A stretch of DNA of 64,000 nt from Flavobacteriales bacterium. GTDB taxonomy: Bacteria > Bacteroidota > Bacteroidia > Flavobacteriales_D > Crocinitomicaceae. How positions within the stretch are numbered: the first letter of the stretch is position 1; every line of letters starts with the position of its first letter. This document shows, one piece after another, positions 1-64,000 of the stretch. Where the stretch lies: positions 1 to 64,000 of the forward strand of contig CANFRV010000005.1 of the NCBI GenBank assembly GCA_947449575.1, in the 5' to 3' direction. The translations under genes were made by a program, and so were the position numbers. The notes below the pieces were generated by a model. That model made no database searches and was not told the origin of the DNA. It was given only the letters and a program-made list of their open reading frames with translations.

Positions 1-3000
1 ATAACAAATTGTTTGAGAAGTAGCGCTAATTATAGGTAATGCATTTACTTGAATTTGAATCGTATCACTAGTTAAACATGTTCCTGAACCAAATGTATAT
101 GTTAGTATGGATGTACCAGCGGCAGAAGGGGTAAAAACTCCTGCAGAGGTAACATTCGTGCCCGACCAAGTACCTAATGATGGAGAAAATCCACTTAAAG
201 TAACGGGGGAACTATTTAGACATTTCGAAAAACCTGTTCCTGCATTTGCTATTTGCGGGTCAACAACTTTTACAATCATTGTATCAGAATTCACACAACC
301 TGTAGTTGAAATTGTATAAGAATATGTCAAGATATAAGATCCTGATCCTGAAGGTGTAAATACGCCAGCAGAGGTGACATTGGTGCCTGTCCACGTTCCT
401 CCTACAGGGCTATAACCAGTTAATGTATTTGATATCGGTTGATTACACAAGAGAATACTTGGGCCCGCATTTACAACTGGCAAAGGATTTACTGTAACTG
501 TGCCAACTGCAGTATTGCTGCATCCGGTTAGAGTTGACGTTCCAGTAACGGTGTAATTGGTAGAGGCGGTTGGAGAAACCAATAATGGATTACTTGTTGA
601 AGAACCTGCATTCCATGAATAGGTATCTCCTCCACTAGCTGGCAAGGACGCTGTTGCACCACGACATATTGTTGGAGAATTAACGGTGATTATAGGCAAT
701 GCATTTACTTGAATATGAATAGTATCGCTAGTTATACATGTTCCTGAACCATATGTATATGTTAGAATGGAAATACCAACGGTAGAAGGGGTAAAAACTC
801 CTGCAGAGGTAACATTCGTACCCGACCAGATACCTGCTAACGGAGAAAATCCACTTAAAGTAACGGGGGAACTATTTATACATTTAGAAAAACCTGTTCC
901 TGCATTTGCAATCTGAGGGTCAACAACTTTTACAATCATTGTATCAGAATTCACACAACCTGTAGCTAGAATTGTATAAGAATATGTTAAAATGAAAGAA
1001 CCTGATCCTGAAGGTGTAAATACGCCAGCAGAAGTAACATTGGTTCCTGTCCACGTCCCCCCTGCAGGACTATAACCGCTCAATATATTTGATATGGGTT
1101 GATTACACAACTGAATACTTGGACCTGCATTCACAACTGGTAAAGGATTTACTGTAACTGTGCCAACAGCAGTATTGCTGCATCCAGTTAAAGCGGAAGT
1201 TCCAGTGACGGTGTAATTGGTAGTAGCGGTAGGGGAAACCAATAATGGATTACTTGTTGAAGAAGTTGGATTCCATGAATAGGTATTTGCGCCAATGGCT
1301 GTCAAGGACGCTGTTGCACCACGACATATTGTTGGAGAATTACATGATATTACTGGTAATGGGTTTGTTGTAATTGTGACCGCATCTGTAACTGAACAAT
1401 TTGAAATGTTGGTAACGGTTACTGTATAGGTATTTTGGATCGCTGTAGTTCCAGTGTTTGTTAAAGTAACTGTTGGATTTGAAATAATAGACGAACTCAA
1501 TCCTGTGGTTGGTGACCACAAATAAGTTAAACCAGCAGTTGAAGCAGTTCCAATACTTATACTTCCGCCTGTGCAAATCGGTTGATCAATACCAGCATTT
1601 GCAATAGGAATAGGTAATATATTTACAGCCGAACTTACTGTAGTAGTACCACATTCATTTGTGACAGCAAGAGAAACAGTGTGAGATCCAGTAGTTGAAA
1701 AAGAGATGGCAGGCGGAGTCGCTAATGTTGAGCTTGAAGGTGTTCCTCCGTTAAATGTCCACAAATATGTTAACGCATTATCAGCACAATTCTTCAATAT
1801 TGCTGTTGGAAAAATAGTTTGACCAGAACAAACATTTACAGGGACTAAAATAGATACTTCTGGTTTTCGCTTTACTTTAATGGTTGTAGGTGTTGTTGTA
1901 AATGTTCCACAGACATTCGTAAGCGACAATGTAACAGTATATGTCCCTTGATTATTAAATCGAATAATAGGGTCTAATGAACTAGAGTTTGTACCTGAAA
2001 TATACCGATAATCTGTCGTTGAATCAGCAATGCATGTTGAACCCGTTTTAGTTACTGTCCAATGTCTAGAAATACTTCCACAAGTAGGCAATCCTGTTGA
2101 TGTGTTAGTAAAATTAACAACAAGTGGATTACATCCAACAATTGCGGAAGTTGTGAATGAAGGAACCGGAGGGGCTTGAATGCAAACTGTTTTTTGAATC
2201 GTATCTCGTCCACAATTATTAATAGGCCCTTTAACAAACAATGAAACATCGTACAAGCCAGGTTCAGAAAATGAAAGGCCAAGTATATTTGAACCCCAAC
2301 CCGCTGGATTATTAGTATTCAATGAGTAACCTAAAGTCCCAGACACTATATTTACGGGAGTGCTAGGAGAAGTTTGCCAAAGAATCGCGGTAGTTAAATT
2401 ACAAGTCCCACTATTATTAACATCAATACCTGCAATCGAAGTATTTGTAAAAGTTACAGTACTATTTACGCAAGCGATTGTATCTGGTGAAATTGAAAAA
2501 TTTGCCTCTGGTTTTGTAACGGTAGTGATAGGTGAAACTATTGACTCTGACCACCCGCAAGGATTTGCAGCTCTAATTTTAACAAAAAAAGTATTTGGCG
2601 TCAATCCTACAGGAGAAGAATTACAAGATGAAGTTGTAAAAAAATGAGTAAAATTTGCTGGAGGAGGGTGAGACAATATTATGTCAGCAGATCCGTCATT
2701 AATTGAAATTGTGTAAGTAGTTCCTGGAGGATTAGCGCTTGCTCCTGTAATGGGAAATGAAAGTGAAAATGGTAAACATAGCTCAACTGTCGTGCCAGGA
2801 TTACCTAAACCTACAGCTGGATTAGTTCCATTATAGACAGTATAGGTTTTGGTACTAACACAACTATTATTTCCAGTAACAGAAAGAGTTAAAGTAAAAT
2901 AACCTTGCGTATTATAATTATGTATTGTACCAGTTGCAGGAAGACTTGTCGAAGAATAAGGAGAAGTTCCATCACCCCAATTTATTTGGTAATTTGAATT

Positions 3001-3675
3001 TGATGTTGTTGAATTATTACCGATTGTTAATTCAAAGTTAGAGCTACCACAGTTCGTAAACTGAATGGCACTATTTTCATCATAAATAGAAGCTACTGGT
3101 TTTTTCTTTACAGTGACAGTCTGATTAGTAGAGCGAACACAACCAAAACTATTGGTTGCAGTTACAGTAACTGTATAAGATTGGGTTCCATTTCCAAATG
3201 CGGGATTATATATATGAGAAACATTTGATCCAGTTACTAGCGCAGAACCATCACCAAAATTCCAAGAAAATGTAACTCCTGATCCACTAGGAGTCGAAAA
3301 ACCAACAGTTGATCCTGCACATTCATTATCATTGGTAATTGTAATAACAGGTACTGCAGGTAAAGGATTTACGGTTACTGTAATTGTTTTAGTTCCAGTT
3401 GAATCACCGCAAGTTCCTGTAACCGTATATATGGTTGTCACCGTAGGATTAGCTGTTACTGATGCTCCTGAAGTAGAACTGAGGTTAGTAGAAGGTGACC
3501 ATGAATAGGAGCTGGCCCCAGAAGCAGTTAGAATGACTGAATTACCTGCACATATGGAAGTACTTACCGGACTTATGGTAGGATTACATTGTGCATTTGA
3601 AACGGTATAAAGGAAAAGAAATAGTGTAAGTAAAAAGAACTGTTTTTTTGTTTCCAAAGTAAAGAAGTAGGTCAT
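1..3675 (-). CDS. Giant secreted Ig-like/PKD-repeat surface protein (C-terminus off window)
   Basis: The frame is open for 1225 codons from the ATG at 3675 to the left edge, so the C-terminal part is missing. An in-frame TGA lies upstream of this ATG, and no earlier ATG follows it. Residues 1-28 form a Sec signal peptide (basic start, hydrophobic core, ending near VSNA/QC). The rest is a string of roughly 70-100 residue beta-sandwich-type modules rich in Ser, Thr, Gly and Asn, with recurring phrases such as GTNVTSAGVFTPS, ICAG and VTVNPLP, usual in Bacteroidota Ig-like/PKD adhesins. Such proteins normally end in a T9SS sorting domain or a gliding-type C-terminal domain; that end is not visible here. 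The last 440 residues in the window are a nearly identical tandem duplication. A role in surface attachment or gliding is inferred from architecture only. Confidence 0.85.
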   Translation of the reverse strand, partial: MTYFFTLETKKQFFLLTLFLFLYTVSNAQCNPTISPVSTSICAGNSVILTASGASSYSWSPSTNLSSTSGASVTANPTVTTIYTVTGTCGDSTGTKTITVTVNPLPAVPVITITNDNECAGSTVGFSTPSGSGVTFSWNFGDGSALVTGSNVSHIYNPAFGNGTQSYTVTVTATNSFGCVRSTNQTVTVKKKPVASIYDENSAIQFTNCGSSNFELTIGNNSTTSNSNYQINWGDGTSPYSSTSLPATGTIHNYNTQGYFTLTLSVTGNNSCVSTKTYTVYNGTNPAVGLGNPGTTVELCLPFSLSFPITGASANPPGTTYTISINDGSADIILSHPPPANFTHFFTTSSCNSSPVGLTPNTFFVKIRAANPCGWSESIVSPITTVTKPEANFSISPDTIACVNSTVTFTNTSIAGIDVNNSGTCNLTTAILWQTSPSTPVNIVSGTLGYSLNTNNPAGWGSNILGLSFSEPGLYDVSLFVKGPINNCGRDTIQKTVCIQAPPVPSFTTSAIVGCNPLVVNFTNTSTGLPTCGSISRHWTVTKTGSTCIADSTTDYRYISGTNSSSLDPIIRFNNQGTYTVTLSLTNVCGTFTTTPTTIKVKRKPEVSILVPVNVCSGQTIFPTAILKNCADNALTYLWTFNGGTPSSSTLATPPAISFSTTGSHTVSLAVTNECGTTTVSSAVNILPIPIANAGIDQPICTGGSISIGTASTAGLTYLWSPTTGLSSSIISNPTVTLTNTGTTAIQNTYTVTVTNISNCSVTDAVTITTNPLPVISCNSPTICRGATASLTAIGANTYSWNPTSSTSNPLLVSPTATTNYTVTGTSALTGCSNTAVGTVTVNPLPVVNAGPSIQLCNQPISNILSGYSPAGGTWTGTNVTSAGVFTPSGSGSFILTYSYTILATGCVNSDTMIVKVVDPQIANAGTGFSKCINSSPVTLSGFSPLAGIWSGTNVTSAGVFTPSTVGISILTYTYGSGTCITSDTIHIQVNALPIITVNSPTICRGATASLPASGGDTYSWNAGSSTSNPLLVSPTASTNYTVTGTSTLTGCSNTAVGTVTVNPLPVVNAGPSILLCNQPISNTLTGYSPVGGTWTGTNVTSAGVFTPSGSGSYILTYSYTISTTGCVNSDTMIVKVVDPQIANAGTGFSKCLNSSPVTLSGFSPSLGTWSGTNVTSAGVFTPSAAGTSILTYTFGSGTCLTSDTIQIQVNALPIISATSQTICY
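31..1350. repeat. 660-bp near-identical tandem repeat, two copies (31-690 and 691-1350)
   Basis: Positions 31-690 and 691-1350 align without any visible gap at a period of exactly 660 bp, i.e. 220 codons in frame. Each copy holds about three Ig-like modules of the surface protein. Most differences are scattered single bases; identity drops sharply beyond 1350. Sequence 1-30 already resembles 661-690, so a further copy may continue off the left edge. Confidence 0.85.
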
Positions 3676-3873
3676 AAAGTAGGTCAAATTGTTGAACTCA
3701 CATGTTCAAATTCATGGTGAATATAGTTATTATTCTTTACTAAATACACATTTTTCATAAGATTATTATTATCGAAAGTAGCTTAGTAAAATTTACTTGA
3801 TTTTAACAAACCAGAATTTACTTCTTCAAAAGTATCTTTATGAAACAAATACCTGGATTATTTTTGGAGAGAG

Positions 3874-3893
3874 AAGGATATTCTCCTATTTTC
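3874..3893. repeat. 20-bp direct repeat, copy 1
   Basis: AAGGATATTCTCCTATTTTC occurs here and again, identically, at 5715-5734. This copy reaches into the stop codon of the kelch/HTH gene, so the two copies bracket that gene and its upstream region, 1841 bp apart. AGGA/TCCT could form a 4-bp stem around TATTC. Confidence 0.7.
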
Positions 3894-5220
3894 ACTGATT
3901 GAACTTTTCGTAAAAAAGAGTTACTTTAGGGTTTAAAATCAGTAACTTAATTCTCTTATCTTCTGAATGCTTTACTTCATCAAAAACTTCATCAAAAGGC
4001 ACTAAAGTTTCATTCGAAATTTTCGTTTTAAAATCTTTTAATAAATTTTCACGTCTTTTTTTAACTGTATCAATTGTTGGATGATCCCAATTTACAAAAT
4101 CATTTATTTCAGATATTTCAACGCCTTGTTCATTCCTACTACTAAAAAAAGATAAAATTTCCTTCTCTCTCCCTTCCAAAATAGATGTTGGATGATGCAC
4201 AAACTTTCTTTTTCTGTGTTTTTTGATTCGTACAAATAAGAGGGTGCTGACACAAAATAATCCTCCTATAATTAATGCTATAAACCCATAATTTCCTGAC
4301 TTGATTGGCTTAATAAGAGGTCCTGTAAATAAAATTTTCTCGAAAATTTTTGCTTTCTCTGTTATTATAACTTCTGCCTTTCTGTTAGTGCAATTTATGG
4401 TATGAATCAGCAGTGTAGAATTATGAGGTATTATTTCTTTGATTTTATTATCTAGTCGTGAATCATAAATAACATATTTATCATCTGTAAAAAGAAATTG
4501 ATAGATAGAATTATGATAAAGGAGATATTCTTGACTTGACAACGAGGAAAGATCAGAAGAAAAATCAGGAAAAAATCCCGCAAATAAGCCATGATTTTTC
4601 CATTTTTTAGACCCAAAATGAAAACTCCAAATTTCTTTTTGTTCATTCTTGTCCGTTTGTGAATTTCCAGAAATCATATAAAAAACATCCTTTTCTACTT
4701 TTCCAAGGGCCATATACATTGGTTTTGGTTGCAAACCATCAATTTCATAATGATACCATTCTCGATCGATAACATCATAACGGGTAATCAAATTCTTAAA
4801 TGCGAAAAGTCCATATCCTCCAAAAATATGTGGTTCTCCTTTGTATAAAAAAAATGTTCCTCCATATTGATTTTTATGGTGACTAGAGCGATCATCTCTT
4901 TTGATAGTATCGTTTTCTAAAATATACACTTGTCCACAACCCTTATCTACAAAGAAAATTTTCGAACCTTTTTCATGAAGGATTTCATAACCTTTCATAA
5001 AATCTTTAAATGATTCTGTGAGGTTGAATTGCAATTTTCTAAATTCCCACTTGTTCAACTTTTGATTGTATTCTTGGCAACCCACAGAATCATCAATTAC
5101 TGTGTATCTATTATTTTGATAGTTGAAAAATATGAATGGAAATTCTACTTTTGAAACGTATTCCTTTTGCGAAGTACTAAAAAAGTGAATCAATAAGAAA
5201 CTTACTAAAAATAATCGCAT
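3892..5220 (-). CDS. Membrane-anchored kelch-like protein with cytoplasmic HTH-like tail
   Basis: A 442-residue protein. Residues 1-17 are a signal peptide. Residues about 20-300 are an exported beta-rich region with repeated Trp/Tyr-Gly strands, such as YKGEPHIFGGYGLFAF, IDREWYHYEIDG and KEIWSFHFGSKKW, which read as a kelch-type propeller. One membrane helix (about 305-328, ending FVRIKKHRKRK, with positive charges inside) is followed by about 110 cytoplasmic residues. That tail starts EGREKEILSFFSSRNEQG and contains TVKKRRENLLKD, a helical pattern like the winged-helix end seen in Bacteroidota propeller-type one-component regulators. I infer outside sensing and inside DNA or protein binding; the ligand and target are unknown. 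A -7 box lies at 5274-5281. The gene stands alone. Confidence 0.7.
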   Translation of the reverse strand: MRLFLVSFLLIHFFSTSQKEYVSKVEFPFIFFNYQNNRYTVIDDSVGCQEYNQKLNKWEFRKLQFNLTESFKDFMKGYEILHEKGSKIFFVDKGCGQVYILENDTIKRDDRSSHHKNQYGGTFFLYKGEPHIFGGYGLFAFKNLITRYDVIDREWYHYEIDGLQPKPMYMALGKVEKDVFYMISGNSQTDKNEQKEIWSFHFGSKKWKNHGLFAGFFPDFSSDLSSLSSQEYLLYHNSIYQFLFTDDKYVIYDSRLDNKIKEIIPHNSTLLIHTINCTNRKAEVIITEKAKIFEKILFTGPLIKPIKSGNYGFIALIIGGLFCVSTLLFVRIKKHRKRKFVHHPTSILEGREKEILSFFSSRNEQGVEISEINDFVNWDHPTIDTVKKRRENLLKDFKTKISNETLVPFDEVFDEVKHSEDKRIKLLILNPKVTLFYEKFNQ

Positions 5221-5273
5221 ATTAACTTTTTTAGGTTTATAGGAATAACTCTAAATAATTCTTTACTATTTTT

Positions 5274-5281
5274 CAAAAATA
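5274..5281 (-). promoter_or_regulatory. -7 promoter box TATTTTTG of the kelch/HTH gene
   Basis: TATTTTTG on the minus strand fits the Bacteroidota -7 consensus TAnnTTTG and lies 53 bases upstream of the ATG at 5220. I see no TTG at the optimal 19-base distance. Confidence 0.4.
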
Positions 5282-5371
5282 AAGCGAATGAATTGCAGTA
5301 GAATGAATTCAAGTCACTTTTAAAATGTAGATCTAAACAAAAAATCAAGTACAAATATATATTATTTAACC

Positions 5372-5530
5372 TCATCTTGACCTTTTGGCTTTACTTTTTG
5401 AACTTCCCAAAGCCTCTCTTATTCTTTTAAGTAAATAACTCATCTCTTTTTTAATCATTTCAACTCTAAATCCTACATCATAATAAAATCTTTCATTTTC
5501 CGAAAAAATTAGACATCTAAAATGAGTATC
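5372..5530 (-). pseudogene. Degenerate C-terminal coding remnant
   Basis: On the minus strand a 52-codon open stretch without a good start reads protein-like: FRCLIFSENERFYYDVGFRV followed by a basic helix and TGA at 5374-5372. The preceding codons in the same frame also look coding-like (NPKSPRKADI) but are broken by TAA at 5533-5531 and again further upstream. The xxDVGFRV ending resembles the end of formylglycine-generating-enzyme (sulfatase-modifying factor) domains, but the match is too short to trust. I call it the decayed tail of an unidentified gene. Confidence 0.3.
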
Positions 5531-5540
5531 TTAGATGTCT
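5511..5540. terminator. Perfect 10-bp inverted repeat, terminator-like on minus strand
   Basis: AGACATCTAA and TTAGATGTCT flank a 10-base loop. On the minus strand the stem is followed by AATTTTTTCG, a short U-tract. It overlaps the coding remnant at 5372-5530, so it may be fortuitous or part of the decay. Confidence 0.4.
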
Positions 5541-5714
5541 GCTTTTCTTGGTGATTTTGGGTTGGTTTATATTTTTAAAACGTTACTTCTTCTGTCAAAT
5601 TTTCTTTTTTGTGAAATCATAGAGTCTACAATGAGTAATCAAAATCACCTCCTTTTTTACGTAGTTCAAAGTTTATACTTACAAAAATATTTTACTTGAT
5701 TAATTGTATGAAAA

Positions 5715-5734
5715 AAGGATATTCTCCTATTTTC
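5715..5734. repeat. 20-bp direct repeat, copy 2
   Basis: Identical to 3874-3893. A further partial TCTCCTAT repeat follows directly after it. Confidence 0.7.
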
Positions 5735-5765
5735 TCCTATTTATTTTTCACTAAATATGCAGGCT

Positions 5766-5802
5766 TTTATTCGGTAAATTCATCTATATTTACTCGAATA
5801 AA
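5766..5802. other. 14-bp interrupted hairpin
   Basis: TTTATTCG plus GTAAAT pairs with ATTTAC, one bulged T, then CGAATAAA, around the 8-base loop TCATCTAT. There is no long U-run on either side, so it looks more like a leader or processing structure, or an operator, than an intrinsic terminator. It lies about 200 bases upstream of the propeller lipoprotein gene. Confidence 0.45.
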
Positions 5803-5959
5803 CGAAGTTTTAGGTTAAAAGGCAAGCATTCACTTCAGGCACACAGAATTTTTGCTAACAAAGGAACTATTTCTAGCTCTTCGAAAACTTTCTGCGATTT
5901 TTTGAATATCTAAAAATTAAACTTACTTTTAACAGTTCTTAAAAAAAGATTGAAAGAGC

Positions 5960-6007
5960 ATGAGTAATACACACACAATCCATAAAAACCACAACCAACA
6001 TGCTTAA
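5960..6007 (+). CDS. Possible 15-residue histidine-spaced leader peptide
   Basis: ATG at 5960 opens a 15-codon frame reading MSNTHTIHKNHNQHA and ending in TAA at 6005-6007. The start codon of the next gene (6000) lies inside its last codons, the usual layout for translational coupling. Histidines are at residues 5, 8, 11 and 14, exactly every third position. It could be a leader whose translation responds to histidine or metal supply, or a chance frame. Confidence 0.25.
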   Translation: MSNTHTIHKNHNQHA

Positions 6008-7418
6008 AAATATCAAAAATGACCTTGGTTTGTTGTCGCACCAAGTAATCAAGAATGGAAAAAATTTAACACAAAAAAATATGTTTGCAATCACCATAGG
6101 TTCATCTTTACTTTTATTGGCATCGTGCTCTAACGAAACTGCAATAAATTCAAAATCAAGCAGTAGCAAGGTTCCTGTTGAAGATTCAATTAAAACCATC
6201 AAAATCGTTGAAGGAGGAACGTTTAAAGAATTGAAACTGGTGAAAATTATTCAAAGTAAAGTGATGTCACCAAAAGATCCGCTTTCTGTCTATGAACCAG
6301 CAATTAATTCACCAAAATCAATTACGTATTCAAAGGATGGGAGTAAATTCTATATTAATTCATTGGAAGGTTATACAACCATTGTTTTCGATTCTAAATC
6401 TTTGAAAAAGCTAAAGGAAATTAGACATGAATTCAATGCTAGCAATAATGCCTTGTTTAAAAACAATGAAAATTCTATTTACGATTATAAGTTCAAACAA
6501 ACTAAATCTGAATATAACTATTTCCTAGGAAAACCCGTTGAAAGTTGTCTTTCTCACGATGGAAAATACATTTGGGTTACCTATTATCGACGTGATTGGG
6601 ATCCAAAAGCTGAGTCTCCATCTGCGGTTGCAATTATTGATACAGAAAAAGATGAAATTGTTCGTGTAATGCCTTCGGGACCCTTACCAAAAATGATTGC
6701 CTGTTCTGGCGATAATAAATATATGGCAGTAACGCATTGGGGAGATAATACAGTGGGGCTAATCGATATCTCAAGCAATAATCCAATGGATTTTAATTAT
6801 ATTTCTCACATTGTTGTAGATAACCGTTTGAGCATGAACTTCGGAGCTAGCTCAGATCGAGATGCAGATTGTGGAAATTGTTTACGAGGAACTGTTTTTA
6901 CGCCGGACAATGAAAAAATATTAATTGCAAAAATGGGAGGAAACGGAATCGCAGTAATTGATGTTAAAACAAAAAAATACGTGGGAACAATCACCGGTTC
7001 CTATTTAAATTTACGTCACTTGGTTATCAATCAAGGATATTTGGTTTTGAGCTCAAACAAATTTGGGATCGTTCAAAAAGCGAAGTTAGACGATATTTTT
7101 GCTCAAAATTTCAACGAACAAAATCAGTTAGTGTATACCAAATGGGAAACGGTAAAAGTTGGTCCAGGCGCTCGTACAATAGACATCACGGAAGATGGAA
7201 AATATGTATTTGCCTGTGTAAACAATGCTTGTAAAATAGCAATAATTGACGCTTTAACAATGGAAAAAATTGCTGAAGTTGATGCTGCTCCTTTTCCTGT
7301 GGGCATGGCATTATCACCAGATAGCAAACAATTAATAACTACTTCGCAAGGAAAAGATGAGGTGCCTGGTTCTGGAAATACAGTGATGGTTTTTGAGGTC
7401 GTCTACGATAAAAAGTAA
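6000..7418 (+). CDS. YncE-like beta-propeller lipoprotein
   Basis: A 472-residue protein with a lipobox LLLLASC (Cys43). That gives an unusually long signal region from the first ATG; ATG at 6081 (residue 28) would give a normal short one but without positive charges, so the start is uncertain. After a Ser-rich linker come repeated propeller blades with the YncE/YVTN pattern: KSITYSKDGSKFYINS, VESCLSHDGKYIWVTY, MIACSGDNKYMAVTHWGDN, GTVFTPDNEKILIAKMGGNG, RTIDITEDGKYVFACVNN and VGMALSPDSKQLITTSQGKD. A DADCGNC segment near residue 285 could hold a disulphide or a metal. The protein is probably anchored in the outer membrane facing the periplasm or exterior. Its ligand is unknown, and no neighbouring gene points to a pathway. 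Confidence 0.75.
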   Translation: MLKNIKNDLGLLSHQVIKNGKNLTQKNMFAITIGSSLLLLASCSNETAINSKSSSSKVPVEDSIKTIKIVEGGTFKELKLVKIIQSKVMSPKDPLSVYEPAINSPKSITYSKDGSKFYINSLEGYTTIVFDSKSLKKLKEIRHEFNASNNALFKNNENSIYDYKFKQTKSEYNYFLGKPVESCLSHDGKYIWVTYYRRDWDPKAESPSAVAIIDTEKDEIVRVMPSGPLPKMIACSGDNKYMAVTHWGDNTVGLIDISSNNPMDFNYISHIVVDNRLSMNFGASSDRDADCGNCLRGTVFTPDNEKILIAKMGGNGIAVIDVKTKKYVGTITGSYLNLRHLVINQGYLVLSSNKFGIVQKAKLDDIFAQNFNEQNQLVYTKWETVKVGPGARTIDITEDGKYVFACVNNACKIAIIDALTMEKIAEVDAAPFPVGMALSPDSKQLITTSQGKDEVPGSGNTVMVFEVVYDKK

Positions 7419-7671
7419 AATTAATATTAAATCCCATTTCTTACGCTTGCTTTACCACCTTTAGCTGCAGAAAAATAGTGCAACTGTAATTATATGTTAG
7501 CGCTGCTTCATTGATTTACTATTTAGCAAGTATTGCAACAAATAGCAAACCTTACAAAAATCATAATGATGAGTAATTCATTTCATTTTATTGATTTTTG
7601 ACCTTCGTACATTTACAAAAGGAATCATTCTTTTCAAGTGAAGGGATGTTGTAATTAATAGCAGCGATCTA

Positions 7672-9294
7672 ATGATCAAGTATATATTCTTTTGTTCAGT
7701 ATTTTACCTAGTAACTTCGTGTAATACAGTTATGGGAAAGGTAACTGCATTGGACGAATTAAAAATTTCGATCCAAGAAAAAATTAAACAATCAGTAGAT
7801 GAAAGCCTCTTAGTAGATCTTGGAATAGATACTTCTACAACCGAACTAATTTACAATTTTTATGAAGCAAATGGTTTTAACCCCAAGTGGATCAATGACT
7901 CTACTTTGACTGAAGAAGGGAAAAAGTTGAAAATAATATTATCCAATACTGTCCAATTTGGAATCCCAATTGCTCGCTATTCTGATATAAAATGGTATAA
8001 AACAAATTTTCTTCAAGACGAAATACTGATAACTGCCACACTAGCTTATTTGGGAAATGATTTACAAAATGGGTTTCTTGAAAAAGATATTTTAGCATTA
8101 AAACCGTTACAGCCTGTTTCATTAAAACGATTAGAAGAAATTACGCATTTTAAAGAAAATACAACTTCTTCCTATGAAAGACAAATCGTTCAATTTGGTC
8201 CTGCAGATAGTAATTATCAACAACTAGCCATTGGATTAATTGATTATTGCGCACAGTACCCTATTGACACAAATACTTTTTTAATCAAAAATTATCAGAT
8301 AGATTCATTGTCTAATCACCAAGCTCGTGAAGCACTCTATTCGAAAGGTTATTTAAACAATTTAGAATCAAGTAAGTTGGAGTATATTGCAGCATTAAAA
8401 TATTTTCAAAGCCAAAATGGTTTAATATCCGATGGTAAAATAAATAAATATACAGCCACAGCACTAAATGAAAGTACGTATCACAAATTAATGCGAACCG
8501 CTTTAACCATGGAAAAATGGCGGTGGAAAAATGAATATCCTAGAAAACATATTAAAATTAATATTCCTGAATATACACTGCGGCTTTATACGAATAACAC
8601 GTTACGAAGTGAAAATCGAATAATCGTAGGCAAAACAGAAACACGAACTCCAGAATTGACCGCACAAATTAATCAACTGGTTATTTACCCTTATTGGTAT
8701 GTTCCACAATCTATTGCGAGCAAAGAAATCTTACCTCTAGTAAAACGAAATGTGAATTATTTGGCCAAAAATCATTTCCAAGTTTTTCGTAAAAATGTTG
8801 AAATTAATCCACGATCAGTAAATTGGGCGAGGATAAAAAAGGGAACATTTCCATACAAATTACGGCAAGAATTTGGACCTGACAATAGCTTAGGAATCTT
8901 AAAATTTGAATTTTATAATACATATGGCGTTTACCTTCATGACACACCAAACAAAGCTCTTTTCAATAATGATATTAGGGCCTTTTCTCACGGATGTATA
9001 CGCCTCCAAAACCCCGTTGACATAGCTAAAATAATTTTAGACAACGATTCTATCCACTTTAAAAGAAATGAGATAACCTCTGTGGAGATGGATCGTTTAT
9101 TTCAACTATTTGACAATTATAAAATAAATTTAAGAGACCCAGTTCCTATTTTTGTAGAATACAAAACAGTAACTTTCCAAGAAAACAGATTGATCTTTCA
9201 TCCTGATATCTATTTGAAAGACGAAAAATATTTGAAATTAATGATTTTCAAAGGGACAGTAAAGGAAAAGAAAAAACCTGCTTTAATTATGTAA
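7672..9294 (+). CDS. L,D-transpeptidase, YcbB/LdtD type, lipoprotein
   Basis: Makes or edits 3-3 peptidoglycan cross-links in the periplasm. The 540-residue protein begins with a lipoprotein signal ending LVTSC (Cys17). Then come an LdtD-type N-terminal scaffold (about 45-200), a peptidoglycan-binding-1 segment near 215-270 (REALYSKGYL to FQSQNGLISDGKINKYT), and a YkuD catalytic domain (about 285-480) with YLHDTPNK and the motif SHGCIRLQNP, whose Cys442 is the expected nucleophile. Length and domain order match the large Gram-negative LdtD group. It is convergent with queD, with only 3 bases between the genes. Confidence 0.88.
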   Translation: MIKYIFFCSVFYLVTSCNTVMGKVTALDELKISIQEKIKQSVDESLLVDLGIDTSTTELIYNFYEANGFNPKWINDSTLTEEGKKLKIILSNTVQFGIPIARYSDIKWYKTNFLQDEILITATLAYLGNDLQNGFLEKDILALKPLQPVSLKRLEEITHFKENTTSSYERQIVQFGPADSNYQQLAIGLIDYCAQYPIDTNTFLIKNYQIDSLSNHQAREALYSKGYLNNLESSKLEYIAALKYFQSQNGLISDGKINKYTATALNESTYHKLMRTALTMEKWRWKNEYPRKHIKINIPEYTLRLYTNNTLRSENRIIVGKTETRTPELTAQINQLVIYPYWYVPQSIASKEILPLVKRNVNYLAKNHFQVFRKNVEINPRSVNWARIKKGTFPYKLRQEFGPDNSLGILKFEFYNTYGVYLHDTPNKALFNNDIRAFSHGCIRLQNPVDIAKIILDNDSIHFKRNEITSVEMDRLFQLFDNYKINLRDPVPIFVEYKTVTFQENRLIFHPDIYLKDEKYLKLMIFKGTVKEKKKPALIM

Positions 9295-9297
9295 AGA

Positions 9298-9747
9298 TTA
9301 TATATTATCTTCTTTAAACCATTCAGCGTATGAAGTTGGTGTTTCTTCTAATCGTACATTTTTAATTTCAACGTTACCAGGCAAGTGATTTTGGATACGG
9401 TCAAGCATATCCAACAATAAGTTTTCACAAGATGGTTGATAAGGGGAATAAATTATTCTTTCAAAATTATCGCTTAAGCCTTTAATTTTTGAGTGAGGCG
9501 TGTCATCTTTTAATACCAGTGTATGGTCAAAAATATCAATGACATTTTCTTTTACAATCCTTTTAAAATCTGTAAAATCAATGACCATTCCTTCTTTCGG
9601 ATTATTTTCTTCTTGTATTTGTTCTCCTATTAACGTAACACTTAACCTATAGGTATGACCGTGGATATTTTTACAAGGCCCATCGTATCCAAATAAGGCA
9701 TGTGCCATGTCAAATGTAAAGACTTTTGTAACGCGTATTTTTTTCAT
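9298..9747 (-). CDS. queD: 6-carboxytetrahydropterin synthase (QueD/PTPS family)
   Basis: Converts dihydroneopterin triphosphate to 6-carboxytetrahydropterin in queuosine/preQ0 synthesis. In the 149 residues the zinc ligands His16 (DMAHAL) and His29/His31 (NIHGHTY) and the catalytic Cys25 (GPCKN) are all visible, with the DH pair in DIFDHTLVL and a late Glu in LEETPTSYAEW. Cys25 four residues before the HGH motif favours QueD over eukaryotic-type PTPS. It follows the desaturase gene by 15 bases, so co-transcription is likely, but no other queuosine gene is in the window. Confidence 0.88.
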   Translation of the reverse strand: MKKIRVTKVFTFDMAHALFGYDGPCKNIHGHTYRLSVTLIGEQIQEENNPKEGMVIDFTDFKRIVKENVIDIFDHTLVLKDDTPHSKIKGLSDNFERIIYSPYQPSCENLLLDMLDRIQNHLPGNVEIKNVRLEETPTSYAEWFKEDNI

Positions 9748-9762
9748 TAGGTATTATTTCAA

Positions 9763-10845
9763 TTATGCTCTTCCAAGTTCTTTTAATCGTTTTATATGAG
9801 AACGTAAAGCGTCACCAAAAGTGGGTTTAAGGTTGTAAGGTAAATTGAAATCCTTCGCCGTTTTTTCCACTATGTATGAAAGATTTTTATAGTGAATATG
9901 ACAGATGCTAGGAAATAAATGATGTTCTATTTGAAAATTCAACCCACCCACAAACCATGTGATGAAACGATTATTTCTTGCGAAATCAGATGTTGTTAAT
10001 AATTGATGAACTGCAAATTCATTGTCGATATTTCCCTCAGATGTTAACATCGGTTGATCTGCCCCTTCAACAACATGCGCCATTTGAAAAATAAGGGCTA
10101 AAATAAAACCAGCGACCCAATGCATAATAAAAAAGCCTATCAACACTTGCCACCAATAGTATTCCGTAAAATAGATAGGCAAGCCGATGATTAACACGCC
10201 ATAAAGGACTTTTCTAAATATCATTTTGGCAAATTCTACTTTCGGATTTAGATTTTGACCTTTTGTTAGTCCAAGTCGATTGTATTTTGCCAATTGAGGA
10301 AAATCATTGTACGTTTTCAATAAGGTCATCAAACCATAAAAGAAAAAGGCATGAATGTATTGATATTTATGAATCGCCTTTAATGGGCCTTGCTCCGCTA
10401 AACGAAGAGGCCCTTTTGAGTCAATATCTTCGTCATATTCACTAATATTTGTGTAGGTATGATGCAGCACATTGTGTTGAATTTTCCAATTAAGAACATT
10501 ACTCCCCAACAAATACAAACTTCCACCTAGCAAATTATTAACCCATGTTTTTTTGGAATATGATCCATGGACAGCATCGTGCATTACTCCCATTCCGACT
10601 CCAGCAACTCCAACACCCATTATCACCGCATAAAGAAGCGCTAACCATACAGTAGTATCAGTCGTTAAGAGTAAAATAAAAGGTATAATATACAAGGAAA
10701 CCATTACAACTGTTTTTAATTTCATTGCGAAATTAGCTGTTGTTGCGATATTTTTTTCCTTGAAATAATTATTGACATTTTTTTTCAATGCCGAAGCAAA
10801 AGTCTCTTGACTCTTTTCTTCATTTGTGAATCTTATAGCCCTCAT
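9763..10845 (-). CDS. Front-end fatty acid desaturase (linoleoyl-CoA/delta-6 type)
   Basis: An integral-membrane di-iron desaturase of 360 residues. The three histidine boxes are present: HDAVH (89-93), HNVLHH (124-129) and QIEHH near residue 305, where Gln replaces the first His, as in front-end (delta-5/6) desaturases. Hydrophobic segments lie at about 45-62, 66-88, 105-118 and 200-255. There is no cytochrome b5 domain. The substrate is probably acyl-CoA or acyl lipid; the exact position of the double bond cannot be read from sequence. It is separated from hpd by an intrinsic terminator, so it has its own promoter or relies on readthrough; queD follows closely. Confidence 0.85.
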   Translation of the reverse strand: MRAIRFTNEEKSQETFASALKKNVNNYFKEKNIATTANFAMKLKTVVMVSLYIIPFILLLTTDTTVWLALLYAVIMGVGVAGVGMGVMHDAVHGSYSKKTWVNNLLGGSLYLLGSNVLNWKIQHNVLHHTYTNISEYDEDIDSKGPLRLAEQGPLKAIHKYQYIHAFFFYGLMTLLKTYNDFPQLAKYNRLGLTKGQNLNPKVEFAKMIFRKVLYGVLIIGLPIYFTEYYWWQVLIGFFIMHWVAGFILALIFQMAHVVEGADQPMLTSEGNIDNEFAVHQLLTTSDFARNNRFITWFVGGLNFQIEHHLFPSICHIHYKNLSYIVEKTAKDFNLPYNLKPTFGDALRSHIKRLKELGRA

Positions 10846-10859
10846 GTTTTACAAATTTA

Positions 10860-10893
10860 CAAAAAAAAAGCTTCGAAAATACTTTCAAAGCTT
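10860..10893 (-). terminator. Intrinsic terminator after hpd
   Basis: On the minus strand AAGCTTTGAAA pairs with TTTTCGAAGCTT (11 pairs including one G-T) around a GTA(T) loop, followed directly by a run of about nine U. It ends the hmgA-hpd transcript before the desaturase gene. Confidence 0.8.
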
Positions 10894-10915
10894 CTTTTAC
10901 TTCATGATGAGCGAA

Positions 10916-12073
10916 TTATAAAGTCCCCCTTCTTTCTTGTTCTGCTTCTATCGATTCAAAAAGAGCTTGAAAATTACCTTTTCCAAATGATTTTGCTCCT
11001 TTTCTTTGAATAATTTCGAAGAAAAGTGTTGGTCTATCTTCTACTGGTTTTGTAAAGATTTGAAGTAAATACCCATCTTCATCTCTATCAACCATAATTC
11101 CTAAACTTTTGAGAATCGATAAATCTTCACTAATGTCACCCACTCGCGCTTGAACATTGTCATAATACGTCCCAGGAACATGTAAAAATTCGACTCCTCT
11201 TTTTCTCATTTCTGATATTGTAAAGACAATGTCATCAGTAGCAACCGCAATATGCTGACAGCCAGAACCTTTATAGAAATCAATATACTCTTCAATTTGA
11301 GATTTTTTCAAACCATGAGCTGGCTCGTTAATAGGGAATTTAATACGCCCATTCCCGTTCGTCATTACTTTGCTCATAAGAGCGGTAAATTGAGTTGAAA
11401 TATCCTTATCATCGAAGGTTATTAAATTAGCAAATCCCATCACATCAGCATAGAATTTCGCTACCTCGTTCATTTCTCCTAGTTCCACATTACCTACCAT
11501 ATGATCGATGTATTTTAAACCTGTTGTTGTAGGTTTATAATCATTTGTAGAAGGAATGAAACCAGGCATGAAAACGCCTTTATAATTTTTCCGCTCAACA
11601 AAAACATGAACAGTATCTCCGTAGGTATGTATTCCTGATTTTACTATTTCACCAAATTCATCTGTTAAAACGGTCGGTTCAAGATATGGTTTTGCTCCTC
11701 TTTTTGTGGTTTCTTCAAAGGCATTTCTCGCGTCATCCACCCATAAAGCGATCACTTTTACTCCGTCACCATGTTGACGAATATGGTGAGAAATTTCACT
11801 GTTCGGATCGAAAGGAGTAGTTAAAACCAATCGAATTTTATCTTGTTTTAGAACGTAAGATGTTTTTTCACGATCCCCTGTTTCTAAGCCAGAATAGGCA
11901 ATCTCTTGAAAACCAAAGGCGGTTTTATAGTAATGAGCTGATTGTTTTGCGTTACCTACATATAATTCAACATAATCTGTTCCTAAAAGAGGTAAAAAAT
12001 CTCCCGCTTCTTCAAATATTTTTTCAATTCCGTAATTAAAATTTGCTACGTTTGTTAAATCTTTAGTCGTCAT
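10916..12073 (-). CDS. hpd: 4-hydroxyphenylpyruvate dioxygenase
   Basis: Second step of tyrosine breakdown: 4-hydroxyphenylpyruvate plus O2 gives homogentisate. The 385 residues contain two vicinal-oxygen-chelate halves. The iron ligands read as His191 (YIDHMVGN), His274 ([10 protein letters not shown]) and Glu353 (FFEIIQRKG), with the family's C-terminal [18 protein letters not shown] helix. It lies 30 bases downstream of hmgA on the same strand, so the two form an operon in which hmgA comes first. The transcript ends at the terminator 10860-10893. Confidence 0.95.
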
Positions 12074-12103
12074 TTTTTCAAGTTTAATAGTTTAAAAAAA
12101 GGG

Positions 12104-13282
12104 TTAATTCATTTCTACATTCTCCGCGTTTCTCCAAGATTTGTAATAGTCTTTTACCTCAATATTCATCGCTGCTTTTGTAATTTTAACAGGAGAAAAC
12201 GGATCGATCATAACTGCTAGTTCGTTGGTTTCTTTTTTTCCAATACTTCTTTCGATAGCTCCAGGATGAGGTCCATGAGGCACGCCTGCAGGATGTAAAG
12301 TAATTTGACCTTGCTTGATGTTGTTACGACTCATGAAATCACCATCCACATAATATAAAAGTTCATCAGAATCAATGTTACTGTGGTGATATGGCGCAGG
12401 AATAGCTTCAGGATGATAATCATACAAGCGAGGAACAAAGGAGCAGATTACGAAACCAGCTCCTTCGAATGTTTGGTGAATTGGCGGCGGCATATGAATT
12501 CTTCCTGTAATTGGCTCAAAATTGAATATTGAAAATGCATACGGATAATTGTATCCATCCCAACCGATTAAATCAAATGGATGCGATTGATATAGGGTGG
12601 AATAAATGACATCTTTCTTTTTTATTTTTATTTCAAAATTTCCAAATTCATCATGTGTTTCTAAATTTGTTGGGAATTTGAAATCACGTTCACAAAAAGG
12701 AGAATTCTCTAAAAACTGTCCTTTGTCGTTCGTATATCTTTTTGGGGTTTTGATCGGACTATACGATTCTGTGATTAAGAGTTTATTTTCTTCCGTTTCG
12801 AACTGAAATTGATACGTTGTACCTCTTGGAATTACTAAGTAATCTCCATATTCGAACTCAACTGAACCATACGCTGTTTTTAAAAGTCCTGATCCTTTGT
12901 GAACGAAAATTAACTCATCTGCATCCGAATTTTTGAAGAAATAATCATTCATTGAAGAAGTTGGTGCAGCAATGGAAACAGCTAAATCAGCATTTAAAAA
13001 CAGTACTTTTCTGCTTTCAATATAATCGCTAGCCGGCGTAGCATCAAAACTTAAAAAACTCAATGCTTTAATATTATCATCCAAAGCAACTTCCGGTTTT
13101 ACGGAGTAGGGAGCTTGAATTTCATCCACCATAGTAGGAGGATATAAATGATATAATAAAGAAGAAACGCCTGCAAAACCTTCTGTTCCAAACAATTCTT
13201 CATGGTAAAGTTCTCCGTTTGGTTTGCGAAACACAATGTGTCGTTTGTGTGGAATTTTACCTTGATGTTGATAAACTGGCAT
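12104..13282 (-). CDS. hmgA: Homogentisate 1,2-dioxygenase
   Basis: Opens the ring of homogentisate with O2 to give maleylacetoacetate. In this 392-residue cupin protein, the short bacterial form, the likely iron ligands are His299/His300 and Glu307 in YHHSNIDSDE and His336 in GVPHGPHPG. First gene of the hmgA-hpd operon. The isomerase and hydrolase that would finish the pathway (maiA, fahA) are not in the window. Upstream lie a -7 box (13354-13361) and a perfect Crp/Fnr-type operator (13383-13398). Confidence 0.94.
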   Translation of the reverse strand: MPVYQHQGKIPHKRHIVFRKPNGELYHEELFGTEGFAGVSSLLYHLYPPTMVDEIQAPYSVKPEVALDDNIKALSFLSFDATPASDYIESRKVLFLNADLAVSIAAPTSSMNDYFFKNSDADELIFVHKGSGLLKTAYGSVEFEYGDYLVIPRGTTYQFQFETEENKLLITESYSPIKTPKRYTNDKGQFLENSPFCERDFKFPTNLETHDEFGNFEIKIKKKDVIYSTLYQSHPFDLIGWDGYNYPYAFSIFNFEPITGRIHMPPPIHQTFEGAGFVICSFVPRLYDYHPEAIPAPYHHSNIDSDELLYYVDGDFMSRNNIKQGQITLHPAGVPHGPHPGAIERSIGKKETNELAVMIDPFSPVKITKAAMNIEVKDYYKSWRNAENVEMN

Positions 13283-13353
13283 ACTGTCTAAATTTAGTAT
13301 TTATGAAAATTAATTTTTAGATTATTGATAAACAGTGTTTTCAATAACTAGAG

Positions 13354-13361
13354 CAAATGTA
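13354..13361 (-). promoter_or_regulatory. -7 promoter box TACATTTG of hmgA-hpd
   Basis: TACATTTG matches TAnnTTTG and lies 72 bases before the hmgA ATG. No TTG occurs 19 bases upstream; the Crp/Fnr-type operator lies just beyond the place where a -33 element would be, as expected for an activator-dependent promoter. Confidence 0.55.
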
Positions 13362-13382
13362 TGACACTCTAAATCGAAATAA

Positions 13383-13398
13383 TGTGACGTGTATCACA
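13383..13398. promoter_or_regulatory. Crp/Fnr-type operator TGTGA-N6-TCACA
   Basis: TGTGACGTGTATCACA has two perfect TGTGA half-sites with 6-base spacing. Its centre is about 41-43 bases upstream of the start point predicted from the -7 box at 13354-13361, the class II activator position. I saw no other perfect copy in the window. The neighbouring regulator gene (13481-14188) encodes a recognition helix with the R-E-x3-R pattern that reads TGTGA in CRP. Confidence 0.7.
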
Positions 13399-13480
13399 AA
13401 CTGAAAATAAAATAATTTTCGATAAAATAGTACGCCGATTTTACCTGGCAGGAGCAGCTTAAAGGAAGAGGTAGATAAAC

Positions 13481-14188
13481 TTAATCGAGGATATTTGATT
13501 CATTAATTAAGCGAGATAGATTTAAAATCTTTATTTTTTTTCCTTTCAATTCGATTATTTTATCGTCTTGAAAATGATATAAAATTCGAGTAGCTGTTTC
13601 TCTTGTTGTTCCAGCAAGATTGGCAATCTCTTCTCGTTTAATAATAATATTGATGGTGGATAAATCTGTTTCAAGCCCGTATTTATTTTTTAATAAGAGC
13701 AGGCTTTGAGCAATTCTCTCCTTCACAGGCCTTTGGGTTATTTTTGTGAGGTTCGTTTCAATTTTTTTTAATTCCTCCGACAAAAGATAAATAAATTTTA
13801 AAGCCAATTTTGGATTTGATTCTACTAATACTAAAAATACTTCTTTTGGAATAAAACAAATGTGTGACTTTTCGAGTGCGACAGCTGAACAAGAATAGGT
13901 ATCTCCGCTTAAGGTTGCTCGATAGCCCATTACATCACCATCTTTCGCTAAATGCAATATTTGATCTTTTCCATCTATCCCCAATTGACTTACTTTCACT
14001 TTCCCTTTTTGAATACAGAAAACACCTTTTGAAGCTGCTTCTTCATGAAAAATAAGTTCCCCCTTTTCAAAAACCTTCCCGTTTTTTCTTGAATTTATAA
14101 ATTCTATCTCATCCGTTTTTAATGCACAAAAAATACTTTTTGAATTTTCAGTACACGATTGACAATTAGTATTTAAAAATTGTGTCAT
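13481..14188 (-). CDS. Crp/Fnr-family regulator, FNR-like, N-terminal cysteines
   Basis: 235 residues: an N-terminal cysteine cluster (C9-x2-C12-x8-C21), a cyclic-nucleotide-binding-like beta-roll (about 25-130), a dimer helix (about 125-160) and a winged helix (about 150-228). The recognition helix has R196, E197 and R201, the same spacing as R180/E181/R185 of E. coli CRP. The phosphate-binding Arg of CRP's RSA motif is replaced by Cys100 (CSA), so cAMP binding is unlikely; the cysteines leave an Fe-S or redox signal possible, though spacing differs from E. coli FNR. It is encoded just upstream of hmgA on the same strand, with the operator between them, and is divergent from the U32 gene. 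Confidence 0.85.
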   Translation of the reverse strand: MTQFLNTNCQSCTENSKSIFCALKTDEIEFINSRKNGKVFEKGELIFHEEAASKGVFCIQKGKVKVSQLGIDGKDQILHLAKDGDVMGYRATLSGDTYSCSAVALEKSHICFIPKEVFLVLVESNPKLALKFIYLLSEELKKIETNLTKITQRPVKERIAQSLLLLKNKYGLETDLSTINIIIKREEIANLAGTTRETATRILYHFQDDKIIELKGKKIKILNLSRLINESNILD

Positions 14189-14340
14189 CAGTTAAGATAT
14201 TATATGCTAAAGGTAAGAATTTTATGAGATAATTTTCTTTTCAATGCAAAATCAATTTGGAAAATAGTCAACTAAATGCTCCTCTTTCTATGAATTTCGC
14301 TTACATGATATCTGTCATTTTTTTTAAATTCTAGAATCAA

Positions 14341-14348
14341 TAAATTTG
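14341..14348 (+). promoter_or_regulatory. -7 promoter box TAAATTTG of the U32-ferredoxin operon
   Basis: TAAATTTG fits the Bacteroidota -7 consensus, 44 bases before the ATG at 14393. Confidence 0.4.
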
Positions 14349-14392
14349 CGTCTTATTTTTAAAAACAACTTTGAAAGTTACTATTTTTTAGC

Positions 14393-15640
14393 ATGAGTAA
14401 ATCACGATCTGTTGAATTAATGTCCCCCGCTGGGTCGTATGAATCTCTTATGGCTGCTATACATGCAGGCTGTAATTCGGTCTATTTTGGGGTTGAACAA
14501 TTAAATATGCGTTCGAGGTCTTCCAATAATTTTACAATTGAAGATTTAAAGAAGATTGCAGAAATTGGTCAGCAAAATAATGTAAAAACCTATTTAACGA
14601 TCAACACGGTATTGTATGATCACGATATTTCGTTGATGAAAACAATTGTTGATGCGGCAAAAGAAAGTGGTATAACAGCTGTTATTGCTGCGGATCATGC
14701 GGTGATGAATTATGCAAAGAAAGTAGGTGTAGAAATTCATATTTCCACGCAAGCCAATATTTCCAATATTGATACAATTGAGTTTTATGCAAATTTCGCA
14801 GATGTTGTTGTTTTAGCGAGGGAGTTAAGTTTAAAGCAAGTAGCCGAGATTAGTCGAGAGATTAAACGAAGAGGTATTACCGGACCAGCTGGTAAATTAA
14901 TTGAAATTGAAATCTTTGCTCATGGTGCTTTGTGTATGGCTGTTTCTGGTAAATGTTACTTGAGTTTACACACGCATTTTGCCTCTGCCAATCGTGGAGC
15001 TTGTATCCAAAATTGCCGAAGAAATTATATTGTGACGGATAAAGAGGAAGGGATTGAATTTGAAATTGACAATGAATACATTATGTCTGCGAAAGATTTA
15101 TGTACGATTGAATTTATTGATAAAATCATTGACGCTGGGGTAACCGTTTTAAAACTAGAAGGAAGAGGAAGATCGGCTGATTATGTGCACGTGGTTACTA
15201 CTTGCTATAATGAAGCAATTGATGCCTATTTGACGGGGACATTTACAGCAGAAAAAAAAGAAGACTGGAAAAGACGATTATCAACCGTTTTTAATAGAGG
15301 ATTTTGGGACGGTTATTATTTAGGGAAAAAGATGGGAGAATGGTCCGATGAATATGGCTCGAAAGCTACTAAACAAAAAGTATACATTGGTCGTGGTGTG
15401 AAGTATTTTGAAAAGGCACAAGTTGGGGAATTTATTTTAGATAGTCATTCTCTTACTGTTGGAGATGAGGTCATGATTACTGGTCCAACAACGGGTTATA
15501 TTGAAACGATTGTTTCAGAAATGAGGTTGGATAATATTCCAACGGAGGGAGTGAAAAAAGGAGATACTTTTTCTTTCCCGTTGGGGATTAAAATGCGCCC
15601 ATCCGATAAATTATATAAATTAATCGAACCCGTAAAATGA
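14393..15640 (+). CDS. U32-family protein (TrhP/RlhA-like RNA hydroxylation)
   Basis: 415 residues with the U32 signature around 173-191 (EIFAHGALCMAVSGKCYLS) and four cysteines C181, C188, C204 and C208. In characterised U32 members (UbiU/V, RlhA, TrhP) such a set holds a [4Fe-4S] cluster, and the proteins act in prephenate-dependent RNA or ubiquinone hydroxylation rather than as proteases. The N-terminal SPAGSYESL and the C-terminal beta domain fit the TrhP (tRNA U34 hydroxylation) branch best, but I cannot exclude RlhA. Its stop overlaps the start of a ferredoxin gene by 4 bases, suggesting the ferredoxin supplies electrons or helps the cluster. Confidence 0.8.
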   Translation: MSKSRSVELMSPAGSYESLMAAIHAGCNSVYFGVEQLNMRSRSSNNFTIEDLKKIAEIGQQNNVKTYLTINTVLYDHDISLMKTIVDAAKESGITAVIAADHAVMNYAKKVGVEIHISTQANISNIDTIEFYANFADVVVLARELSLKQVAEISREIKRRGITGPAGKLIEIEIFAHGALCMAVSGKCYLSLHTHFASANRGACIQNCRRNYIVTDKEEGIEFEIDNEYIMSAKDLCTIEFIDKIIDAGVTVLKLEGRGRSADYVHVVTTCYNEAIDAYLTGTFTAEKKEDWKRRLSTVFNRGFWDGYYLGKKMGEWSDEYGSKATKQKVYIGRGVKYFEKAQVGEFILDSHSLTVGDEVMITGPTTGYIETIVSEMRLDNIPTEGVKKGDTFSFPLGIKMRPSDKLYKLIEPVK

Positions 15641-15864
15641 TTCGAATAATTCAACATCGTGTAAAATGTATCGGTTGTAATGCCTGCGTTGAAGCGGCTG
15701 ATTATCGTTGGAGAATCTCGCGAAAAGATGGGAAATGCACGCTAGTTGGAGCAACAGAAAAAAGGGGGTTTCATACGATTATAGTGGATGATCATGAACT
15801 AGAAGATATTGTTTTGGCAAAAACTAATTGTCCAGTAAATATTATTACGATTGTTAAAATGTAA
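15637..15864 (+). CDS. Small 4Fe-4S ferredoxin
   Basis: 75 residues with C11-x2-C14-x2-C17 and a distant C65-P, the ligand pattern of a single-cluster 4Fe-4S ferredoxin; an extra Cys34 lies between. The ATG overlaps the stop of the U32 gene (ATGA), so the two are translationally coupled. The transcript ends at the terminator 15915-15942. Confidence 0.85.
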   Translation: MIRIIQHRVKCIGCNACVEAADYRWRISRKDGKCTLVGATEKRGFHTIIVDDHELEDIVLAKTNCPVNIITIVKM

Positions 15865-15914
15865 TGAGTAGAAGGTATTAATAGAGACTTCTACGAGATT
15901 TTTTATAAAATAAA

Positions 15915-15942
15915 AGCCCCCGTAGTTGAATCTATGGGGGCT
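15915..15942. terminator. Bidirectional terminator
   Basis: AGCCCCCGTAG pairs with CTATGGGGGCT (11 pairs, one G-T) around TTGAAT, with A/T-rich flanks on both sides. It separates the convergent ferredoxin and T9SS-protein genes. Confidence 0.85.
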
Positions 15943-15972
15943 AAAAGTTTTAATAACTTTTTTTTTAAATGT

Positions 15973-18543
15973 TTAGAAAACAATTACTTTTTCATATTTC
16001 TCATTTTTCGCATTGGTCATTGTTAGGAAATATTGACCTTTTCCGTATGTCGTAACGTCAAATGATTTAGTATATGTTCCGTCGAATTTTTCTAATTTTT
16101 CTTCAAAGACAATTTGCCCTAATTCATTTCTTAATCTCACTGTATATTCCATTAAGTCTGTTGACGTGAAAACTAAATTAAAATATCCATTGCTTGGATT
16201 TGGATAGATATAAAAATGAGTACCAACATTTGTAACTTCATTAATACCTAAGCCAGTCATCGTAGAAATCGCAGAAGTTGCAGAATGACATGCTCCAGAA
16301 GAAACGACAACTGTGTAATTACCATTTGCTGTTGCAGTATAGGTCTGTCCCGTAGCTCCGATTATTGCTAAGCCATTCAAGTACCATTGATTTCCTGTTG
16401 CTGAACTAGATGTAAATAGAGTTCCAGAATGAGTAATTGTTGGCGTTGCAGGAAGAGCGACTACGGTCATAGTAACCGATGAAGAGGTGATTGTTGACGA
16501 GGTAACACATGTCGATGTATAAACACACGTAACAACATCTCCAGTAACAAATGCGGAACTTGAGTAGGTTGGTGAACTTGTTCCAACATTTACACCATTT
16601 ACCTTCCATTGATAGGTGGGAGAAGTTCCACCACTTGTAATGGTAGCAGTCAGTGTACCCGTTGTACCTGCACAAATTGTAGTACTCGCAGCTGCAATAG
16701 AAATAGTAGGAGCTGAACTATATGTGATGGTAATTGCTGCTGAAGTATATGGACTTCCAACAACCCCAGGTAAATTTGATGTCATCACACATGTTACAAC
16801 AGAACCTGCAGCTAAAGTAGTAGTAGTATATGTTACTGTAGTAACACCAGTACTTACTCCATTAACACGCCAATCGTACGTAGGAGCCGTTCCTCCATTT
16901 GTTGGTGTAGCTGTAAATGTTACACTTTGCCCAGCACAAATTACATTGTCTGCATCATTCGATGCAACTGCAACTACTGCGTTTGTTGTGGTCGCTAATT
17001 GAAATGAATACACTCTTGTTGTTGTTGCAGAAGGAGTTGTGTATTCAGCAGTATGCCAAAATGTCAATCCATCAGGATCTAAAGATAAGTGAGAATAATC
17101 ACCATATCTATTAGCAGATGTTTCTGAACCAGTTCCTGTGATCGCCATTGTTTCAGCAAACGTCATTTGACCAAGAGGATCAGTTGCTAACCTTCCAGTA
17201 TAGCCAATACTTGGATACATTGTACTGCTCGATTTATTGTATGCCATACCAATACTTCCGTTATCATCCATTGCAATGGAGCCAATCCAACGCGTATGAG
17301 AATCTGGCGTATAGGTTCCTTCTTGATATAAAGCCCATGTACCGCCTGTTTGTCTTAGTTCTACCCAACGAATACTTCTTTGAGTACTACTGATTTTTAC
17401 ACCCCAATTTAAAAGAACAGTATTATAACCTGTCCACTTTCTATACTGAGCCCTATACGTTGCAACACCTCCAATACCATCTAGTTTACCAGTGGTTCCT
17501 TGTTGAGAAACGTCATTCCATCCAGAATCGTATGAAGCGTCAAAAGCGGAAGTAACAATTGTTGATTGTGCCGTAATTACAGCAGTAGGAGTTGCTCCCC
17601 AAGTAACGGCCATATTCCAAATTTTCACCCCATCGATAGCTCCACCTCCCCACGCATTTTCAGAGTAAGCAAAGAAAGGACATGGCGTTCCAACTGTCGG
17701 CAAACCACCATCTGCATCAGCAGGTAAAGGGCAATAAAAACCACTTGTTGCGCCTGTTGTAAAAGTAGCTGTTACTGCTCTTGAAGATAGATTTCCAAGT
17801 AACATTTGGTCTCTTTCGAAGCAATACATTCTACCACCTTGATTTGAAGTCATGTAATACCCATCAGCCCAGATTGAAAATTTAAGATAATCTGGAAATT
17901 GAGAAGATGTAAAAGTGTAGGTATAATATGATCCTGTTGGATCATTCGTTGTAGAAATCGCAATGAACACTTTTGCTGGAGAACCAAATTGCGCTATAAA
18001 CCATCTGTCTGCATAGCGATCATACATAACGATAGGATCACCTTCACTTGATACGTCTGGAGTCCAAAGTGTTCCTAAATCAACGGTTAACATATTTGCT
18101 CCCGTAGATTTATTAAAAACTTTAACCGGTGAAGAATTAATACATTGCACGTAATGATTTGGCCCTGCAGCTCCAGTTGGATCGGAAGGTCTGTAGGGAG
18201 ACGTTTGTCCTTGCCAGTTTTTTATAGGTGCTTTATTCGCTAACGTTCGAGTGCCCATTTCAGTTTGTCTTACCGCAGGATCTTCCCCATATTGAGGCCC
18301 ATCTGCAGGGGAATAAACAAAAGTTTGAGCTGGGCGAAGACTTCTATCATCACCCTCTTCTTTGTCTTTATCTTTTTTGAACTTAAAAGGGTGTTCTTTG
18401 GCTAATTCTGTTAAAGGTTTTGTAATATGGAAATCTGTACAAGTAATTACAGTCGGAATAGTCTGATCTACTGGCGAGATGGCTTGAGAAAAAACCCCTG
18501 CAGAAAGAAAAAATCCCGATAAAAATAAGGTAATTGTTTTCAT
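15973..18543 (-). CDS. T9SS-secreted protein with Ig-like domains
   Basis: 856 residues. Signal peptide 1-19 (FLSAGVFSQ). A charged pro-region (KKDKDKEEGDD, about 55-68) is followed by a large beta-rich domain to about 520 (DPTGAAGPNHYVQ, YADRWFIAQF, WIGSIAMDDNGSIGMAYN), an arrangement seen in large secreted Bacteroidota proteins of unknown activity. Two Ig-like modules (about 525-705) follow, then a spacer with WYLNG. The last 80 residues are a T9SS type A sorting domain (FYIYPNPSNGYFNL, GQIVFEEK, KGQYFLTM, EKVIVF). It is predicted to be exported through the outer membrane and attached to or released from the surface. A perfect -33/-7 promoter precedes it. Confidence 0.85.
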   Translation of the reverse strand: MKTITLFLSGFFLSAGVFSQAISPVDQTIPTVITCTDFHITKPLTELAKEHPFKFKKDKDKEEGDDRSLRPAQTFVYSPADGPQYGEDPAVRQTEMGTRTLANKAPIKNWQGQTSPYRPSDPTGAAGPNHYVQCINSSPVKVFNKSTGANMLTVDLGTLWTPDVSSEGDPIVMYDRYADRWFIAQFGSPAKVFIAISTTNDPTGSYYTYTFTSSQFPDYLKFSIWADGYYMTSNQGGRMYCFERDQMLLGNLSSRAVTATFTTGATSGFYCPLPADADGGLPTVGTPCPFFAYSENAWGGGAIDGVKIWNMAVTWGATPTAVITAQSTIVTSAFDASYDSGWNDVSQQGTTGKLDGIGGVATYRAQYRKWTGYNTVLLNWGVKISSTQRSIRWVELRQTGGTWALYQEGTYTPDSHTRWIGSIAMDDNGSIGMAYNKSSSTMYPSIGYTGRLATDPLGQMTFAETMAITGTGSETSANRYGDYSHLSLDPDGLTFWHTAEYTTPSATTTRVYSFQLATTTNAVVAVASNDADNVICAGQSVTFTATPTNGGTAPTYDWRVNGVSTGVTTVTYTTTTLAAGSVVTCVMTSNLPGVVGSPYTSAAITITYSSAPTISIAAASTTICAGTTGTLTATITSGGTSPTYQWKVNGVNVGTSSPTYSSSAFVTGDVVTCVYTSTCVTSSTITSSSVTMTVVALPATPTITHSGTLFTSSSATGNQWYLNGLAIIGATGQTYTATANGNYTVVVSSGACHSATSAISTMTGLGINEVTNVGTHFYIYPNPSNGYFNLVFTSTDLMEYTVRLRNELGQIVFEEKLEKFDGTYTKSFDVTTYGKGQYFLTMTNAKNEKYEKVIVF

Positions 18544-18562
18544 AGTTTTTATAGTTTAATGG

Positions 18563-18592
18563 CAAATATACTTTACGGATTCAATATTACAA
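18563..18592 (-). promoter_or_regulatory. Perfect Bacteroidota promoter TTG-N19-TATATTTG
   Basis: On the minus strand TTG (18592-18590), a 19-base spacer, then TATATTTG (18570-18563), 19 bases before the ATG of the T9SS protein at 18543. This is the best match in the window to the Bacteroidota sigma factor consensus. Confidence 0.75.
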
Positions 18593-18746
18593 CTTTATTT
18601 TTTATTATCCTAATAACCTGTTTTGGCGTTCCATTATAAATACAAGATAGATCTTACATTTATTTCTCAAATCGACTTAAGATCTTTTAAATAAATGGAA
18701 GTGGACTAACTCACATCTAAAATTCTAGCAATCGGAATGGAAAATT

Positions 18747-20639
18747 TTAATACAAGATTCTGTATCTAATTGTGTTCGGAATCTCTTTTAGCTTTTTCTC
18801 TAAATCGAGATTATGCAAATTATCAATATCCGTAATAACATACCCCATACTTTCATTTGTTTTCAAATATTGACCGACAATATTATTATCAAACTCCGAT
18901 AAAATTGTATTTATTTGCGCTAATACTCCTTTTACATTTTCGTGAATATGCATAATTCGATGTGCACTTTGGAATTCAGGCAATTGAATTTCAGGCAAAT
19001 TCACACTACCAAATGTACTGCCTGTATTGATGTATTGAATAATTTTCCTGGAAACAAAATTTCCAATATCAAATTGAGCTTCTTCTGTGCTTCCTCCGAC
19101 GTGTGGAGTCAAAATTACATTCGGCATACCACATAATTCAGAAATAAAAGGTTCCTCCATACTAGCAGGTTCTTCCGGGAATACATCAATGGCCGCACCT
19201 CGCACTTTTCCAGATTTTAAATGGACAATCAAAGAATCTAAATCGACAACATTTCCTCGCGAGAGGTTTAAGAAGATGACACCATCTTTCATGTTTTCAA
19301 AGGAATTCGCTGTAATTAGATGATCATTACTTACTCGTTTGTCAACATGCAAAGTAACCACATCTGAGACAGCTAACAATTCATTTAAAGAGGAACATTT
19401 TTTTGCATTTCCTAAAGCCAGTTTATCCGTAATGTCATAGAAATAAACGTCCATCCCCAACGCTTCTGCAATGACAGAAAATTGGGAGCCAATACTTCCA
19501 TAACCAATAATACCTAACTTTTTCCCTCTTATTTCTACACTTTTAGAAGCCGATCTATCCCAAATTCCGTTGTGCATTTTCATACTCTTTTCAAAAGTAT
19601 TTCGGATCAACATAATCATTTCTCCTAACGCTAATTCTACAACGGACCGAGTACTACTATACGGTGCATTAAATACTGCAATTCCTCTTTTTGAACACTC
19701 CTCTAAATTCACTTGATTGGTCCCCATACAAAAAGTTCCAATGGCATGTAATTTATTTGCACAATCTAAAATTCGTGGAGTAATTTGTGTTTTTGTGCGG
19801 ATTCCTAGGATTGAAACATCTTTAATGCGCTCACATAATTCATCTTCGCTTAAAGGTTCGATAATCGTTTCTACACTGTATCCCTCTTTTTCAAAAGAGA
19901 GAACCGCATCTGGGTGAATATTTTCCAATAACAGCACACTGATTCTATTTTTAGGATAGGATACCGATGCTTTGTAAGAAAGATCAAATAATATTTCATC
20001 TAATGATGGTGCTAGTCGATCCGCTTTATCGATCACCACCTTGCGACTGACATTTTCTGTGTACGCATAGAATTTTGTAGCAGCACCTCCTTCTAGGGTT
20101 TCATAATCTGTATACCCGTCACCAATCATAATTACTTCTCCTTCGAGGTCAAGCGATTTTATTTTTAACACTTTTCCCTTATTCTCGCATAATTCATCTT
20201 TTTCATCAAAACCGATGATGTTTCCAGTGTGATCAAACCGAAAAGTATTTGCAAGCACTTGATCTGGTTTAATCCCAAATGCTTGTACAATAGGAATAAT
20301 TATTTCTTTGAATCCATTGGAAATGATGTAGATATTATCTGCATTTTGCTTGAAAAAACTACTATTCCGAACAACAGAATCTGACACTTTATGTCGTAAT
20401 GCATCGATAACATTTCCTAAATGATCCCGATTTGCTCCCAATAAAGTGATTCTTTGTGTCAGCGATTCTTTCAAAGATAATTTTCCTTCCATACCTAAGT
20501 TGGTAATTCTTTGAATTTCACTTAAAACATGAATTCCGCGAGGATTATTTTCATATACTATTTCACATAAAACATCTAGAGCTTCAACTTGAATAAAAGT
20601 ACTATCAAAATCGAAAATAAATGTTTCTTGACTTTTCAT
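18747..20639 (-). CDS. serA: SerB-like phosphatase fused to phosphoglycerate dehydrogenase (SerA)
   Basis: 630 residues from ATG 20639. The frame also has an ATG at 20681, but the -7 box (20679-20686) overlaps it, so it lies upstream of transcription. Residues 1-215 are a HAD-IB phosphatase like SerB: FDFDST (Asp10, Asp12), IISNGF and GDGYTDYE. Residues about 225-545 are a D-3-phosphoglycerate dehydrogenase: GIIGYGSIG NAD site, LSRGNVVD catalytic Arg, a Glu in FPEEPAS, and TPHVGGST catalytic His. The last 80 residues form an ACT-type domain for serine feedback. One chain thus carries the first and third steps of serine synthesis. The gene is divergent from an Lrp regulator, which may control it. 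Confidence 0.88.
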   Translation of the reverse strand: MKSQETFIFDFDSTFIQVEALDVLCEIVYENNPRGIHVLSEIQRITNLGMEGKLSLKESLTQRITLLGANRDHLGNVIDALRHKVSDSVVRNSSFFKQNADNIYIISNGFKEIIIPIVQAFGIKPDQVLANTFRFDHTGNIIGFDEKDELCENKGKVLKIKSLDLEGEVIMIGDGYTDYETLEGGAATKFYAYTENVSRKVVIDKADRLAPSLDEILFDLSYKASVSYPKNRISVLLLENIHPDAVLSFEKEGYSVETIIEPLSEDELCERIKDVSILGIRTKTQITPRILDCANKLHAIGTFCMGTNQVNLEECSKRGIAVFNAPYSSTRSVVELALGEMIMLIRNTFEKSMKMHNGIWDRSASKSVEIRGKKLGIIGYGSIGSQFSVIAEALGMDVYFYDITDKLALGNAKKCSSLNELLAVSDVVTLHVDKRVSNDHLITANSFENMKDGVIFLNLSRGNVVDLDSLIVHLKSGKVRGAAIDVFPEEPASMEEPFISELCGMPNVILTPHVGGSTEEAQFDIGNFVSRKIIQYINTGSTFGSVNLPEIQLPEFQSAHRIMHIHENVKGVLAQINTILSEFDNNIVGQYLKTNESMGYVITDIDNLHNLDLEKKLKEIPNTIRYRILY

Positions 20640-20678
20640 TATGCTAATTGTTTTATAAAAATAGATTAAATCGAGGTG

Positions 20679-20686
20679 CAAAAATA
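20679..20686 (-). promoter_or_regulatory. -7 promoter box TATTTTTG of serB-serA
   Basis: TATTTTTG on the minus strand, 39 bases before the ATG at 20639. It decides the start: the longer frame from 20681 would begin inside this box. Confidence 0.55.
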
Positions 20687-20940
20687 CTATTTTTAATAAG
20701 GATATGACTTTTCAGATGCACTAAACCGTTAAACGTATTCATTTTTCAATCGATCTGAGAGTGTTTTTTTCATATTTGACATATTATTATCTATAATAAC
20801 AATCATTTATAAAATAATGTTTTTATTTTTGTTCACATAATGTATATTTTATGTTTTTTTTAATCAATTTGATATTTTTAGACAACTGCTTTGTCTTTCA
20901 AATAATTAAGTTGAATTAATAGTTTAATTTTTACGGGGAT

Positions 20941-21402
20941 ATGGAAGTTTTAAATCAATTAGATTTTATAAATAAAGAGATAATTAGAAAGTTAAGTGAA
21001 GACGGGAGATTGCCTTTTTCTGAATTAGCAAAACAATTAAAAATTTCTAATTCATTAGTTCACCAACGTGTAAAAAAACTGCAAGAAGCAGGTATAATTA
21101 CTGGCTTTTCAGTTCAATTAGACGCGAAGTCAATGGGTTTTGAGTCATTTACCTATACTGGAATTGTAACAAAAGAGGCTCGATTTGCCTATTCTATAGC
21201 TGAAGATTTAAAGAAAATACCAGCGGTTGTTGAGTGCCATTGGGTTTCGGGAAAATATGCCCTATTTATTAAGATCGTGGCTAAGAATAATGAAGATCTT
21301 AGAAAAATCCTATACGAACAAATTCACAATATTGAAGGAGTTGGAAGCACCGATTCATTTATTTCTTTTGGAGCTGCATTTGAAAAAAATGTAACCATAT
21401 AA
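20941..21402 (+). CDS. Lrp/AsnC-family regulator
   Basis: 153 residues with an N-terminal winged HTH (about 5-60; LSEDGRLPFSELAKQLKIS, then VHQRVKKLQEAGIITGF) and a C-terminal RAM/ligand domain (about 68-145; VVECHWVSGKYALFIKIVAKN). Members sense amino acids and form octamers. The gene is divergent from the serine-synthesis fusion across 259 bases of very AT-rich DNA, so control of serine synthesis and of itself is a natural guess, not shown by any site I can define. Confidence 0.88.
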   Translation: MEVLNQLDFINKEIIRKLSEDGRLPFSELAKQLKISNSLVHQRVKKLQEAGIITGFSVQLDAKSMGFESFTYTGIVTKEARFAYSIAEDLKKIPAVVECHWVSGKYALFIKIVAKNNEDLRKILYEQIHNIEGVGSTDSFISFGAAFEKNVTI

Positions 21403-21483
21403 AAAACACCCATTTTCTAGTCCTTTTTGAAGGTTTACTATAAAACTGTGATTTGAATCATGTTTTGTAGCAAGTAACGTATC

Positions 21484-21491
21484 TACTTTTG
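21484..21491 (+). promoter_or_regulatory. -7 promoter box TACTTTTG of the acyltransferase pair
   Basis: TACTTTTG fits TAnnTTTG, 39 bases before the chosen start; a TTTTG element (21463-21467) lies 16 bases upstream, shorter than the usual spacer. Confidence 0.45.
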
Positions 21492-21529
21492 TATATTCAT
21501 AGGTTTTGTATGATTGAAAAGGAGTGAAC

Positions 21530-22372
21530 TTGACAAAGGATAAAAAAATAAAGCAAATTAATTTAGAGGAAATACTTCGTGAAAAAAATCCACGTTTATT
21601 GAAAATCCTCCCAAAATTTGTAATTCGATATATAAAAAGGATTATTCATCAAGATGAATTTAATGAATTTTTACATTTTACAAAAGATCATTACGGCTTA
21701 AATTTTATTACTGCAGCATTAGATTTTTTTGAAATAAAAGTGGAATGTGTTGGGATCGAAAACATTCCTGAAGCTGGAGGATGTATTATTGTTGCCAATC
21801 ATCCATTAGGGGGTATTGATGGTATTGCTGTTATGAATGGCGTTGCACAACGAAGAACAGATATTAAAGCATTGGTAAATGATTTATTAATGAATTTGGA
21901 AAATACTGCTAGTGTAATGATTCCAATAAATAAATATGCGAAAAACCTAACTGAAAATGTAAAATTGATCGAGCAAACGTATGCGGCTAATGAGTGTCTT
22001 GTTCTTTTTCCAGCAGGTCTCGTTTCTAGAAAACAAGATGGAATCGTGAAAGACTTAGAATGGAAAAAAAGTTTTATTACAAAAGCAATAAAATATCAAC
22101 AAGTCGTAGTTCCGATCTACGTAGAAGCAAGTAATAGTTCTTTCTTTTACAACGTGGGTGTTATTCGGAAAAAATTAGGTATCAAGGAAAATATCGAAAT
22201 GTTTTACTTGGTAGATGAAGTATTCAAACAAAAAGGGAAAACAATTACACTAACTATAGGAGCACCCATTAATTATTCAGCTTTCACAAAAAAAAATTCT
22301 GCTTTGGGTTGGGCGCAGGAGATGAAAAACCATGTTTATAATTTAAAATACAATCATCAAAAAATATTTTAA
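21530..22372 (+). CDS. Lysophospholipid-type acyltransferase
   Basis: PlsC-fold acyltransferase of about 280 residues with an NHPLGGID box (His-x5-Asp, the variant seen in Bacteroidota glycerol/ornithine-lipid acyltransferases) and a later FPAGLVSRK motif matching the second PlsC block. Start: the frame could open at GTG 21524, but AAGGAG (21519-21524) overlaps that GTG and sits 5 bases before TTG 21530, so I prefer the TTG; the only nearby ATG (21510) is closed by TGA after five codons. The next acyltransferase starts 8 bases downstream, so the pair is an operon for membrane lipid synthesis. Confidence 0.8.
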   Translation: MTKDKKIKQINLEEILREKNPRLLKILPKFVIRYIKRIIHQDEFNEFLHFTKDHYGLNFITAALDFFEIKVECVGIENIPEAGGCIIVANHPLGGIDGIAVMNGVAQRRTDIKALVNDLLMNLENTASVMIPINKYAKNLTENVKLIEQTYAANECLVLFPAGLVSRKQDGIVKDLEWKKSFITKAIKYQQVVVPIYVEASNSSFFYNVGVIRKKLGIKENIEMFYLVDEVFKQKGKTITLTIGAPINYSAFTKKNSALGWAQEMKNHVYNLKYNHQKIF

Positions 22373-22380
22373 TTGAGAAG

Positions 22381-23130
22381 ATGAAATATATTTTAATTCC
22401 ATTCCGAGTCGTTTATAAAATATACTATTTATTTGTATTTGCTTTTTCATTGGTTATAACGTATCCATTTGTGTATATTTTGCTGAAAAGCCCTAAACGA
22501 TTTCCCTTGGTTTTCAAGCTCATGAAAGTGCATGCTTTCTTTTTATTATTCTTTGCGGGCGCTCCCTTAAAAGTAATCGGACGAGAAAATATTCCAAAAG
22601 AAGGAGCCTTTATTATTTGTCCAAATCACAGTTCTTTTCTAGATATCTTTTGCCTATACACGATTTTCCCCAACTATTTTGTCTTTACGGGAAAAAAAGA
22701 AATAGAAAAATGGCCATTATTTCATATCTATTATACCTCAGGAATGAACATCTTAGTAGATCGCAAAACAAAAACAGGAATGATTACTGCTTTAAAAAGA
22801 ATGTCGAAAGAATTAAAAAATGGAATTTCCTTAGCGATTTTCCCCGAAGGAACGATTACAAAAAATGCTCCTCACATGGGTGATTTTAAATCGGGTGCTT
22901 TTGCTATTGCAATTCAAAACCAAGTGCCTATTGTTCCTATAACTTTTGTGACCAATTGGAAAATTCTACAGAGAGGAAGTTTTTTTATGGGCAAAGGAGG
23001 CCCTGGTATTGCAGAGGTTGTAATTCATAAAGCAATCGTTACAAAACAGTTACGAAAGGAAGATGTAGAAGATTTGCAAAATAAAATAAGAGAGATTATT
23101 AATACACCTCTGCTAGCGCAAATGAATTAA
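22381..23130 (+). CDS. plsC: 1-acyl-sn-glycerol-3-phosphate acyltransferase
   Basis: Makes phosphatidate at the inner membrane. 249 residues with an N-terminal membrane segment (about 8-35), a second hydrophobic stretch (about 52-62), the catalytic NHSSFLD (H-x4-D), the glycerol-phosphate block FPEGTITK and VPIVPIT. Typical length for PlsC. Second gene of the acyltransferase operon. It is convergent with scoA, with 14 bases between and no visible terminator. Confidence 0.88.
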   Translation: MKYILIPFRVVYKIYYLFVFAFSLVITYPFVYILLKSPKRFPLVFKLMKVHAFFLLFFAGAPLKVIGRENIPKEGAFIICPNHSSFLDIFCLYTIFPNYFVFTGKKEIEKWPLFHIYYTSGMNILVDRKTKTGMITALKRMSKELKNGISLAIFPEGTITKNAPHMGDFKSGAFAIAIQNQVPIVPITFVTNWKILQRGSFFMGKGGPGIAEVVIHKAIVTKQLRKEDVEDLQNKIREIINTPLLAQMN

Positions 23131-23144
23131 TGGTATATCCAAAC

Positions 23145-23843
23145 TTATTTTTTTGCCTGCGTTGTTCTTTGTTCGATTCTTTTCTCAAATTTTTCGCCTT
23201 TAAAGATCCGTTGAACAAAAATTCCAGGTGTATGAATATCATTTGGATTTAATTCCCCAGCGGCTACTAATTCTTCTACTTCCGCAATCGTTATCTTTCC
23301 TGCAGTCGCCATCATTGGGTTGAAATTTCTAGCAGTTGCTTTAAAAATAAGATTCCCTTCAGTATCCCCTTTCCACGCTTTTACAATCGCAAAATCTGCC
23401 GTCAAAGCTTCTTCTAAAATATGAGGTTTTCCATTGTAAATTCTCATTTCTTTCCCTTCAGCGATTTCAGTTCCATAACCAGCAGGCGTATAAAAAGCTG
23501 GGATTCCAGCACCGCCAGCTCTACATCTTTCAGCCAAAGAACCTTGAGGAATTAAATCTACTTCCAATTCACCAGAAAGCATTTGTCGCTCAAACTCATC
23601 GTTTTCACCTACATACGAACTGATCATTTTCTTTATCTGCTTGCTTTCAAGCAATAAACCTAAGCCAAATCCATCAACACCAGCATTGTTTGAAATGCAC
23701 GTTAAATTCTTAACCCCCATTTTCACTAATTGAGCAATAGAATTTTCTGGAATTCCACAAAGACCAAAACCACCTAACATTAAGGTCATATTATCTGAAA
23801 TCCCTACTAACGCCTCTTCTACATTATTTACAACTTTGTTCAT
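23145..23843 (-). CDS. scoA: 3-oxoacid CoA-transferase subunit A
   Basis: 232 residues with the family I CoA-transferase A-subunit glycine pattern [13 protein letters not shown], an [13 protein letters not shown] segment, and [22 protein letters not shown]. The A subunit binds CoA; the catalytic Glu sits in subunit B, which is not adjacent on either side here. A-type subunits are usually followed directly by scoB, so the B gene must be elsewhere if the enzyme works. Likely substrate pair: succinyl-CoA and acetoacetate, relevant to the acetoacetate formed by tyrosine breakdown. Confidence 0.85.
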
Positions 23844-23936
23844 CTATCTTTTTTTATGCGAATTCTCATTTAATTAGTGTTCAAATTTTCAATTTGATTA
23901 CATCTTTTTTAATCCTTTACGACTTATATTATCTTT

Positions 23937-26486
23937 TTATAATCCAAACAAATTTTCGACCGCTGCAGCAGTAGTAGTATCATCAGCTACTGGTTTAGGT
24001 GTGTATTCGCCCGAACAGCCATTTGTTTTTTCACTGTAATTTTTGGGTTTTTCAAACTCAGTTGTTGAAATACCGATTTTTGGATCTTTGTATACTTTTT
24101 GCATAAAGTAGCCATAAATTGGCATAGCTGTTCTTGCTCCTTGTCCTTGGTCTGTCGATCTAAATCTAACACCTCGATCTTCAGCTCCAACCCAAACGCC
24201 CGTCACTAATTCTGGAGTTAATCCCATGAACCATCCATCTGAATTATTTTGAGTTGTACCTGTTTTACCTGCTGTTGGAGCCAAAATATTACCATATGCA
24301 GCTCCACCTCTCAAGCGACTTCCTGTTCCTCCTTGAATAACTCCCTGCATCATCTTAATCATCGTATACGCTACATCTGCACTTAAGACCTCTTTAGATT
24401 CTGATTTAGCACTAAAAATAACATTTCCATTTCGATCTTCAATTCTCAAAATTGTCGTTGGTTTTACAAAAACACCATGATTTACAAAAGTAGATTGAGC
24501 ACTTACCATTTCATAAAGAGATAAATCCATTGATCCTAAGCACATCGATGGCACAATATCATTTTTATTTAGTTTGATATCCATGTTTTCCATGGTTTTA
24601 GCAATTGTTTGAGGACCAGCTTTTCCACCCATTGCTTGCATAACGGCAACGGTAATATTATTTTTAGAAAGCGCTAAACCTTTTGAAACCGAACACATTC
24701 CACCAGATAAACTTCCAGAATTTTTTGGACACCATTTTCCGTCGATGTTCCCTTCAGGATCTATTAAATCTACACAATGTGCCACGTCAGGAAAAAGGGT
24801 GCAAGGTTTTACAACGCCCATTGCAATTGCTGACGCATACACAAATGGTTTCATCGTTGATCCTACTTGCCTTCTACCTTGTCGCACATGATCATATGCA
24901 AAATGGTCAATATTAACACCTCCCACCCAAGCTTTCACAAATCCAGTTTGAGGTTCAATTGACATCAATCCAGAATGTAAAAAAGATTTGTAGTATCTTA
25001 TAGAATCGTTGGGAGAAATCGTCGTGTCCTTTTCTTTCACAAAACCACTTGCTTTATTGCCTCCCCAAGTAAAAACTCTCATACTAACCGGAGTATTAAA
25101 TACTTTTTTTATTTCAGCTTCACTGACGCCAGCTGAAACAAGTGATATATATCTTGGACTATTCTTCCGTGCACTAGTCATCAGAGCTTCCGCTTCCGCA
25201 TCCGTTAAATCATTCGAAAAAGGGTAATTCCTTAAATGTTTATTATTCTGATCAAATTGAGGTTGCAACGTTTCACTTAGATGAAGTGCCATAGCATCTT
25301 CGGCATGTTGTTGCATGTTGGCATCAATTGTCGTATAAATTTTCAATCCATCTCGGTATATATCCCATGCCATTCCATCAGGATTTTTATACTTCAAACT
25401 ACCATCAGAATTTTTTTCTGCAAATAAAGTTGTTAATTCTTTTCTTAGACCTTCTCTAAAATATTGAGCAACACCTCTTTTGTGATCTACCTCTTGATAA
25501 TTACATATCAACGGCTTCTTACTAAAAAGTGAATATTCCTCATCCGTAATGGTCACCCGAAGTGCTGGATTTTTAGATTTACTATTTTTTAACCATTGAA
25601 ATAGAACTTGGTTTCTTCTGTCAAAAGCACGCGTACTGTCTTTTTTTCTCGCCTCATCTATTTCATCTTTTGTAATTAATGAAGGAGAAACCTCTTTTTT
25701 ATTTGCTAAGAAAGTACGATAATTTTTGATTTGAAAAGTATGTGGATTGAATAAGGTAGGATTTTTACACATCCCAACCAACATTGCTGCTTGATCTTTT
25801 GTTAAGTTTTTTGGCGTAGTATTAAAATATACTTTGGCCGCATTTTCTATACCAACAGCATTGTATAAGAAATCAAATTGATTTAAATACATCGTGATAA
25901 TTTCTTCTTTCGTGTATCGTTTTTCTAATCGAGTTGCAATGATATTTTCTCTTGCTTTTTCATTAATTCGACTAAACATTCTTCCTATTTTTCCTCCACC
26001 ACCAGAAGAATAAGCGACTCCATTAGCTCGAGCAATATCTTCTTTTTCTCGCTGCTGTAAAGTAAAGAGAAGTTTAGCTAATTGTTGCGTAATTGTAGAC
26101 GCACCACCTGCACCACCTACACTAACAATGGCTCTTCCTATCGCTTTAAAATCTGCTCCAGAATGCTCAACAAATCGTTCGTCCTCAGTAGAAATTAAAG
26201 CATCTGTAACAAATGGAGAAATTGCGTTATAAGGAACACTTGTTCGGTTGATTTTCCAATATTTTCCTAATTCTGTTTTTCCATCATCTGCAAACACAAC
26301 AGAAGCTAACAATTCAGGAGGAGTTTCTAACGACGCCACGGTAGGCAAACTGTCATCTGGCTGAAACAATAGCAGACTAGTGATCAAAATCATCGGCATC
26401 AGACCTATTATCCAAAAGATAATTGTAACTTTCTTTTTTTCTGAAGTAGAAAAAATGGGTTTCTTAACGTTGCTTTTATTATTCAT
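23937..26486 (-). CDS. pbpC1A-like: Penicillin-binding protein 1A (bifunctional)
   Basis: Polymerises and cross-links peptidoglycan. 849 residues: one membrane helix (about 20-42), a GT51 glycosyltransferase domain (about 70-260) with EDERFVEHSGAD (catalytic Glu) and STITQQLAK, and a transpeptidase domain (about 430-780) with GSTMKPF (SxxK), SKNN (SxN) and GKTGTTQNN (KTG). The Ala/Thr-rich tail is short. It is encoded 70 bases downstream of rodA on the same strand and could be transcribed with the elongation block. The symbol is descriptive; mrcA/ponA is the usual name. Confidence 0.9.
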   Translation of the reverse strand: MNNKSNVKKPIFSTSEKKKVTIIFWIIGLMPMILITSLLLFQPDDSLPTVASLETPPELLASVVFADDGKTELGKYWKINRTSVPYNAISPFVTDALISTEDERFVEHSGADFKAIGRAIVSVGGAGGASTITQQLAKLLFTLQQREKEDIARANGVAYSSGGGGKIGRMFSRINEKARENIIATRLEKRYTKEEIITMYLNQFDFLYNAVGIENAAKVYFNTTPKNLTKDQAAMLVGMCKNPTLFNPHTFQIKNYRTFLANKKEVSPSLITKDEIDEARKKDSTRAFDRRNQVLFQWLKNSKSKNPALRVTITDEEYSLFSKKPLICNYQEVDHKRGVAQYFREGLRKELTTLFAEKNSDGSLKYKNPDGMAWDIYRDGLKIYTTIDANMQQHAEDAMALHLSETLQPQFDQNNKHLRNYPFSNDLTDAEAEALMTSARKNSPRYISLVSAGVSEAEIKKVFNTPVSMRVFTWGGNKASGFVKEKDTTISPNDSIRYYKSFLHSGLMSIEPQTGFVKAWVGGVNIDHFAYDHVRQGRRQVGSTMKPFVYASAIAMGVVKPCTLFPDVAHCVDLIDPEGNIDGKWCPKNSGSLSGGMCSVSKGLALSKNNITVAVMQAMGGKAGPQTIAKTMENMDIKLNKNDIVPSMCLGSMDLSLYEMVSAQSTFVNHGVFVKPTTILRIEDRNGNVIFSAKSESKEVLSADVAYTMIKMMQGVIQGGTGSRLRGGAAYGNILAPTAGKTGTTQNNSDGWFMGLTPELVTGVWVGAEDRGVRFRSTDQGQGARTAMPIYGYFMQKVYKDPKIGISTTEFEKPKNYSEKTNGCSGEYTPKPVADDTTTAAAVENLFGL

Positions 26487-26556
26487 GAAGCGTGCACAAT
26501 TTATTGTAAAAATAAAAAAAACTTTGATTCAAATTACATACTTGAAGAAACTTGAT

Positions 26557-27954
26557 TTATTGCAGAATATAACTACGTTGACTATCTAATTTTAGGAGAA
26601 TAAACATAAACATCGAAAACGACATCATTGAAGAACCTCCATAGCTAAAAAATGGCAAAGGAATTCCTATAACTGGCGCAAAACCAATGTCCATTCCTAT
26701 ATTTACTGCAAAGTGATAGAACAATATCATCGCTACAGAATAGGCGTAAATTCTAATAAATCGTGACTTTTGTCTTTCAGCAATCATAATAATTCTGAAA
26801 AGCATAAACATATACAAACAAACCAATATGAAAGAACCCAAAAACCCCCATTCTTCTGCAAAGGGACAAAAAATAAAATCGGTTTCACTTTCAGGAACAT
26901 GGTTACTTTCTACACTTGATACGGAAGCCTTATTGTATCCTTTTCCTAAAAATCTTCCTGATCCTACAGCCGCCATGGCTCTATTTCTATTATAATCATC
27001 CCCATCAATATCTTCTCGAAGACCCAATAAGAGTTCGATTCTATCTTTTTGATGAGGAGCCATCCCCTGAAAAAGGGTACTAACACTTAGAGAAATAGAT
27101 GCGCAAAGAGAAAATCCTATTACAATAATAAAGAGAGCATTTTTTCTATCTCTTTTAGATCCAATATATCTCAATATTATTAACACAGCAATCGACATGG
27201 TTGCTAAAGTCAAAATAACTCCAACAACGCCTGGGATTTTAACCCCTGGCAAAGAATCAAAAGTGATGGTATTATTACTGACTAATAAGGTCGCAACAAC
27301 TAAAAACACAACAGCAAATAAGATGGGAATAAAATGGCTTCCAACCCATGTTTGCTTAAATTTTATCCCTGGAATTAAATTAACTACTTTTAAAACTAAT
27401 GGATCATAGGTCAACCCTTCTCTGTACATTACGAACAAAAATGAAGTATAAACAACAAATGTTCCAGCATCAGGTTGAAGGAGGATAAGAATCATAGGCG
27501 CCAGAATAATCAAATTGGCGATCATTACTGTTTGTAGGTTTTGCAATTTAATATTTACACTACTGATATATTTAGCTAATAAAAGCGCAGTTCCTATTTT
27601 TGCAAATTCTGCAGGTTGAATACCTAATGTACCTATTCCTAGCCAAGCTCTAGCTCCAAATTTAGCGGGCATAAACAAAACCACTACTAATAAAACAACT
27701 GTAAAAAGATAAATCGGGGTTGCGAATTTTCTGTAAATATCAGCATCTATTAAAAGAACGAGTAATCCTAAAAATAACGAAACGACAAGCCACACAAATT
27801 GTTTTCCATATTTTTGCGTAAAATCAAATAAGTTAGGTGCTTCTGGATTATAGGCGGTAGAATAGACAGTTGCTAAACCTAAAAGCATAAGAATCATAAA
27901 GACACTAAATAAAGGCCAATCAATATTTGTTGTTATTTTCTCCCCTTTTCTCAT
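26557..27954 (-). CDS. rodA: Rod-shape glycosyltransferase RodA
   Basis: SEDS-family peptidoglycan polymerase working with PBP2. 465 residues, about ten membrane segments, with SEDS hallmarks GIGTLGIQPAEFAK, LQPDAGT, ESETDFIF and the C-terminal IGIPLPFFSYGGSS. It is longer than E. coli RodA (370) because of an extra periplasmic region (about 220-260), as is common in Bacteroidota. Its start overlaps the mrdA stop by 4 bases. Fifth gene of mreB-mreC-mreD-mrdA-rodA. Confidence 0.93.
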   Translation of the reverse strand: MRKGEKITTNIDWPLFSVFMILMLLGLATVYSTAYNPEAPNLFDFTQKYGKQFVWLVVSLFLGLLVLLIDADIYRKFATPIYLFTVVLLVVVLFMPAKFGARAWLGIGTLGIQPAEFAKIGTALLLAKYISSVNIKLQNLQTVMIANLIILAPMILILLQPDAGTFVVYTSFLFVMYREGLTYDPLVLKVVNLIPGIKFKQTWVGSHFIPILFAVVFLVVATLLVSNNTITFDSLPGVKIPGVVGVILTLATMSIAVLIILRYIGSKRDRKNALFIIVIGFSLCASISLSVSTLFQGMAPHQKDRIELLLGLREDIDGDDYNRNRAMAAVGSGRFLGKGYNKASVSSVESNHVPESETDFIFCPFAEEWGFLGSFILVCLYMFMLFRIIMIAERQKSRFIRIYAYSVAMILFYHFAVNIGMDIGFAPVIGIPLPFFSYGGSSMMSFSMFMFILLKLDSQRSYILQ

Positions 27955-29816
27955 GGCTTATTCGTCCCGTATACATTAAAATCAAGCATTGCCTTTTCTT
28001 TTACAGTGTCAGTGACATGGCCTTTCACATACTTTTCAATCATTAAACCAGCAATAGGAGCCGCCCAAACACCTCCAAAACCGGCATTCTCAATAAATAC
28101 AACAATTGCTATTTTAGGCTTATCCATAGGAGCAAAAGCCAGAAAAACCGAATGATCTTTTTTTGGTTTATTTTCAACTGTTCCTGTTTTTCCGCAAACA
28201 ATAATATCTGGCAAGCGAGCTTGTTTACCTGTCCCCCCATCTACATACACTACCCTTCTCATACCTTCGTGAATGGCATCAAAATGTCTAGGTTCAACCA
28301 TCGTAATATGTTTCTTTCTAAATTGAGGCAGTGGACCACCATTTCCAATTGATTTAACAAAATGTGGCGTGTAAAACCAGCCTTTATTTGCGATCATAGC
28401 TGCGACGTTTGCCATCTGAAGTGGCGTCAATAAAACTTCCCCTTGTCCAATAGAAATGGAGCGGATTGTTGAAAAAGCCCATTGATGATGACCATACCAC
28501 TTGTCATAATATTTAGCATCAGGAATTAATCCTGAGGTCAGACCAGTAATATCCGTGTCGAATTTATAGCCTAGACCAAAACTTTTCATGTACTTAGCCC
28601 ATACTGTTAATCCTTGTTCTGCATCAACAAAATTATTTTTACTTTTCCCTTGCTGTATTATTTTTTTTGTAACTGCATAGAAGTATGGATTACAAGAATA
28701 TTTTATCCCATCTGATAAGTTACCAGCCGAAGGATGATTGTGGCATCCCACCATACTCTTGTTACATCCAAATCCAAATTCTGGAGTGATTACCCCTTCT
28801 TGCAATGCAATTAGAGATTGTAATAATTTAAAAATCGAACCTGGAGAATAATTTGCTGCTAACGGTCTTGGATATAATGGCTTATCTGGATTTGCTGCTA
28901 ATTTTGGGTAATTTTCAGAGATTTTACGTTTTCCTACCAATAAATTTGGATCAAAAGAAGGTGCCGAAACAAGCGCTAAAATCTCACCAGAAGAAGGTTC
29001 AATTGCCACAATACAACCTCTTTTCCCCTTCATTAATTTTTCACCATATTCTTGAAGATTGATATCAATCCCTAAATTTAAATCGGGGCCTTGTTTAGCA
29101 ACTGTATCATATTTTCCATCCAAATAGGACCCTACATCGTTATTTAAGGCGGACGTGACTAGATACCGAATACCTTTACGCCCTCTTAATTCTTTCTCGT
29201 AGAAGCGCTCAATTCCTGCACGCCCCATATTATCTCCAGATTTGTAAAAATGGTCTGCTTCGATTTCTTCCCTATACACTTCGGAGATATAACCAAAAAT
29301 ATTAGCTCCGTTTGCACGAGTATAACTTCGCATACTTGTCACTTCTTCATAGAACCCAGGAAACTCTTCGAGATGAGCTGCAATATTTGCGATTTCATCC
29401 AAAGTCATTTCCTTAATAAATGGATATGGTCTTACTTTTTGATAGTTTGAAGTTGTTTTATTGGTGTGTTTATTATAATATCTTCCTTCCCCTTTTACAA
29501 TTTCAACAAATCTATCTTTTACTCTTTGAACATCCCATCCTATCAATTTTGCAAAAGCTACCGTATCCAAATTTTTGATGTTTGCTTCAATCATCATAAG
29601 ATTATAGTAGGTCTTATTCGAAACAATTTTAACACCTTTACGATCGTAAACAGCTCCTCTAGGCGGACTAATTTCTTTTCTTTTTTCAGCAATTTCCTGT
29701 GCTCTTAAAGCCCAACTTTCATCTATGACTTGCATATAGAGCAGTCGTGAGGTGTATATAACCCCTACCACGAGAATAAAAGAAATAATTACGTATTTTC
29801 TAGTATCGAAATTCAT
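27951..29816 (-). CDS. mrdA: Penicillin-binding protein 2
   Basis: Transpeptidase of the rod complex. 621 residues: one N-terminal membrane helix (about 8-28), a PBP dimerisation domain with ISPPRGAVYDRKG, and a transpeptidase domain with SPGSIFKLLQ (SxxK), SCN (SxN) and CGKTGTVEN (KTG). Overlaps mreD by 4 bases and rodA by 4 bases, so it is tightly coupled. Confidence 0.94.
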   Translation of the reverse strand: MNFDTRKYVIISFILVVGVIYTSRLLYMQVIDESWALRAQEIAEKRKEISPPRGAVYDRKGVKIVSNKTYYNLMMIEANIKNLDTVAFAKLIGWDVQRVKDRFVEIVKGEGRYYNKHTNKTTSNYQKVRPYPFIKEMTLDEIANIAAHLEEFPGFYEEVTSMRSYTRANGANIFGYISEVYREEIEADHFYKSGDNMGRAGIERFYEKELRGRKGIRYLVTSALNNDVGSYLDGKYDTVAKQGPDLNLGIDINLQEYGEKLMKGKRGCIVAIEPSSGEILALVSAPSFDPNLLVGKRKISENYPKLAANPDKPLYPRPLAANYSPGSIFKLLQSLIALQEGVITPEFGFGCNKSMVGCHNHPSAGNLSDGIKYSCNPYFYAVTKKIIQQGKSKNNFVDAEQGLTVWAKYMKSFGLGYKFDTDITGLTSGLIPDAKYYDKWYGHHQWAFSTIRSISIGQGEVLLTPLQMANVAAMIANKGWFYTPHFVKSIGNGGPLPQFRKKHITMVEPRHFDAIHEGMRRVVYVDGGTGKQARLPDIIVCGKTGTVENKPKKDHSVFLAFAPMDKPKIAIVVFIENAGFGGVWAAPIAGLMIEKYVKGHVTDTVKEKAMLDFNVYGTNKP

Positions 29817-30328
29817 TTTTCCTTAGGCTTAGTCACAAAGACAATTTGTAGTAAGATACAGAGTAAAAATGATACCGGCACGCTAAAAAGTGTTTTTTTG
29901 AGAATTAACAAAATCTCCGACATTTTAAACATTTCTAGTGCGAAAAACCATAGATGATGTATGACTAGAAGCAACCCAAAAACCGAAATAAACCATCGTT
30001 GACCCATTTCAAAAATAGTGGATTCTTTGATTGAATCGTACCCTTCTCTTGGAGAAAAAATACCAAAAATAATTGGCCGAAGATATGCAACAAGCAATAA
30101 AGAAGAAGTATGTAAGCCATAGGTATTGGATATTGCATCAATACTAATTCCCATAACAAATGCTAACAGTAAAAGAATGACAATACTTGTATCAAAAGGC
30201 AGTAACATTAGAAAGAGAGGGTAAACCATAATTTGAATACCAAAACCTATTTCCAAATTATTAAAAATAAGCGTTTGAGCAACTATAAATAAAATAAAAC
30301 GTAAAAACTGAGTTATGATTAATTTCAT
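29813..30328 (-). CDS. mreD: Rod-shape protein MreD
   Basis: 171 residues with five or six predicted membrane helices and little else conserved; identified from its size, hydrophobic pattern and position between mreC and mrdA with 4-base overlaps on both sides. Links MreC to the PBP2-RodA core. Confidence 0.88.
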   Translation of the reverse strand: MKLIITQFLRFILFIVAQTLIFNNLEIGFGIQIMVYPLFLMLLPFDTSIVILLLLAFVMGISIDAISNTYGLHTSSLLLVAYLRPIIFGIFSPREGYDSIKESTIFEMGQRWFISVFGLLLVIHHLWFFALEMFKMSEILLILKKTLFSVPVSFLLCILLQIVFVTKPKEK

Positions 30329-31164
30329 TGTTGTATATCTTCAGGAATTTCTTTTTCAATTTTATTTTGTTCTTGTTGCAATAAGTTCTTCACAACGTAC
30401 ACATTTTGAACTACTCTGTAATTTTCAGAAAAAATAAATGAGACATCCCAAAGAGGTTTTCCTTCTACTGATTTTAGCGTTTCAATATGACCAACCGTCA
30501 ATCCTCTCGGAAAATTTCCTGCGCCACCACGCGTAACAATTTTTGATCCCTTTTTAATTTTTATATCATTAGAAATCCCGCTAATAGATCCTCTTCTTGG
30601 ATCTTTCCCATCCCATTTTAGTAAACCAAAAGCTCCTGAAGATTCAATAATAACATCCACATTCACACTTTCAGTTAGAACAGATTTTACAACGGAAAAA
30701 TGGTCACTTGTATTATGAATAACGCCAATAATTCCTTTATCAGAAAAGACTCCCATTCCTCTTTTGATTCCCTGTTTTTCACCAATATTGATTGTAAAGA
30801 AATTATTTCTTTGGTTGCAACTAGAGTTTATGATAATACCGGGAACATAGTCATATTGCTGCAGATACAATGAATCATCAATTTTGACCAATTGATTGTC
30901 TATTCGGATAAAACTAGGTGAAATTTTTTTGCGAAGACGAACATTTTCTTCTTGAAGAGCAATATTATTTTCAGTTAAGGCCCAATGTTTTGTAATACTA
31001 TTTCTAACTGTCAAAATAGCGGATGCGACAACAGATGAGCTAGTTAGCCATTGTGATCTTGGAAAATTTAAATAAGTAAAATAGTTTGTAAGTGCATAAA
31101 TTTGTAGTAGCGCAAACAACATGAAAATACGAAAACGTCTAAAAAAAGCAATTAAATTATGCAT
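30325..31164 (-). CDS. mreC: Rod-shape protein MreC
   Basis: Periplasmic scaffold of the elongation complex. 279 residues: a membrane helix near 12-30, a coiled coil (about 60-85; ALQEENVRLRKK-like heptads), and the MreC beta domains with GEKQGIKRGMGVFSDKGIIG and VTRGGAGNFPRGLTVG. Lies 44 bases after mreB and overlaps mreD by 4. Confidence 0.92.
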   Translation of the reverse strand: MHNLIAFFRRFRIFMLFALLQIYALTNYFTYLNFPRSQWLTSSSVVASAILTVRNSITKHWALTENNIALQEENVRLRKKISPSFIRIDNQLVKIDDSLYLQQYDYVPGIIINSSCNQRNNFFTINIGEKQGIKRGMGVFSDKGIIGVIHNTSDHFSVVKSVLTESVNVDVIIESSGAFGLLKWDGKDPRRGSISGISNDIKIKKGSKIVTRGGAGNFPRGLTVGHIETLKSVEGKPLWDVSFIFSENYRVVQNVYVVKNLLQQEQNKIEKEIPEDIQQ

Positions 31165-31208
31165 TTTTAAAATAAGAATAAAGTCCTGAAATTATACAAG
31201 ACTGAAAA

Positions 31209-32234
31209 TTAATCTCTAATTAAGAATTGGTATCTATCTATATTTTTCAACGCGATACTTGTTCCACGCGCGACCGCTCTCAAAGGGTCTTCCGCAATAT
31301 GAACAGGTAATTTCGTTTTTGCTGAAATACGGCTATCTAATCCTCTTAACATTGATCCCCCGCCCGCAAGATAAATACCAGTTTTGAAAATATCCGCAGA
31401 AAGTTCAGGTGGAGTCATTTCAAGAGCACTGTGAATCGCCTCTTCAATTTTACAAATAGTTTTATCTAACGCATACGCAATTTCAGAATAGGTTACGATA
31501 ATTTCTTTTGGTATACCTGTCATTAAATCTCTTCCATGAACAGCAAAATCTTCTGGTGGATAATCTAATTCTGGAACCGCAGATCCCACTTGTATTTTTA
31601 TTTGTTCCGCTGTACGTTCACCTACTAAAATATTATGTTGGCGTCTCATATATTCCTCAATATCAGAAGTGAAATCATCACCAGCAATACGAATGGATTT
31701 ATCACAAACAATTCCTCCAAGAGCAATAACGGCGATTTCAGATGTACCACCACCTATATCGATAATCATATTTCCCATTGGTTCTTCCACATCAATTCCA
31801 ATACCTAAGGCAGCAGCCATCGGCTCATGAATCAAGTAAACCTCCTTTGCTCCAGCATGTTCCGCTGAATCTCTTACAGCACGTTTTTCAACTTCTGTAA
31901 TTCCTGAAGGGATACAAATCACCATTCGCAGAGCAGGATTAAATAACCGTTTTCCAGGATTGATCATTTTAATCATCCCACGAATCATTTGTTCAGCACA
32001 TTGAAAATCAGCAATTACACCATCTCTAAGAGGTCGAACTGTTTCAATTAGTTTGTGTGTTTTTCCATGCATTTGTTGCGCCTTCTTTCCGATAGCAACA
32101 ATTTTACCTGTTTGAATGTCACGTGCAACTATAGAGGGTTCATCCACAACTACTTTATCATTCATAATGATAAGTGTATTTGCTGTTCCTAAATCAATTG
32201 CAATTTCTTGCGTTAAAAAGCTAAATAATCCCAT
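31209..32234 (-). CDS. mreB: Rod-shape actin homologue MreB
   Basis: Cytoskeletal ATPase directing lateral wall synthesis. 341 residues with actin-fold motifs DLGTANT (phosphate 1), IDIGGGTSEIAVI (phosphate 2) and LAGGGSMLRGLD (adenosine). N-terminal MGLFSFLTQEIA can act as the membrane-binding amphipathic segment. First gene of the mre-mrd block; purH lies 88 bases upstream. Confidence 0.96.
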   Translation of the reverse strand: MGLFSFLTQEIAIDLGTANTLIIMNDKVVVDEPSIVARDIQTGKIVAIGKKAQQMHGKTHKLIETVRPLRDGVIADFQCAEQMIRGMIKMINPGKRLFNPALRMVICIPSGITEVEKRAVRDSAEHAGAKEVYLIHEPMAAALGIGIDVEEPMGNMIIDIGGGTSEIAVIALGGIVCDKSIRIAGDDFTSDIEEYMRRQHNILVGERTAEQIKIQVGSAVPELDYPPEDFAVHGRDLMTGIPKEIIVTYSEIAYALDKTICKIEEAIHSALEMTPPELSADIFKTGIYLAGGGSMLRGLDSRISAKTKLPVHIAEDPLRAVARGTSIALKNIDRYQFLIRD

Positions 32235-32322
32235 TTTAGAGCTGTACTTTATATCGTATAAAAATATTCAGAATTTCGTAATAAATAGGTTTTTAATCTA
32301 TTTTTTTACGAAAATAAGAATT

Positions 32323-33852
32323 TTAATGTTTAAAATGTCTATTTCCGGTAAAAACCATTGAAATTTCATTTTCATTGCAGTAACTTATTGACAATTCATC
32401 TTTAATGGAACCTCCTGGTTGAATCACCGCTTTTATTCCTGCGTTCTTTGCCAATTCAACACAATCAGGAAATGGAAAAAATGCATCTGAAGACATAACT
32501 GCTCCTCTTAAATCAAATCCAAAAGAATTCGCTTTGTCTATCGCTTGCGTTAATGCATCAACTCGAGAAGTTTGACCTGTGCCACAAGAAATTAATTGAT
32601 TATTTTTCGCAAAAACGATTGTATTTGATTTCACGTGTTTTACTAATTTATTAGCAAACAATAAATCTTTTATCTCAGCAGCAGTTGGTTTCAAAATTGT
32701 TTTAGTTTCGAGGTTTGCTTCCGTTTCTGAAATCAAATCTTTGTCTTGTTCTAAAACCCCATTTAAAATGGTGCGAAATTGTCGTTTAGGCAACTCAACT
32801 TCTTTTTGCGCCAAAATAATTCTATTTTTTTTACTTTTCAAAAGTTCAAGAGCTTCAGCATTGTATGATGGAGCAATAACTACTTCACAAAAAAGTTCAT
32901 TTATTTCTTTAGCTGTTTCTAAATCAATTTCTTTATTTGCTATTAATATTCCTCCAAAAGCACTCACTGGATCAGTTGCTAATGTATCTAGGTAAGCTTG
33001 TTTTAAGGTGGGTCTAATCGCTAATCCGCATGGATTATTGTGTTTTAAAATAGCAAATGTAGGAGCATCATTTTTGAATTCGCTTATCAAATTCACTGCT
33101 GCATCAACATCTAATAAATTATTGTAGGACAACTCTTTACCGTGTAATTTGTCAAAAATTGCACTTAAATCTCCGTGAAATATTCCTTTTTGATGTGGAT
33201 TTTCGCCATATCTCAATACTTCTGATTTCTGAATGCTCGCTTTAAAGATTTCTTTTTCGCCTTGGTTAAAATAATTAAAGATATGTGTGTCGTAGTGCGA
33301 AGAAACATTAAATGCATCACGTGCAAAATCTCTTCTCTCCGCTAAGGTTGTTGTCCCTTTCGATTGTGAGATGATGGTTAAAAAAGGAGCATATTGTTCC
33401 TGACTAGAAAGAATGATGACATCTTGATGATTTTTTGCAGCTGCTCGGATGAGGGAAATACCACCAATATCTATTTTTTCTATGATGTCTTCATGAGAAG
33501 CTCCAGAAGCAACAGTTGCCTCAAATGGATATAAATCAACAATTACTAAATCAATTTCAGGTATTTCGAATTCGGCAATTTGATCTTGATCTTCTTGTAA
33601 ATTTCTTCGATTTAAAATTCCTCCAAAAATTTTGGGATGTAATGTCTTTACTCGTCCACCTAAAATGGAAGGATAAGAAGTTAAATCTTCTACTTTTTCA
33701 ACCGGAATACCTAGGTTTTGGATGAAAAGTTCCGTTCCTCCTGTTGAATATATGGTTACGTTTTGAGCGTGTAATTCTCTGATAATTGGCTCTAAACCAG
33801 TTTTGTCAAATACAGAAATTAATGCTGCAGAAATCTTTTTTGATGCGTTCAT
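32323..33852 (-). CDS. purH: Bifunctional AICAR transformylase/IMP cyclohydrolase
   Basis: Last two steps of IMP synthesis. 509 residues: an N-terminal MGS-like IMP cyclohydrolase domain (about 1-190; SVFDKTGLE, YSTGGTE, GGRVKTLHP) and a C-terminal AICAR formyltransferase domain (LRYGENPHQ, LKHNNPCGLA with the catalytic Lys-His, SDAFFPFPD, IQPGGSIKD). Standard length. Preceded by a -7 box at 33875-33882. Confidence 0.95.
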   Translation of the reverse strand: MNASKKISAALISVFDKTGLEPIIRELHAQNVTIYSTGGTELFIQNLGIPVEKVEDLTSYPSILGGRVKTLHPKIFGGILNRRNLQEDQDQIAEFEIPEIDLVIVDLYPFEATVASGASHEDIIEKIDIGGISLIRAAAKNHQDVIILSSQEQYAPFLTIISQSKGTTTLAERRDFARDAFNVSSHYDTHIFNYFNQGEKEIFKASIQKSEVLRYGENPHQKGIFHGDLSAIFDKLHGKELSYNNLLDVDAAVNLISEFKNDAPTFAILKHNNPCGLAIRPTLKQAYLDTLATDPVSAFGGILIANKEIDLETAKEINELFCEVVIAPSYNAEALELLKSKKNRIILAQKEVELPKRQFRTILNGVLEQDKDLISETEANLETKTILKPTAAEIKDLLFANKLVKHVKSNTIVFAKNNQLISCGTGQTSRVDALTQAIDKANSFGFDLRGAVMSSDAFFPFPDCVELAKNAGIKAVIQPGGSIKDELSISYCNENEISMVFTGNRHFKH

Positions 33853-33874
33853 CCTTTGGATTAAAAATAAGCGA

Positions 33875-33882
33875 CAAAATTA
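33875..33882 (-). promoter_or_regulatory. -7 promoter box TAATTTTG of purH
   Basis: TAATTTTG on the minus strand, 22 bases before the purH ATG; fits TAnnTTTG. No good TTG at 19 bases. Confidence 0.5.
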
Positions 33883-33962
33883 GTGTAAATTTCTTTATTT
33901 TTCTAACTTTTTTCTAACTTTTTACCTGCTCAAAATGGAACGTTTTATTTTAGTAAAACTAG

Positions 33963-33986
33963 TAACCTCCGTTCGATTAGTATTTT
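33963..33986. repeat. 24-bp dispersed element, copy 1
   Basis: TAACCTC-C-GTTCGATTA-G-TATTTT; matches 48723-48746 at 22 of 24 positions. Both copies are intergenic and in the same orientation. Confidence 0.5.
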
Positions 33987-34221
33987 AGCTGCTTGAACTA
34001 AATTGCTGCTCGAATTTACTGCTTCTTAGATGCAAAAATAAGGCTTTAACAGACTTGACTGAACGGATGTTTAGGTTTGAAGTGAATGCATACTTCAGAA
34101 TGTGAACTAAATAATAATCTAGTCTATTTTCCGTTTTTTTTAGTAGCTTTGAAAAGGTATACTGAAGTAAAAGTTGAAAGATATGCGGGAACCTGTTTAC
34201 CAATTAAAAGGAAGAAATTAA

Positions 34222-34911
34222 ATGCAGAAGATTTGCTTGGTGGAAGATGAAAAAAGTCTGTCAGAAATGATCCGTTTGAATTTAGAAATGGATGGATTTC
34301 AGGTGGATGTGTACGATAATGGTCTAACGGCTAAAAATTCCATTGCTAAAATTGCTACGTATGACTTAGTGATTTTAGATGTCATGTTACCCCAAGTAAG
34401 TGGACTAGATCTTTGTAAAGAACTTCGAAAATTATCAAAAGTGCCTATCCTTTTTTTATCTGCGAAAGGTACAACGATAGATCGAATCGCAGGTTTAAAA
34501 CTAGGAGCGAATGATTATCTGCCTAAACCATTTGATTTAGAGGAATTATTATTGAAAGTTCAAATTCTATTAAACCGAAATGAAATCGAGCAAGAAGAGG
34601 AGCTAACAATAGGAACAAAAACAGTTCGTTTTTCCACGTTTGAAATTACAGATAATACAAGTTCAGAAATCATTGTTTTGTCAAAAAAAGAGATTGATTT
34701 GCTTAAATTATTTGCAGCAAAAGAAGGCCTAGTGGTTTCTCGAGATGAAATATTAGATAAAGTATGGGGAGATCAATTCCCCACATCACGGACGATCGAT
34801 AATTATATTCTTTCTTTCAGAAAAACATTCGAAAATGATCCTAAAAATCCATTGTTTTTTCATTCTATTAGAGGCGTAGGGTATAAATTTACTTCGAAAA
34901 TCGATAATTAA
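34222..34911 (+). CDS. OmpR/PhoB-family response regulator (orphan)
   Basis: 229 residues: receiver domain 1-118 with the acidic pair E8/D9, phosphoacceptor Asp53 (LDVMLPQ), Ser/Thr in FLSAKG and Lys in LPKPF; winged helix 130-226 (LSKKEIDLLKLFA, SRDEILDKVWG, SRTIDNYILSFRKTF, RGVGYKF). No histidine kinase gene is adjacent. The ATG directly abuts the stop of a 12-codon upstream frame. Confidence 0.9.
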   Translation: MQKICLVEDEKSLSEMIRLNLEMDGFQVDVYDNGLTAKNSIAKIATYDLVILDVMLPQVSGLDLCKELRKLSKVPILFLSAKGTTIDRIAGLKLGANDYLPKPFDLEELLLKVQILLNRNEIEQEEELTIGTKTVRFSTFEITDNTSSEIIVLSKKEIDLLKLFAAKEGLVVSRDEILDKVWGDQFPTSRTIDNYILSFRKTFENDPKNPLFFHSIRGVGYKFTSKIDN

Positions 34912-34954
34912 TAAAATACTACGCCGAGTTAACAAAATACGTCTCGACTATTAT

Positions 34955-34962
34955 TACTTTTG
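34955..34962 (+). promoter_or_regulatory. -7 promoter box TACTTTTG of the dCMP deaminase gene
   Basis: TACTTTTG, 15 bases before the ATG at 34978; implies a very short leader and a promoter separate from the response regulator. Confidence 0.5.
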
Positions 34963-34977
34963 CATTGAGTAAATTTT

Positions 34978-35418
34978 ATGAAAGAAAAAGAAAAACAAGA
35001 GCGTTACGACAAAGCCTACTTAAGAATGGCTCAAACTTGGTCAAGTTTATCACATTGTTCTAGAAAGAAAGTAGGGGCTATTATTGTCAAAGATGGAATG
35101 ATCATTTCTGATGGTTACAACGGCACTCCAGCTGGATTCGACAATTGTTGTGAAACTCAAGAAGGTGACACTCAGTGGTATGTACTTCATGCTGAAGCAA
35201 ATGCGATTCTAAAAGTAGCCAAGTCAACGAATAACTGCGGGGGTGCGATTTTATATCAAACACTTTCACCTTGCAAAGAATGCAGTAAATTAATTTTACA
35301 AGCTGGAATAACTAAAGTTGTGTATATAAATGAATACAAGGATACATCTGGTATTGACTTTTTAAAAGAAGCAGGTGTTGAAATCGTCCACATACAAAAT
35401 ATTGAAAATGGAGAATAA
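34978..35418 (+). CDS. comEB: Deoxycytidylate (dCMP) deaminase
   Basis: Converts dCMP to dUMP for thymidylate synthesis. 146 residues with the zinc site HAE (His71, Glu73) and PCKEC (Cys99, Cys102), an additional cysteine pair CC57-58, and the substrate loop SDGYNGTPAGF. Overlaps the following protease gene by 11 bases. Confidence 0.9.
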   Translation: MKEKEKQERYDKAYLRMAQTWSSLSHCSRKKVGAIIVKDGMIISDGYNGTPAGFDNCCETQEGDTQWYVLHAEANAILKVAKSTNNCGGAILYQTLSPCKECSKLILQAGITKVVYINEYKDTSGIDFLKEAGVEIVHIQNIENGE

Positions 35419-37003
35419 AAAAAACACCTATTTAGTTCCTATTTTACTAGCCATTTTTATGTCGCTTGGATTATTACTTGGTAATTTTCTCACGAAAAGA
35501 ATTAGTGGTGAGGCTTATTTTCTGGCAAACGGAGGAGAAAAATATCAAAAAATTCAAGATATTATTGAAATATTAAATACCAAATACGTTGACAGTGTCA
35601 ATGCTGAGGAATTATTTGAGCAAACAATAGGAGACATGCTTCATAAATTGGATCCTCATAGTAACTACATTCCTGCCAGAGAATTAAAATCAATGACCGA
35701 ATCAATTGAAGGCAAATTTGGTGGAATTGGTGTTCGCTTTTTTGTAATTCGTGATACCATCTGCGTCACAAATGTTATTCCTAATTCTCCTTCAGAAAAA
35801 GCCGGTATATTGGCTGGGGACAAAATTGTGAAAATAAATAATAAATCGGTTGCCAGTAAAAAAGTGACAAACGATGCTATAATGTCAATGTTGAAAGGGG
35901 ATGAAAACACAGGGGTTGAAATTCAAATTTATAGAAAAGGAAAATATCTAGTCAAAAAAGTTATTCGTGGAGAAATCCCGATCTCATCCATTTCAAGTGC
36001 AAAGATGATTAATAGTACGACTGGCTATATTAAGCTTGAGCAATTTTCTGTAACCACAACAACTGAATTTAGAGCAGCTGCCATGGGTCTTCAAGCAAAG
36101 GGGATGAAGGCAATGATTTTAGATTTACGAAATAATGGAGGTGGAGTTTTAACAAGCGCCACAGATATTGTGGATGATTTCTTAAGAGGAAATTTACCAA
36201 TCGTCATGATGAAAGGGAAACATTCTGAAAGTTTTACCTACAGATCAACGTCGGGTGGGTTTTTGGAATCAACTAAACTGGCGATTTTAATCAACGAAAA
36301 CTCTGCTTCGGCTAGCGAAATTGTAGCGGGTGCAATCCAAGACAATGATAGAGGAACAATTATAGGAAGGCGGTCTTTCGGAAAAGGTTTGGTTCAACAA
36401 GATATGCAGTTGAGAGATGGTAGTGATTTACGATTAACCATCGCACGCTATTACACGCCGACTGGAAGGTGTATTCAAAAATCATACAAGGGAAGTATAG
36501 AGGAATATTATCAAGATCAATTCGAGAGAATGGATAATGGTGAATTATATCGACCAGATACTACTTTATTTGTTGATTCATTAAAATTTAAAACTCCCAA
36601 AGGAAAAACAGTATACGGAGGAGGAGGAATTATGCCAGATATTTTTATTCCTTTTGATTCTACCGGGATGAGTTTTTATTATGCAGAACTTAGATATTCC
36701 AATGCATTTCCAAGCTTTGCTTTTGATTTTGTCAATAATAAACGTAATCAATGGAAAACACCAGAACAATTTAATTCTTCGTTTAAGGTAACGGATGATC
36801 TTCTGTCCAAGTTTGTCATTTATGCTGAAAAACAAGAGAAAGTTAAACAGAATGTAGGAGGTTTTAAATGGAGTAAGAGATTAATTTCGCAAACTCTAAA
36901 ATCTGAAATCGCTCGTCAATTGTGGATTGAGGATGGCTATTTTACAGTAATGCAAGGGAATGATGCAGAGATCCAAAAAGCCCTACAAATACTTATGAAA
37001 TAG
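35408..37003 (+). CDS. ctpA: Carboxy-terminal processing protease (S41)
   Basis: Periplasmic serine protease. ATG 35408 is preferred over 35375 because it puts a Lys-rich tip directly before the membrane helix (about 7-25, YLVPILLAIFMSLGLLLG). Then an S41 N-terminal segment, a PDZ domain (about 85-165; GGIGVRF, GILAGDKIVKINNKSV) and the catalytic S41 domain with NSASASEIVAGA (Ser) and GRRSFGKGLVQ (Lys). A C-terminal extension of about 130 residues follows, as in Bacteroidota members. The transcript ends at 37077-37114. Confidence 0.9.
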   Translation: MENKKNTYLVPILLAIFMSLGLLLGNFLTKRISGEAYFLANGGEKYQKIQDIIEILNTKYVDSVNAEELFEQTIGDMLHKLDPHSNYIPARELKSMTESIEGKFGGIGVRFFVIRDTICVTNVIPNSPSEKAGILAGDKIVKINNKSVASKKVTNDAIMSMLKGDENTGVEIQIYRKGKYLVKKVIRGEIPISSISSAKMINSTTGYIKLEQFSVTTTTEFRAAAMGLQAKGMKAMILDLRNNGGGVLTSATDIVDDFLRGNLPIVMMKGKHSESFTYRSTSGGFLESTKLAILINENSASASEIVAGAIQDNDRGTIIGRRSFGKGLVQQDMQLRDGSDLRLTIARYYTPTGRCIQKSYKGSIEEYYQDQFERMDNGELYRPDTTLFVDSLKFKTPKGKTVYGGGGIMPDIFIPFDSTGMSFYYAELRYSNAFPSFAFDFVNNKRNQWKTPEQFNSSFKVTDDLLSKFVIYAEKQEKVKQNVGGFKWSKRLISQTLKSEIARQLWIEDGYFTVMQGNDAEIQKALQILMK

Positions 37004-37076
37004 TAGGTTTATGGTTTGTCTATGCGTATGCTGCTAGATAATTAATATAATGCGTCTAGATTTGATCAATACTAAC

Positions 37077-37114
37077 AAAAAATCCCTTTTGAAATTTGTC
37101 AAAAGGGATTTTTT
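37077..37114. terminator. Bidirectional terminator, perfect 16-bp stem
   Basis: AAAAAATCCCTTTTGA pairs perfectly with TCAAAAGGGATTTTTT around AATTTG. It serves both convergent genes, ctpA and glmS. Confidence 0.92.
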
Positions 37115-37141
37115 TATCTTTTTAAAATGATAGAATTTAAT

Positions 37142-38986
37142 TTATTCAACCGTCACTGATTTTGCTAAATTCCGGGGTTGATCGACATTACAATTTCTCA
37201 TAACGGCAATGTGATACGAAAGTAATTGTAATGGAATAGTCGCCAACAAAGGAACCAAATGATCATCTGTATCTGGTATTTCAATCACGTGATCCGCTAT
37301 TTCTTTTACTTGGGTGTCTCCTTCGGTAACAATAGCAACTATTTTCCCTTTTCGAGCTTTCACTTCTTGAATGTTACTCACTACTTTTTCATACGAAGTC
37401 CCTTTTGTAGCGATAACAAATACAGGCATCTCTTCGTCAATCAAAGCGATAGGTCCATGTTTCATTTCTGCCGCAGGATATCCTTCAGCATGGATATATG
37501 AAATTTCTTTTAGTTTCAAGGCCCCTTCCAAAGCTACTGGAAATGAACTGCCTCTCCCTAAGTAAAGTGCATTTGGTGCATCTTTGTAGATCGCTGCTAT
37601 TTCTTCAATAAGTTTATTTTTCTCTAAAATTCGTTGAACTTTATTTGGAATTTCTTCTAATTCTATTAAAAGTGCGTGAAATTTAGATTCACTAATCGTT
37701 CCTTTTTTATGTGCTAAAGAAAGAGCCATTAATGTTAAAACCGTCACTTGGGCCGTAAAAGCTTTTGTGGAAGCAACACCAATTTCTGGTCCCGCATGCG
37801 TGTATGAACCTGCATCTGTGATACGAGAAATCGAAGACCCTACTACGTTGCAAATACCAAGAATAGTTGCCCCTTTTGATTTTGCTAATTCAAGAGCAGC
37901 CATCGTATCCGCTGTTTCACCTGATTGAGAAACGGCAAGAACGATGTCATTTTCATTGATAATAGGATTTCGGTATCTAAATTCACTAGCGTACTCCACC
38001 TCAACATTGATTCTTGCTAAATCTTCTATTAAGTATTCACCGACTAAACATGCATGCCAAGATGTTCCGCAAGCAATCATAATAATTCGGGGAGCATTAA
38101 TTATTTTATTTTCATACTCTTTAAGACCACCTAAAGAAACCCATCCCTCACTTGAATTTAATCGACCTCTGAAGCAATCAGTGATAGATCTAGGTTGCTC
38201 ATAAATTTCCTTTAACATGAAATGCTCGAATCCTCCTTTTTCAAGGGCTTCCAATTGCATTTCCAATTTCTGAACATAAGGTGTTATTTCTTGGTTACTA
38301 ATGTTGAATATTTTCAACCCTTCCACCAAGTCGACAACAGCAATTTCTTCATCTTCTAAATAAACAACTTTGTTTGTATATTCAATAATAGGCGTTGCAT
38401 CAGAAGCAAGAAAGAAATCTCCATCTTTTCCAATTCCAACCACAAGCGGACTACTTTTACGAGCAGCAACTAATTGATTTGGATAATCTTCAGATAAAAC
38501 GACAATAGCGTATGCTCCTACAACACTATGCAGTGATAATCGAACTGCTTCCGATAAAGAAACATTTTCATTTTTTTGAATGTCATCAATTAAATGAACC
38601 AACACTTCGGTATCTGTATCACTTTTGAAAACATAACCACGAGAGATAAGTTCTTTACGTAAAGACCCATAATTCTCTATAATTCCATTGTGAATTAATG
38701 TTATTTTCCCATCTGTAGAAGAATGGGGATGTGCATTAATATCATTTGGTGGACCATGTGTAGCCCAACGAGTATGTCCAATTCCTGAATTTCCTTTAAT
38801 GTCTTTTCCTGCTGCAAATTCTTCTAATTTAACAACTTTACCTTGACGTTTATAGAGATTTATTTTACCATTGTTTAACAATGAAATTCCAGAGCTATCG
38901 TATCCTCTGTATTCTAAGCGCTTCAATCCTTTAATAATAATAGGATAAGCCTCTTCTTTACCTATGTAAGCAACAATTCCACACAT
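37142..38986 (-). CDS. glmS: Glucosamine-fructose-6-phosphate aminotransferase (isomerizing)
   Basis: Makes glucosamine-6-phosphate for peptidoglycan and LPS. 614 residues: an N-terminal glutaminase with Cys2 as nucleophile (MCGIVAYIG, HTRWATHG, HNGIIENY) and two SIS domains (ACGTSWHA, SQSGETADT, GRGSSFPVALEGALKLKEI), ending in AKSVTVE. Full length. I see no glmS ribozyme. Follows the DUF4270 gene by 3 bases, in a block with the short glycogen-synthase-like gene. Confidence 0.96.
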   Translation of the reverse strand: MCGIVAYIGKEEAYPIIIKGLKRLEYRGYDSSGISLLNNGKINLYKRQGKVVKLEEFAAGKDIKGNSGIGHTRWATHGPPNDINAHPHSSTDGKITLIHNGIIENYGSLRKELISRGYVFKSDTDTEVLVHLIDDIQKNENVSLSEAVRLSLHSVVGAYAIVVLSEDYPNQLVAARKSSPLVVGIGKDGDFFLASDATPIIEYTNKVVYLEDEEIAVVDLVEGLKIFNISNQEITPYVQKLEMQLEALEKGGFEHFMLKEIYEQPRSITDCFRGRLNSSEGWVSLGGLKEYENKIINAPRIIMIACGTSWHACLVGEYLIEDLARINVEVEYASEFRYRNPIINENDIVLAVSQSGETADTMAALELAKSKGATILGICNVVGSSISRITDAGSYTHAGPEIGVASTKAFTAQVTVLTLMALSLAHKKGTISESKFHALLIELEEIPNKVQRILEKNKLIEEIAAIYKDAPNALYLGRGSSFPVALEGALKLKEISYIHAEGYPAAEMKHGPIALIDEEMPVFVIATKGTSYEKVVSNIQEVKARKGKIVAIVTEGDTQVKEIADHVIEIPDTDDHLVPLLATIPLQLLSYHIAVMRNCNVDQPRNLAKSVTVE

Positions 38987-38989
38987 ATA

Positions 38990-40324
38990 TTAAAACTGGG
39001 TATATTTTAGCGTTAATTTTGGTTTGTTTTTGTTAATAGTATTTGAGCCGTTAAATATAATGCGATTCAATGAACTATTAAACTTATCTGGCGTAATAAA
39101 AATTTCAGTACCCTCGATGAGTGCTTGCAATGCCATACCGTCGACAGGAATTGCAAATCTTTCATTGCTTACTATTCCTTGCGCATATGCTCTTAAGTCT
39201 ACAATAAATTCTTTATTGATTGCATCATAAATGCCTGTACCAATGCTATACAATTTTGATTTCCCTCCAATAAATCGAGTGGAAATAGTTACCATATCAC
39301 CAGGAGCATATTTTTTACCTGTCTGATATTCTATAGGTAGCTTTAATTGTGCTTCATGAATAATAATCTTTTTTGGAAGATTAGCTAAACCAGGAAGCTT
39401 AATTGAAGCTCTACTTTTTAATGCTTGCGCGTAAAATAAACTTTGATTGCCTATCAAACTGCTAGGGTTTTCAATTTCAACTTTATTATATTTTGCGCAA
39501 GAAGAATTTAAGACAAAATCATATTTTTTCTTATCTCCCCCTTGTTTATAATATATCGTTAATTTTGATAAAGGAATTTCCAAATTAAAATATAAAACTC
39601 CTCCAGAACCTGCGCTTTGAGAACCATTATTTACTCCCACATACAGACCTTTGAAAAAGTTTAAAAAATTGTAATTTGAAGAAAACGTTGTTGGATTAGT
39701 TGAAGCTTCTTCAATAAGTTTTCTCGCTAGGTTCGTGTCTAAATAAATTCGCATTTGAGCAGGCACATGTGTGGTATCAATGACCGTTTTTGTATAGGGG
39801 TCAGGCACAATATTTTTGTGGTTTGGATCAACCAAATTTTTATTCGAAATCGTTTTATTCGTAAAGGAATAATACGTTGAATTTATTCCTAAACTATCTG
39901 TTAATTGGTATACTTCTACAGTTTGTGTCGATAAATCTCCGTAAAAACCATTGCTTAAATATTCCAATCCAAGAACAAACGAATCAATGGCAATGGTACT
40001 AATATCGCCAAAAGAAGGGTTCACGCTTGGCAATCTTAATTGTGTATAAAAACCAGCTTTACAAACCCCGAATTTTGGATCATTATATGAACCTAACAAA
40101 CCTGCAGTCGCATTACTTGTGATAACAGAGTCTTCAAACGCCGTGTAAGTTTCAATGGAAAACGTGTCTATTTGAATTGAATTTAGCAACTCATTTTTAT
40201 CTATAGAGTTGGCCCCCAAAGAAGTGACATTTTTCTTACACGAGGTGAAAAATAAAATGGTAAACATAAAAGTAGCGGATAGTCTGAAAACTACCCGCCA
40301 CTTAAAAAGATTGTTATTGGTCAT
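38990..40324 (-). CDS. DUF4270-type lipoprotein
   Basis: About 444 residues from ATG 40324, which avoids overlap with the upstream gene (ending at 40326); ATG 40348 is also possible. Lipobox ILFFTSC. The mature protein begins KKNVTSLG and contains the DUF4270 features: an early IDTFSIETYT strand, GSYNDPKFGVCKAGFYTQLRLP, a central region, and a C-terminal beta domain. The function of the family is unknown; it is predicted to be an outer-membrane lipoprotein. Its fixed place between glmS and the glycogen-synthase-like gene is typical of Bacteroidota. Confidence 0.8.
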   Translation of the reverse strand: MTNNNLFKWRVVFRLSATFMFTILFFTSCKKNVTSLGANSIDKNELLNSIQIDTFSIETYTAFEDSVITSNATAGLLGSYNDPKFGVCKAGFYTQLRLPSVNPSFGDISTIAIDSFVLGLEYLSNGFYGDLSTQTVEVYQLTDSLGINSTYYSFTNKTISNKNLVDPNHKNIVPDPYTKTVIDTTHVPAQMRIYLDTNLARKLIEEASTNPTTFSSNYNFLNFFKGLYVGVNNGSQSAGSGGVLYFNLEIPLSKLTIYYKQGGDKKKYDFVLNSSCAKYNKVEIENPSSLIGNQSLFYAQALKSRASIKLPGLANLPKKIIIHEAQLKLPIEYQTGKKYAPGDMVTISTRFIGGKSKLYSIGTGIYDAINKEFIVDLRAYAQGIVSNERFAIPVDGMALQALIEGTEIFITPDKFNSSLNRIIFNGSNTINKNKPKLTLKYTQF

Positions 40325-40325
40325 A

Positions 40326-41147
40326 TTATATGAGTACTTCTTCTTCAATTACTTTGTCAAAAAATTCTGACATTACTTTATTTTGATGCTCTTCAGCCAC
40401 ATAATCTTGTTTTAGACATGTTGCTTCATCAAATATTTTTCTCAATGCCGGACTTAAATTTTCACTTCCAACGTTTATACCGTCAGAATATTGCACCATT
40501 ACTTTCGTAATGTTTTCAATACTAGTGTCTCTTAATTTCTCAGTTAACTCATCATCGAATCCGTCAAATTTAAGTTTATCTGCAAATCTAACATCCCAAT
40601 TTTTAGTAAAGGATTCGTTGTATAAGCTATAAACTACTTTTGTATCTGCAAAATGTGGATCTTTTGAATATAGTTTTTTAAGATAAATAGGCATTAACAT
40701 AGTCATCCATCCATGACAATGAATAACGTCTGGTTGCCATCCTAATTTTTTTACTGTTTCCAAAACACCTCTGCAGAAAAACATGGATCGTTCGTCATTG
40801 TCTTCGAAATATTCTCCGTTATCGTCGGTAACGTTATTTTTCCGCTTAAAATATTCGTCGTTATCGATGAAATAAATTTGCATTCTTGCCGCAGAAATAG
40901 ATGCAACTTTAATAATTAACGGATGATCTGTATCGTCAATTATTAAATTCATCCCGGAAAGTCTAATTACTTCATGCAATTGATGCCGACGTTCATTGAT
41001 AGTCCCATACTTAGGAGTGAAAACACGGATCTCTTTTCCAGCTTCTTGAATTCCTTGCGGAAGCCTCCTTGCAGTAGTTGCAATTTCAGATTTTGGAAGG
41101 AAAGGTGTAATTTCCTGCGACATAAAAAGGATTCTCTTTTTTTCCAT
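40326..41147 (-). CDS. Short glycogen/starch synthase-like protein (GT5 N-domain only)
   Basis: 273 residues similar only to the N-terminal Rossmann half of GT5 glycogen synthases: ILFMSQEITPF, ADTKVVYSLYN, DVIHCHGWMTMLMPIYLK. The ADP-glucose-binding KxGGL near the N-terminus is replaced by PKSEIATTAR, and the whole C-terminal GT-B half with its catalytic Glu region is absent. It is therefore unlikely to be a working glycogen synthase; a binding or regulatory role is possible. It heads a block with DUF4270 and glmS and is divergent from panC. A near-consensus promoter (41176-41206) gives it a leader of about 25 bases. Confidence 0.75.
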   Translation of the reverse strand: MEKKRILFMSQEITPFLPKSEIATTARRLPQGIQEAGKEIRVFTPKYGTINERRHQLHEVIRLSGMNLIIDDTDHPLIIKVASISAARMQIYFIDNDEYFKRKNNVTDDNGEYFEDNDERSMFFCRGVLETVKKLGWQPDVIHCHGWMTMLMPIYLKKLYSKDPHFADTKVVYSLYNESFTKNWDVRFADKLKFDGFDDELTEKLRDTSIENITKVMVQYSDGINVGSENLSPALRKIFDEATCLKQDYVAEEHQNKVMSEFFDKVIEEEVLI

Positions 41148-41175
41148 GAAAAAATTAGATTGGTAAAATTCTGTA

Positions 41176-41206
41176 CAAAAATATAAAAAAAAAAGCGGAA
41201 CTTCAA
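41176..41206 (-). promoter_or_regulatory. Promoter TTG-N20-TATTTTTG of the GT5-like/DUF4270/glmS block
   Basis: On the minus strand TTG at 41206-41204, 20 bases, then TATTTTTG at 41183-41176. Confidence 0.6.
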
Positions 41207-41216
41207 CAAAAAGGAA

Positions 41217-41224
41217 TAGATTTG
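41217..41224 (+). promoter_or_regulatory. -7 promoter box TAGATTTG of panC
   Basis: TAGATTTG, 31 bases before the panC ATG; back-to-back with the minus-strand promoter at 41176-41206. Confidence 0.5.
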
Positions 41225-41255
41225 TCGGTCACAATATTTAATTCAACAGTTAGAA

Positions 41256-42095
41256 GTGAAAGTTTATAGCAAAATTTCAGCATTACAGGAGCATATAGCC
41301 TACCTAAAATCTGAAGGAAAAACGATTGGGTTTGTCCCTACTATGGGAGCTCTGCATTATGGACATATATCCTTAGTGTCTTCTGCTATAAGCCAATGCG
41401 ATATTACGGTTGTGAGTATTTTTGTTAATCCAACGCAATTTAATAATGTGGATGACTTAAGTAATTACCCGCGTACGTTAGAGGCAGATATTAACTTGCT
41501 TTCAGAAATCAATTGCGACATTGTTTTCGCTCCTGATGTGGAAGAAATGTATCCAGAAAAAAGTGTGACAATAGATCTAGATTTAGGGAATTTAGCTGAC
41601 GTTATGGAAGGAAAGTTTCGGCCTGGACATTTTAGTGGAGTCGTAAATATTGTTTCTCGACTCTTTGAATGTGTAAAACCGGACAAAGCATTTTTTGGAT
41701 TAAAAGATTTTCAGCAGGTGTCTGTTATTCGCTACATGACAAATTACTTTCATTTACCCATTGAAATAATTGCTTGCCCAACATTACGCGAAGCATCTGG
41801 TTTAGCAATGAGCAGCAGAAATACTCGCTTGTCTGCTAGCCAAAAAGAGGATGCACTTATTATCTCTAAGTCACTTATTTTAGCGAAAGAATTGGCTTCA
41901 AAAAATACTCCAGATTCAGTAAAAAATAAAATTACAGATTTTTTTCAAAAGGGTAATTTAGTTCTCGAATATTTTGAAATCGTGAATCCAGTGACCCTTG
42001 AATCATTAGAAGGGGATTGGGTTTCTGGAGCTACGGCATGCATTGTGGCATATTGTGGGGAGGTTCGTTTAATCGATAATATGGAACTGATTTAA
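41256..42095 (+). CDS. panC: Pantothenate synthetase
   Basis: Joins pantoate and beta-alanine. 279 residues with the HIGH-type motif in PTMGALHYGHISLV, IFVNPTQFN, the pantoate loop RPGHFSGV, KDFQQVSVI and the KMSKS-equivalent SGLAMSSRN. Followed 186 bases later by panD, which makes the beta-alanine. Confidence 0.95.
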   Translation: MKVYSKISALQEHIAYLKSEGKTIGFVPTMGALHYGHISLVSSAISQCDITVVSIFVNPTQFNNVDDLSNYPRTLEADINLLSEINCDIVFAPDVEEMYPEKSVTIDLDLGNLADVMEGKFRPGHFSGVVNIVSRLFECVKPDKAFFGLKDFQQVSVIRYMTNYFHLPIEIIACPTLREASGLAMSSRNTRLSASQKEDALIISKSLILAKELASKNTPDSVKNKITDFFQKGNLVLEYFEIVNPVTLESLEGDWVSGATACIVAYCGEVRLIDNMELI

Positions 42096-42252
42096 AAACC
42101 TGATTTACAATCATATTTTGCGTAAACAGATATCTTAATCTATTGAATCTTTCGGCATATTTTGTTTTTCTATCTTTTGTCTGGAATCTTTTTGTCTCTC
42201 CTCTTTCTGTCTTGAATATTTCCATATTTCCATCTTTTCTCCAAATATTCAT

Positions 42253-42260
42253 TACTTTTG
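42253..42260 (+). promoter_or_regulatory. -7 promoter box TACTTTTG of panD
   Basis: TACTTTTG, 21 bases before the panD ATG. Confidence 0.5.
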
Positions 42261-42281
42261 CCGTTGAAAATTTTAGAATAA

Positions 42282-42632
42282 ATGTTGATTCAAGTTGTAA
42301 AGTCCAAAATACACCGTGTTAAAGTTACACAAGCTGATTTAAATTATATTGGTAGTATTACTATTGATGAAGAATTAATGATTGCTTCCAATCTAATTGA
42401 GGGAGAAAGAGTTCAAATTGTAAACATTAATAATGGTGAAAGATTTGAAACGTATGTAATAAAAGGTGATCGAAATAGCGGAACTATTTGTTTGAATGGT
42501 CCTGCTGCTAGAAGGGTTGCTACTGGAGATGTGATCATAATTATTGGCTATGGTTATATGGATTTCGAAGAAGCAAAGCTTTTTAAACCTTCTCTTGTTT
42601 TTCCTAATGAAGAAACGAATCTTCTAGACTGA
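42282..42632 (+). CDS. panD: Aspartate 1-decarboxylase proenzyme
   Basis: Makes beta-alanine from aspartate. 116 residues with the self-cleavage site Gly24-Ser25 (YIGSITID) that yields the pyruvoyl group, Tyr/Arg residues of the active site and [11 protein letters not shown]. The next gene begins on its last base (42632), so panD and the membrane-protein gene are coupled. Confidence 0.95.
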
Positions 42633-43690
42633 TGTCTAAAAAAAGCTTTCTAACGCTTATAAAAACAGTATTACCTCTGTGTGTTGGAGGATATTTGATT
42701 TGGCATTCATTTTCAAATATGTCGGCTCAAGAAGAAGTACAGTTTTATACTGCCATTCGGGAAGCAAATTATCTGTGGATTATTGCATCTCTGTTATTGA
42801 GTTGTGTGGCTTTTATCTCGAGGGCTCACCGTTGGAAATATGCATTCGAACCGCTAGGGTATTCGCCTAAATTTTGGCACCGTTATCATGCCTTAATGAT
42901 TGGATACTTAGTCAATTTTACGATTCCACGTGCCGGGGAGGCATCCAGAGCAGCAATGCTATATCGGTCTGATGAAATTCCGTTTTCTGTTTCATTTGGG
43001 AGTATAATTGCCGAAAGGGCAGTTGATTTTTTTATTCTCCTAATTTTAACCTCATTAACCGCTTATTTTGGGTACCATGATTTTTTTGAGATCATGAAGC
43101 AAATTCAGAACTACAATTTTTCTGGAGCAAATACTGCAGTGGGTGGGTTTCCATGGAAAATAGTAGTTTTCAGCACGATATGTGTTTTATGCCTTGTATT
43201 AATCTATTTTCTTATTAAAAAACATACTTTTCGTGCAAAGTTAATCGGTTTTATAAAGGATGTATTCGCTGGATTATTTTCAATTTTTAAACTAAAACAA
43301 CCGATCGCTTACATTGCCCACACAGTATTAATTTGGGTATGTTATCTTTTAATGTTTGCCTTACCATTTTTCGCTTTAAAGCAAACTGATCATTTTCCGT
43401 TAACAGGTATTTTCCTTGGTTTTATTGCGAGTTTAATAGGTGTTGTTCTTACACCAGGAGGAATTGGGACGTCTCCTGTATTAGTTAGTTTAGTAGTCGC
43501 TTTTTATATTGGCGACGAATACAAAGACGCCCTTGGTATTGGGAATGCTTTGGGTTGGATATTATGGCTCTCTCAAACTTTATTAATGATTATTTTAGGA
43601 ATCATCTCATTCATTCTTTTACCAAATAATTTCAAGCAAGGAAATGTCAAGACTTCAATACATACAAGCGAAACGAGCAACGACATCTGA
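42632..43690 (+). CDS. Flippase-like membrane protein (lysylphosphatidylglycerol synthase TM/YbhN family)
   Basis: 352 residues, seven to eight membrane helices, with the family's RAHRWKYAFEPLGY, YLVNFTIPRAGEASRAAMLYR, ERAVDFFILL and TPGGIGTSPVLV motifs. Only the transmembrane half of MprF-type proteins is present, without the aminoacyl-transferase domain. Members are thought to move lipids or lipid-linked sugars; the substrate is unknown here. It is cotranscribed with panD and overlaps the next gene by 47 bases. Confidence 0.82.
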   Translation: MSKKSFLTLIKTVLPLCVGGYLIWHSFSNMSAQEEVQFYTAIREANYLWIIASLLLSCVAFISRAHRWKYAFEPLGYSPKFWHRYHALMIGYLVNFTIPRAGEASRAAMLYRSDEIPFSVSFGSIIAERAVDFFILLILTSLTAYFGYHDFFEIMKQIQNYNFSGANTAVGGFPWKIVVFSTICVLCLVLIYFLIKKHTFRAKLIGFIKDVFAGLFSIFKLKQPIAYIAHTVLIWVCYLLMFALPFFALKQTDHFPLTGIFLGFIASLIGVVLTPGGIGTSPVLVSLVVAFYIGDEYKDALGIGNALGWILWLSQTLLMIILGIISFILLPNNFKQGNVKTSIHTSETSNDI

Positions 43691-44159
43691 AGCAATTCAG
43701 AAGATGGAATTGTGGAGATTAAAAAATGATAAAATCGTTTTTACCAACGGTTGTTTCGATATTTTACATGCAGGACATGTGACGTATTTAGCACAGGCGG
43801 CGGCACTCGGCAATAAATTGGTCGTAGCGGTAAACACGGACTCCTCTGTAAAAAGGTTGGGAAAAGGGGATGATCGCCCTGTAAACTCTGAAGATGCGAG
43901 AGCATTTGTACTCTCTGCTTTAGGCTTTGTGGATATGGTGATTCTTTTTGACACAGATACACCCTTAGAAATAATCGAAGCGTTGAAACCGGATGTTTTG
44001 GTTAAAGGAGCCGACTATGATCCAAATGAAACAGATCCTACTTCAAAAAAATACATTGTTGGTTCTGATATTGTCAATCAATATGGAGGAAAAGTAGAAG
44101 CGATTTCTCTAGTAGATGGATTTTCTACAACAGGGATTATCAATCGGTTAAAAGGTTAA
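43644..44159 (+). CDS. rfaE2: D-glycero-beta-D-manno-heptose 1-phosphate adenylyltransferase
   Basis: Makes ADP-heptose for LPS core. 171 residues of the HldE C-terminal type, as a separate protein: FTNGCFDILHAGHV (nucleotide site), VAVNTDSSVKRLGKG, RPVNSEDAR, LVKGADYD and DGFSTTGIINR. The long start is kept, despite a 47-base overlap with the flippase-like gene, because the N-terminal MSRL... helix before the nucleotide site is normal for the family; ATG 43704 is the alternative. Confidence 0.9.
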   Translation: MSRLQYIQAKRATTSEAIQKMELWRLKNDKIVFTNGCFDILHAGHVTYLAQAAALGNKLVVAVNTDSSVKRLGKGDDRPVNSEDARAFVLSALGFVDMVILFDTDTPLEIIEALKPDVLVKGADYDPNETDPTSKKYIVGSDIVNQYGGKVEAISLVDGFSTTGIINRLKG

Positions 44160-44206
44160 TTGACATCGCTTAGGAATGTAGCTAATTGAATTTCTGTATT
44201 CTGCTT

Positions 44207-45772
44207 TTACTGTTTAATAATTTTTTTAATAGTATTGTTGGATTTTTGTTTAATCCATAAAAAATACGATCCTGCATTCAATTCTTCTACATTTAAACAG
44301 ATTGAATCTTCAAAATATTCTTTACTGAAAAGAACTTTCCCACTTAGATCTATGATTCTTATCTCAGTAGTTTCACTGCTTTTTAATTTTATATTCAACT
44401 GACTTTCAAACGGGTTTGGTTGAATCGTGAAATCTGAATCATTCACATTCTCTAATTCATTTACACCTATTATTTGTGATACAGTTTGTGTTCCGCAGTG
44501 ATTTTGAGACGCTAAAGTAACCGTATAATTACCAAATGATGGAAAAGTATAACTTGGACTTTCCACAATAGTATTCTCCGGACCAAAATTCCAATAATAC
44601 GATAAATCAGTGTTACTCGATGTATTCGTAAAATCAACTTGTAATCCATTCATTGTATATGTATAGCTCATATTGGGCAATGAATCAATGATTATATAAA
44701 TATCCGCGGTTGCTTCAAAATCGCAAATACCTCCAGAGGTGGAGATTGTCACAATAAATGTCCCAGATTGAGTGGGAGTTCCATCAATAGTGAAAACCCC
44801 ACCTGAGAAATTTCCTATTACCCCAGACGGTAATGGTCCTCCAGAAACACTTCCTTCAGAAACCCCAATCGTAGAACTTGAACCACTAAATCCAAATGTA
44901 ATTGGAGAAATCGAAGAGGTCAAACAAACTGTTTGTGAATCACTTAGTAAGGCAGAAGTTAAATACAAGGAGGACGGCGCCGCAACATGTACCATAACAG
45001 AATCAAAAGCAGTGCATGTATTTATAGTGACTGTATATGAAATAATAACACTCCCTTCTGCTATGCCTGTTACAAAACCATTGACATCAACAGCAGCAGT
45101 TAAGGGGTCCGATGACAACCATTCTCCATTTGGAGTTGAGTTTAATAAAGAGACAGATGAATTTACACAAATAGTTGCATCACCCGTATACGGATCTTGG
45201 CCAAAAATATCGGCTACAATAGGTAAAGGAAGTACGGTAATATGTATGGTATCAATAGATTGACAACTTCCATTTGTAATGGTATAGCTGATCACTTCAG
45301 TACCTTCTGATACTCCCGTCACAACACCATCCAAATCTACATCAATTACTAAGGGGTTGGATGTCGACCATGATCCACCAACTGAGGTTGCAGATAGAAT
45401 AATACTTCCGTTTAGGCACACAAAAGGAGGTCCAGAAACGGGAATTATTGGAATCATTTCATCGACTATAATCGGAAAATTAGTTACTATTGAACTTGCA
45501 TCTGTATAATAAATATCGCAGGTTCCAGAGGAAATTCCGGTCACCATACCCATGTTATCGACTGTTGCGATGGATATGTCTGAGCTAGTCCAATCTCCTC
45601 CAGGATTCGGATTTTCTAGCATTAGCGTCGTTCCTGCGCACAGGGATGTCGATTGAGCTGTTGAATACGTTGAAAAAATAACAAGAAAAGAAAAGAAAAT
45701 TATTTTCCTGACTGATTTTATAGAGAAATTATTAAACCGGCTGAATCTACTACTACAAGACATTACATTCAT
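44207..45772 (-). CDS. T9SS-secreted protein with Ig-like/PKD domains
   Basis: About 521 residues. ATG 45793 lies inside the -7 box (45791-45798), so I take ATG 45772; ATG 45763 is possible. Signal region with KSVRKIIFFSFLVIFSTYSTAQ. Three bacterial Ig-like type 2 modules follow (recurring GGDWTSSDISIATVD, GGSWSTSNPLVIDVD, NGEWLSSDPLTAAVD patterns), then an adhesin-like module and a PKD module (YYWNFGPENTIVESPSYTF). The last 75 residues are a T9SS type A sorting domain (FTIQPNPFESQLNIK, GSYFLWIK). Monocistronic. Probably a surface or secreted protein of unknown binding partner. Confidence 0.84.
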   Translation of the reverse strand: MNVMSCSSRFSRFNNFSIKSVRKIIFFSFLVIFSTYSTAQSTSLCAGTTLMLENPNPGGDWTSSDISIATVDNMGMVTGISSGTCDIYYTDASSIVTNFPIIVDEMIPIIPVSGPPFVCLNGSIILSATSVGGSWSTSNPLVIDVDLDGVVTGVSEGTEVISYTITNGSCQSIDTIHITVLPLPIVADIFGQDPYTGDATICVNSSVSLLNSTPNGEWLSSDPLTAAVDVNGFVTGIAEGSVIISYTVTINTCTAFDSVMVHVAAPSSLYLTSALLSDSQTVCLTSSISPITFGFSGSSSTIGVSEGSVSGGPLPSGVIGNFSGGVFTIDGTPTQSGTFIVTISTSGGICDFEATADIYIIIDSLPNMSYTYTMNGLQVDFTNTSSNTDLSYYWNFGPENTIVESPSYTFPSFGNYTVTLASQNHCGTQTVSQIIGVNELENVNDSDFTIQPNPFESQLNIKLKSSETTEIRIIDLSGKVLFSKEYFEDSICLNVEELNAGSYFLWIKQKSNNTIKKIIKQ

Positions 45773-45790
45773 AGTTTTATTGATGCGATA

Positions 45791-45798
45791 CAAACATA
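45791..45798 (-). promoter_or_regulatory. -7 promoter box TATGTTTG of the T9SS Ig-like gene
   Basis: TATGTTTG on the minus strand; it overlaps the first in-frame ATG (45793), which argues for a downstream start. Confidence 0.5.
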
Positions 45799-45860
45799 GA
45801 GGATAATTTTTAATAAATCGCTAAATCAGAGAAATCATCTTATAATTGCCACGAAAAACT

Positions 45861-46946
45861 TTATTTATATTCCGGAAATAAACTTAAAAGACCTATTTCT
45901 GAAGCATCGCATACGCCTCTTTCGGTGATTATTTTAGTGACTAAACGAGCAGGGGTAACATCAAAACCATAATTACTCGCTGGAGTAGTTTCAGGACAAA
46001 TCAAAATATTTCCAATTTTCCCATCCGCTCCTTTTCCGATTACATATCTGACCTCATCTTGGTTGCGCTCCTCAATTGGAATTTCAGTTAATCCATTATG
46101 AATCGTCATATCTAAAGTTGTAGAAGGCAGCGCGACATAAAAAGGGATATTATTGTCATTGGCCGCAAGCGCTTTTAGATAGGTACCAATTTTATTGGCA
46201 ACATCCCCTTGACGTGTTGTTCTGTCTGTGCCAACAATCACCATATCAACCATGCCATGCTGCATTAGATGTCCTCCAGCATTGTCTACGATTAAAGTAT
46301 GTGGAACGTTGTGTTTTGTTAATTCGTAGCAGGTTAAATTTGAACCTTGGTTACGCGGACGAGTTTCATCCACCCAAACATGTACTTTTATTCCTTTCTT
46401 CATCGCATGATAAATCGGAGAAGTAATTGTTCCCCATTCAACACAGCCCAACATTCCAGCATTGCAATGGGTTAAAATATTGACAACCTCTCCTTTTTTT
46501 CTATGTGCTATTTCTTCAATTATTGGTAAACCATGTACACCAATCATTCGACAGGTTTCTACATCCTCTTCAACGATAGCAGCTGCCGCTTCCCAACTCG
46601 TAGTAAGAAAATCTCCTTCGCAATTATCGAGGGCATTGAGCATTTTATCTAATGCCCAAAATAAATTTACTGCAGTTGGCCTAGAAGCACGTAGATCAGA
46701 GAAAGCTTGGTCTAAAAAAGCGCCATCTAATTGTTTTTCAATCATTTCGCGGACTGCTAAATAAATTCCATACGCTGCAGTTGCCCCAATTAAGGGAGCT
46801 CCTCTAACCGTCATTTCTTTGATCGCAACTTCGGCATCCTTGTAGGAAGTTAATTTTACAACGACAAATTCATGTGGTAATTTTCGTTGATCAATTACCT
46901 CTACGTATTTATCTTCTGTAGGCCAAATGGTTCGAAATTTTGTCAT
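45861..46946 (-). CDS. mtnA: Methylthioribose-1-phosphate isomerase
   Basis: Methionine salvage: methylthioribose-1-phosphate to methylthioribulose-1-phosphate. 361 residues with TVRGAPLIGATAAYG, catalytic Cys161 (THCNAG) and Asp241 (GTDRTTRQGDVANKIGTY), spacing as in B. subtilis MtnA (Cys160/Asp240). Follows mtnC by 62 bases on the same strand. Confidence 0.94.
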   Translation of the reverse strand: MTKFRTIWPTEDKYVEVIDQRKLPHEFVVVKLTSYKDAEVAIKEMTVRGAPLIGATAAYGIYLAVREMIEKQLDGAFLDQAFSDLRASRPTAVNLFWALDKMLNALDNCEGDFLTTSWEAAAAIVEEDVETCRMIGVHGLPIIEEIAHRKKGEVVNILTHCNAGMLGCVEWGTITSPIYHAMKKGIKVHVWVDETRPRNQGSNLTCYELTKHNVPHTLIVDNAGGHLMQHGMVDMVIVGTDRTTRQGDVANKIGTYLKALAANDNNIPFYVALPSTTLDMTIHNGLTEIPIEERNQDEVRYVIGKGADGKIGNILICPETTPASNYGFDVTPARLVTKIITERGVCDASEIGLLSLFPEYK

Positions 46947-47008
46947 TTTTAGTCGAATTTTTATACATCTATTTAATTATACAACAAGTGCAGGCTAAAA
47001 GATCCGTT

Positions 47009-47710
47009 CTAATTATTCAAAGATAAATCAATCTCATCAAAACTAGAAACACTTTTTTTCCATGCTTTCACAGTGCCTTCGCGCACCAATTGAATGGTTT
47101 GAAATCCAGCCTGATCTGCCGCTTCTAACTCTTCTCTAATATCAGATAAAAAGAGAATTTGAGAAGGGGTGATTTGTAATTCTTTACTTATTTTTACATA
47201 GGTGTCTACTTCTCTTTTACCTCCTGTATTTGTGTCGAAATAAGCGCTGAAATGAGCACTTAAATCGCCTTTTTCACTATATCCAAAAATCAATTTTTGA
47301 GCGGCAACTGAACCAGAAGAAAAAACACCTAGTTGAATTCCTTCCTTTTTCCATTTTAGTAAATTGGGTGGCACATCAGAATAGACATGTCCTTTTATTT
47401 CACCGGATTTATACCCTTCATTCCAAACGATTCCTTGTACGGTTTTAAGCGGGGTTATTTTCTTATCGGCAATACTCCAATCCAATAATTGTTGAATAAT
47501 TTGATCTGCATCATCTAAGAAAACACCTTCTTTTTTAGCTAATTCAACCGTTTGTTCAAAAGCTTTCTGAACTTCTGGCAATTGCTGAAGGTTTTTTAAT
47601 GTGCCAATATTATGTCTAAAATAGGGAAAAAGAGATTCATAAACAAAAGAAACAGATGTAGTTGTCCCTTCGATGTCAGTTAATATAAACGCTATTTTTT
47701 CTTGACTCAT
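47009..47710 (-). CDS. mtnC: Enolase-phosphatase E1
   Basis: Methionine salvage: enolises and dephosphorylates 2,3-diketo-5-methylthiopentyl-1-phosphate. About 233 residues from ATG 47710; the longer frame from 47779 would start upstream of the promoter. HAD motifs ILTDIEGTTTSVSFVY (Asp12, Glu14), GVFSSGSVAAQ and FLSDIREEL; the DxEGTT box is specific for MtnC. The -7 box at 47715-47722 places transcription at or next to the ATG, so the mRNA may be leaderless. Confidence 0.92.
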   Translation of the reverse strand: MSQEKIAFILTDIEGTTTSVSFVYESLFPYFRHNIGTLKNLQQLPEVQKAFEQTVELAKKEGVFLDDADQIIQQLLDWSIADKKITPLKTVQGIVWNEGYKSGEIKGHVYSDVPPNLLKWKKEGIQLGVFSSGSVAAQKLIFGYSEKGDLSAHFSAYFDTNTGGKREVDTYVKISKELQITPSQILFLSDIREELEAADQAGFQTIQLVREGTVKAWKKSVSSFDEIDLSLNN

Positions 47711-47714
47711 GCAG

Positions 47715-47722
47715 CAAAGGTA
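47715..47722 (-). promoter_or_regulatory. -7 promoter box TACCTTTG of mtnC-mtnA
   Basis: TACCTTTG on the minus strand only 4 bases before the ATG at 47710; the start codon coincides with the predicted +1. Confidence 0.5.
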
Positions 47723-47802
47723 TAAATCGTCTGTTGATAACTTTACATTCCCATTAAAAATATATCTAAAAAAGAACAATTAATTTTACGTACTCACAAA
47801 AT

Positions 47803-48396
47803 ATGAAAAATATGAAAAAACTTATTTACATCTGTTTAGCAATTACACTAATTACTTTTTCTTGTACGATAGAAAAAAGAATGTACAATTCTGGTTACCA
47901 TGTGAAATGGAATGGGAAGGATTTCAACTCTGAAAAAAATAGTTTCAGTGCCGCGGAGGATGATAAAAAGGAAAAAATAACTGAATCAAAAATAACAAAT
48001 CTTGATCGAAATAATAGTTCAAAAGTGGAGCCCTCTTTTGGCCAACCACAACTAGAAAATACTTTTTCAAATGCGACATCTTTTCATTCTACATTGCAAA
48101 AAGTTGCGGGAGAAAAACGCAAGAGTTTACCAAGTAAAATAACTTCTGTTCAAAAAGAAAATTCAATTCCAAAAATTAGTCCTTTAAAAAAATCTGAACA
48201 TAAATCAGGTAAAAAATCACTTTCCGATGATTTGCTACTTATCTGTTTTATTCTTTGTTTTATAATACCTCCTGTCGCAGTTGGTTTAATAACAGATTGG
48301 GATATAAATAAAGTTTTACTAAATTTATTATTGACTATTCTTTGTGGAATCCCGGGTATCATTCACGCATTAATTGTTGTGTCTGATAATAGATAG
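47803..48396 (+). CDS. Lipoprotein with C-terminal YqaE/Pmp3-type membrane domain
   Basis: 197 residues. A lipoprotein signal ends ITFSC (Cys21). Residues about 22-140 are a polar, Lys/Ser-rich low-complexity linker starting EKRMYNSGYHVKW. The last 55 residues contain two membrane helices matching the Pmp3/YqaE (UPF0057) pattern: ICFILCFIIPPVAVGL and LLLTILCGIPGIIHALIVV. Free-standing Pmp3 proteins are about 50 residues; here the domain is fused behind a lipoprotein signal, an arrangement I know from Bacteroidota stress-type proteins. Function unknown. Followed 7 bases later by a DUF2752 gene. Confidence 0.75.
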   Translation: MKNMKKLIYICLAITLITFSCTIEKRMYNSGYHVKWNGKDFNSEKNSFSAAEDDKKEKITESKITNLDRNNSSKVEPSFGQPQLENTFSNATSFHSTLQKVAGEKRKSLPSKITSVQKENSIPKISPLKKSEHKSGKKSLSDDLLLICFILCFIIPPVAVGLITDWDINKVLLNLLLTILCGIPGIIHALIVVSDNR

Positions 48397-48403
48397 TTAA
48401 ATT

Positions 48404-48694
48404 TTGAAAAAAACCAGATTAAAAATAATTTTAGGGGGAATGATTGTCATGCCATTGATCTTGATAATCATTCCCTCTACTTTTTTTGATAAAGGCCAAT
48501 CTATTTGTGTTTCCAAATTCCTGTTCAACAAAGAATGTTTAGGTTGTGGAATGACAAGAGCAACGCAACATCTGATACATTTTGATTTTCGAGAAGCGTA
48601 TGCGTTTAACAAATTATCAGTTATTGTTGTTCCAATTCTCATTTATTTTTATGTAAGAGAATTTTGGAAAATGTACAGTAGATTAAAGAAGTAG
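48404..48694 (+). CDS. DUF2752-type small membrane protein
   Basis: 96 residues from TTG 48404 (ATG 48440 would drop 12 residues of the first helix). Two membrane helices (about 8-26 and 70-88) flank the family motif ECLGCGMTRATQHLIHFDFREAYAFN (quoted here only as CLGCGMTRA and FDFREAYAFN), the Cys-x2-Cys-Gly-x-Thr-Arg signature of DUF2752. No function is known for the family. Probably cotranscribed with the upstream Pmp3-type lipoprotein gene. Confidence 0.8.
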   Translation: MKKTRLKIILGGMIVMPLILIIIPSTFFDKGQSICVSKFLFNKECLGCGMTRATQHLIHFDFREAYAFNKLSVIVVPILIYFYVREFWKMYSRLKK

Positions 48695-48722
48695 ACTGCG
48701 CAACTGATTTCGATCAATCTAT

Positions 48723-48746
48723 TAACCTCAGTTCGATTAATATTTT
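48723..48746. repeat. 24-bp dispersed element, copy 2
   Basis: TAACCTC-A-GTTCGATTA-A-TATTTT, 22 of 24 positions identical to 33963-33986. Confidence 0.5.
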
Positions 48747-48838
48747 GCAATAGGTAAATAGTAGACATGACTGCTTAATTAACCCACAACGTTAGCATTT
48801 TTGAATAGCAATGTAAATAGGAAGCTTCAATTATTGAT

Positions 48839-49381
48839 TTACATACATCCTTGCGAATCTATTTTACCCGTAAATAGGATTGTTTCATTTTGCTTTATTA
48901 CAACCGAATAGGGTTCTCCCATATCAAGAGAAAAGTCTTTTGATGTGAAGGTCAACTCATCTATCAATTCAAAATTCTCTTTTTTAAACACTTGTTTATT
49001 ACCCTTTTTAATAATGAAAGATAATTCTTTCCCTGACCCAATAAGCGTTAAATGATGAAAATCCTCAGAATCGTAACAAAATGTATAGGTGTGTTCTTTT
49101 CGGAATGTTGATCTTTCATCAATAGTTGCTTTTGTCGTCTCGCCAGTTTCTTCATCTGTTATCTCCGACCCTTTAAAAAACAGTTTACAAGAAACATTGG
49201 CAGGCTCTAATTTTTCTACCTCCTCACTAATGGTTGCTGTTGTATCTTTTATGCTATCAGTGCTAACTTTTAAAGTATCAGCAACAGTATTTACAGCATT
49301 TTTTTCACTTGAACTATTACAACTTGTAACAGCAATTGCAAAGACTAGCAATGGCAAGAAAATGGTCAGTATTTTTTTCAT
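48839..49381 (-). CDS. Putative lipoprotein, unknown function
   Basis: 180 residues from ATG 49381 (MKKILTIFLPLL), chosen over the upstream ATG at 49459 because it gives a classical lipoprotein signal ending AVTSC. After a Ser/Thr/Asp-rich linker (about 22-60) comes a beta-rich domain from about residue 65: CKLFFKGSEITDEETGE, YTFCYDSEDFHHLTLIG, FTSKDFSLDMGEPYSVVIK, ending SQGCM. I recognise no family. It stands alone on the minus strand. Confidence 0.65.
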   Translation of the reverse strand: MKKILTIFLPLLVFAIAVTSCNSSSEKNAVNTVADTLKVSTDSIKDTTATISEEVEKLEPANVSCKLFFKGSEITDEETGETTKATIDERSTFRKEHTYTFCYDSEDFHHLTLIGSGKELSFIIKKGNKQVFKKENFELIDELTFTSKDFSLDMGEPYSVVIKQNETILFTGKIDSQGCM

Positions 49382-49603
49382 TTTATTTAATTTAACATCT
49401 CTCCTACTCATAAGGCTTTTCAGTTCCGCCCCGTTTTTATAGTGGTTTCTGGTCTCCACTTTTGGTGATAAATTTTTTAACGTATTTTCTAAAAATAGTC
49501 AACGTTATACTTTGGTATTTCTCTTTTTTCAGTGTATTGGCGATGCCGCGAAATCCAGTAAATGCGAAAGAGCTATTGAGTTTGCACGTTGCAGGGGCTG
49601 GTT

Positions 49604-50143
49604 TTATTTTATCATTTCTACTACTTTGCTAAACTCTGAATTAATATCAATCTGAATGCGTTTCATTTCTTCTTTATCTTTTATTTCAGAAGATATGGAA
49701 GGAGTGTCTCCATTGCACTCATTTGATTTATTCAAAATTTTAATTATTTTTCCATTTATATCATAATATGTTCTATACTCATCGCTGCAGGACTCTGCTC
49801 CCGTACTTTGAAAGACAAAGAAAATTTTATTGTTTTTTAAATAGAATATTGTTTCACTTGCCCATTCATATCCACAGAATTTTGCTCGATAGGTACTATA
49901 CTCTTTTGAAATATGACAAAGTTCAGCTGTTTGTTCGAAGGGTACTTGCTCAGAATTTTCATCAAACCCTTCATAACTAGTATTTTTACCCGTTTTACAT
50001 TGTTTCGATGTATTTGCATTACTTAGTTTGTTGACTTCTCCGTACATTTTTTTTATGTCCAAAATCCTAGATGAATTATCTTGGGAATAACAGGAAATAA
50101 AAATAGAATTCACGATTAAAAAGATACTGATGGAATACTTCAT
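49604..50143 (-). CDS. Putative lipoprotein, unknown function
   Basis: 179 residues. Signal MKYSISIFLIVNSIFISC with a lipobox-like IFISC. The mature part has a charged helical start (ILDIKKMYGEVNKL), a Cys-containing middle (SKQCKTGK, ELCHISKEY, KFCGYEWA), FYLKNNKIFFVFQ and a C-terminal helix. The layout of strands after a helix resembles small periplasmic domains of Bacteroidota but I cannot name a family. Confidence 0.6.
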   Translation of the reverse strand: MKYSISIFLIVNSIFISCYSQDNSSRILDIKKMYGEVNKLSNANTSKQCKTGKNTSYEGFDENSEQVPFEQTAELCHISKEYSTYRAKFCGYEWASETIFYLKNNKIFFVFQSTGAESCSDEYRTYYDINGKIIKILNKSNECNGDTPSISSEIKDKEEMKRIQIDINSEFSKVVEMIK

Positions 50144-50417
50144 TTGGGTTTAATTTTTTATGAGATAATTTAGAGGTAGGTTCATAATTTTTTGTTAAAG
50201 ATAAATTTAATTTTTAGATATTCAAATTATCAAAAAATATTTTTCAATTACCGAGGTTTCTGCACTAATTTTAGCGCACAAACAGTCATCTGCAGTTTTC
50301 TTAATACCTTAAATAATTTGGATATCTAGAAAATAAAAACTAAGTTTAGCATTGATTTTTTCTGGGAGTAGTCCGAAAATCCGTAAGAGTTAGGAACGAT
50401 AAATTAAAAATGAAAAA

Positions 50418-50750
50418 ATGAAAAAACTATTTTGTCTCACAGTATTGCTAATCTCTTTTTCGGCAAACTGCCAAACCGTATTCTCCGTCAGTTCAAAATA
50501 CGATGCAGATGTGAAAATATTTGTGGCAAGTTCAAAATATGACGCCGATCTAATCGTCTATAAATGTTCCTCAAAATATGATGCGACGGACAACAAAGGC
50601 TTATGGTTTTTTGTAGACAGTAAATACGATGCTAAAAAGAAGGTGTTTTTTTGTGATAGTAAATACGATGCAGATCTAATTATTTATTTTACAGATAGCA
50701 AATACGATGCTAGTTGGAGAAATACTGCTAAGAAAAGTTTTTTATACTAA
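50418..50750 (+). CDS. SKYDA-repeat exported protein, 7(1) septoil-knot (DUF6150-type) family
   Basis: 110 residues: signal peptide 1-19 (ending FSANCQ), then a mature protein of about 91 residues built from six SKYDA motifs, each between short hydrophobic strands (VKIFVAS, LIVYKCS, GLWFFVD, KVFFCD, LIIYFTD). The period is 13 residues, except 16 between motifs three and four, where DNKGLW is inserted; SWRNTAKKSFLY closes the chain. Seven strands around six identical turns match, as I remember it, the small family once called DUF6150 and now the 7(1) septoil knot, predicted and later shown to form a seven-crossing topological knot. Predicted periplasmic or secreted; function unknown. Monocistronic. 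Confidence 0.8.
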   Translation: MKKLFCLTVLLISFSANCQTVFSVSSKYDADVKIFVASSKYDADLIVYKCSSKYDATDNKGLWFFVDSKYDAKKKVFFCDSKYDADLIIYFTDSKYDASWRNTAKKSFLY

Positions 50751-50906
50751 CCCCCTACTTCAGTTTTTTCAGAGATTAAGATGTGTAACCTCATCAAAAA
50801 TAAGAAATCTACTAGGTATTGACTAGTTCTCTTTCACAGATGAATATATCCAGGTAAAATGAAAAATGAAGGGCGGAAATAGAAAGGAATATTACTTCGA
50901 AAACTT

Positions 50907-50914
50907 TATATTTG
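50907..50914 (+). promoter_or_regulatory. -7 promoter box TATATTTG upstream of the ankyrin gene
   Basis: TATATTTG, 96 bases before the ATG at 51011; fits TAnnTTTG. Confidence 0.4.
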
Positions 50915-51010
50915 CTGCTAAAAATCGATTATACCCAAACTTTGTAGTTTAGTGTTTCGCTTAATAAATACATTATCAAGCAAATACAAGCTTATAAAAC
51001 AATATCAATA

Positions 51011-52084
51011 ATGAAAAACAATTATAAAAAAGTCCTTTATTTATTTTTAATGATGATCTTTTCATCACCAATATTTAGCCAGAAAATTTTTAATGATATT
51101 CAAAATGGTAAGTATGATAAAGTGAAATCATGGATGGATAAGCAGGATAAAATAAATGAAACGTATTCAAAAACATCTAATGAAAGAGACCTTGTTAGAG
51201 AGTTAAATATTATTGAATGGGCTGCTTTCTATAATGAAACCGAAATTGTTAAACTATGTATAGAAAACAAAGCTAAGTTTGATTTTTTTGAAGAATGGAT
51301 TTCGGCAGCATTAGGAGCTGGAGTGCACAATTGTAATATTGAACTTACTAAAATACTCCTTGATGCAGGAGCTGATCCAAGTATTACTTGTCAAATGTGT
51401 AGAGAAGCGAGTTTATTAGGCATTGCTCTAAGTTATGATTGTATGGAAAACTATAAGTTGCTAAAAGAAAATGGAGCACCTTTGATTTCTGAAAACCCTG
51501 GGTATGATGTTATTCATGTTGCAGCGCGCAATCCAGATCTAGATTTTCTGATTGACTTGGTTGAAAAAGAAAATGTAGATGTGAATGAAAAGGGAACTGA
51601 AATTGCGTATCCTATATTTATGGCTGTTGATAGCGGAAGAGTTGAAAATATAAAATACCTGGTGTCGAAAGGCGCAAAATTGGATGTTACCGATCAATTT
51701 GGGAATACTATTTTACATTGCATTAATGATTTAACAACATTTAAATTTTTTGAACTGCTTTTATCTACTTCTGACATGTCATTTGAAAAGGCTGATAAAG
51801 CAAGCCCATTGATATTGTCAATTATTTATGCAGACAATAAAGAACTTTTTGATTATTTTATTGCTAATTACAGTTCATTTCTAAATGCGAGAGATAAAGA
51901 TGGAGAAAATGCAATGTTTGCTTTGCTAGAGATTGAAAAAAATACCGATTATTTCTTCTCTATCTTAAAGAAAAATAATATCTCATTCACGCAAAAAAAT
52001 AAGTTTGGAAAAGATTTGAAGCACTATGCAAAAAAAATGAAAAACAAAACACTTTTGCACTTAATTAATGAAAATGATAACTAA
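51011..52084 (+). CDS. Exported ankyrin-repeat protein
   Basis: 357 residues with a signal peptide 1-23 (LMMIFSSPIFSQ). About eight ankyrin-type repeats follow: NIIEWAAFYNETEIVKLCIE, NIELTKILLDAGADPS, GIALSYDCMENYKLLKENGA, VIHVAARNPDLDFLIDLVE, PIFMAVDSGRVENIKYLVSKGA, NTILHCINDLTTFKFFELLL, SPLILSIIYADNKELFDYFI, and a degenerate last one. Ankyrin repeats bind other proteins; an exported version suggests a periplasmic or extracellular partner. No partner gene is evident. Confidence 0.82.
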   Translation: MKNNYKKVLYLFLMMIFSSPIFSQKIFNDIQNGKYDKVKSWMDKQDKINETYSKTSNERDLVRELNIIEWAAFYNETEIVKLCIENKAKFDFFEEWISAALGAGVHNCNIELTKILLDAGADPSITCQMCREASLLGIALSYDCMENYKLLKENGAPLISENPGYDVIHVAARNPDLDFLIDLVEKENVDVNEKGTEIAYPIFMAVDSGRVENIKYLVSKGAKLDVTDQFGNTILHCINDLTTFKFFELLLSTSDMSFEKADKASPLILSIIYADNKELFDYFIANYSSFLNARDKDGENAMFALLEIEKNTDYFFSILKKNNISFTQKNKFGKDLKHYAKKMKNKTLLHLINENDN

Positions 52085-52374
52085 CCACAAATGCACTTTC
52101 ACTTTATCCTTGCTTTTCAATTGCAGTAAGTAGAACCGAACTTGGAGTTTACTATTTATAAGAGCCCTTAGAAAAAGTCCTTCATTTTTTATTGTTTCTT
52201 TTAATGAAAGCATTATCTTTGAAAATAGATTCTAACCAATATAAGCAATGTTTTGTTACTAGTAGTTTTGCATTCATTTTAGATGCTTCTAAACATTTAT
52301 TATTTATTCGAAGAATTGAGAGCGGATACCGAAAAGCTCAAAAGAGAGTAGGTAATGTTACTAATTTGTTTTTT

Positions 52375-52737
52375 ATGAAAATATTATTTTTTTCAGCCTT
52401 TATTTTTTGTTCCTCTTTATCTTATTCTCAATTTTTAGAAGATGGTAGTTATACTTTTACAGATGGAGGGTTATATTCTTTAGACCTAGAAGTGTGCGAA
52501 GGAGGTGAATCAATTTGCTTTTTTACTTTTAAGCATGATGAAAATGTAGTTGACAACCTTGAATCGGGTGAATGGTTTCGTGTTAACCTCAATGGTGTTG
52601 ATGAAAATTACGATGGACCTGATGGCTGGTATCAAATCTCCTCTGAAACTGAAAATTATGAATTTGAAGAATTAAAGAACAATAAATATAAATTAGTTCG
52701 AGGTGAATTTGAATATATTATGACCTTAAAAAAATAA
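52375..52737 (+). CDS. Small acidic secreted protein, unknown
   Basis: About 120 residues from ATG 52375, where a clear signal peptide (MKILFFSAFIFCSSLSYSQ) begins; the frame extends upstream to 52192, but that part is not signal-like. The mature protein is acidic and beta-rich with one cysteine pair (EVCEGGESICFF), GVDENYDGPDGWYQI and a C-terminal strand. No family recognised. Confidence 0.6.
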   Translation: MKILFFSAFIFCSSLSYSQFLEDGSYTFTDGGLYSLDLEVCEGGESICFFTFKHDENVVDNLESGEWFRVNLNGVDENYDGPDGWYQISSETENYEFEELKNNKYKLVRGEFEYIMTLKK

Positions 52738-52870
52738 ATGTTTTTTCAAGGTCTAGCAGTAAAAAATGTGATAAAGATAAGTGACTAAAAAGTATCCTCT
52801 AATACGCCCCTAGGATTTATATTATTAAATTCTTATATTTATAAAACATAAACGAGAGTAATATTGGATA

Positions 52871-53635
52871 ATGAAAGGGGCCGTTAAATATAGTAAGGGA
52901 ATTATCGCAGTACTTATACTTCTTCCTTTCTTCTCTTTGTCTCAAAAACCAAAAAAAAATCCGGAAGGAATTAGCCTAAATTTTAATCATTTTGTCGGAG
53001 ATAAGTTGTTGGTGTTAGATGATACAACGTATGTAAATGAGTTAAATCAAGCGTACATTGTTACAAAATTCAATTATTATATTGGCCAAATTTATTTACT
53101 GAAAGATAATGGGAAAGAATATAGTATTCCGAATCATTTTTTAATTTCAGAAGATAAGATAGAAACAAAAAAAATAGTGTTGGAAAAAATTCCCTCTGGC
53201 ACGTATACTTCCATTCGTTTTATTTTGGGAGTTGATAGTTTACACAATTGCAGTGGGGCTCAATCAGGGGCTTTGGATCCAATAAACGCCATGTTTTGGA
53301 CGTGGAATACAGGGTATATCTTTTTAAAGTTAGAAGGAAAATCTACTTTTTCATCCGCGATTGGAAATACATTAGAATATCATATTGGAGGCTACAAGAT
53401 GCCTAATAATTCGATTCGAACTATTACTTTACCATTCGAGAATCCTATCGTTATTGAAAAGAAACGAATGACCGAAATAAATCTTAAAGCGGATATTTCT
53501 GAAATATTAAAAGCGCCAACAACGATTGATTTCAAGACAACGCCAACGGTGAACACTTTATTGAATGCAAAAATGATCGCGGATAATTATTCAGATATTT
53601 TTACGATTATAGGTATTAATGGTATTAAATACTGA
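52871..53635 (+). CDS. MbnP-family protein (copper-binding type)
   Basis: 254 residues with a signal peptide 1-24 (LILLPFFSLSQ). The mature protein starts LNFNHFVGDKLLVLDD and carries the MbnP-type central block HNCSGAQSGALDPINAMFW followed by TWNTGYIFLKLEG. In the methanobactin-linked homologue, MbnP is a secreted copper protein in which the di-haem enzyme MbnH oxidises a Trp to kynurenine; several Trp candidates occur here (FWTW). A di-haem enzyme gene starts 3 bases downstream, which supports the assignment. No methanobactin peptide gene is visible. Confidence 0.8.
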   Translation: MKGAVKYSKGIIAVLILLPFFSLSQKPKKNPEGISLNFNHFVGDKLLVLDDTTYVNELNQAYIVTKFNYYIGQIYLLKDNGKEYSIPNHFLISEDKIETKKIVLEKIPSGTYTSIRFILGVDSLHNCSGAQSGALDPINAMFWTWNTGYIFLKLEGKSTFSSAIGNTLEYHIGGYKMPNNSIRTITLPFENPIVIEKKRMTEINLKADISEILKAPTTIDFKTTPTVNTLLNAKMIADNYSDIFTIIGINGIKY

Positions 53636-53638
53636 GAC

Positions 53639-54688
53639 ATGAAATCGAGATCCATTCTTTTATTTAGCCTGTTTATTGTGTGCTCAATTTTGCTAAGTGT
53701 TATGAATGATGAAAATCCTTATTTCAAGATTTCAAAAAAAGATGTAAAACTGATTATACCTAAAAATTTTCCTGCGCCATTTTATTCTTTTAAAAATAAT
53801 CAAATTACACCTGAAGGTTTTGTATTAGGAAGGGAATTATTTTATGAAAATCTACTGTCTCGGGATAATTCTGTCAGCTGTGGAAGTTGTCATCAAAGAA
53901 TCTCTGCTTTTGCTCATATAGATCACACCTTGAGCCATGGAATTTACGGTAGAATTGGAAACCGAAATATACCCTCTTTACAAAATCTAATTTGGAATAA
54001 TTCATTTATGTGGGATGGCGGTGTCACGAGCCTAGAAATGCAGCCGCTTGCTCCAATCAATAATCCTTTAGAAATGGATGAAACCATTGGAGGAATTATA
54101 GGAAAATTGGAAAATTCGGTTAAATATCGAAATTTGTTCAAAGATGCATTTGGAGACACACTAATAAATTCTGAAAGAATGCTAAAAGCGTTGACACAAT
54201 TTGTGGGGCTGATGATTTCGAATAATTCAAAATATGATAAATATATTGCGGGGAAAGCGGTTTTTACTCAGGAAGAAAAGCATGGTTTAGAACTATTTAG
54301 AACAAACTGTGCTAGCTGTCACACAGAACCATTGTTCACTAATAATAGTTTTCGAAATAATGGCTTAACTCCAGATTCCACGTTGCATGACATTGGGCGC
54401 GAAAAAATTACCACAAAAGCAAGTGATAAATATTTGTACAAGGTTCCGACTCTGCGTAATATTGAAATGACCTATCCGTACATGCATGATGGACGTTATC
54501 GAAAATTAAAAGACGTACTCAATTTTTATGGAACAGCTGAACAACATACTTCTTCAGCAGACCCGTTCGTAAAAAAAATAAGTTCACTTGATTTTACTGA
54601 AAAGACAGATCTTATTTTGTTCTTGCTAACCTTAACAGATAAGGAATTTCTATTTGATAGAAGGTTTGCCGACCCCAATACGAAATAG
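53639..54688 (+). CDS. Di-haem cytochrome c peroxidase/MauG-like enzyme (MbnH type)
   Basis: 349 residues; the N-terminal hydrophobic segment (6-22) is a signal peptide or anchor. Two haem c sites: SCGSCH near residue 80 and NCASCH near 225, the CcpA/MauG layout, with RNIPSLQNLIWNNSFMWDGG and VPTLRNIEMTYPYMHDGRY motifs typical of the superfamily. It is encoded 3 bases after the MbnP-like gene, so its likely job is oxidative modification of that partner rather than peroxide removal; a plain peroxidase cannot be excluded. Ends at the terminator 54705-54735. Confidence 0.85.
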   Translation: MKSRSILLFSLFIVCSILLSVMNDENPYFKISKKDVKLIIPKNFPAPFYSFKNNQITPEGFVLGRELFYENLLSRDNSVSCGSCHQRISAFAHIDHTLSHGIYGRIGNRNIPSLQNLIWNNSFMWDGGVTSLEMQPLAPINNPLEMDETIGGIIGKLENSVKYRNLFKDAFGDTLINSERMLKALTQFVGLMISNNSKYDKYIAGKAVFTQEEKHGLELFRTNCASCHTEPLFTNNSFRNNGLTPDSTLHDIGREKITTKASDKYLYKVPTLRNIEMTYPYMHDGRYRKLKDVLNFYGTAEQHTSSADPFVKKISSLDFTEKTDLILFLLTLTDKEFLFDRRFADPNTK

Positions 54689-54704
54689 AAATCTCAGACA
54701 AAAA

Positions 54705-54735
54705 AAATCCCGATTTGAAATTCAAATCGGGATTT
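54705..54735. terminator. Bidirectional terminator, perfect 13-bp stem
   Basis: AAATCCCGATTTG pairs with CAAATCGGGATTT around AAATT, with an A-run on the left serving as U-tract for the minus strand. Separates the convergent di-haem enzyme gene and rplY. Confidence 0.9.
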
Positions 54736-54754
54736 ATGTATTCTAAAATATAAC

Positions 54755-55363
54755 TTATTCTGCAGATTCAGTTTCTTCCTCTTCAACAACATCGTCGTCG
54801 TCTTCAGCTGGTTTAACAGCCCCACGAGCCATACGAACAGAAACAACTACAGAAGCATGAGGATCTAAAATCGTTACACCTTCAATATTAACTTGTCCAA
54901 CACGAATAGATTGACCAATTTTAAGATTCGTAATATCTAACGTAATTGCGTCTGGAATAACACCAGGTAAACCAATTACATTTAAATTACGGTATGATTG
55001 CATTAATTTACCACCACTCATAACACCACGAGCAGAACCCGTTAAACGAATTGGTAAAGAAACTCTAACTGGACGAGAATCTTCTAATTGAAGAAAATCA
55101 ACATGTTGGATATTTCCTTTCACAGGATGTTGTTGTAATTCACGAACAACAGCCATCGCTTTTTTACCATCGATATTTAATTCGAATTGAAATACTTCCG
55201 GAGAGTAGATTAATCTTTCGATATCAATATTTTTTACAGAAAAGTGAGTTTGTTCACCTGATCCATAAAGTACACAAGGAACCTGACCAGAATTTCTAGT
55301 CAATTTAGCATCCTTTTTCCCTACGTTCGCTCTTGGCGAACCGCTCAATTGTGCAATTTTCAT
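54755..55363 (-). CDS. rplY: 50S ribosomal protein L25, long Ctc type
   Basis: Binds 5S rRNA. 202 residues: an L25 domain (1-95; SGSPRANVGKKDAKLTRNSG, PCVLYGSGEQ, HVDFLQL) and a C-terminal Ctc domain (95-185), then an acidic tail (EDDDDVVEEEE). Thirteen bases after prs on the same strand, the usual partner order. Confidence 0.93.
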   Translation of the reverse strand: MKIAQLSGSPRANVGKKDAKLTRNSGQVPCVLYGSGEQTHFSVKNIDIERLIYSPEVFQFELNIDGKKAMAVVRELQQHPVKGNIQHVDFLQLEDSRPVRVSLPIRLTGSARGVMSGGKLMQSYRNLNVIGLPGVIPDAITLDITNLKIGQSIRVGQVNIEGVTILDPHASVVVSVRMARGAVKPAEDDDDVVEEEETESAE

Positions 55364-55376
55364 TTGTTTGTATATA

Positions 55377-56309
55377 TTAAATTATAAAATGTGAACTTAT
55401 TGATTCGTTATTGACCACGTTGTGAATTACATCCGCAAATAAATCCGCTACAGTCAATACTCTTATTTTGTCACTTTTTTTCCGCAATGGAATTGTATCC
55501 GTAACAATTAATTCGGTAATTTTTGATTTTTCAATTCTATCATAGGCTGGACCAGAAAGAACAGCATGCGTGCAAAAAGCTCGAACACTCAATGCCCCTT
55601 TTTCCATAAATAAATCAGCCGCTTGTGCTAGCGTTCCAGCAGTATCACACATGTCATCAATTAAAATAACATCTTTTCCAGAAACATCTCCAATCACAGT
55701 CATTTCTGCAATTTCGTTCGCTTTCTGACGTGATTTATGACAAATTGCTAAACCAACGTTCAATTTCTTCGCGTATGAATTAGCTCTTTTTGTTCCACCT
55801 GCATCTGGCGCAGCCATAATTAAATTGCCAGTGTTGAATTTTTTCATTTCTTCAAAGAAAATGGTAGAAGCAAATAGATGATCCACTGGAACTTCAAAGA
55901 AACCTTGTATTTGATCGGCATGTAAATCCATGGTCATAACGCGATCTACACCAGCTGCCATTAACATATTTGCCACCAATTTTGCCCCAATAGCAACCCT
56001 AGGTTTATCTTTTCTATCTTGACGTGCAAAACCAAAATACGGAATTACAGCAATTATTTTTCTTGCAGATGCTCTTTTAGCTGCATCAATCATTAACAGT
56101 AATTCAAATAAATTATCTGTAGGAGGCATGGTCGATTGTATGATTAATACATCATTTCCACGCACAGTTTCTTCATACGAAGGCTGAAATTCTCCATCAC
56201 TAAAGTCAGTCACAATAACGTTTCCAAGAGGAATTCCATAGCTTTCAGCAATTTTTTTTGCTAATACTGATGTGGCACGACCCGAAAATATTTTAACTCC
56301 TACTGGCAT
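55377..56309 (-). CDS. prs: Ribose-phosphate pyrophosphokinase
   Basis: Makes PRPP for nucleotides, histidine and tryptophan. 310 residues with FSDGEFQPSYEE, the flexible-loop YFGFARQDRKDKPR, catalytic MTMDLHADQIQGFF and the PRPP loop VILIDDMCDTAGTL. Full length; followed by rplY. Confidence 0.95.
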   Translation of the reverse strand: MPVGVKIFSGRATSVLAKKIAESYGIPLGNVIVTDFSDGEFQPSYEETVRGNDVLIIQSTMPPTDNLFELLLMIDAAKRASARKIIAVIPYFGFARQDRKDKPRVAIGAKLVANMLMAAGVDRVMTMDLHADQIQGFFEVPVDHLFASTIFFEEMKKFNTGNLIMAAPDAGGTKRANSYAKKLNVGLAICHKSRQKANEIAEMTVIGDVSGKDVILIDDMCDTAGTLAQAADLFMEKGALSVRAFCTHAVLSGPAYDRIEKSKITELIVTDTIPLRKKSDKIRVLTVADLFADVIHNVVNNESISSHFII

Positions 56310-56329
56310 TTTATATTACTTTGAGGGTG

Positions 56330-56337
56330 CAAAGATA
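56330..56337 (-). promoter_or_regulatory. -7 promoter box TATCTTTG of prs-rplY
   Basis: TATCTTTG on the minus strand, 20 bases before the prs ATG. Confidence 0.55.
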
Positions 56338-56693
56338 CTAATTTGAATTCAGTTTTACTACTTACTAAACAGATTTATTGCTTAAATTAATTTATGCTAG
56401 TTACATCTATTAAGTTAATTTTTTAATAAATTTATTGGCAAAGAGGTATGAAAAGAGTTAATTGAACTAAAATAATTAAAATTTAGTGCATTTTTTTACT
56501 TTTCGATCGATTTTTTGATACGTGCAATAACTAAAAAAATCCCCCCACCCACCTTTTTTTCTAAAAGCAGAAGGGGGCAGAAAAACTATTTTTTTCTGAA
56601 ATTTTCTTGGGAAAGAATTCTAAAAGGAAAGAAAAAGCATAATTGTCATAAATTTAGACTGATTCTTATACCATTAATATGAATGAAATTCAT

Positions 56694-56701
56694 TACGTTT
56701 G
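56694..56701 (+). promoter_or_regulatory. -7 promoter box TACGTTTG of the acidic hypothetical gene
   Basis: TACGTTTG, 52 bases before the ATG at 56754; GAATC/GATTC (56709-56726) could form a small leader stem. Confidence 0.45.
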
Positions 56702-56753
56702 TATTCGCGAATCATTTAAACGATTCCGGTTTAGTTTTGAAAATTGATAATTT

Positions 56754-57113
56754 ATGAAAATTCTTGCAGCAAATAACCTATTAGATGTAATCATCGAAAA
56801 AGTTGAAAAAAAAGGAATCTTAGCAAAAGGTTTGATAGATGATCTAAAAGCATTAAGAGAATTAGCTCTTAAAGAGCAAGATCCTTTAGTAGTAAAAGTA
56901 TTACGATTAACGTATGAATTTTTACAAGAAAGAGAAGCTTTTAATGTTCAAGGTCAATTTGAAGAAGATGATGAGGGAAGTGAATATCCAGTTGAAATCG
57001 AGGACAAAGAAAATTTAGTGTATTTATTAGATTTATTGAAAAAAGCAGATCACAAAATAAATCGTGAAGAAATTAAAGATTATCGTACTGCTCTAAAATT
57101 AGAATTGTATTAA
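56754..57113 (+). CDS. Acidic helical protein, unknown
   Basis: 119 residues, no signal or membrane segment, predicted cytoplasmic. Two helical regions (about 5-62: IIEKVEKKGILAKGLIDDLK, LALKEQDPLVVKVLRLTYE; and about 84-115: ENLVYLLDLLKKADHKIN) are joined by an acidic linker (FEEDDEGSEYPVEIED). A promoter and a strong terminator bound it as a single-gene unit, and codon use looks like its neighbours, so it is a real gene. I do not recognise a family. Confidence 0.75.
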   Translation: MKILAANNLLDVIIEKVEKKGILAKGLIDDLKALRELALKEQDPLVVKVLRLTYEFLQEREAFNVQGQFEEDDEGSEYPVEIEDKENLVYLLDLLKKADHKINREEIKDYRTALKLELY

Positions 57114-57134
57114 TACATCTTTTTACAATATTCC

Positions 57135-57167
57135 AAAGGAGTTATCACATCGATAACTCCTTTTTTT
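57135..57167 (+). terminator. Intrinsic terminator, perfect 12-bp stem
   Basis: AAAGGAGTTATC pairs with GATAACTCCTTT around ACATC and is followed by a U-run; ends the acidic hypothetical gene. Confidence 0.92.
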
Positions 57168-57344
57168 ATGCCCTTTTTTAAATCGCAAAAACTTGATTTA
57201 AAGCTGTTTATGAAATAATAAATAGAGAGTGTAAAAAATCAACAAACTAAGAGCCAACTTTTTAACGTGTATTTACGTCTTTACAGCGAGAAGTTAGATA
57301 AGTCACGATTATTTAACTTTTGATTTTTGTTTACTTGCAAAATT

Positions 57345-57420
57345 CCTGAAAAGAGTTCATTCTCTAAAAAAACAAATTTTTGGTTTAGTTTGTTTTAGAG
57401 CTCTTTTCAGGTTATTTTTT
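57345..57420 (+). terminator. Long imperfect hairpin with U-run
   Basis: CCTGAAAAGAG (57345-57355) pairs with CTCTTTTCAGG (57401-57411); inside it TCTAAAAAAACAAA pairs with TTTGTTTTAGA with a small bulge. A TTATTTTTTT run follows. It lies about 115 bases before the DUF2231 gene and more than 170 bases after the previous terminator, so it may end a small RNA or act as a leader attenuator. Confidence 0.55.
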
Positions 57421-57535
57421 TACTGATTTTTCTAGCTTAAACTTTTTCAGCTTATTTCATGTATCATTACTTTTCATGACTAGCATCATACCTTTCTAAT
57501 TATTCATTGAGCACCTTTGTTTAAAAATAATTAGT

Positions 57536-58054
57536 ATGAATCAGACACATTTACATCTTATGATGGTGCACCTACCGATTTTCGGATCAATGATAGGAGC
57601 CTTTGTATTAATCCAGGGAATTTGGTCAAAAAGTGACACGGTGAAAATGGCATCGTACTCTGTCTTTATCCTATCGTGCTTAGGAGCAATTATCGCTTAT
57701 TTAAGCGGCGAATCAGCAGAAAAATCAGTAGAAGATCTGCCAGGTGTGTTAGAATATACGATACATCGACACGAAGAATTTGCCACTTATGCGCTGGCAG
57801 TATTTGCTGTCTTGGGCCTTGCTTCTATTGTTGGATTTTTTCTCACGATGGGTAAATCTTCAATGGCAAGAATGTATTCTTACATGGTCTTATTGATCGC
57901 TCTGGTTAGTTTTGGAATAAGTTCAAGAACTGGGTATTTGGGAGGACAAATTAGACATACCGAATTACATGATGCCAAAATTAGTGGACCAAACATTTCA
58001 CCAAATGATGCACCTAGCTCTAACTCCGATGAACAGGAAGAAGAGGAAGATTAA
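57536..58054 (+). CDS. DUF2231-type membrane protein
   Basis: 172 residues with four membrane helices (about 10-28, 38-55, 80-102, 112-130). Family marks: the opening HLHLMMVHLPI, HRHEEFATYAL at the third helix and SRTGYLGGQIRHTE after the fourth; the conserved His residues may bind haem or metal. The tail is short and acidic (SDEQEEEED). Function of the family is unknown. Downstream lie a ppsA fragment, an SDR gene and a P-type ATPase gene. Confidence 0.8.
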   Translation: MNQTHLHLMMVHLPIFGSMIGAFVLIQGIWSKSDTVKMASYSVFILSCLGAIIAYLSGESAEKSVEDLPGVLEYTIHRHEEFATYALAVFAVLGLASIVGFFLTMGKSSMARMYSYMVLLIALVSFGISSRTGYLGGQIRHTELHDAKISGPNISPNDAPSSNSDEQEEEED

Positions 58055-58104
58055 TTTTAAAAGTGATTCTCCATTATAAAAGTGGAATTAGTAATAAGTG
58101 TAAA

Positions 58105-58221
58105 ATGAAAATAATTAAAAATTTCTCTGAAATTAGAATTCAAGACATTCCTTCAGTTGGTGGGAAAAATGCTTCTTTGGGAGAAATGTATTCTCAACTG
58201 CTAAAAAGTCTTGAAGTGTAA
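58105..58221 (+). pseudogene. ppsA: Truncated phosphoenolpyruvate synthase N-terminus
   Basis: ATG 58105 opens 38 codons ending in TAA 58219-58221. Residues 14-31 read DIPSVGGKNASLGEMYSQ, the strictly conserved N-terminal start of PEP synthase (pyruvate, water dikinase), where intact enzymes continue for about 800 residues with a GFA(I/V)T segment. Here the frame stops shortly after KSLEV, and the SDR gene begins 36 bases later. It is the stump of a deleted ppsA gene, not a functional enzyme. Confidence 0.75.
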
Positions 58222-58257
58222 GGCATAACCAGCAAAAAAAACTAAAAAAGAGGAATT

Positions 58258-59067
58258 ATGAAAAAAAATATTGAAGAATTATTTGATTTAGAAGGTAAAG
58301 TTGTAATCGTCACGGGCGGAGCAATGGGTATTGGAAAAGCAATAGCCATTCGATTAGCAGAAGCTGGAGCCTCGATTGTGATTGCCGATCTTGTTGCAGA
58401 AAAAGAAGCGGAAAGTACGTTACATGAAATTAGACATAAGGGCGGAGAGGTGACTTATTTACAAGTAGATTTAAGTAATTCGAAGAATCTGCAAAAGGTA
58501 ATTGATTCAACATTGAAAATCTACGGAGATATTCATATTTTAGTAAACAATGCTGGTATTTATCGCTATGTGTCAGTGCTTGAATTAACAGAAGAGCTGT
58601 GGGATAAAACATTAAATTTAAATCTTAAATCCGTTGCATTTCTTTCTCAACTTGCTGCCAATGCAATGATTGCTAAAAAACACGGAGGAAAAATAATTAA
58701 TATTTCATCCATCGACAGTTTAAAACCATCAGGGAATTTAGCTCAGTATGACTCTTCAAAAGGAGGTGTTCGAATGCTGACAAAAGCATTTGCTAAAGAA
58801 GTAGGGAAATTTGGAATTACAGTAAATGATATTGCGCCGGGAGGAGTTAATACGCCTGGAGTTCATAAAGTTTCTGGCAATAATGTATCGAAAGAAGAAC
58901 TCGAAGCTTCCGAAAAGCAAATCGACCAATTTATGAAATCTTTGCCATTAGCAAGAATGGGAGAACCCGAAGATATTGCAAATGCTGCTTTATTTTTAGC
59001 GAGCGACGCTTCCAATTACATGACAGGAAGCACAGTTGTAGTAGATGGAGGGTTATTGCTCATGTAA
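58258..59067 (+). CDS. Short-chain dehydrogenase/reductase
   Basis: 269-residue classical SDR: TGGAMGIGKAIA nucleotide loop, IADL acidic end favouring NAD, NNAGIY, catalytic Ser in INISSIDS, and YDSSKGG (Tyr-x3-Lys), ending in TGSTVVVDGG. Closest in style to glucose/alcohol-type SDRs; the substrate cannot be read. A GAGG site lies just before the ATG. Confidence 0.88.
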   Translation: MKKNIEELFDLEGKVVIVTGGAMGIGKAIAIRLAEAGASIVIADLVAEKEAESTLHEIRHKGGEVTYLQVDLSNSKNLQKVIDSTLKIYGDIHILVNNAGIYRYVSVLELTEELWDKTLNLNLKSVAFLSQLAANAMIAKKHGGKIINISSIDSLKPSGNLAQYDSSKGGVRMLTKAFAKEVGKFGITVNDIAPGGVNTPGVHKVSGNNVSKEELEASEKQIDQFMKSLPLARMGEPEDIANAALFLASDASNYMTGSTVVVDGGLLLM

Positions 59068-59157
59068 TACAGTTTAAAAATGTACTAAAGGGAAAGTAAC
59101 ATGCAAGTGCATTACAAGCAATTAGCCTAATGTAGAATAAACGATTGATGTGCTCAC

Positions 59158-61674
59158 ATGACTGCAAATAAATACAATATTGAAGGGTTAAGTAACGCGC
59201 AAGTTCTTGCTTCACGAATAAAATACGGCAAGAATCAATTAGATTATAAGAAAGAAAATGGATTTCTAAATGCGCTCTTTAGAATTATTAAAGATCCAAT
59301 GGTGATTTTATTAATAATCGCATCGACCATCTATTTTATCAATGGAAAAACTGGCGATGGAATTTTCTTATCCTGCGCCATTATTTTTCAAACCTCCATT
59401 TCTTTATTTCAATATTCTAGAAGTAAAAATGCGTTAGAAAAGTTACAAGATTTTTCACAACCTACTTGTAAAGTTATCCGTAGTAATAAAATTGTAGAAA
59501 TTAGAAGCGAAAATATTGTTGTCGGTGATCGATTAATTGTGGAAGAAGGATTTTTAATCTCAGCGGATGGAACGATTATTCTTTCCAATGATTTTTCAGT
59601 TAATGAATCTATTTTAACAGGAGAATCATTGTCTATTTTTAAAGATAAATCAATAGAAAATAATTGTATTTATAGCGGAACAGTTACCGCCAGTGGATTA
59701 GCCATTGCGATTGTCACTGCAATTGGTAATTCCACGAAACTTGGAAAAATTGGCAGTAGTTTAGAACGTATAAAGGAAGAAAAAACACCCTTGGAACTTC
59801 AAATAGAAAATTTTGTAAAAAAAATGGTCTTGGTAGGAGCAATTGCATTTATTTCAGTTTGGATAACAAATTATTGGCATTCTCAGCTTTTCATAAATAG
59901 TTTATTAAAATCGCTCTCTCTCGCAATGAGTATTTTACCGGAGGAAATTCCAGTTGCTTTTACAACATTTATGGCCATTGGATCCTGGAGATTAATGAAA
60001 ATGGGCATCATCGTAAAACAAATGAAAACAGTTGAAACACTCGGTAGCGCCACTGTGATTTGCACCGACAAAACAGGTACGATTACAGAAAATAAAATGA
60101 GTTTGGCACAACTATTTGAATTACAAACGAACACCCTTTTTAAACCAGGGATGGATTTAAATTCTGAACAAAAAGAACTAGTGAAATTGGCGATGTTCGC
60201 CAGTGAGCCTGTTCCTTTTGACCCAATGGAGGTGGAGTTGCACAACTATTACGAGAAGGTTTTCACCCAAGACGAAAGAAAAAAATTTGAAATGATTCAT
60301 GAATATTCTCTTTCGGGGAAACCACCTATGATGACACATGTATTTGAACATCCATCGGGCACTAGAATAATTGCCGCAAAGGGCGCCGTTGAAGCATTGA
60401 TAAACGTATCTAATTTATGTTCTTCCGATCGAGATAGAATTATCAAAGCAAATAATACACTCAGTACACAAGGATATAGGGTTTTAGGCGTTGGAGAAAC
60501 ACAATTTGAAGGAGATAATTTTCCGAAAACACAACATGAATTTCCGTTCAAATTTGTAGGATTGGTTGCTTTTTATGACCCGCCAAAAAAGAACATTCAA
60601 AAAGTGTTAGAGTATTACTATACAGCAGGAATATCTGTAAAAATAATCACCGGAGATAATGCTTTAACAACCAAGTCCATTGCTCAACAAATTGGATTTA
60701 AAGGATTTGAAAAAAGTATCACAGGCGAAGAATTGATGCTTTTAGAAGAAAAAGAATTAAGAGAATGTGTCATGAATACAAATATTTTCTCTCGGATGTT
60801 TCCAGAAGCAAAATTGAAAATAATAAATGCGTTAAAAGCTGAAAATCAAATTGTGGCAATGACAGGAGATGGAGTGAACGATGGACCAGCTTTGAAAGCT
60901 GCACATATAGGAATTGCGATGGGAGAAAAAGGTACAGAAATAGCCAAACAAGCCGCTTCCTTGGTTTTACTTAAAGACGATTTATCCAAAATAGTGGAGG
61001 CTATAGCAATGGGGAGAAAAATCTATGCAAATCTAAAAAAAGCGATACAATACATTATTTCTATTCACATCCCTATTATTCTAACCGTATTTATTCCTTT
61101 GGCATTGGGGTGGAAATATCCCAATATATTTTCGCCCTTACACATCATTTTTCTTGAAATTATAATGGGTCCAACCTGCTCCATAATATATGAAAATGAG
61201 CCGATGGAACCCAACACCATGTTTCAAAAACCAAGAAAATTCACTACCACTTTCTTCCATAGGAAAGAACTTTCAATTAGCATAATTCAAGGGTTTGTAA
61301 TCACAGCAGGTACGTTATTTATTTATCAATATGCTTGTAAAGAAGGATATAACGAAGCGCTAACTAGAACAATGACTTTCACCGTTTTAATTGTAGCAAA
61401 TATTTTCTTAACGCTTATAAATCGTTCTTTTTACTTTTCTGTTTTGAAAACGTTGCGGTATAAAAACAACATGGTTTTTCTAATTATTATTATCACTATG
61501 AGCATAGTCGGAATCTTACTTTTTGTAAAACCTTTTACCGATTTTTTTGATTTTCAAAGATTGAGCATGGCTCAATTAATCATTTCTTGCACCGTTGGAT
61601 TCATCTCTGTGATTTGGTTTGAGATGGTAAAATTTATTAAAAGAAAGAAAGTAAAAATAGCTGTTTTACGCTAG
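59158..61674 (+). CDS. P-type cation-transporting ATPase
   Basis: 838 residues, P2-type layout with about ten membrane helices. Motifs: LTGES (actuator), phosphorylated Asp in CTDKTGTIT, KGAVEAL (nucleotide binding), TGDGVNDGPALKAAHIGIAMG (hinge). The fourth membrane helix reads LPEEIPVAF, unlike the PEGLP of Ca2+ pumps, so the ion is uncertain (Ca2+, Mn2+ or another cation). N- and C-terminal regions carry no heavy-metal domain. It may be cotranscribed with the SDR gene (90-base gap). Confidence 0.88.
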   Translation: MTANKYNIEGLSNAQVLASRIKYGKNQLDYKKENGFLNALFRIIKDPMVILLIIASTIYFINGKTGDGIFLSCAIIFQTSISLFQYSRSKNALEKLQDFSQPTCKVIRSNKIVEIRSENIVVGDRLIVEEGFLISADGTIILSNDFSVNESILTGESLSIFKDKSIENNCIYSGTVTASGLAIAIVTAIGNSTKLGKIGSSLERIKEEKTPLELQIENFVKKMVLVGAIAFISVWITNYWHSQLFINSLLKSLSLAMSILPEEIPVAFTTFMAIGSWRLMKMGIIVKQMKTVETLGSATVICTDKTGTITENKMSLAQLFELQTNTLFKPGMDLNSEQKELVKLAMFASEPVPFDPMEVELHNYYEKVFTQDERKKFEMIHEYSLSGKPPMMTHVFEHPSGTRIIAAKGAVEALINVSNLCSSDRDRIIKANNTLSTQGYRVLGVGETQFEGDNFPKTQHEFPFKFVGLVAFYDPPKKNIQKVLEYYYTAGISVKIITGDNALTTKSIAQQIGFKGFEKSITGEELMLLEEKELRECVMNTNIFSRMFPEAKLKIINALKAENQIVAMTGDGVNDGPALKAAHIGIAMGEKGTEIAKQAASLVLLKDDLSKIVEAIAMGRKIYANLKKAIQYIISIHIPIILTVFIPLALGWKYPNIFSPLHIIFLEIIMGPTCSIIYENEPMEPNTMFQKPRKFTTTFFHRKELSISIIQGFVITAGTLFIYQYACKEGYNEALTRTMTFTVLIVANIFLTLINRSFYFSVLKTLRYKNNMVFLIIIITMSIVGILLFVKPFTDFFDFQRLSMAQLIISCTVGFISVIWFEMVKFIKRKKVKIAVLR

Positions 61675-61822
61675 TTCTCTAAAAAATGTAATAAGTTAAT
61701 CGATCAGAATAACAATGAAAAACGCCTGAAAAACTAGTTTCAATTTCAATGAATTTTCTTCACTGATAAAATATTTTTTTCAAGTTTTATCTTTATTCCT
61801 TACTTTTAAGAAAAATTAAACC

Positions 61823-62764
61823 ATGAGCAAATACGCAATCGCAATACACGGTGGAGCTGGAACAATCTTAAAAAGCACCATGACGCCAGAAAAAGAAATC
61901 GCTTACACCGAAGCTTTAAGAGATGCAATTAATGCAGGCGAAAAAATCTTAATGGAAGGTGGCACCTCTTTGGTCGCGGTTGAATATGCGATTCGTTCAC
62001 TAGAAGATAACCCACTTTTTAATGCAGGAAAAGGAGCCGTTTTTACTAATAAGGGTGAAAATGAAATGGATGCGAGCATCATGAATGGGAAGGATTTAAT
62101 GGCTGGTTCTGTCGCAGGGATTACACATATTAAAAACCCAATTAGTCTTGCTAAAGCAGTAATGGAACAATCTGAGCACGTTTTCTTAACAGGAACAGGT
62201 GCCCTAGAATTTGCGGAAAAAGTAGGAGCAGAAAAAGCAGATGACGATTATTTCTTCGTTCAAATGCGCTACGATCAATTGCAACAAGCGAAGGAAAGTG
62301 ATGGTATTTTTTTAGACCATACAGAAGATAAATTTGAAAACGGAGAAAAGAAGTTCGGTACCGTAGGTTGCGTTGCCCTAGACATTCATGGAGATATTGC
62401 AGCAGGAACTAGCACAGGAGGAATGACAAACAAAAAATTTGGCAGAGTAGGTGATAGTTCAGTCATTGGAGCAGGAACGTATGCCAATAATTCAACGTGC
62501 GCAATTAGTTGCACTGGTCACGGTGAATTTTTTATTCGTTCAGTGGTTGCCTATGACATTTCTTGTTTAATGGAATACAAAGGTTTATCTTTGAAACAAG
62601 CCTGCGACATTGTCGTAATGGAAAAACTGGTAAAAATTGGAGGAGAAGGAGGATTGATCGCAATCGACAAAGAAGGAAATATTGAGCTACCTTTTAATTC
62701 CGAAGGAATGTATCGCGCAAAGAAATCTTCCGACAGTGAAATTTTTATAGGGATTTACAAATAA
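61823..62764 (+). CDS. iaaA: Isoaspartyl peptidase/L-asparaginase (plant type)
   Basis: Ntn-hydrolase that self-cleaves before a Thr. 313 residues with AIHGGAGTI, NPLFNAGKGAVFT, the cleavage/nucleophile Thr180 in KKFGTVGCVALD (Thr179 in E. coli IaaA), GTSTGGMTNK and GAGTYANN. It hydrolyses isoaspartyl dipeptides. Its partner across the intergenic region is a cyanophycinase, whose product (beta-Asp-Arg) is a known substrate for this family. Confidence 0.92.
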   Translation: MSKYAIAIHGGAGTILKSTMTPEKEIAYTEALRDAINAGEKILMEGGTSLVAVEYAIRSLEDNPLFNAGKGAVFTNKGENEMDASIMNGKDLMAGSVAGITHIKNPISLAKAVMEQSEHVFLTGTGALEFAEKVGAEKADDDYFFVQMRYDQLQQAKESDGIFLDHTEDKFENGEKKFGTVGCVALDIHGDIAAGTSTGGMTNKKFGRVGDSSVIGAGTYANNSTCAISCTGHGEFFIRSVVAYDISCLMEYKGLSLKQACDIVVMEKLVKIGGEGGLIAIDKEGNIELPFNSEGMYRAKKSSDSEIFIGIYK

Positions 62765-63260
62765 TTTCAACTGGTATTATTTGGATCGACAACACAAGTT
62801 GGGGGGGACTGATATATCCTATCAAAAAAATGAGTCACTAATTAAATTCGAAGTGATTTTGAAAATGGTCTTTCCACAGAAGTAGTTGTAAATTTTCCGT
62901 AATCGCGTTTCGCTTTTTCGCGAAATATAGCGTGAAGGAAAGTATTTACATATGGTTTTACGAAATGGAATGCAGTAAAAAATTCCTTGGAAAGATCCTT
63001 GATTTTTGCTTACCTCCGGCACTACCGATCCTTTCACTACCGTTCGGTCTTCACAAATAGTATTTGTTCTTCTTCGAAAATTGCATTTTCTCTTCATCAA
63101 GGAAAAGTGAGAAAGTAATAGCAGAAGTTGATTTGAGAGTTAGTTGAGTATAGTATCTTTGAAAGATAGAATTTATTAACCAAAAAATAAGATTTGATAG
63201 TATTATTTTGCCTGTCGATGATCTATCTTTCAAGTATCGACAGACAAAATAAAGTATCTA
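62765..63260. other. Intergenic region between convergent iaaA and cyanophycinase genes
   Basis: Contains a TTTCGC/GCGAAA hairpin (62908-62925) and the long inverted repeat at 63205-63250. Two open frames on the minus strand here are short, overlap each other's frames and look non-coding. No gene is supported. Confidence 0.5.
63205..63250 (-). terminator. Long hairpin at the end of the cyanophycinase gene
   Basis: ATTTTG-C-CTGTCGAT pairs with ATCGACAG-A-CAAAAT (one mismatch, 14 pairs) around a 16-base loop, with further A/T pairing outside. Lies 10 bases beyond the cyanophycinase stop. Confidence 0.6.
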
Positions 63261-64000
63261 TTAAACAGCTAAATCTGTTCGTTTTTTAATCGTCATCTTT
63301 TTAGTCAACAAATCAAAATGATCTCCTAATGCCATGACGTGAACAGTTAAATTATCGATGGAAACAGGTTCTCCCATCGCTACATCCGTTAAACTTGTAT
63401 CGCGCATGTGAGTTGCATCCACCAGCATGACCAATCCAGAACCAATGGCTTCCATATTAGTTCCTTCAGTAATTAATAACCCCGTATCTTCCCCCAAACC
63501 AATTCCTACATTAATTGGATTACTGGCACAAGCATATAACAAACGACCGATTCTTCCTCTTTGCACAAAATGGGTATCGATCACAACATTATTTATAAAG
63601 CCTAATCCACCTGTAATTTTTACTTCCCCTTTTAATAAAGCTTCATGCGAACTTCCTTGATAAATCATATTGTTTGAACTTGCCGCTGCTCCTGCTGAAG
63701 TTCCGGAAATGATAAAATCTTCGTTGCTGTATTTTTCCAATAACAAATGATGAAAAGCGGTCCCCCCAAAAATAGAAGTTAATCTCAGCTGATCTCCACC
63801 CGTAAAAACAACTACATCTGCTTTTCTAAGACGTTCTACACATTCTTCAGAATTTGCCTCTTCACGTGTTTTAATATTTAGAACATCCACATTAAAGACA
63901 TCTAATTGAGCAAAAGCTTTTATATATTCTTGTCCAACTTCTTCTGGAATCATGGAAGCAGTGGTAATAATTTCAATCTGTGACAAATTGCTTTTTGCGG
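63261..64000 (-). CDS. cphB: Cyanophycinase (S51), 5' end off window
   Basis: Cuts cyanophycin (multi-L-arginyl-poly-L-aspartate) into beta-Asp-Arg dipeptides. The open frame continues to the right edge (AKSNLSQIEIITTAS), so the true N-terminus, about 25-40 residues more, is outside; the TTG at 63986 is not the start. Visible are VVFTGGDQLRL, the nucleophile Ser in ISGTSAGAAA, DTHFVQRGRIGRL (His) and GLGEDTGLLI, all typical of S51 cyanophycinases. The gene is convergent with iaaA. Cyanophycin synthetase (cphA) would be expected just beyond the right edge. Confidence 0.88.
   Translation of the reverse strand, partial: AKSNLSQIEIITTASMIPEEVGQEYIKAFAQLDVFNVDVLNIKTREEANSEECVERLRKADVVVFTGGDQLRLTSIFGGTAFHHLLLEKYSNEDFIISGTSAGAAASSNNMIYQGSSHEALLKGEVKITGGLGFINNVVIDTHFVQRGRIGRLLYACASNPINVGIGLGEDTGLLITEGTNMEAIGSGLVMLVDATHMRDTSLTDVAMGEPVSIDNLTVHVMALGDHFDLLTKKMTIKKRTDLAV

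Follow-up and report, generated by a model that had tools for sequence, protein, structure and literature searches.

The stretch of Flavobacteriales DNA analyzed here (64,000 nucleotides, hereafter the window) contains an intact open reading frame of 110 codons with an ATG start at positions 50418-50750 of the forward strand, whose product carries the five-letter word SKYDA six times over. How such a protein folds, and why a single word is repeated throughout it, are the questions raised by this locus. The initial annotation had taken the product for an exported member of a renamed DUF6150 family, tied in a 7_1 knot. The Pfam profile PF19647 (DUF6150) matches the protein over profile positions 3-96 of 98 with 139.3 bits (E 4.4e-41) for a cut-off of 27, and the protein is a full-length member of the family, from which no difference was found. 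The membership is thus established and the renaming unconfirmed, as the Pfam copy used gives the function as unknown and a literature search returned no paper naming DUF6150, PF19647 or septknot. NCBIfam gave no match near its cut-offs for the window protein, PADLOC holds no DUF6150 family, and neither the window copy nor two copies from viral contigs has a PHROGs family.

Read by eye, residues 1-18 or 1-19 resemble a Sec leader ending in ..SANCQ (residues 1-18, 50418-50471, forward strand), in line with AlphaFold pLDDT values of 53-65 for the first 20 residues. A leader-like start is seen, again by eye, in many relatives, and export of the window protein is likely. The six words occupy residues 26-30 (50493-50507), 39-43 (50532-50546), 52-56 (50571-50585), 68-72 (50619-50633), 81-85 (50658-50672) and 94-98 (50697-50711), all on the forward strand. 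All six are exact and, as annotated, their spacing is 13, 13, 16, 13 and 13 residues, the repeat that follows word 3 being three residues longer.

The AlphaFold model of the window protein, built from 20 sequences, reaches a mean pLDDT of 89.2, and from residue 21 onward there are blocks of 90-98; of the five models, three lie at 88.6-89.2 and the remaining two at only 69.5-70.3. The strands span residues 20-23, 32-36, 45-49, 62-65, 74-79 and 87-92, followed by a two-residue bridge near 99-100, which agrees with the seven short strands described initially, and three-residue helical turns lie inside the words. A Foldseek comparison of the model with the PDB placed 8iwa, 8iwb and 8jrm, all entries of Q9PR55 from Ureaplasma urealyticum, on top with weak E values from 0.014. 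VIA-align superposed the model on 8iwa_A with a Z of 6.5 and an rmsd of 2.3 over 62 residues, corresponding to residues 23-84 of the Q9PR55 chain; 4 of 261 chains reached Z 2, and the matches listed comprise the three Q9PR55 entries only. A second model, of a protein of the YESQA type from the same genus, served to probe whether SKYDA is needed for the fold and displays a pLDDT of 90.8 (87.8-90.8 over all five models). Here too the Q9PR55 entries lead the Foldseek list, with E from 0.0025, and they are the only VIA-align matches among those listed (367 chains), with a Z of 6.3 and an rmsd of 2.3 over 62 residues. VIA-align itself rates a Z near 6 as middling, and the Foldseek TM-scores are low for both models, about 0.27 and 0.37, with an rmsd near 10.

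The predicted DUF6150 fold thus matches the knotted core of Q9PR55 at 19-26% identity, and no match from DUF6150 was found at the sequence level: phmmer searches with the window protein, with a DUF6150-like protein from L023 (whole and its first 71 residues) and with L011, as well as searches with the profiles A1 and A2, gave no 8iwa match up to E 10. Unlike Q9PR55, the DUF6150 protein bears a leader and is built of 13-residue repeats with a word, and its core needs 84 residues for the same 62. In the BFVD viral fold library, the best E was only 0.81.

The knotted core of Q9PR55 is given as residues 27-83 (Brems 2022), and its structure, solved later and originally by Hsu and colleagues, is a 7_1 knot according to a JACS 2026 review. 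The 62 aligned residues (Q9PR55 23-84) cover this core completely. The window protein is therefore probably tied in a seven-crossing knot, as first proposed; the matches of two models to Q9PR55, together with the pooled covariation described below, strongly suggest it. The knot is well supported rather than proven, and its exact type, 7_1, is what we infer from the models. A torus-type knot of lower order is quite improbable. In such a 5_1 knot, the short last strand would let the chain end slip and leave five crossings, as published for P73136, the predicted 5_1 homologue of Q9PR55 (Brems 2022), which by its description is of the same torus-knot kind with one winding fewer. The seventh strand of the window model is indeed two residues long, and a numerical seven-strand curve advancing by two sevenths at each step, closed at random 12 times, gave 5_1 in 4 cases and 7_1 in the other 8. 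Against five crossings, all 62 residues of Q9PR55 23-84 align, including those at both ends of the 7_1 core. With an advance of one seventh, 11 of the 12 closures ended in the unknot; eight-strand curves, being degenerate, were ignored. As described in PNAS 2026 (PMC13123833), the Knotted Solenoid (3_1) is likewise a knotted coil of short repeats; by that description, it differs in forming a trefoil through one skipped coil, in being a homodimer and in its restriction to one bacterial group.

If seven equivalent repeats form a 7_1 knot, the chain winds the torus seven times while going twice round, so that spatial neighbors are repeats three or four apart, and this T(2,7) geometry requires the words to follow each other round the ring in the order 4-1-5-2-6-3 (the star path). 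A plain unknotted beta-solenoid would instead place repeat i beside repeat i+1. The short repeats with one strand each would suit a solenoid, and AlphaFold can err on topology and ignore topological barriers (PMC10672856). We compared the two orders by mean-field direct couplings between equal word positions (1-4) in 236 proteins (effective number 88). The star path ranked 4th of 360 orders and the sequential order 166th. With other pseudocounts or weights, the star ranked 3-6, and its median rank was 5 of 360 over 60 subsamples. When the genome-contig set was left out (177 proteins, with the viral-contig copies kept), the star ranked 15th and the sequential order 89th of 360. In small subsets, the star fell to ranks 22 (the 48 newest proteins), 35 (genome contigs) and 146 of 360 (L141-L224), and in the last of these the sequential order did better, at 85. 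Couplings between strand columns, which exclude word positions 1-4, ranked the star 13 to 206 of 2520 and the sequential order 1177 to 1852 with all proteins; in the smaller set without the genome-contig proteins, the ranges were 15 to 45 and 761 to 1351.

A simpler identity statistic ranked the star 2nd and 3rd of 360 for the first 184 proteins and, at word positions 1, 2 and 4 of 48 fresh proteins, 17th (raw) and 79th (centered). The residue preceding the word leans the other way, with the star at 288 (raw) and 357 (centered) of 360 and the sequential order favored at 34 and 49. Versions of the statistic that include this residue were rejected, the star not being favored (38 of 360 raw, 92 centered). 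This statistic was run on seven position subsets and then on four for the fresh proteins, and the conclusion is drawn from the couplings. Proteins with gaps relative to the window layout were dropped beyond 2 gaps for the identity statistic and the aromatic counts given below, beyond 5 for the couplings, the subsamples and the scaffold tree, and beyond 6 for word identity and shuffles. The star order came first in no covariation test. Pooled covariation nevertheless favors the T(2,7) neighbor order over the sequential one, some subsets excepted, and the neighbor order proposed here is accordingly a statistical one. Given these ranks, and since both models match only Q9PR55 entries among the PDB matches listed, the solenoid appears highly improbable.

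The most distinctive feature of the protein, missed by the initial annotation, is that its word is private. The relatives repeat other words, among them QSYNA, RESYA, NQAYA, YKSDA, YESQA, YENQA, YESRA, AEYKA, ADYKA, VASRA, NRSEA and SEWKA, beside SKYDA itself. Among 66 cluster representatives, which were sampled by profile, the identity of repeats within a protein is 0.82, 0.64, 0.84 and 0.83 at word positions 1, 2, 3 and 4; the corresponding repeat compared across proteins gives 0.29, 0.28, 0.26 and 0.25. The pattern is reversed at strand positions 7, 9 and 11, with 0.15, 0.36 and 0.15 within proteins and 0.61, 0.76 and 0.74 between them. The word values were reached by none of 500 shuffles, which ignore relatedness; positions 0, 5, 8, 10 and 12, outside the word, also beat all 500 by smaller margins. 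Six identical five-letter words occur in 13 representatives, five in 16 and four in 12, so that 41 of the 66 repeat a private word in at least four of six repeats. Position 3 is a single residue in all six repeats in 49 of the 66 and varies in 17. No word occurs twice in 7 of the 9 viral-contig representatives. As the viral-contig words are mostly mixed and 17 of 66 others vary at position 3, the fold does not require word identity.

Such uniformity might be maintained at the DNA level, by gene conversion or by recent expansion of the repeats. In 79 genes (5571 pairs of word copies; 2 of 81 genes were dropped), the mean codon identity between word copies of one gene is 0.533, against 0.467 expected from local usage. 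There is a slight excess, with 63 of the 79 genes above expectation, as DNA copying would produce; its size argues against copying as the main cause, and the strands stay repeat-specific, so that conversion tracts would have to skip them every 39 bases. With codons near random between copies, the words are held alike mainly by selection on the protein and not by recent DNA copying, which we regard as a very improbable explanation.

Whole sets of words differ between otherwise similar proteins. The proteins of L190 and L201 are 94% identical at strand positions and have no word letter in common. In tandem clusters, neighboring genes carry different words: RESYA, NQAYA and RESYA in L165, NQAYA, VASRA and RESYA in L166, and YKSDA and ADYKA for the neighbors in L167 and L168. 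At identical scaffold residues, 67-75% of codons are alike between RESYA and NQAYA neighbors and only 50% between YKSDA and ADYKA neighbors. A tree of 107 representatives built from the scaffold alone, over which 40 consensus words are distributed, implies at least 59 word changes, a rough count because the tree is poorly resolved, with 61 of 104 inner branches open.

In L166 (3381-3698 and 751-1086), a small protein shares the leader of its DUF6150 neighbor nearly letter for letter and is unlike it in the mature part, as if leaders and mature parts were recombining in islands of small exported proteins. Two divergent DUF6150 genes lying close together in one genome (L040:1405-1797 and L044:1408-1794) have no repeated word and could serve as an outgroup. 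At L023:982-1701 (minus strand), a leaderless DUF6150-like protein continues from its YAYEA-type repeats into a linker rich in serine, followed by a hydrophobic segment and a weak match to SH3_3.

One idea, an interleaved ring of two laps in which neighboring words touch, would explain why the models match Q9PR55, why the couplings favor the star order, why a word is repeated and why words differ en bloc. In the reading that we favor with modest confidence, the gene would encode a small exported protein whose chain goes round a ring twice. Seven parallel strands would line one side of the ring, and six returns, each bearing a word, the other. Each repeat would move on by two sevenths of the ring, tying the torus knot T(2,7), that is, the 7_1 knot. 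Consecutive repeats would then not be neighbors, and each word would pack against the words on either side in the ring order 4-1-5-2-6-3, so that a changed word would fit only with changed neighbors. We infer that packing of this kind underlies word identity: within one protein, it would hold the words alike and still allow the full set to switch from protein to protein.

A somewhat unlikely alternative retains the same fold and gives packing no part: the six words would be alike since all bind the same ligand, and paralogues with different words would bind different ligands in a lectin-like manner. Among the consensus positions 1, 3 and 4, exactly one is aromatic (Y, F, W or H) in 83.8 of 95.9 weighted proteins, with polar partners; the aromatic residue lies at position 1 in 37.5, at position 3 in 43.2 and at position 4 in 3.1, while 6.7 have two and 5.3 none. 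Such a composition is compatible with binding, as are the different words of tandem paralogues on a nearly equal scaffold, and the leader and the patchy presence of the gene suit an outward role. However, independent sites should allow mixed intermediates, yet position 3 is uniform in 49 of 66 representatives, and star-order coupling is what contact between words predicts. Six equal binding sites and packing may also act together. Within the ring of packed words that we prefer, a first guess at the role is that identical motifs, presented on a rigid and very stable ring, bind some extracellular partner, a guess based on the leader, on the one aromatic and the polar residues of each word and on the turnover of words.

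DUF6150 is widespread and patchy. Within the genus, 7 of 12 genomes carry PF19647, as do 23 of 59 near relatives; across the order, it is found in 205 of 399. Two other carriers belong to orders in which 16 of 164 and 2 of 98 genomes have it, and a further one to a class with 7 of 244; a draw from the phylum gave 20 of 395, and all 14 control genomes were negative. Scanning named genomes gave at least 593 matched stretches, 569 of those listed encoding a relative; among the best 80 of these 569, the titles are Bacteroidota, with few Chlorobiota and some only "uncultured bacterium". A tblastn search of plasmid and phage records with the window protein found no match, and 16 of 76 pattern-matched stretches of IMG/VR viral contigs encode a relative. 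Leader-bearing genes lie on viral contigs at L134:3357-3725, L136:2660-3040, L138:6001-6336 and L126:5959-6288; the words of the viral-contig copies are mixed, save in L126 and L127 (YKYDA), and the gene of L138 adjoins a PHROGs glycosyltransferase match. The window genome has a single copy, as do all seven carriers of the genus, with words of at least six kinds; two of them, G004 and G011, each mix YANQA- and YENQA-like forms.

No gene order is common to the seven genus carriers over the stretches of 3.5-14 kb compared. What comes nearest is that, both in the window and in the close relative G002, a DUF2752-like gene lies some 2 kb upstream (35% identity over 55 residues). Window positions 47803-48393 and 48404-48694 hold a Pmp3-type membrane segment on a lipoprotein-like N-terminus, with a DUF2752 protein beside it. 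G002 aligns to window positions 45513-48174 (95.9%), 48455-48644 (86.9%) and 52811-55131 (93.6%). The intervening block that holds the gene (48645-52810) is missing beside these matching flanks, where the alignment gives way to other genes, and the gene is therefore accessory. The copy of G002 itself lies on another contig, and the 3201 bases around it match the window genome on the downstream side only (1088 bases, 90%), apart from three matches of 34-47 bases.

In the window, the gene lies among other small proteins with leaders, as the initial annotation noted, and next to one for an ankyrin-repeat protein. The latter, exported-looking and encoded at 51011-52084, matches the PADLOC candidate PDC-M72A (E 1e-19), perhaps only through its ankyrin repeats. 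A comparison of gene neighbors across 81 loci identified no general partner gene, the commonest neighbor cluster being present in only 11. About seven loci share an arrangement with same-strand genes near 0.6 kb and near 1.2 kb upstream, which we take to be methyltransferase-like and RimM-like, respectively. The presumed RimM-like gene lies upstream on the same strand in L056, L062, L063, L080, L083, L088 and L089; L088 has SRYDA in all six repeats and the other loci mostly SKYDA.

The proposal that the gene forms its own transcription unit is consistent with its geometry, the upstream neighbor being divergent and the flanking gaps measuring 274 and 260 bases, and with a weak RNA match; simple promoter and terminator scans at the gene gave nothing above shuffled sequence. 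The RNA match belongs to an upstream element common to G002 and the window genome, GAAAATCCnTAAGAGT, which was found through the short matches; the 12 genomes of the genus contain it 8 times, in 4 of them (reversed control, 0). Rfam identifies the element as DUF805 (RF03081) or DUF805b (RF02914) RNA, which is cis-regulatory; weak matches to families other than DUF805 were treated as chance. The scores are 64.4 bits in L007 (G002) and 70.6 in L194 for a gathering threshold of 51.1, and 35.6-38.0 bits for four genes in L165, L166 and L169 for a threshold of 35.6, and those of six further DUF6150 genes fall under gathering. Placed matches include L007:1365-1434, L022:1371-1438, L166:2228-2260, L169:659-691 and L194:529-597. 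Overall, the element sits directly upstream of 12 of 84 other DUF6150 genes scanned and ends 12-21 bases before the start in all 12; one set of 40 loci in the scan, some with little upstream DNA, gave no element. In the window, a candidate DUF805b-like RNA at 50363-50395 (forward strand), which holds GAAAATCCGTAAGAGT, ends 22 bases before the start codon and scores 18.1 bits against RF02914, below the gathering threshold of 35.6 (E 0.01 in 351 bases).

Because the same element stands before dispersed DUF6150 genes with different words, one control element appears to serve the genus and some relatives. It also precedes genes other than DUF6150 in the window genome (L315, L316) and may mark a regulon shared across DUF6150 and other genes. 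At L320 (G001:C13:8861-8876, minus strand), the element lies 17 bases before another gene, presumably for a microbial rhodopsin. Among the papers found to mention DUF805, none has a title concerned with the RNA. Even if the knot is already recorded, our searches point to no earlier description of the word rule, of the covariation test or of a link between DUF6150 and DUF805 RNA.

The word rule makes an otherwise unexplained knotted fold testable. The only solved 7_1 knot that we found is a single protein, Q9PR55, and DUF6150 adds relatives in the hundreds, most of them from Bacteroidota, that bear leaders and offer an internal sequence rule open to word swapping. An unlikely, speculative extension is that the family is code-like: the 7_1 ring would show one recognition word six times, bacteria would diversify by swapping all six at once on a fixed scaffold, the word would name the partner, and the knot, by forcing two laps into one interlocked ring, would make the word all-or-none. 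With natural paralogues as controls, the family gives access to the purpose and the folding of the knot and to the evolution of coordinated six-fold changes; for some species, the cis-regulatory RNA also offers a handle on when the protein is made.
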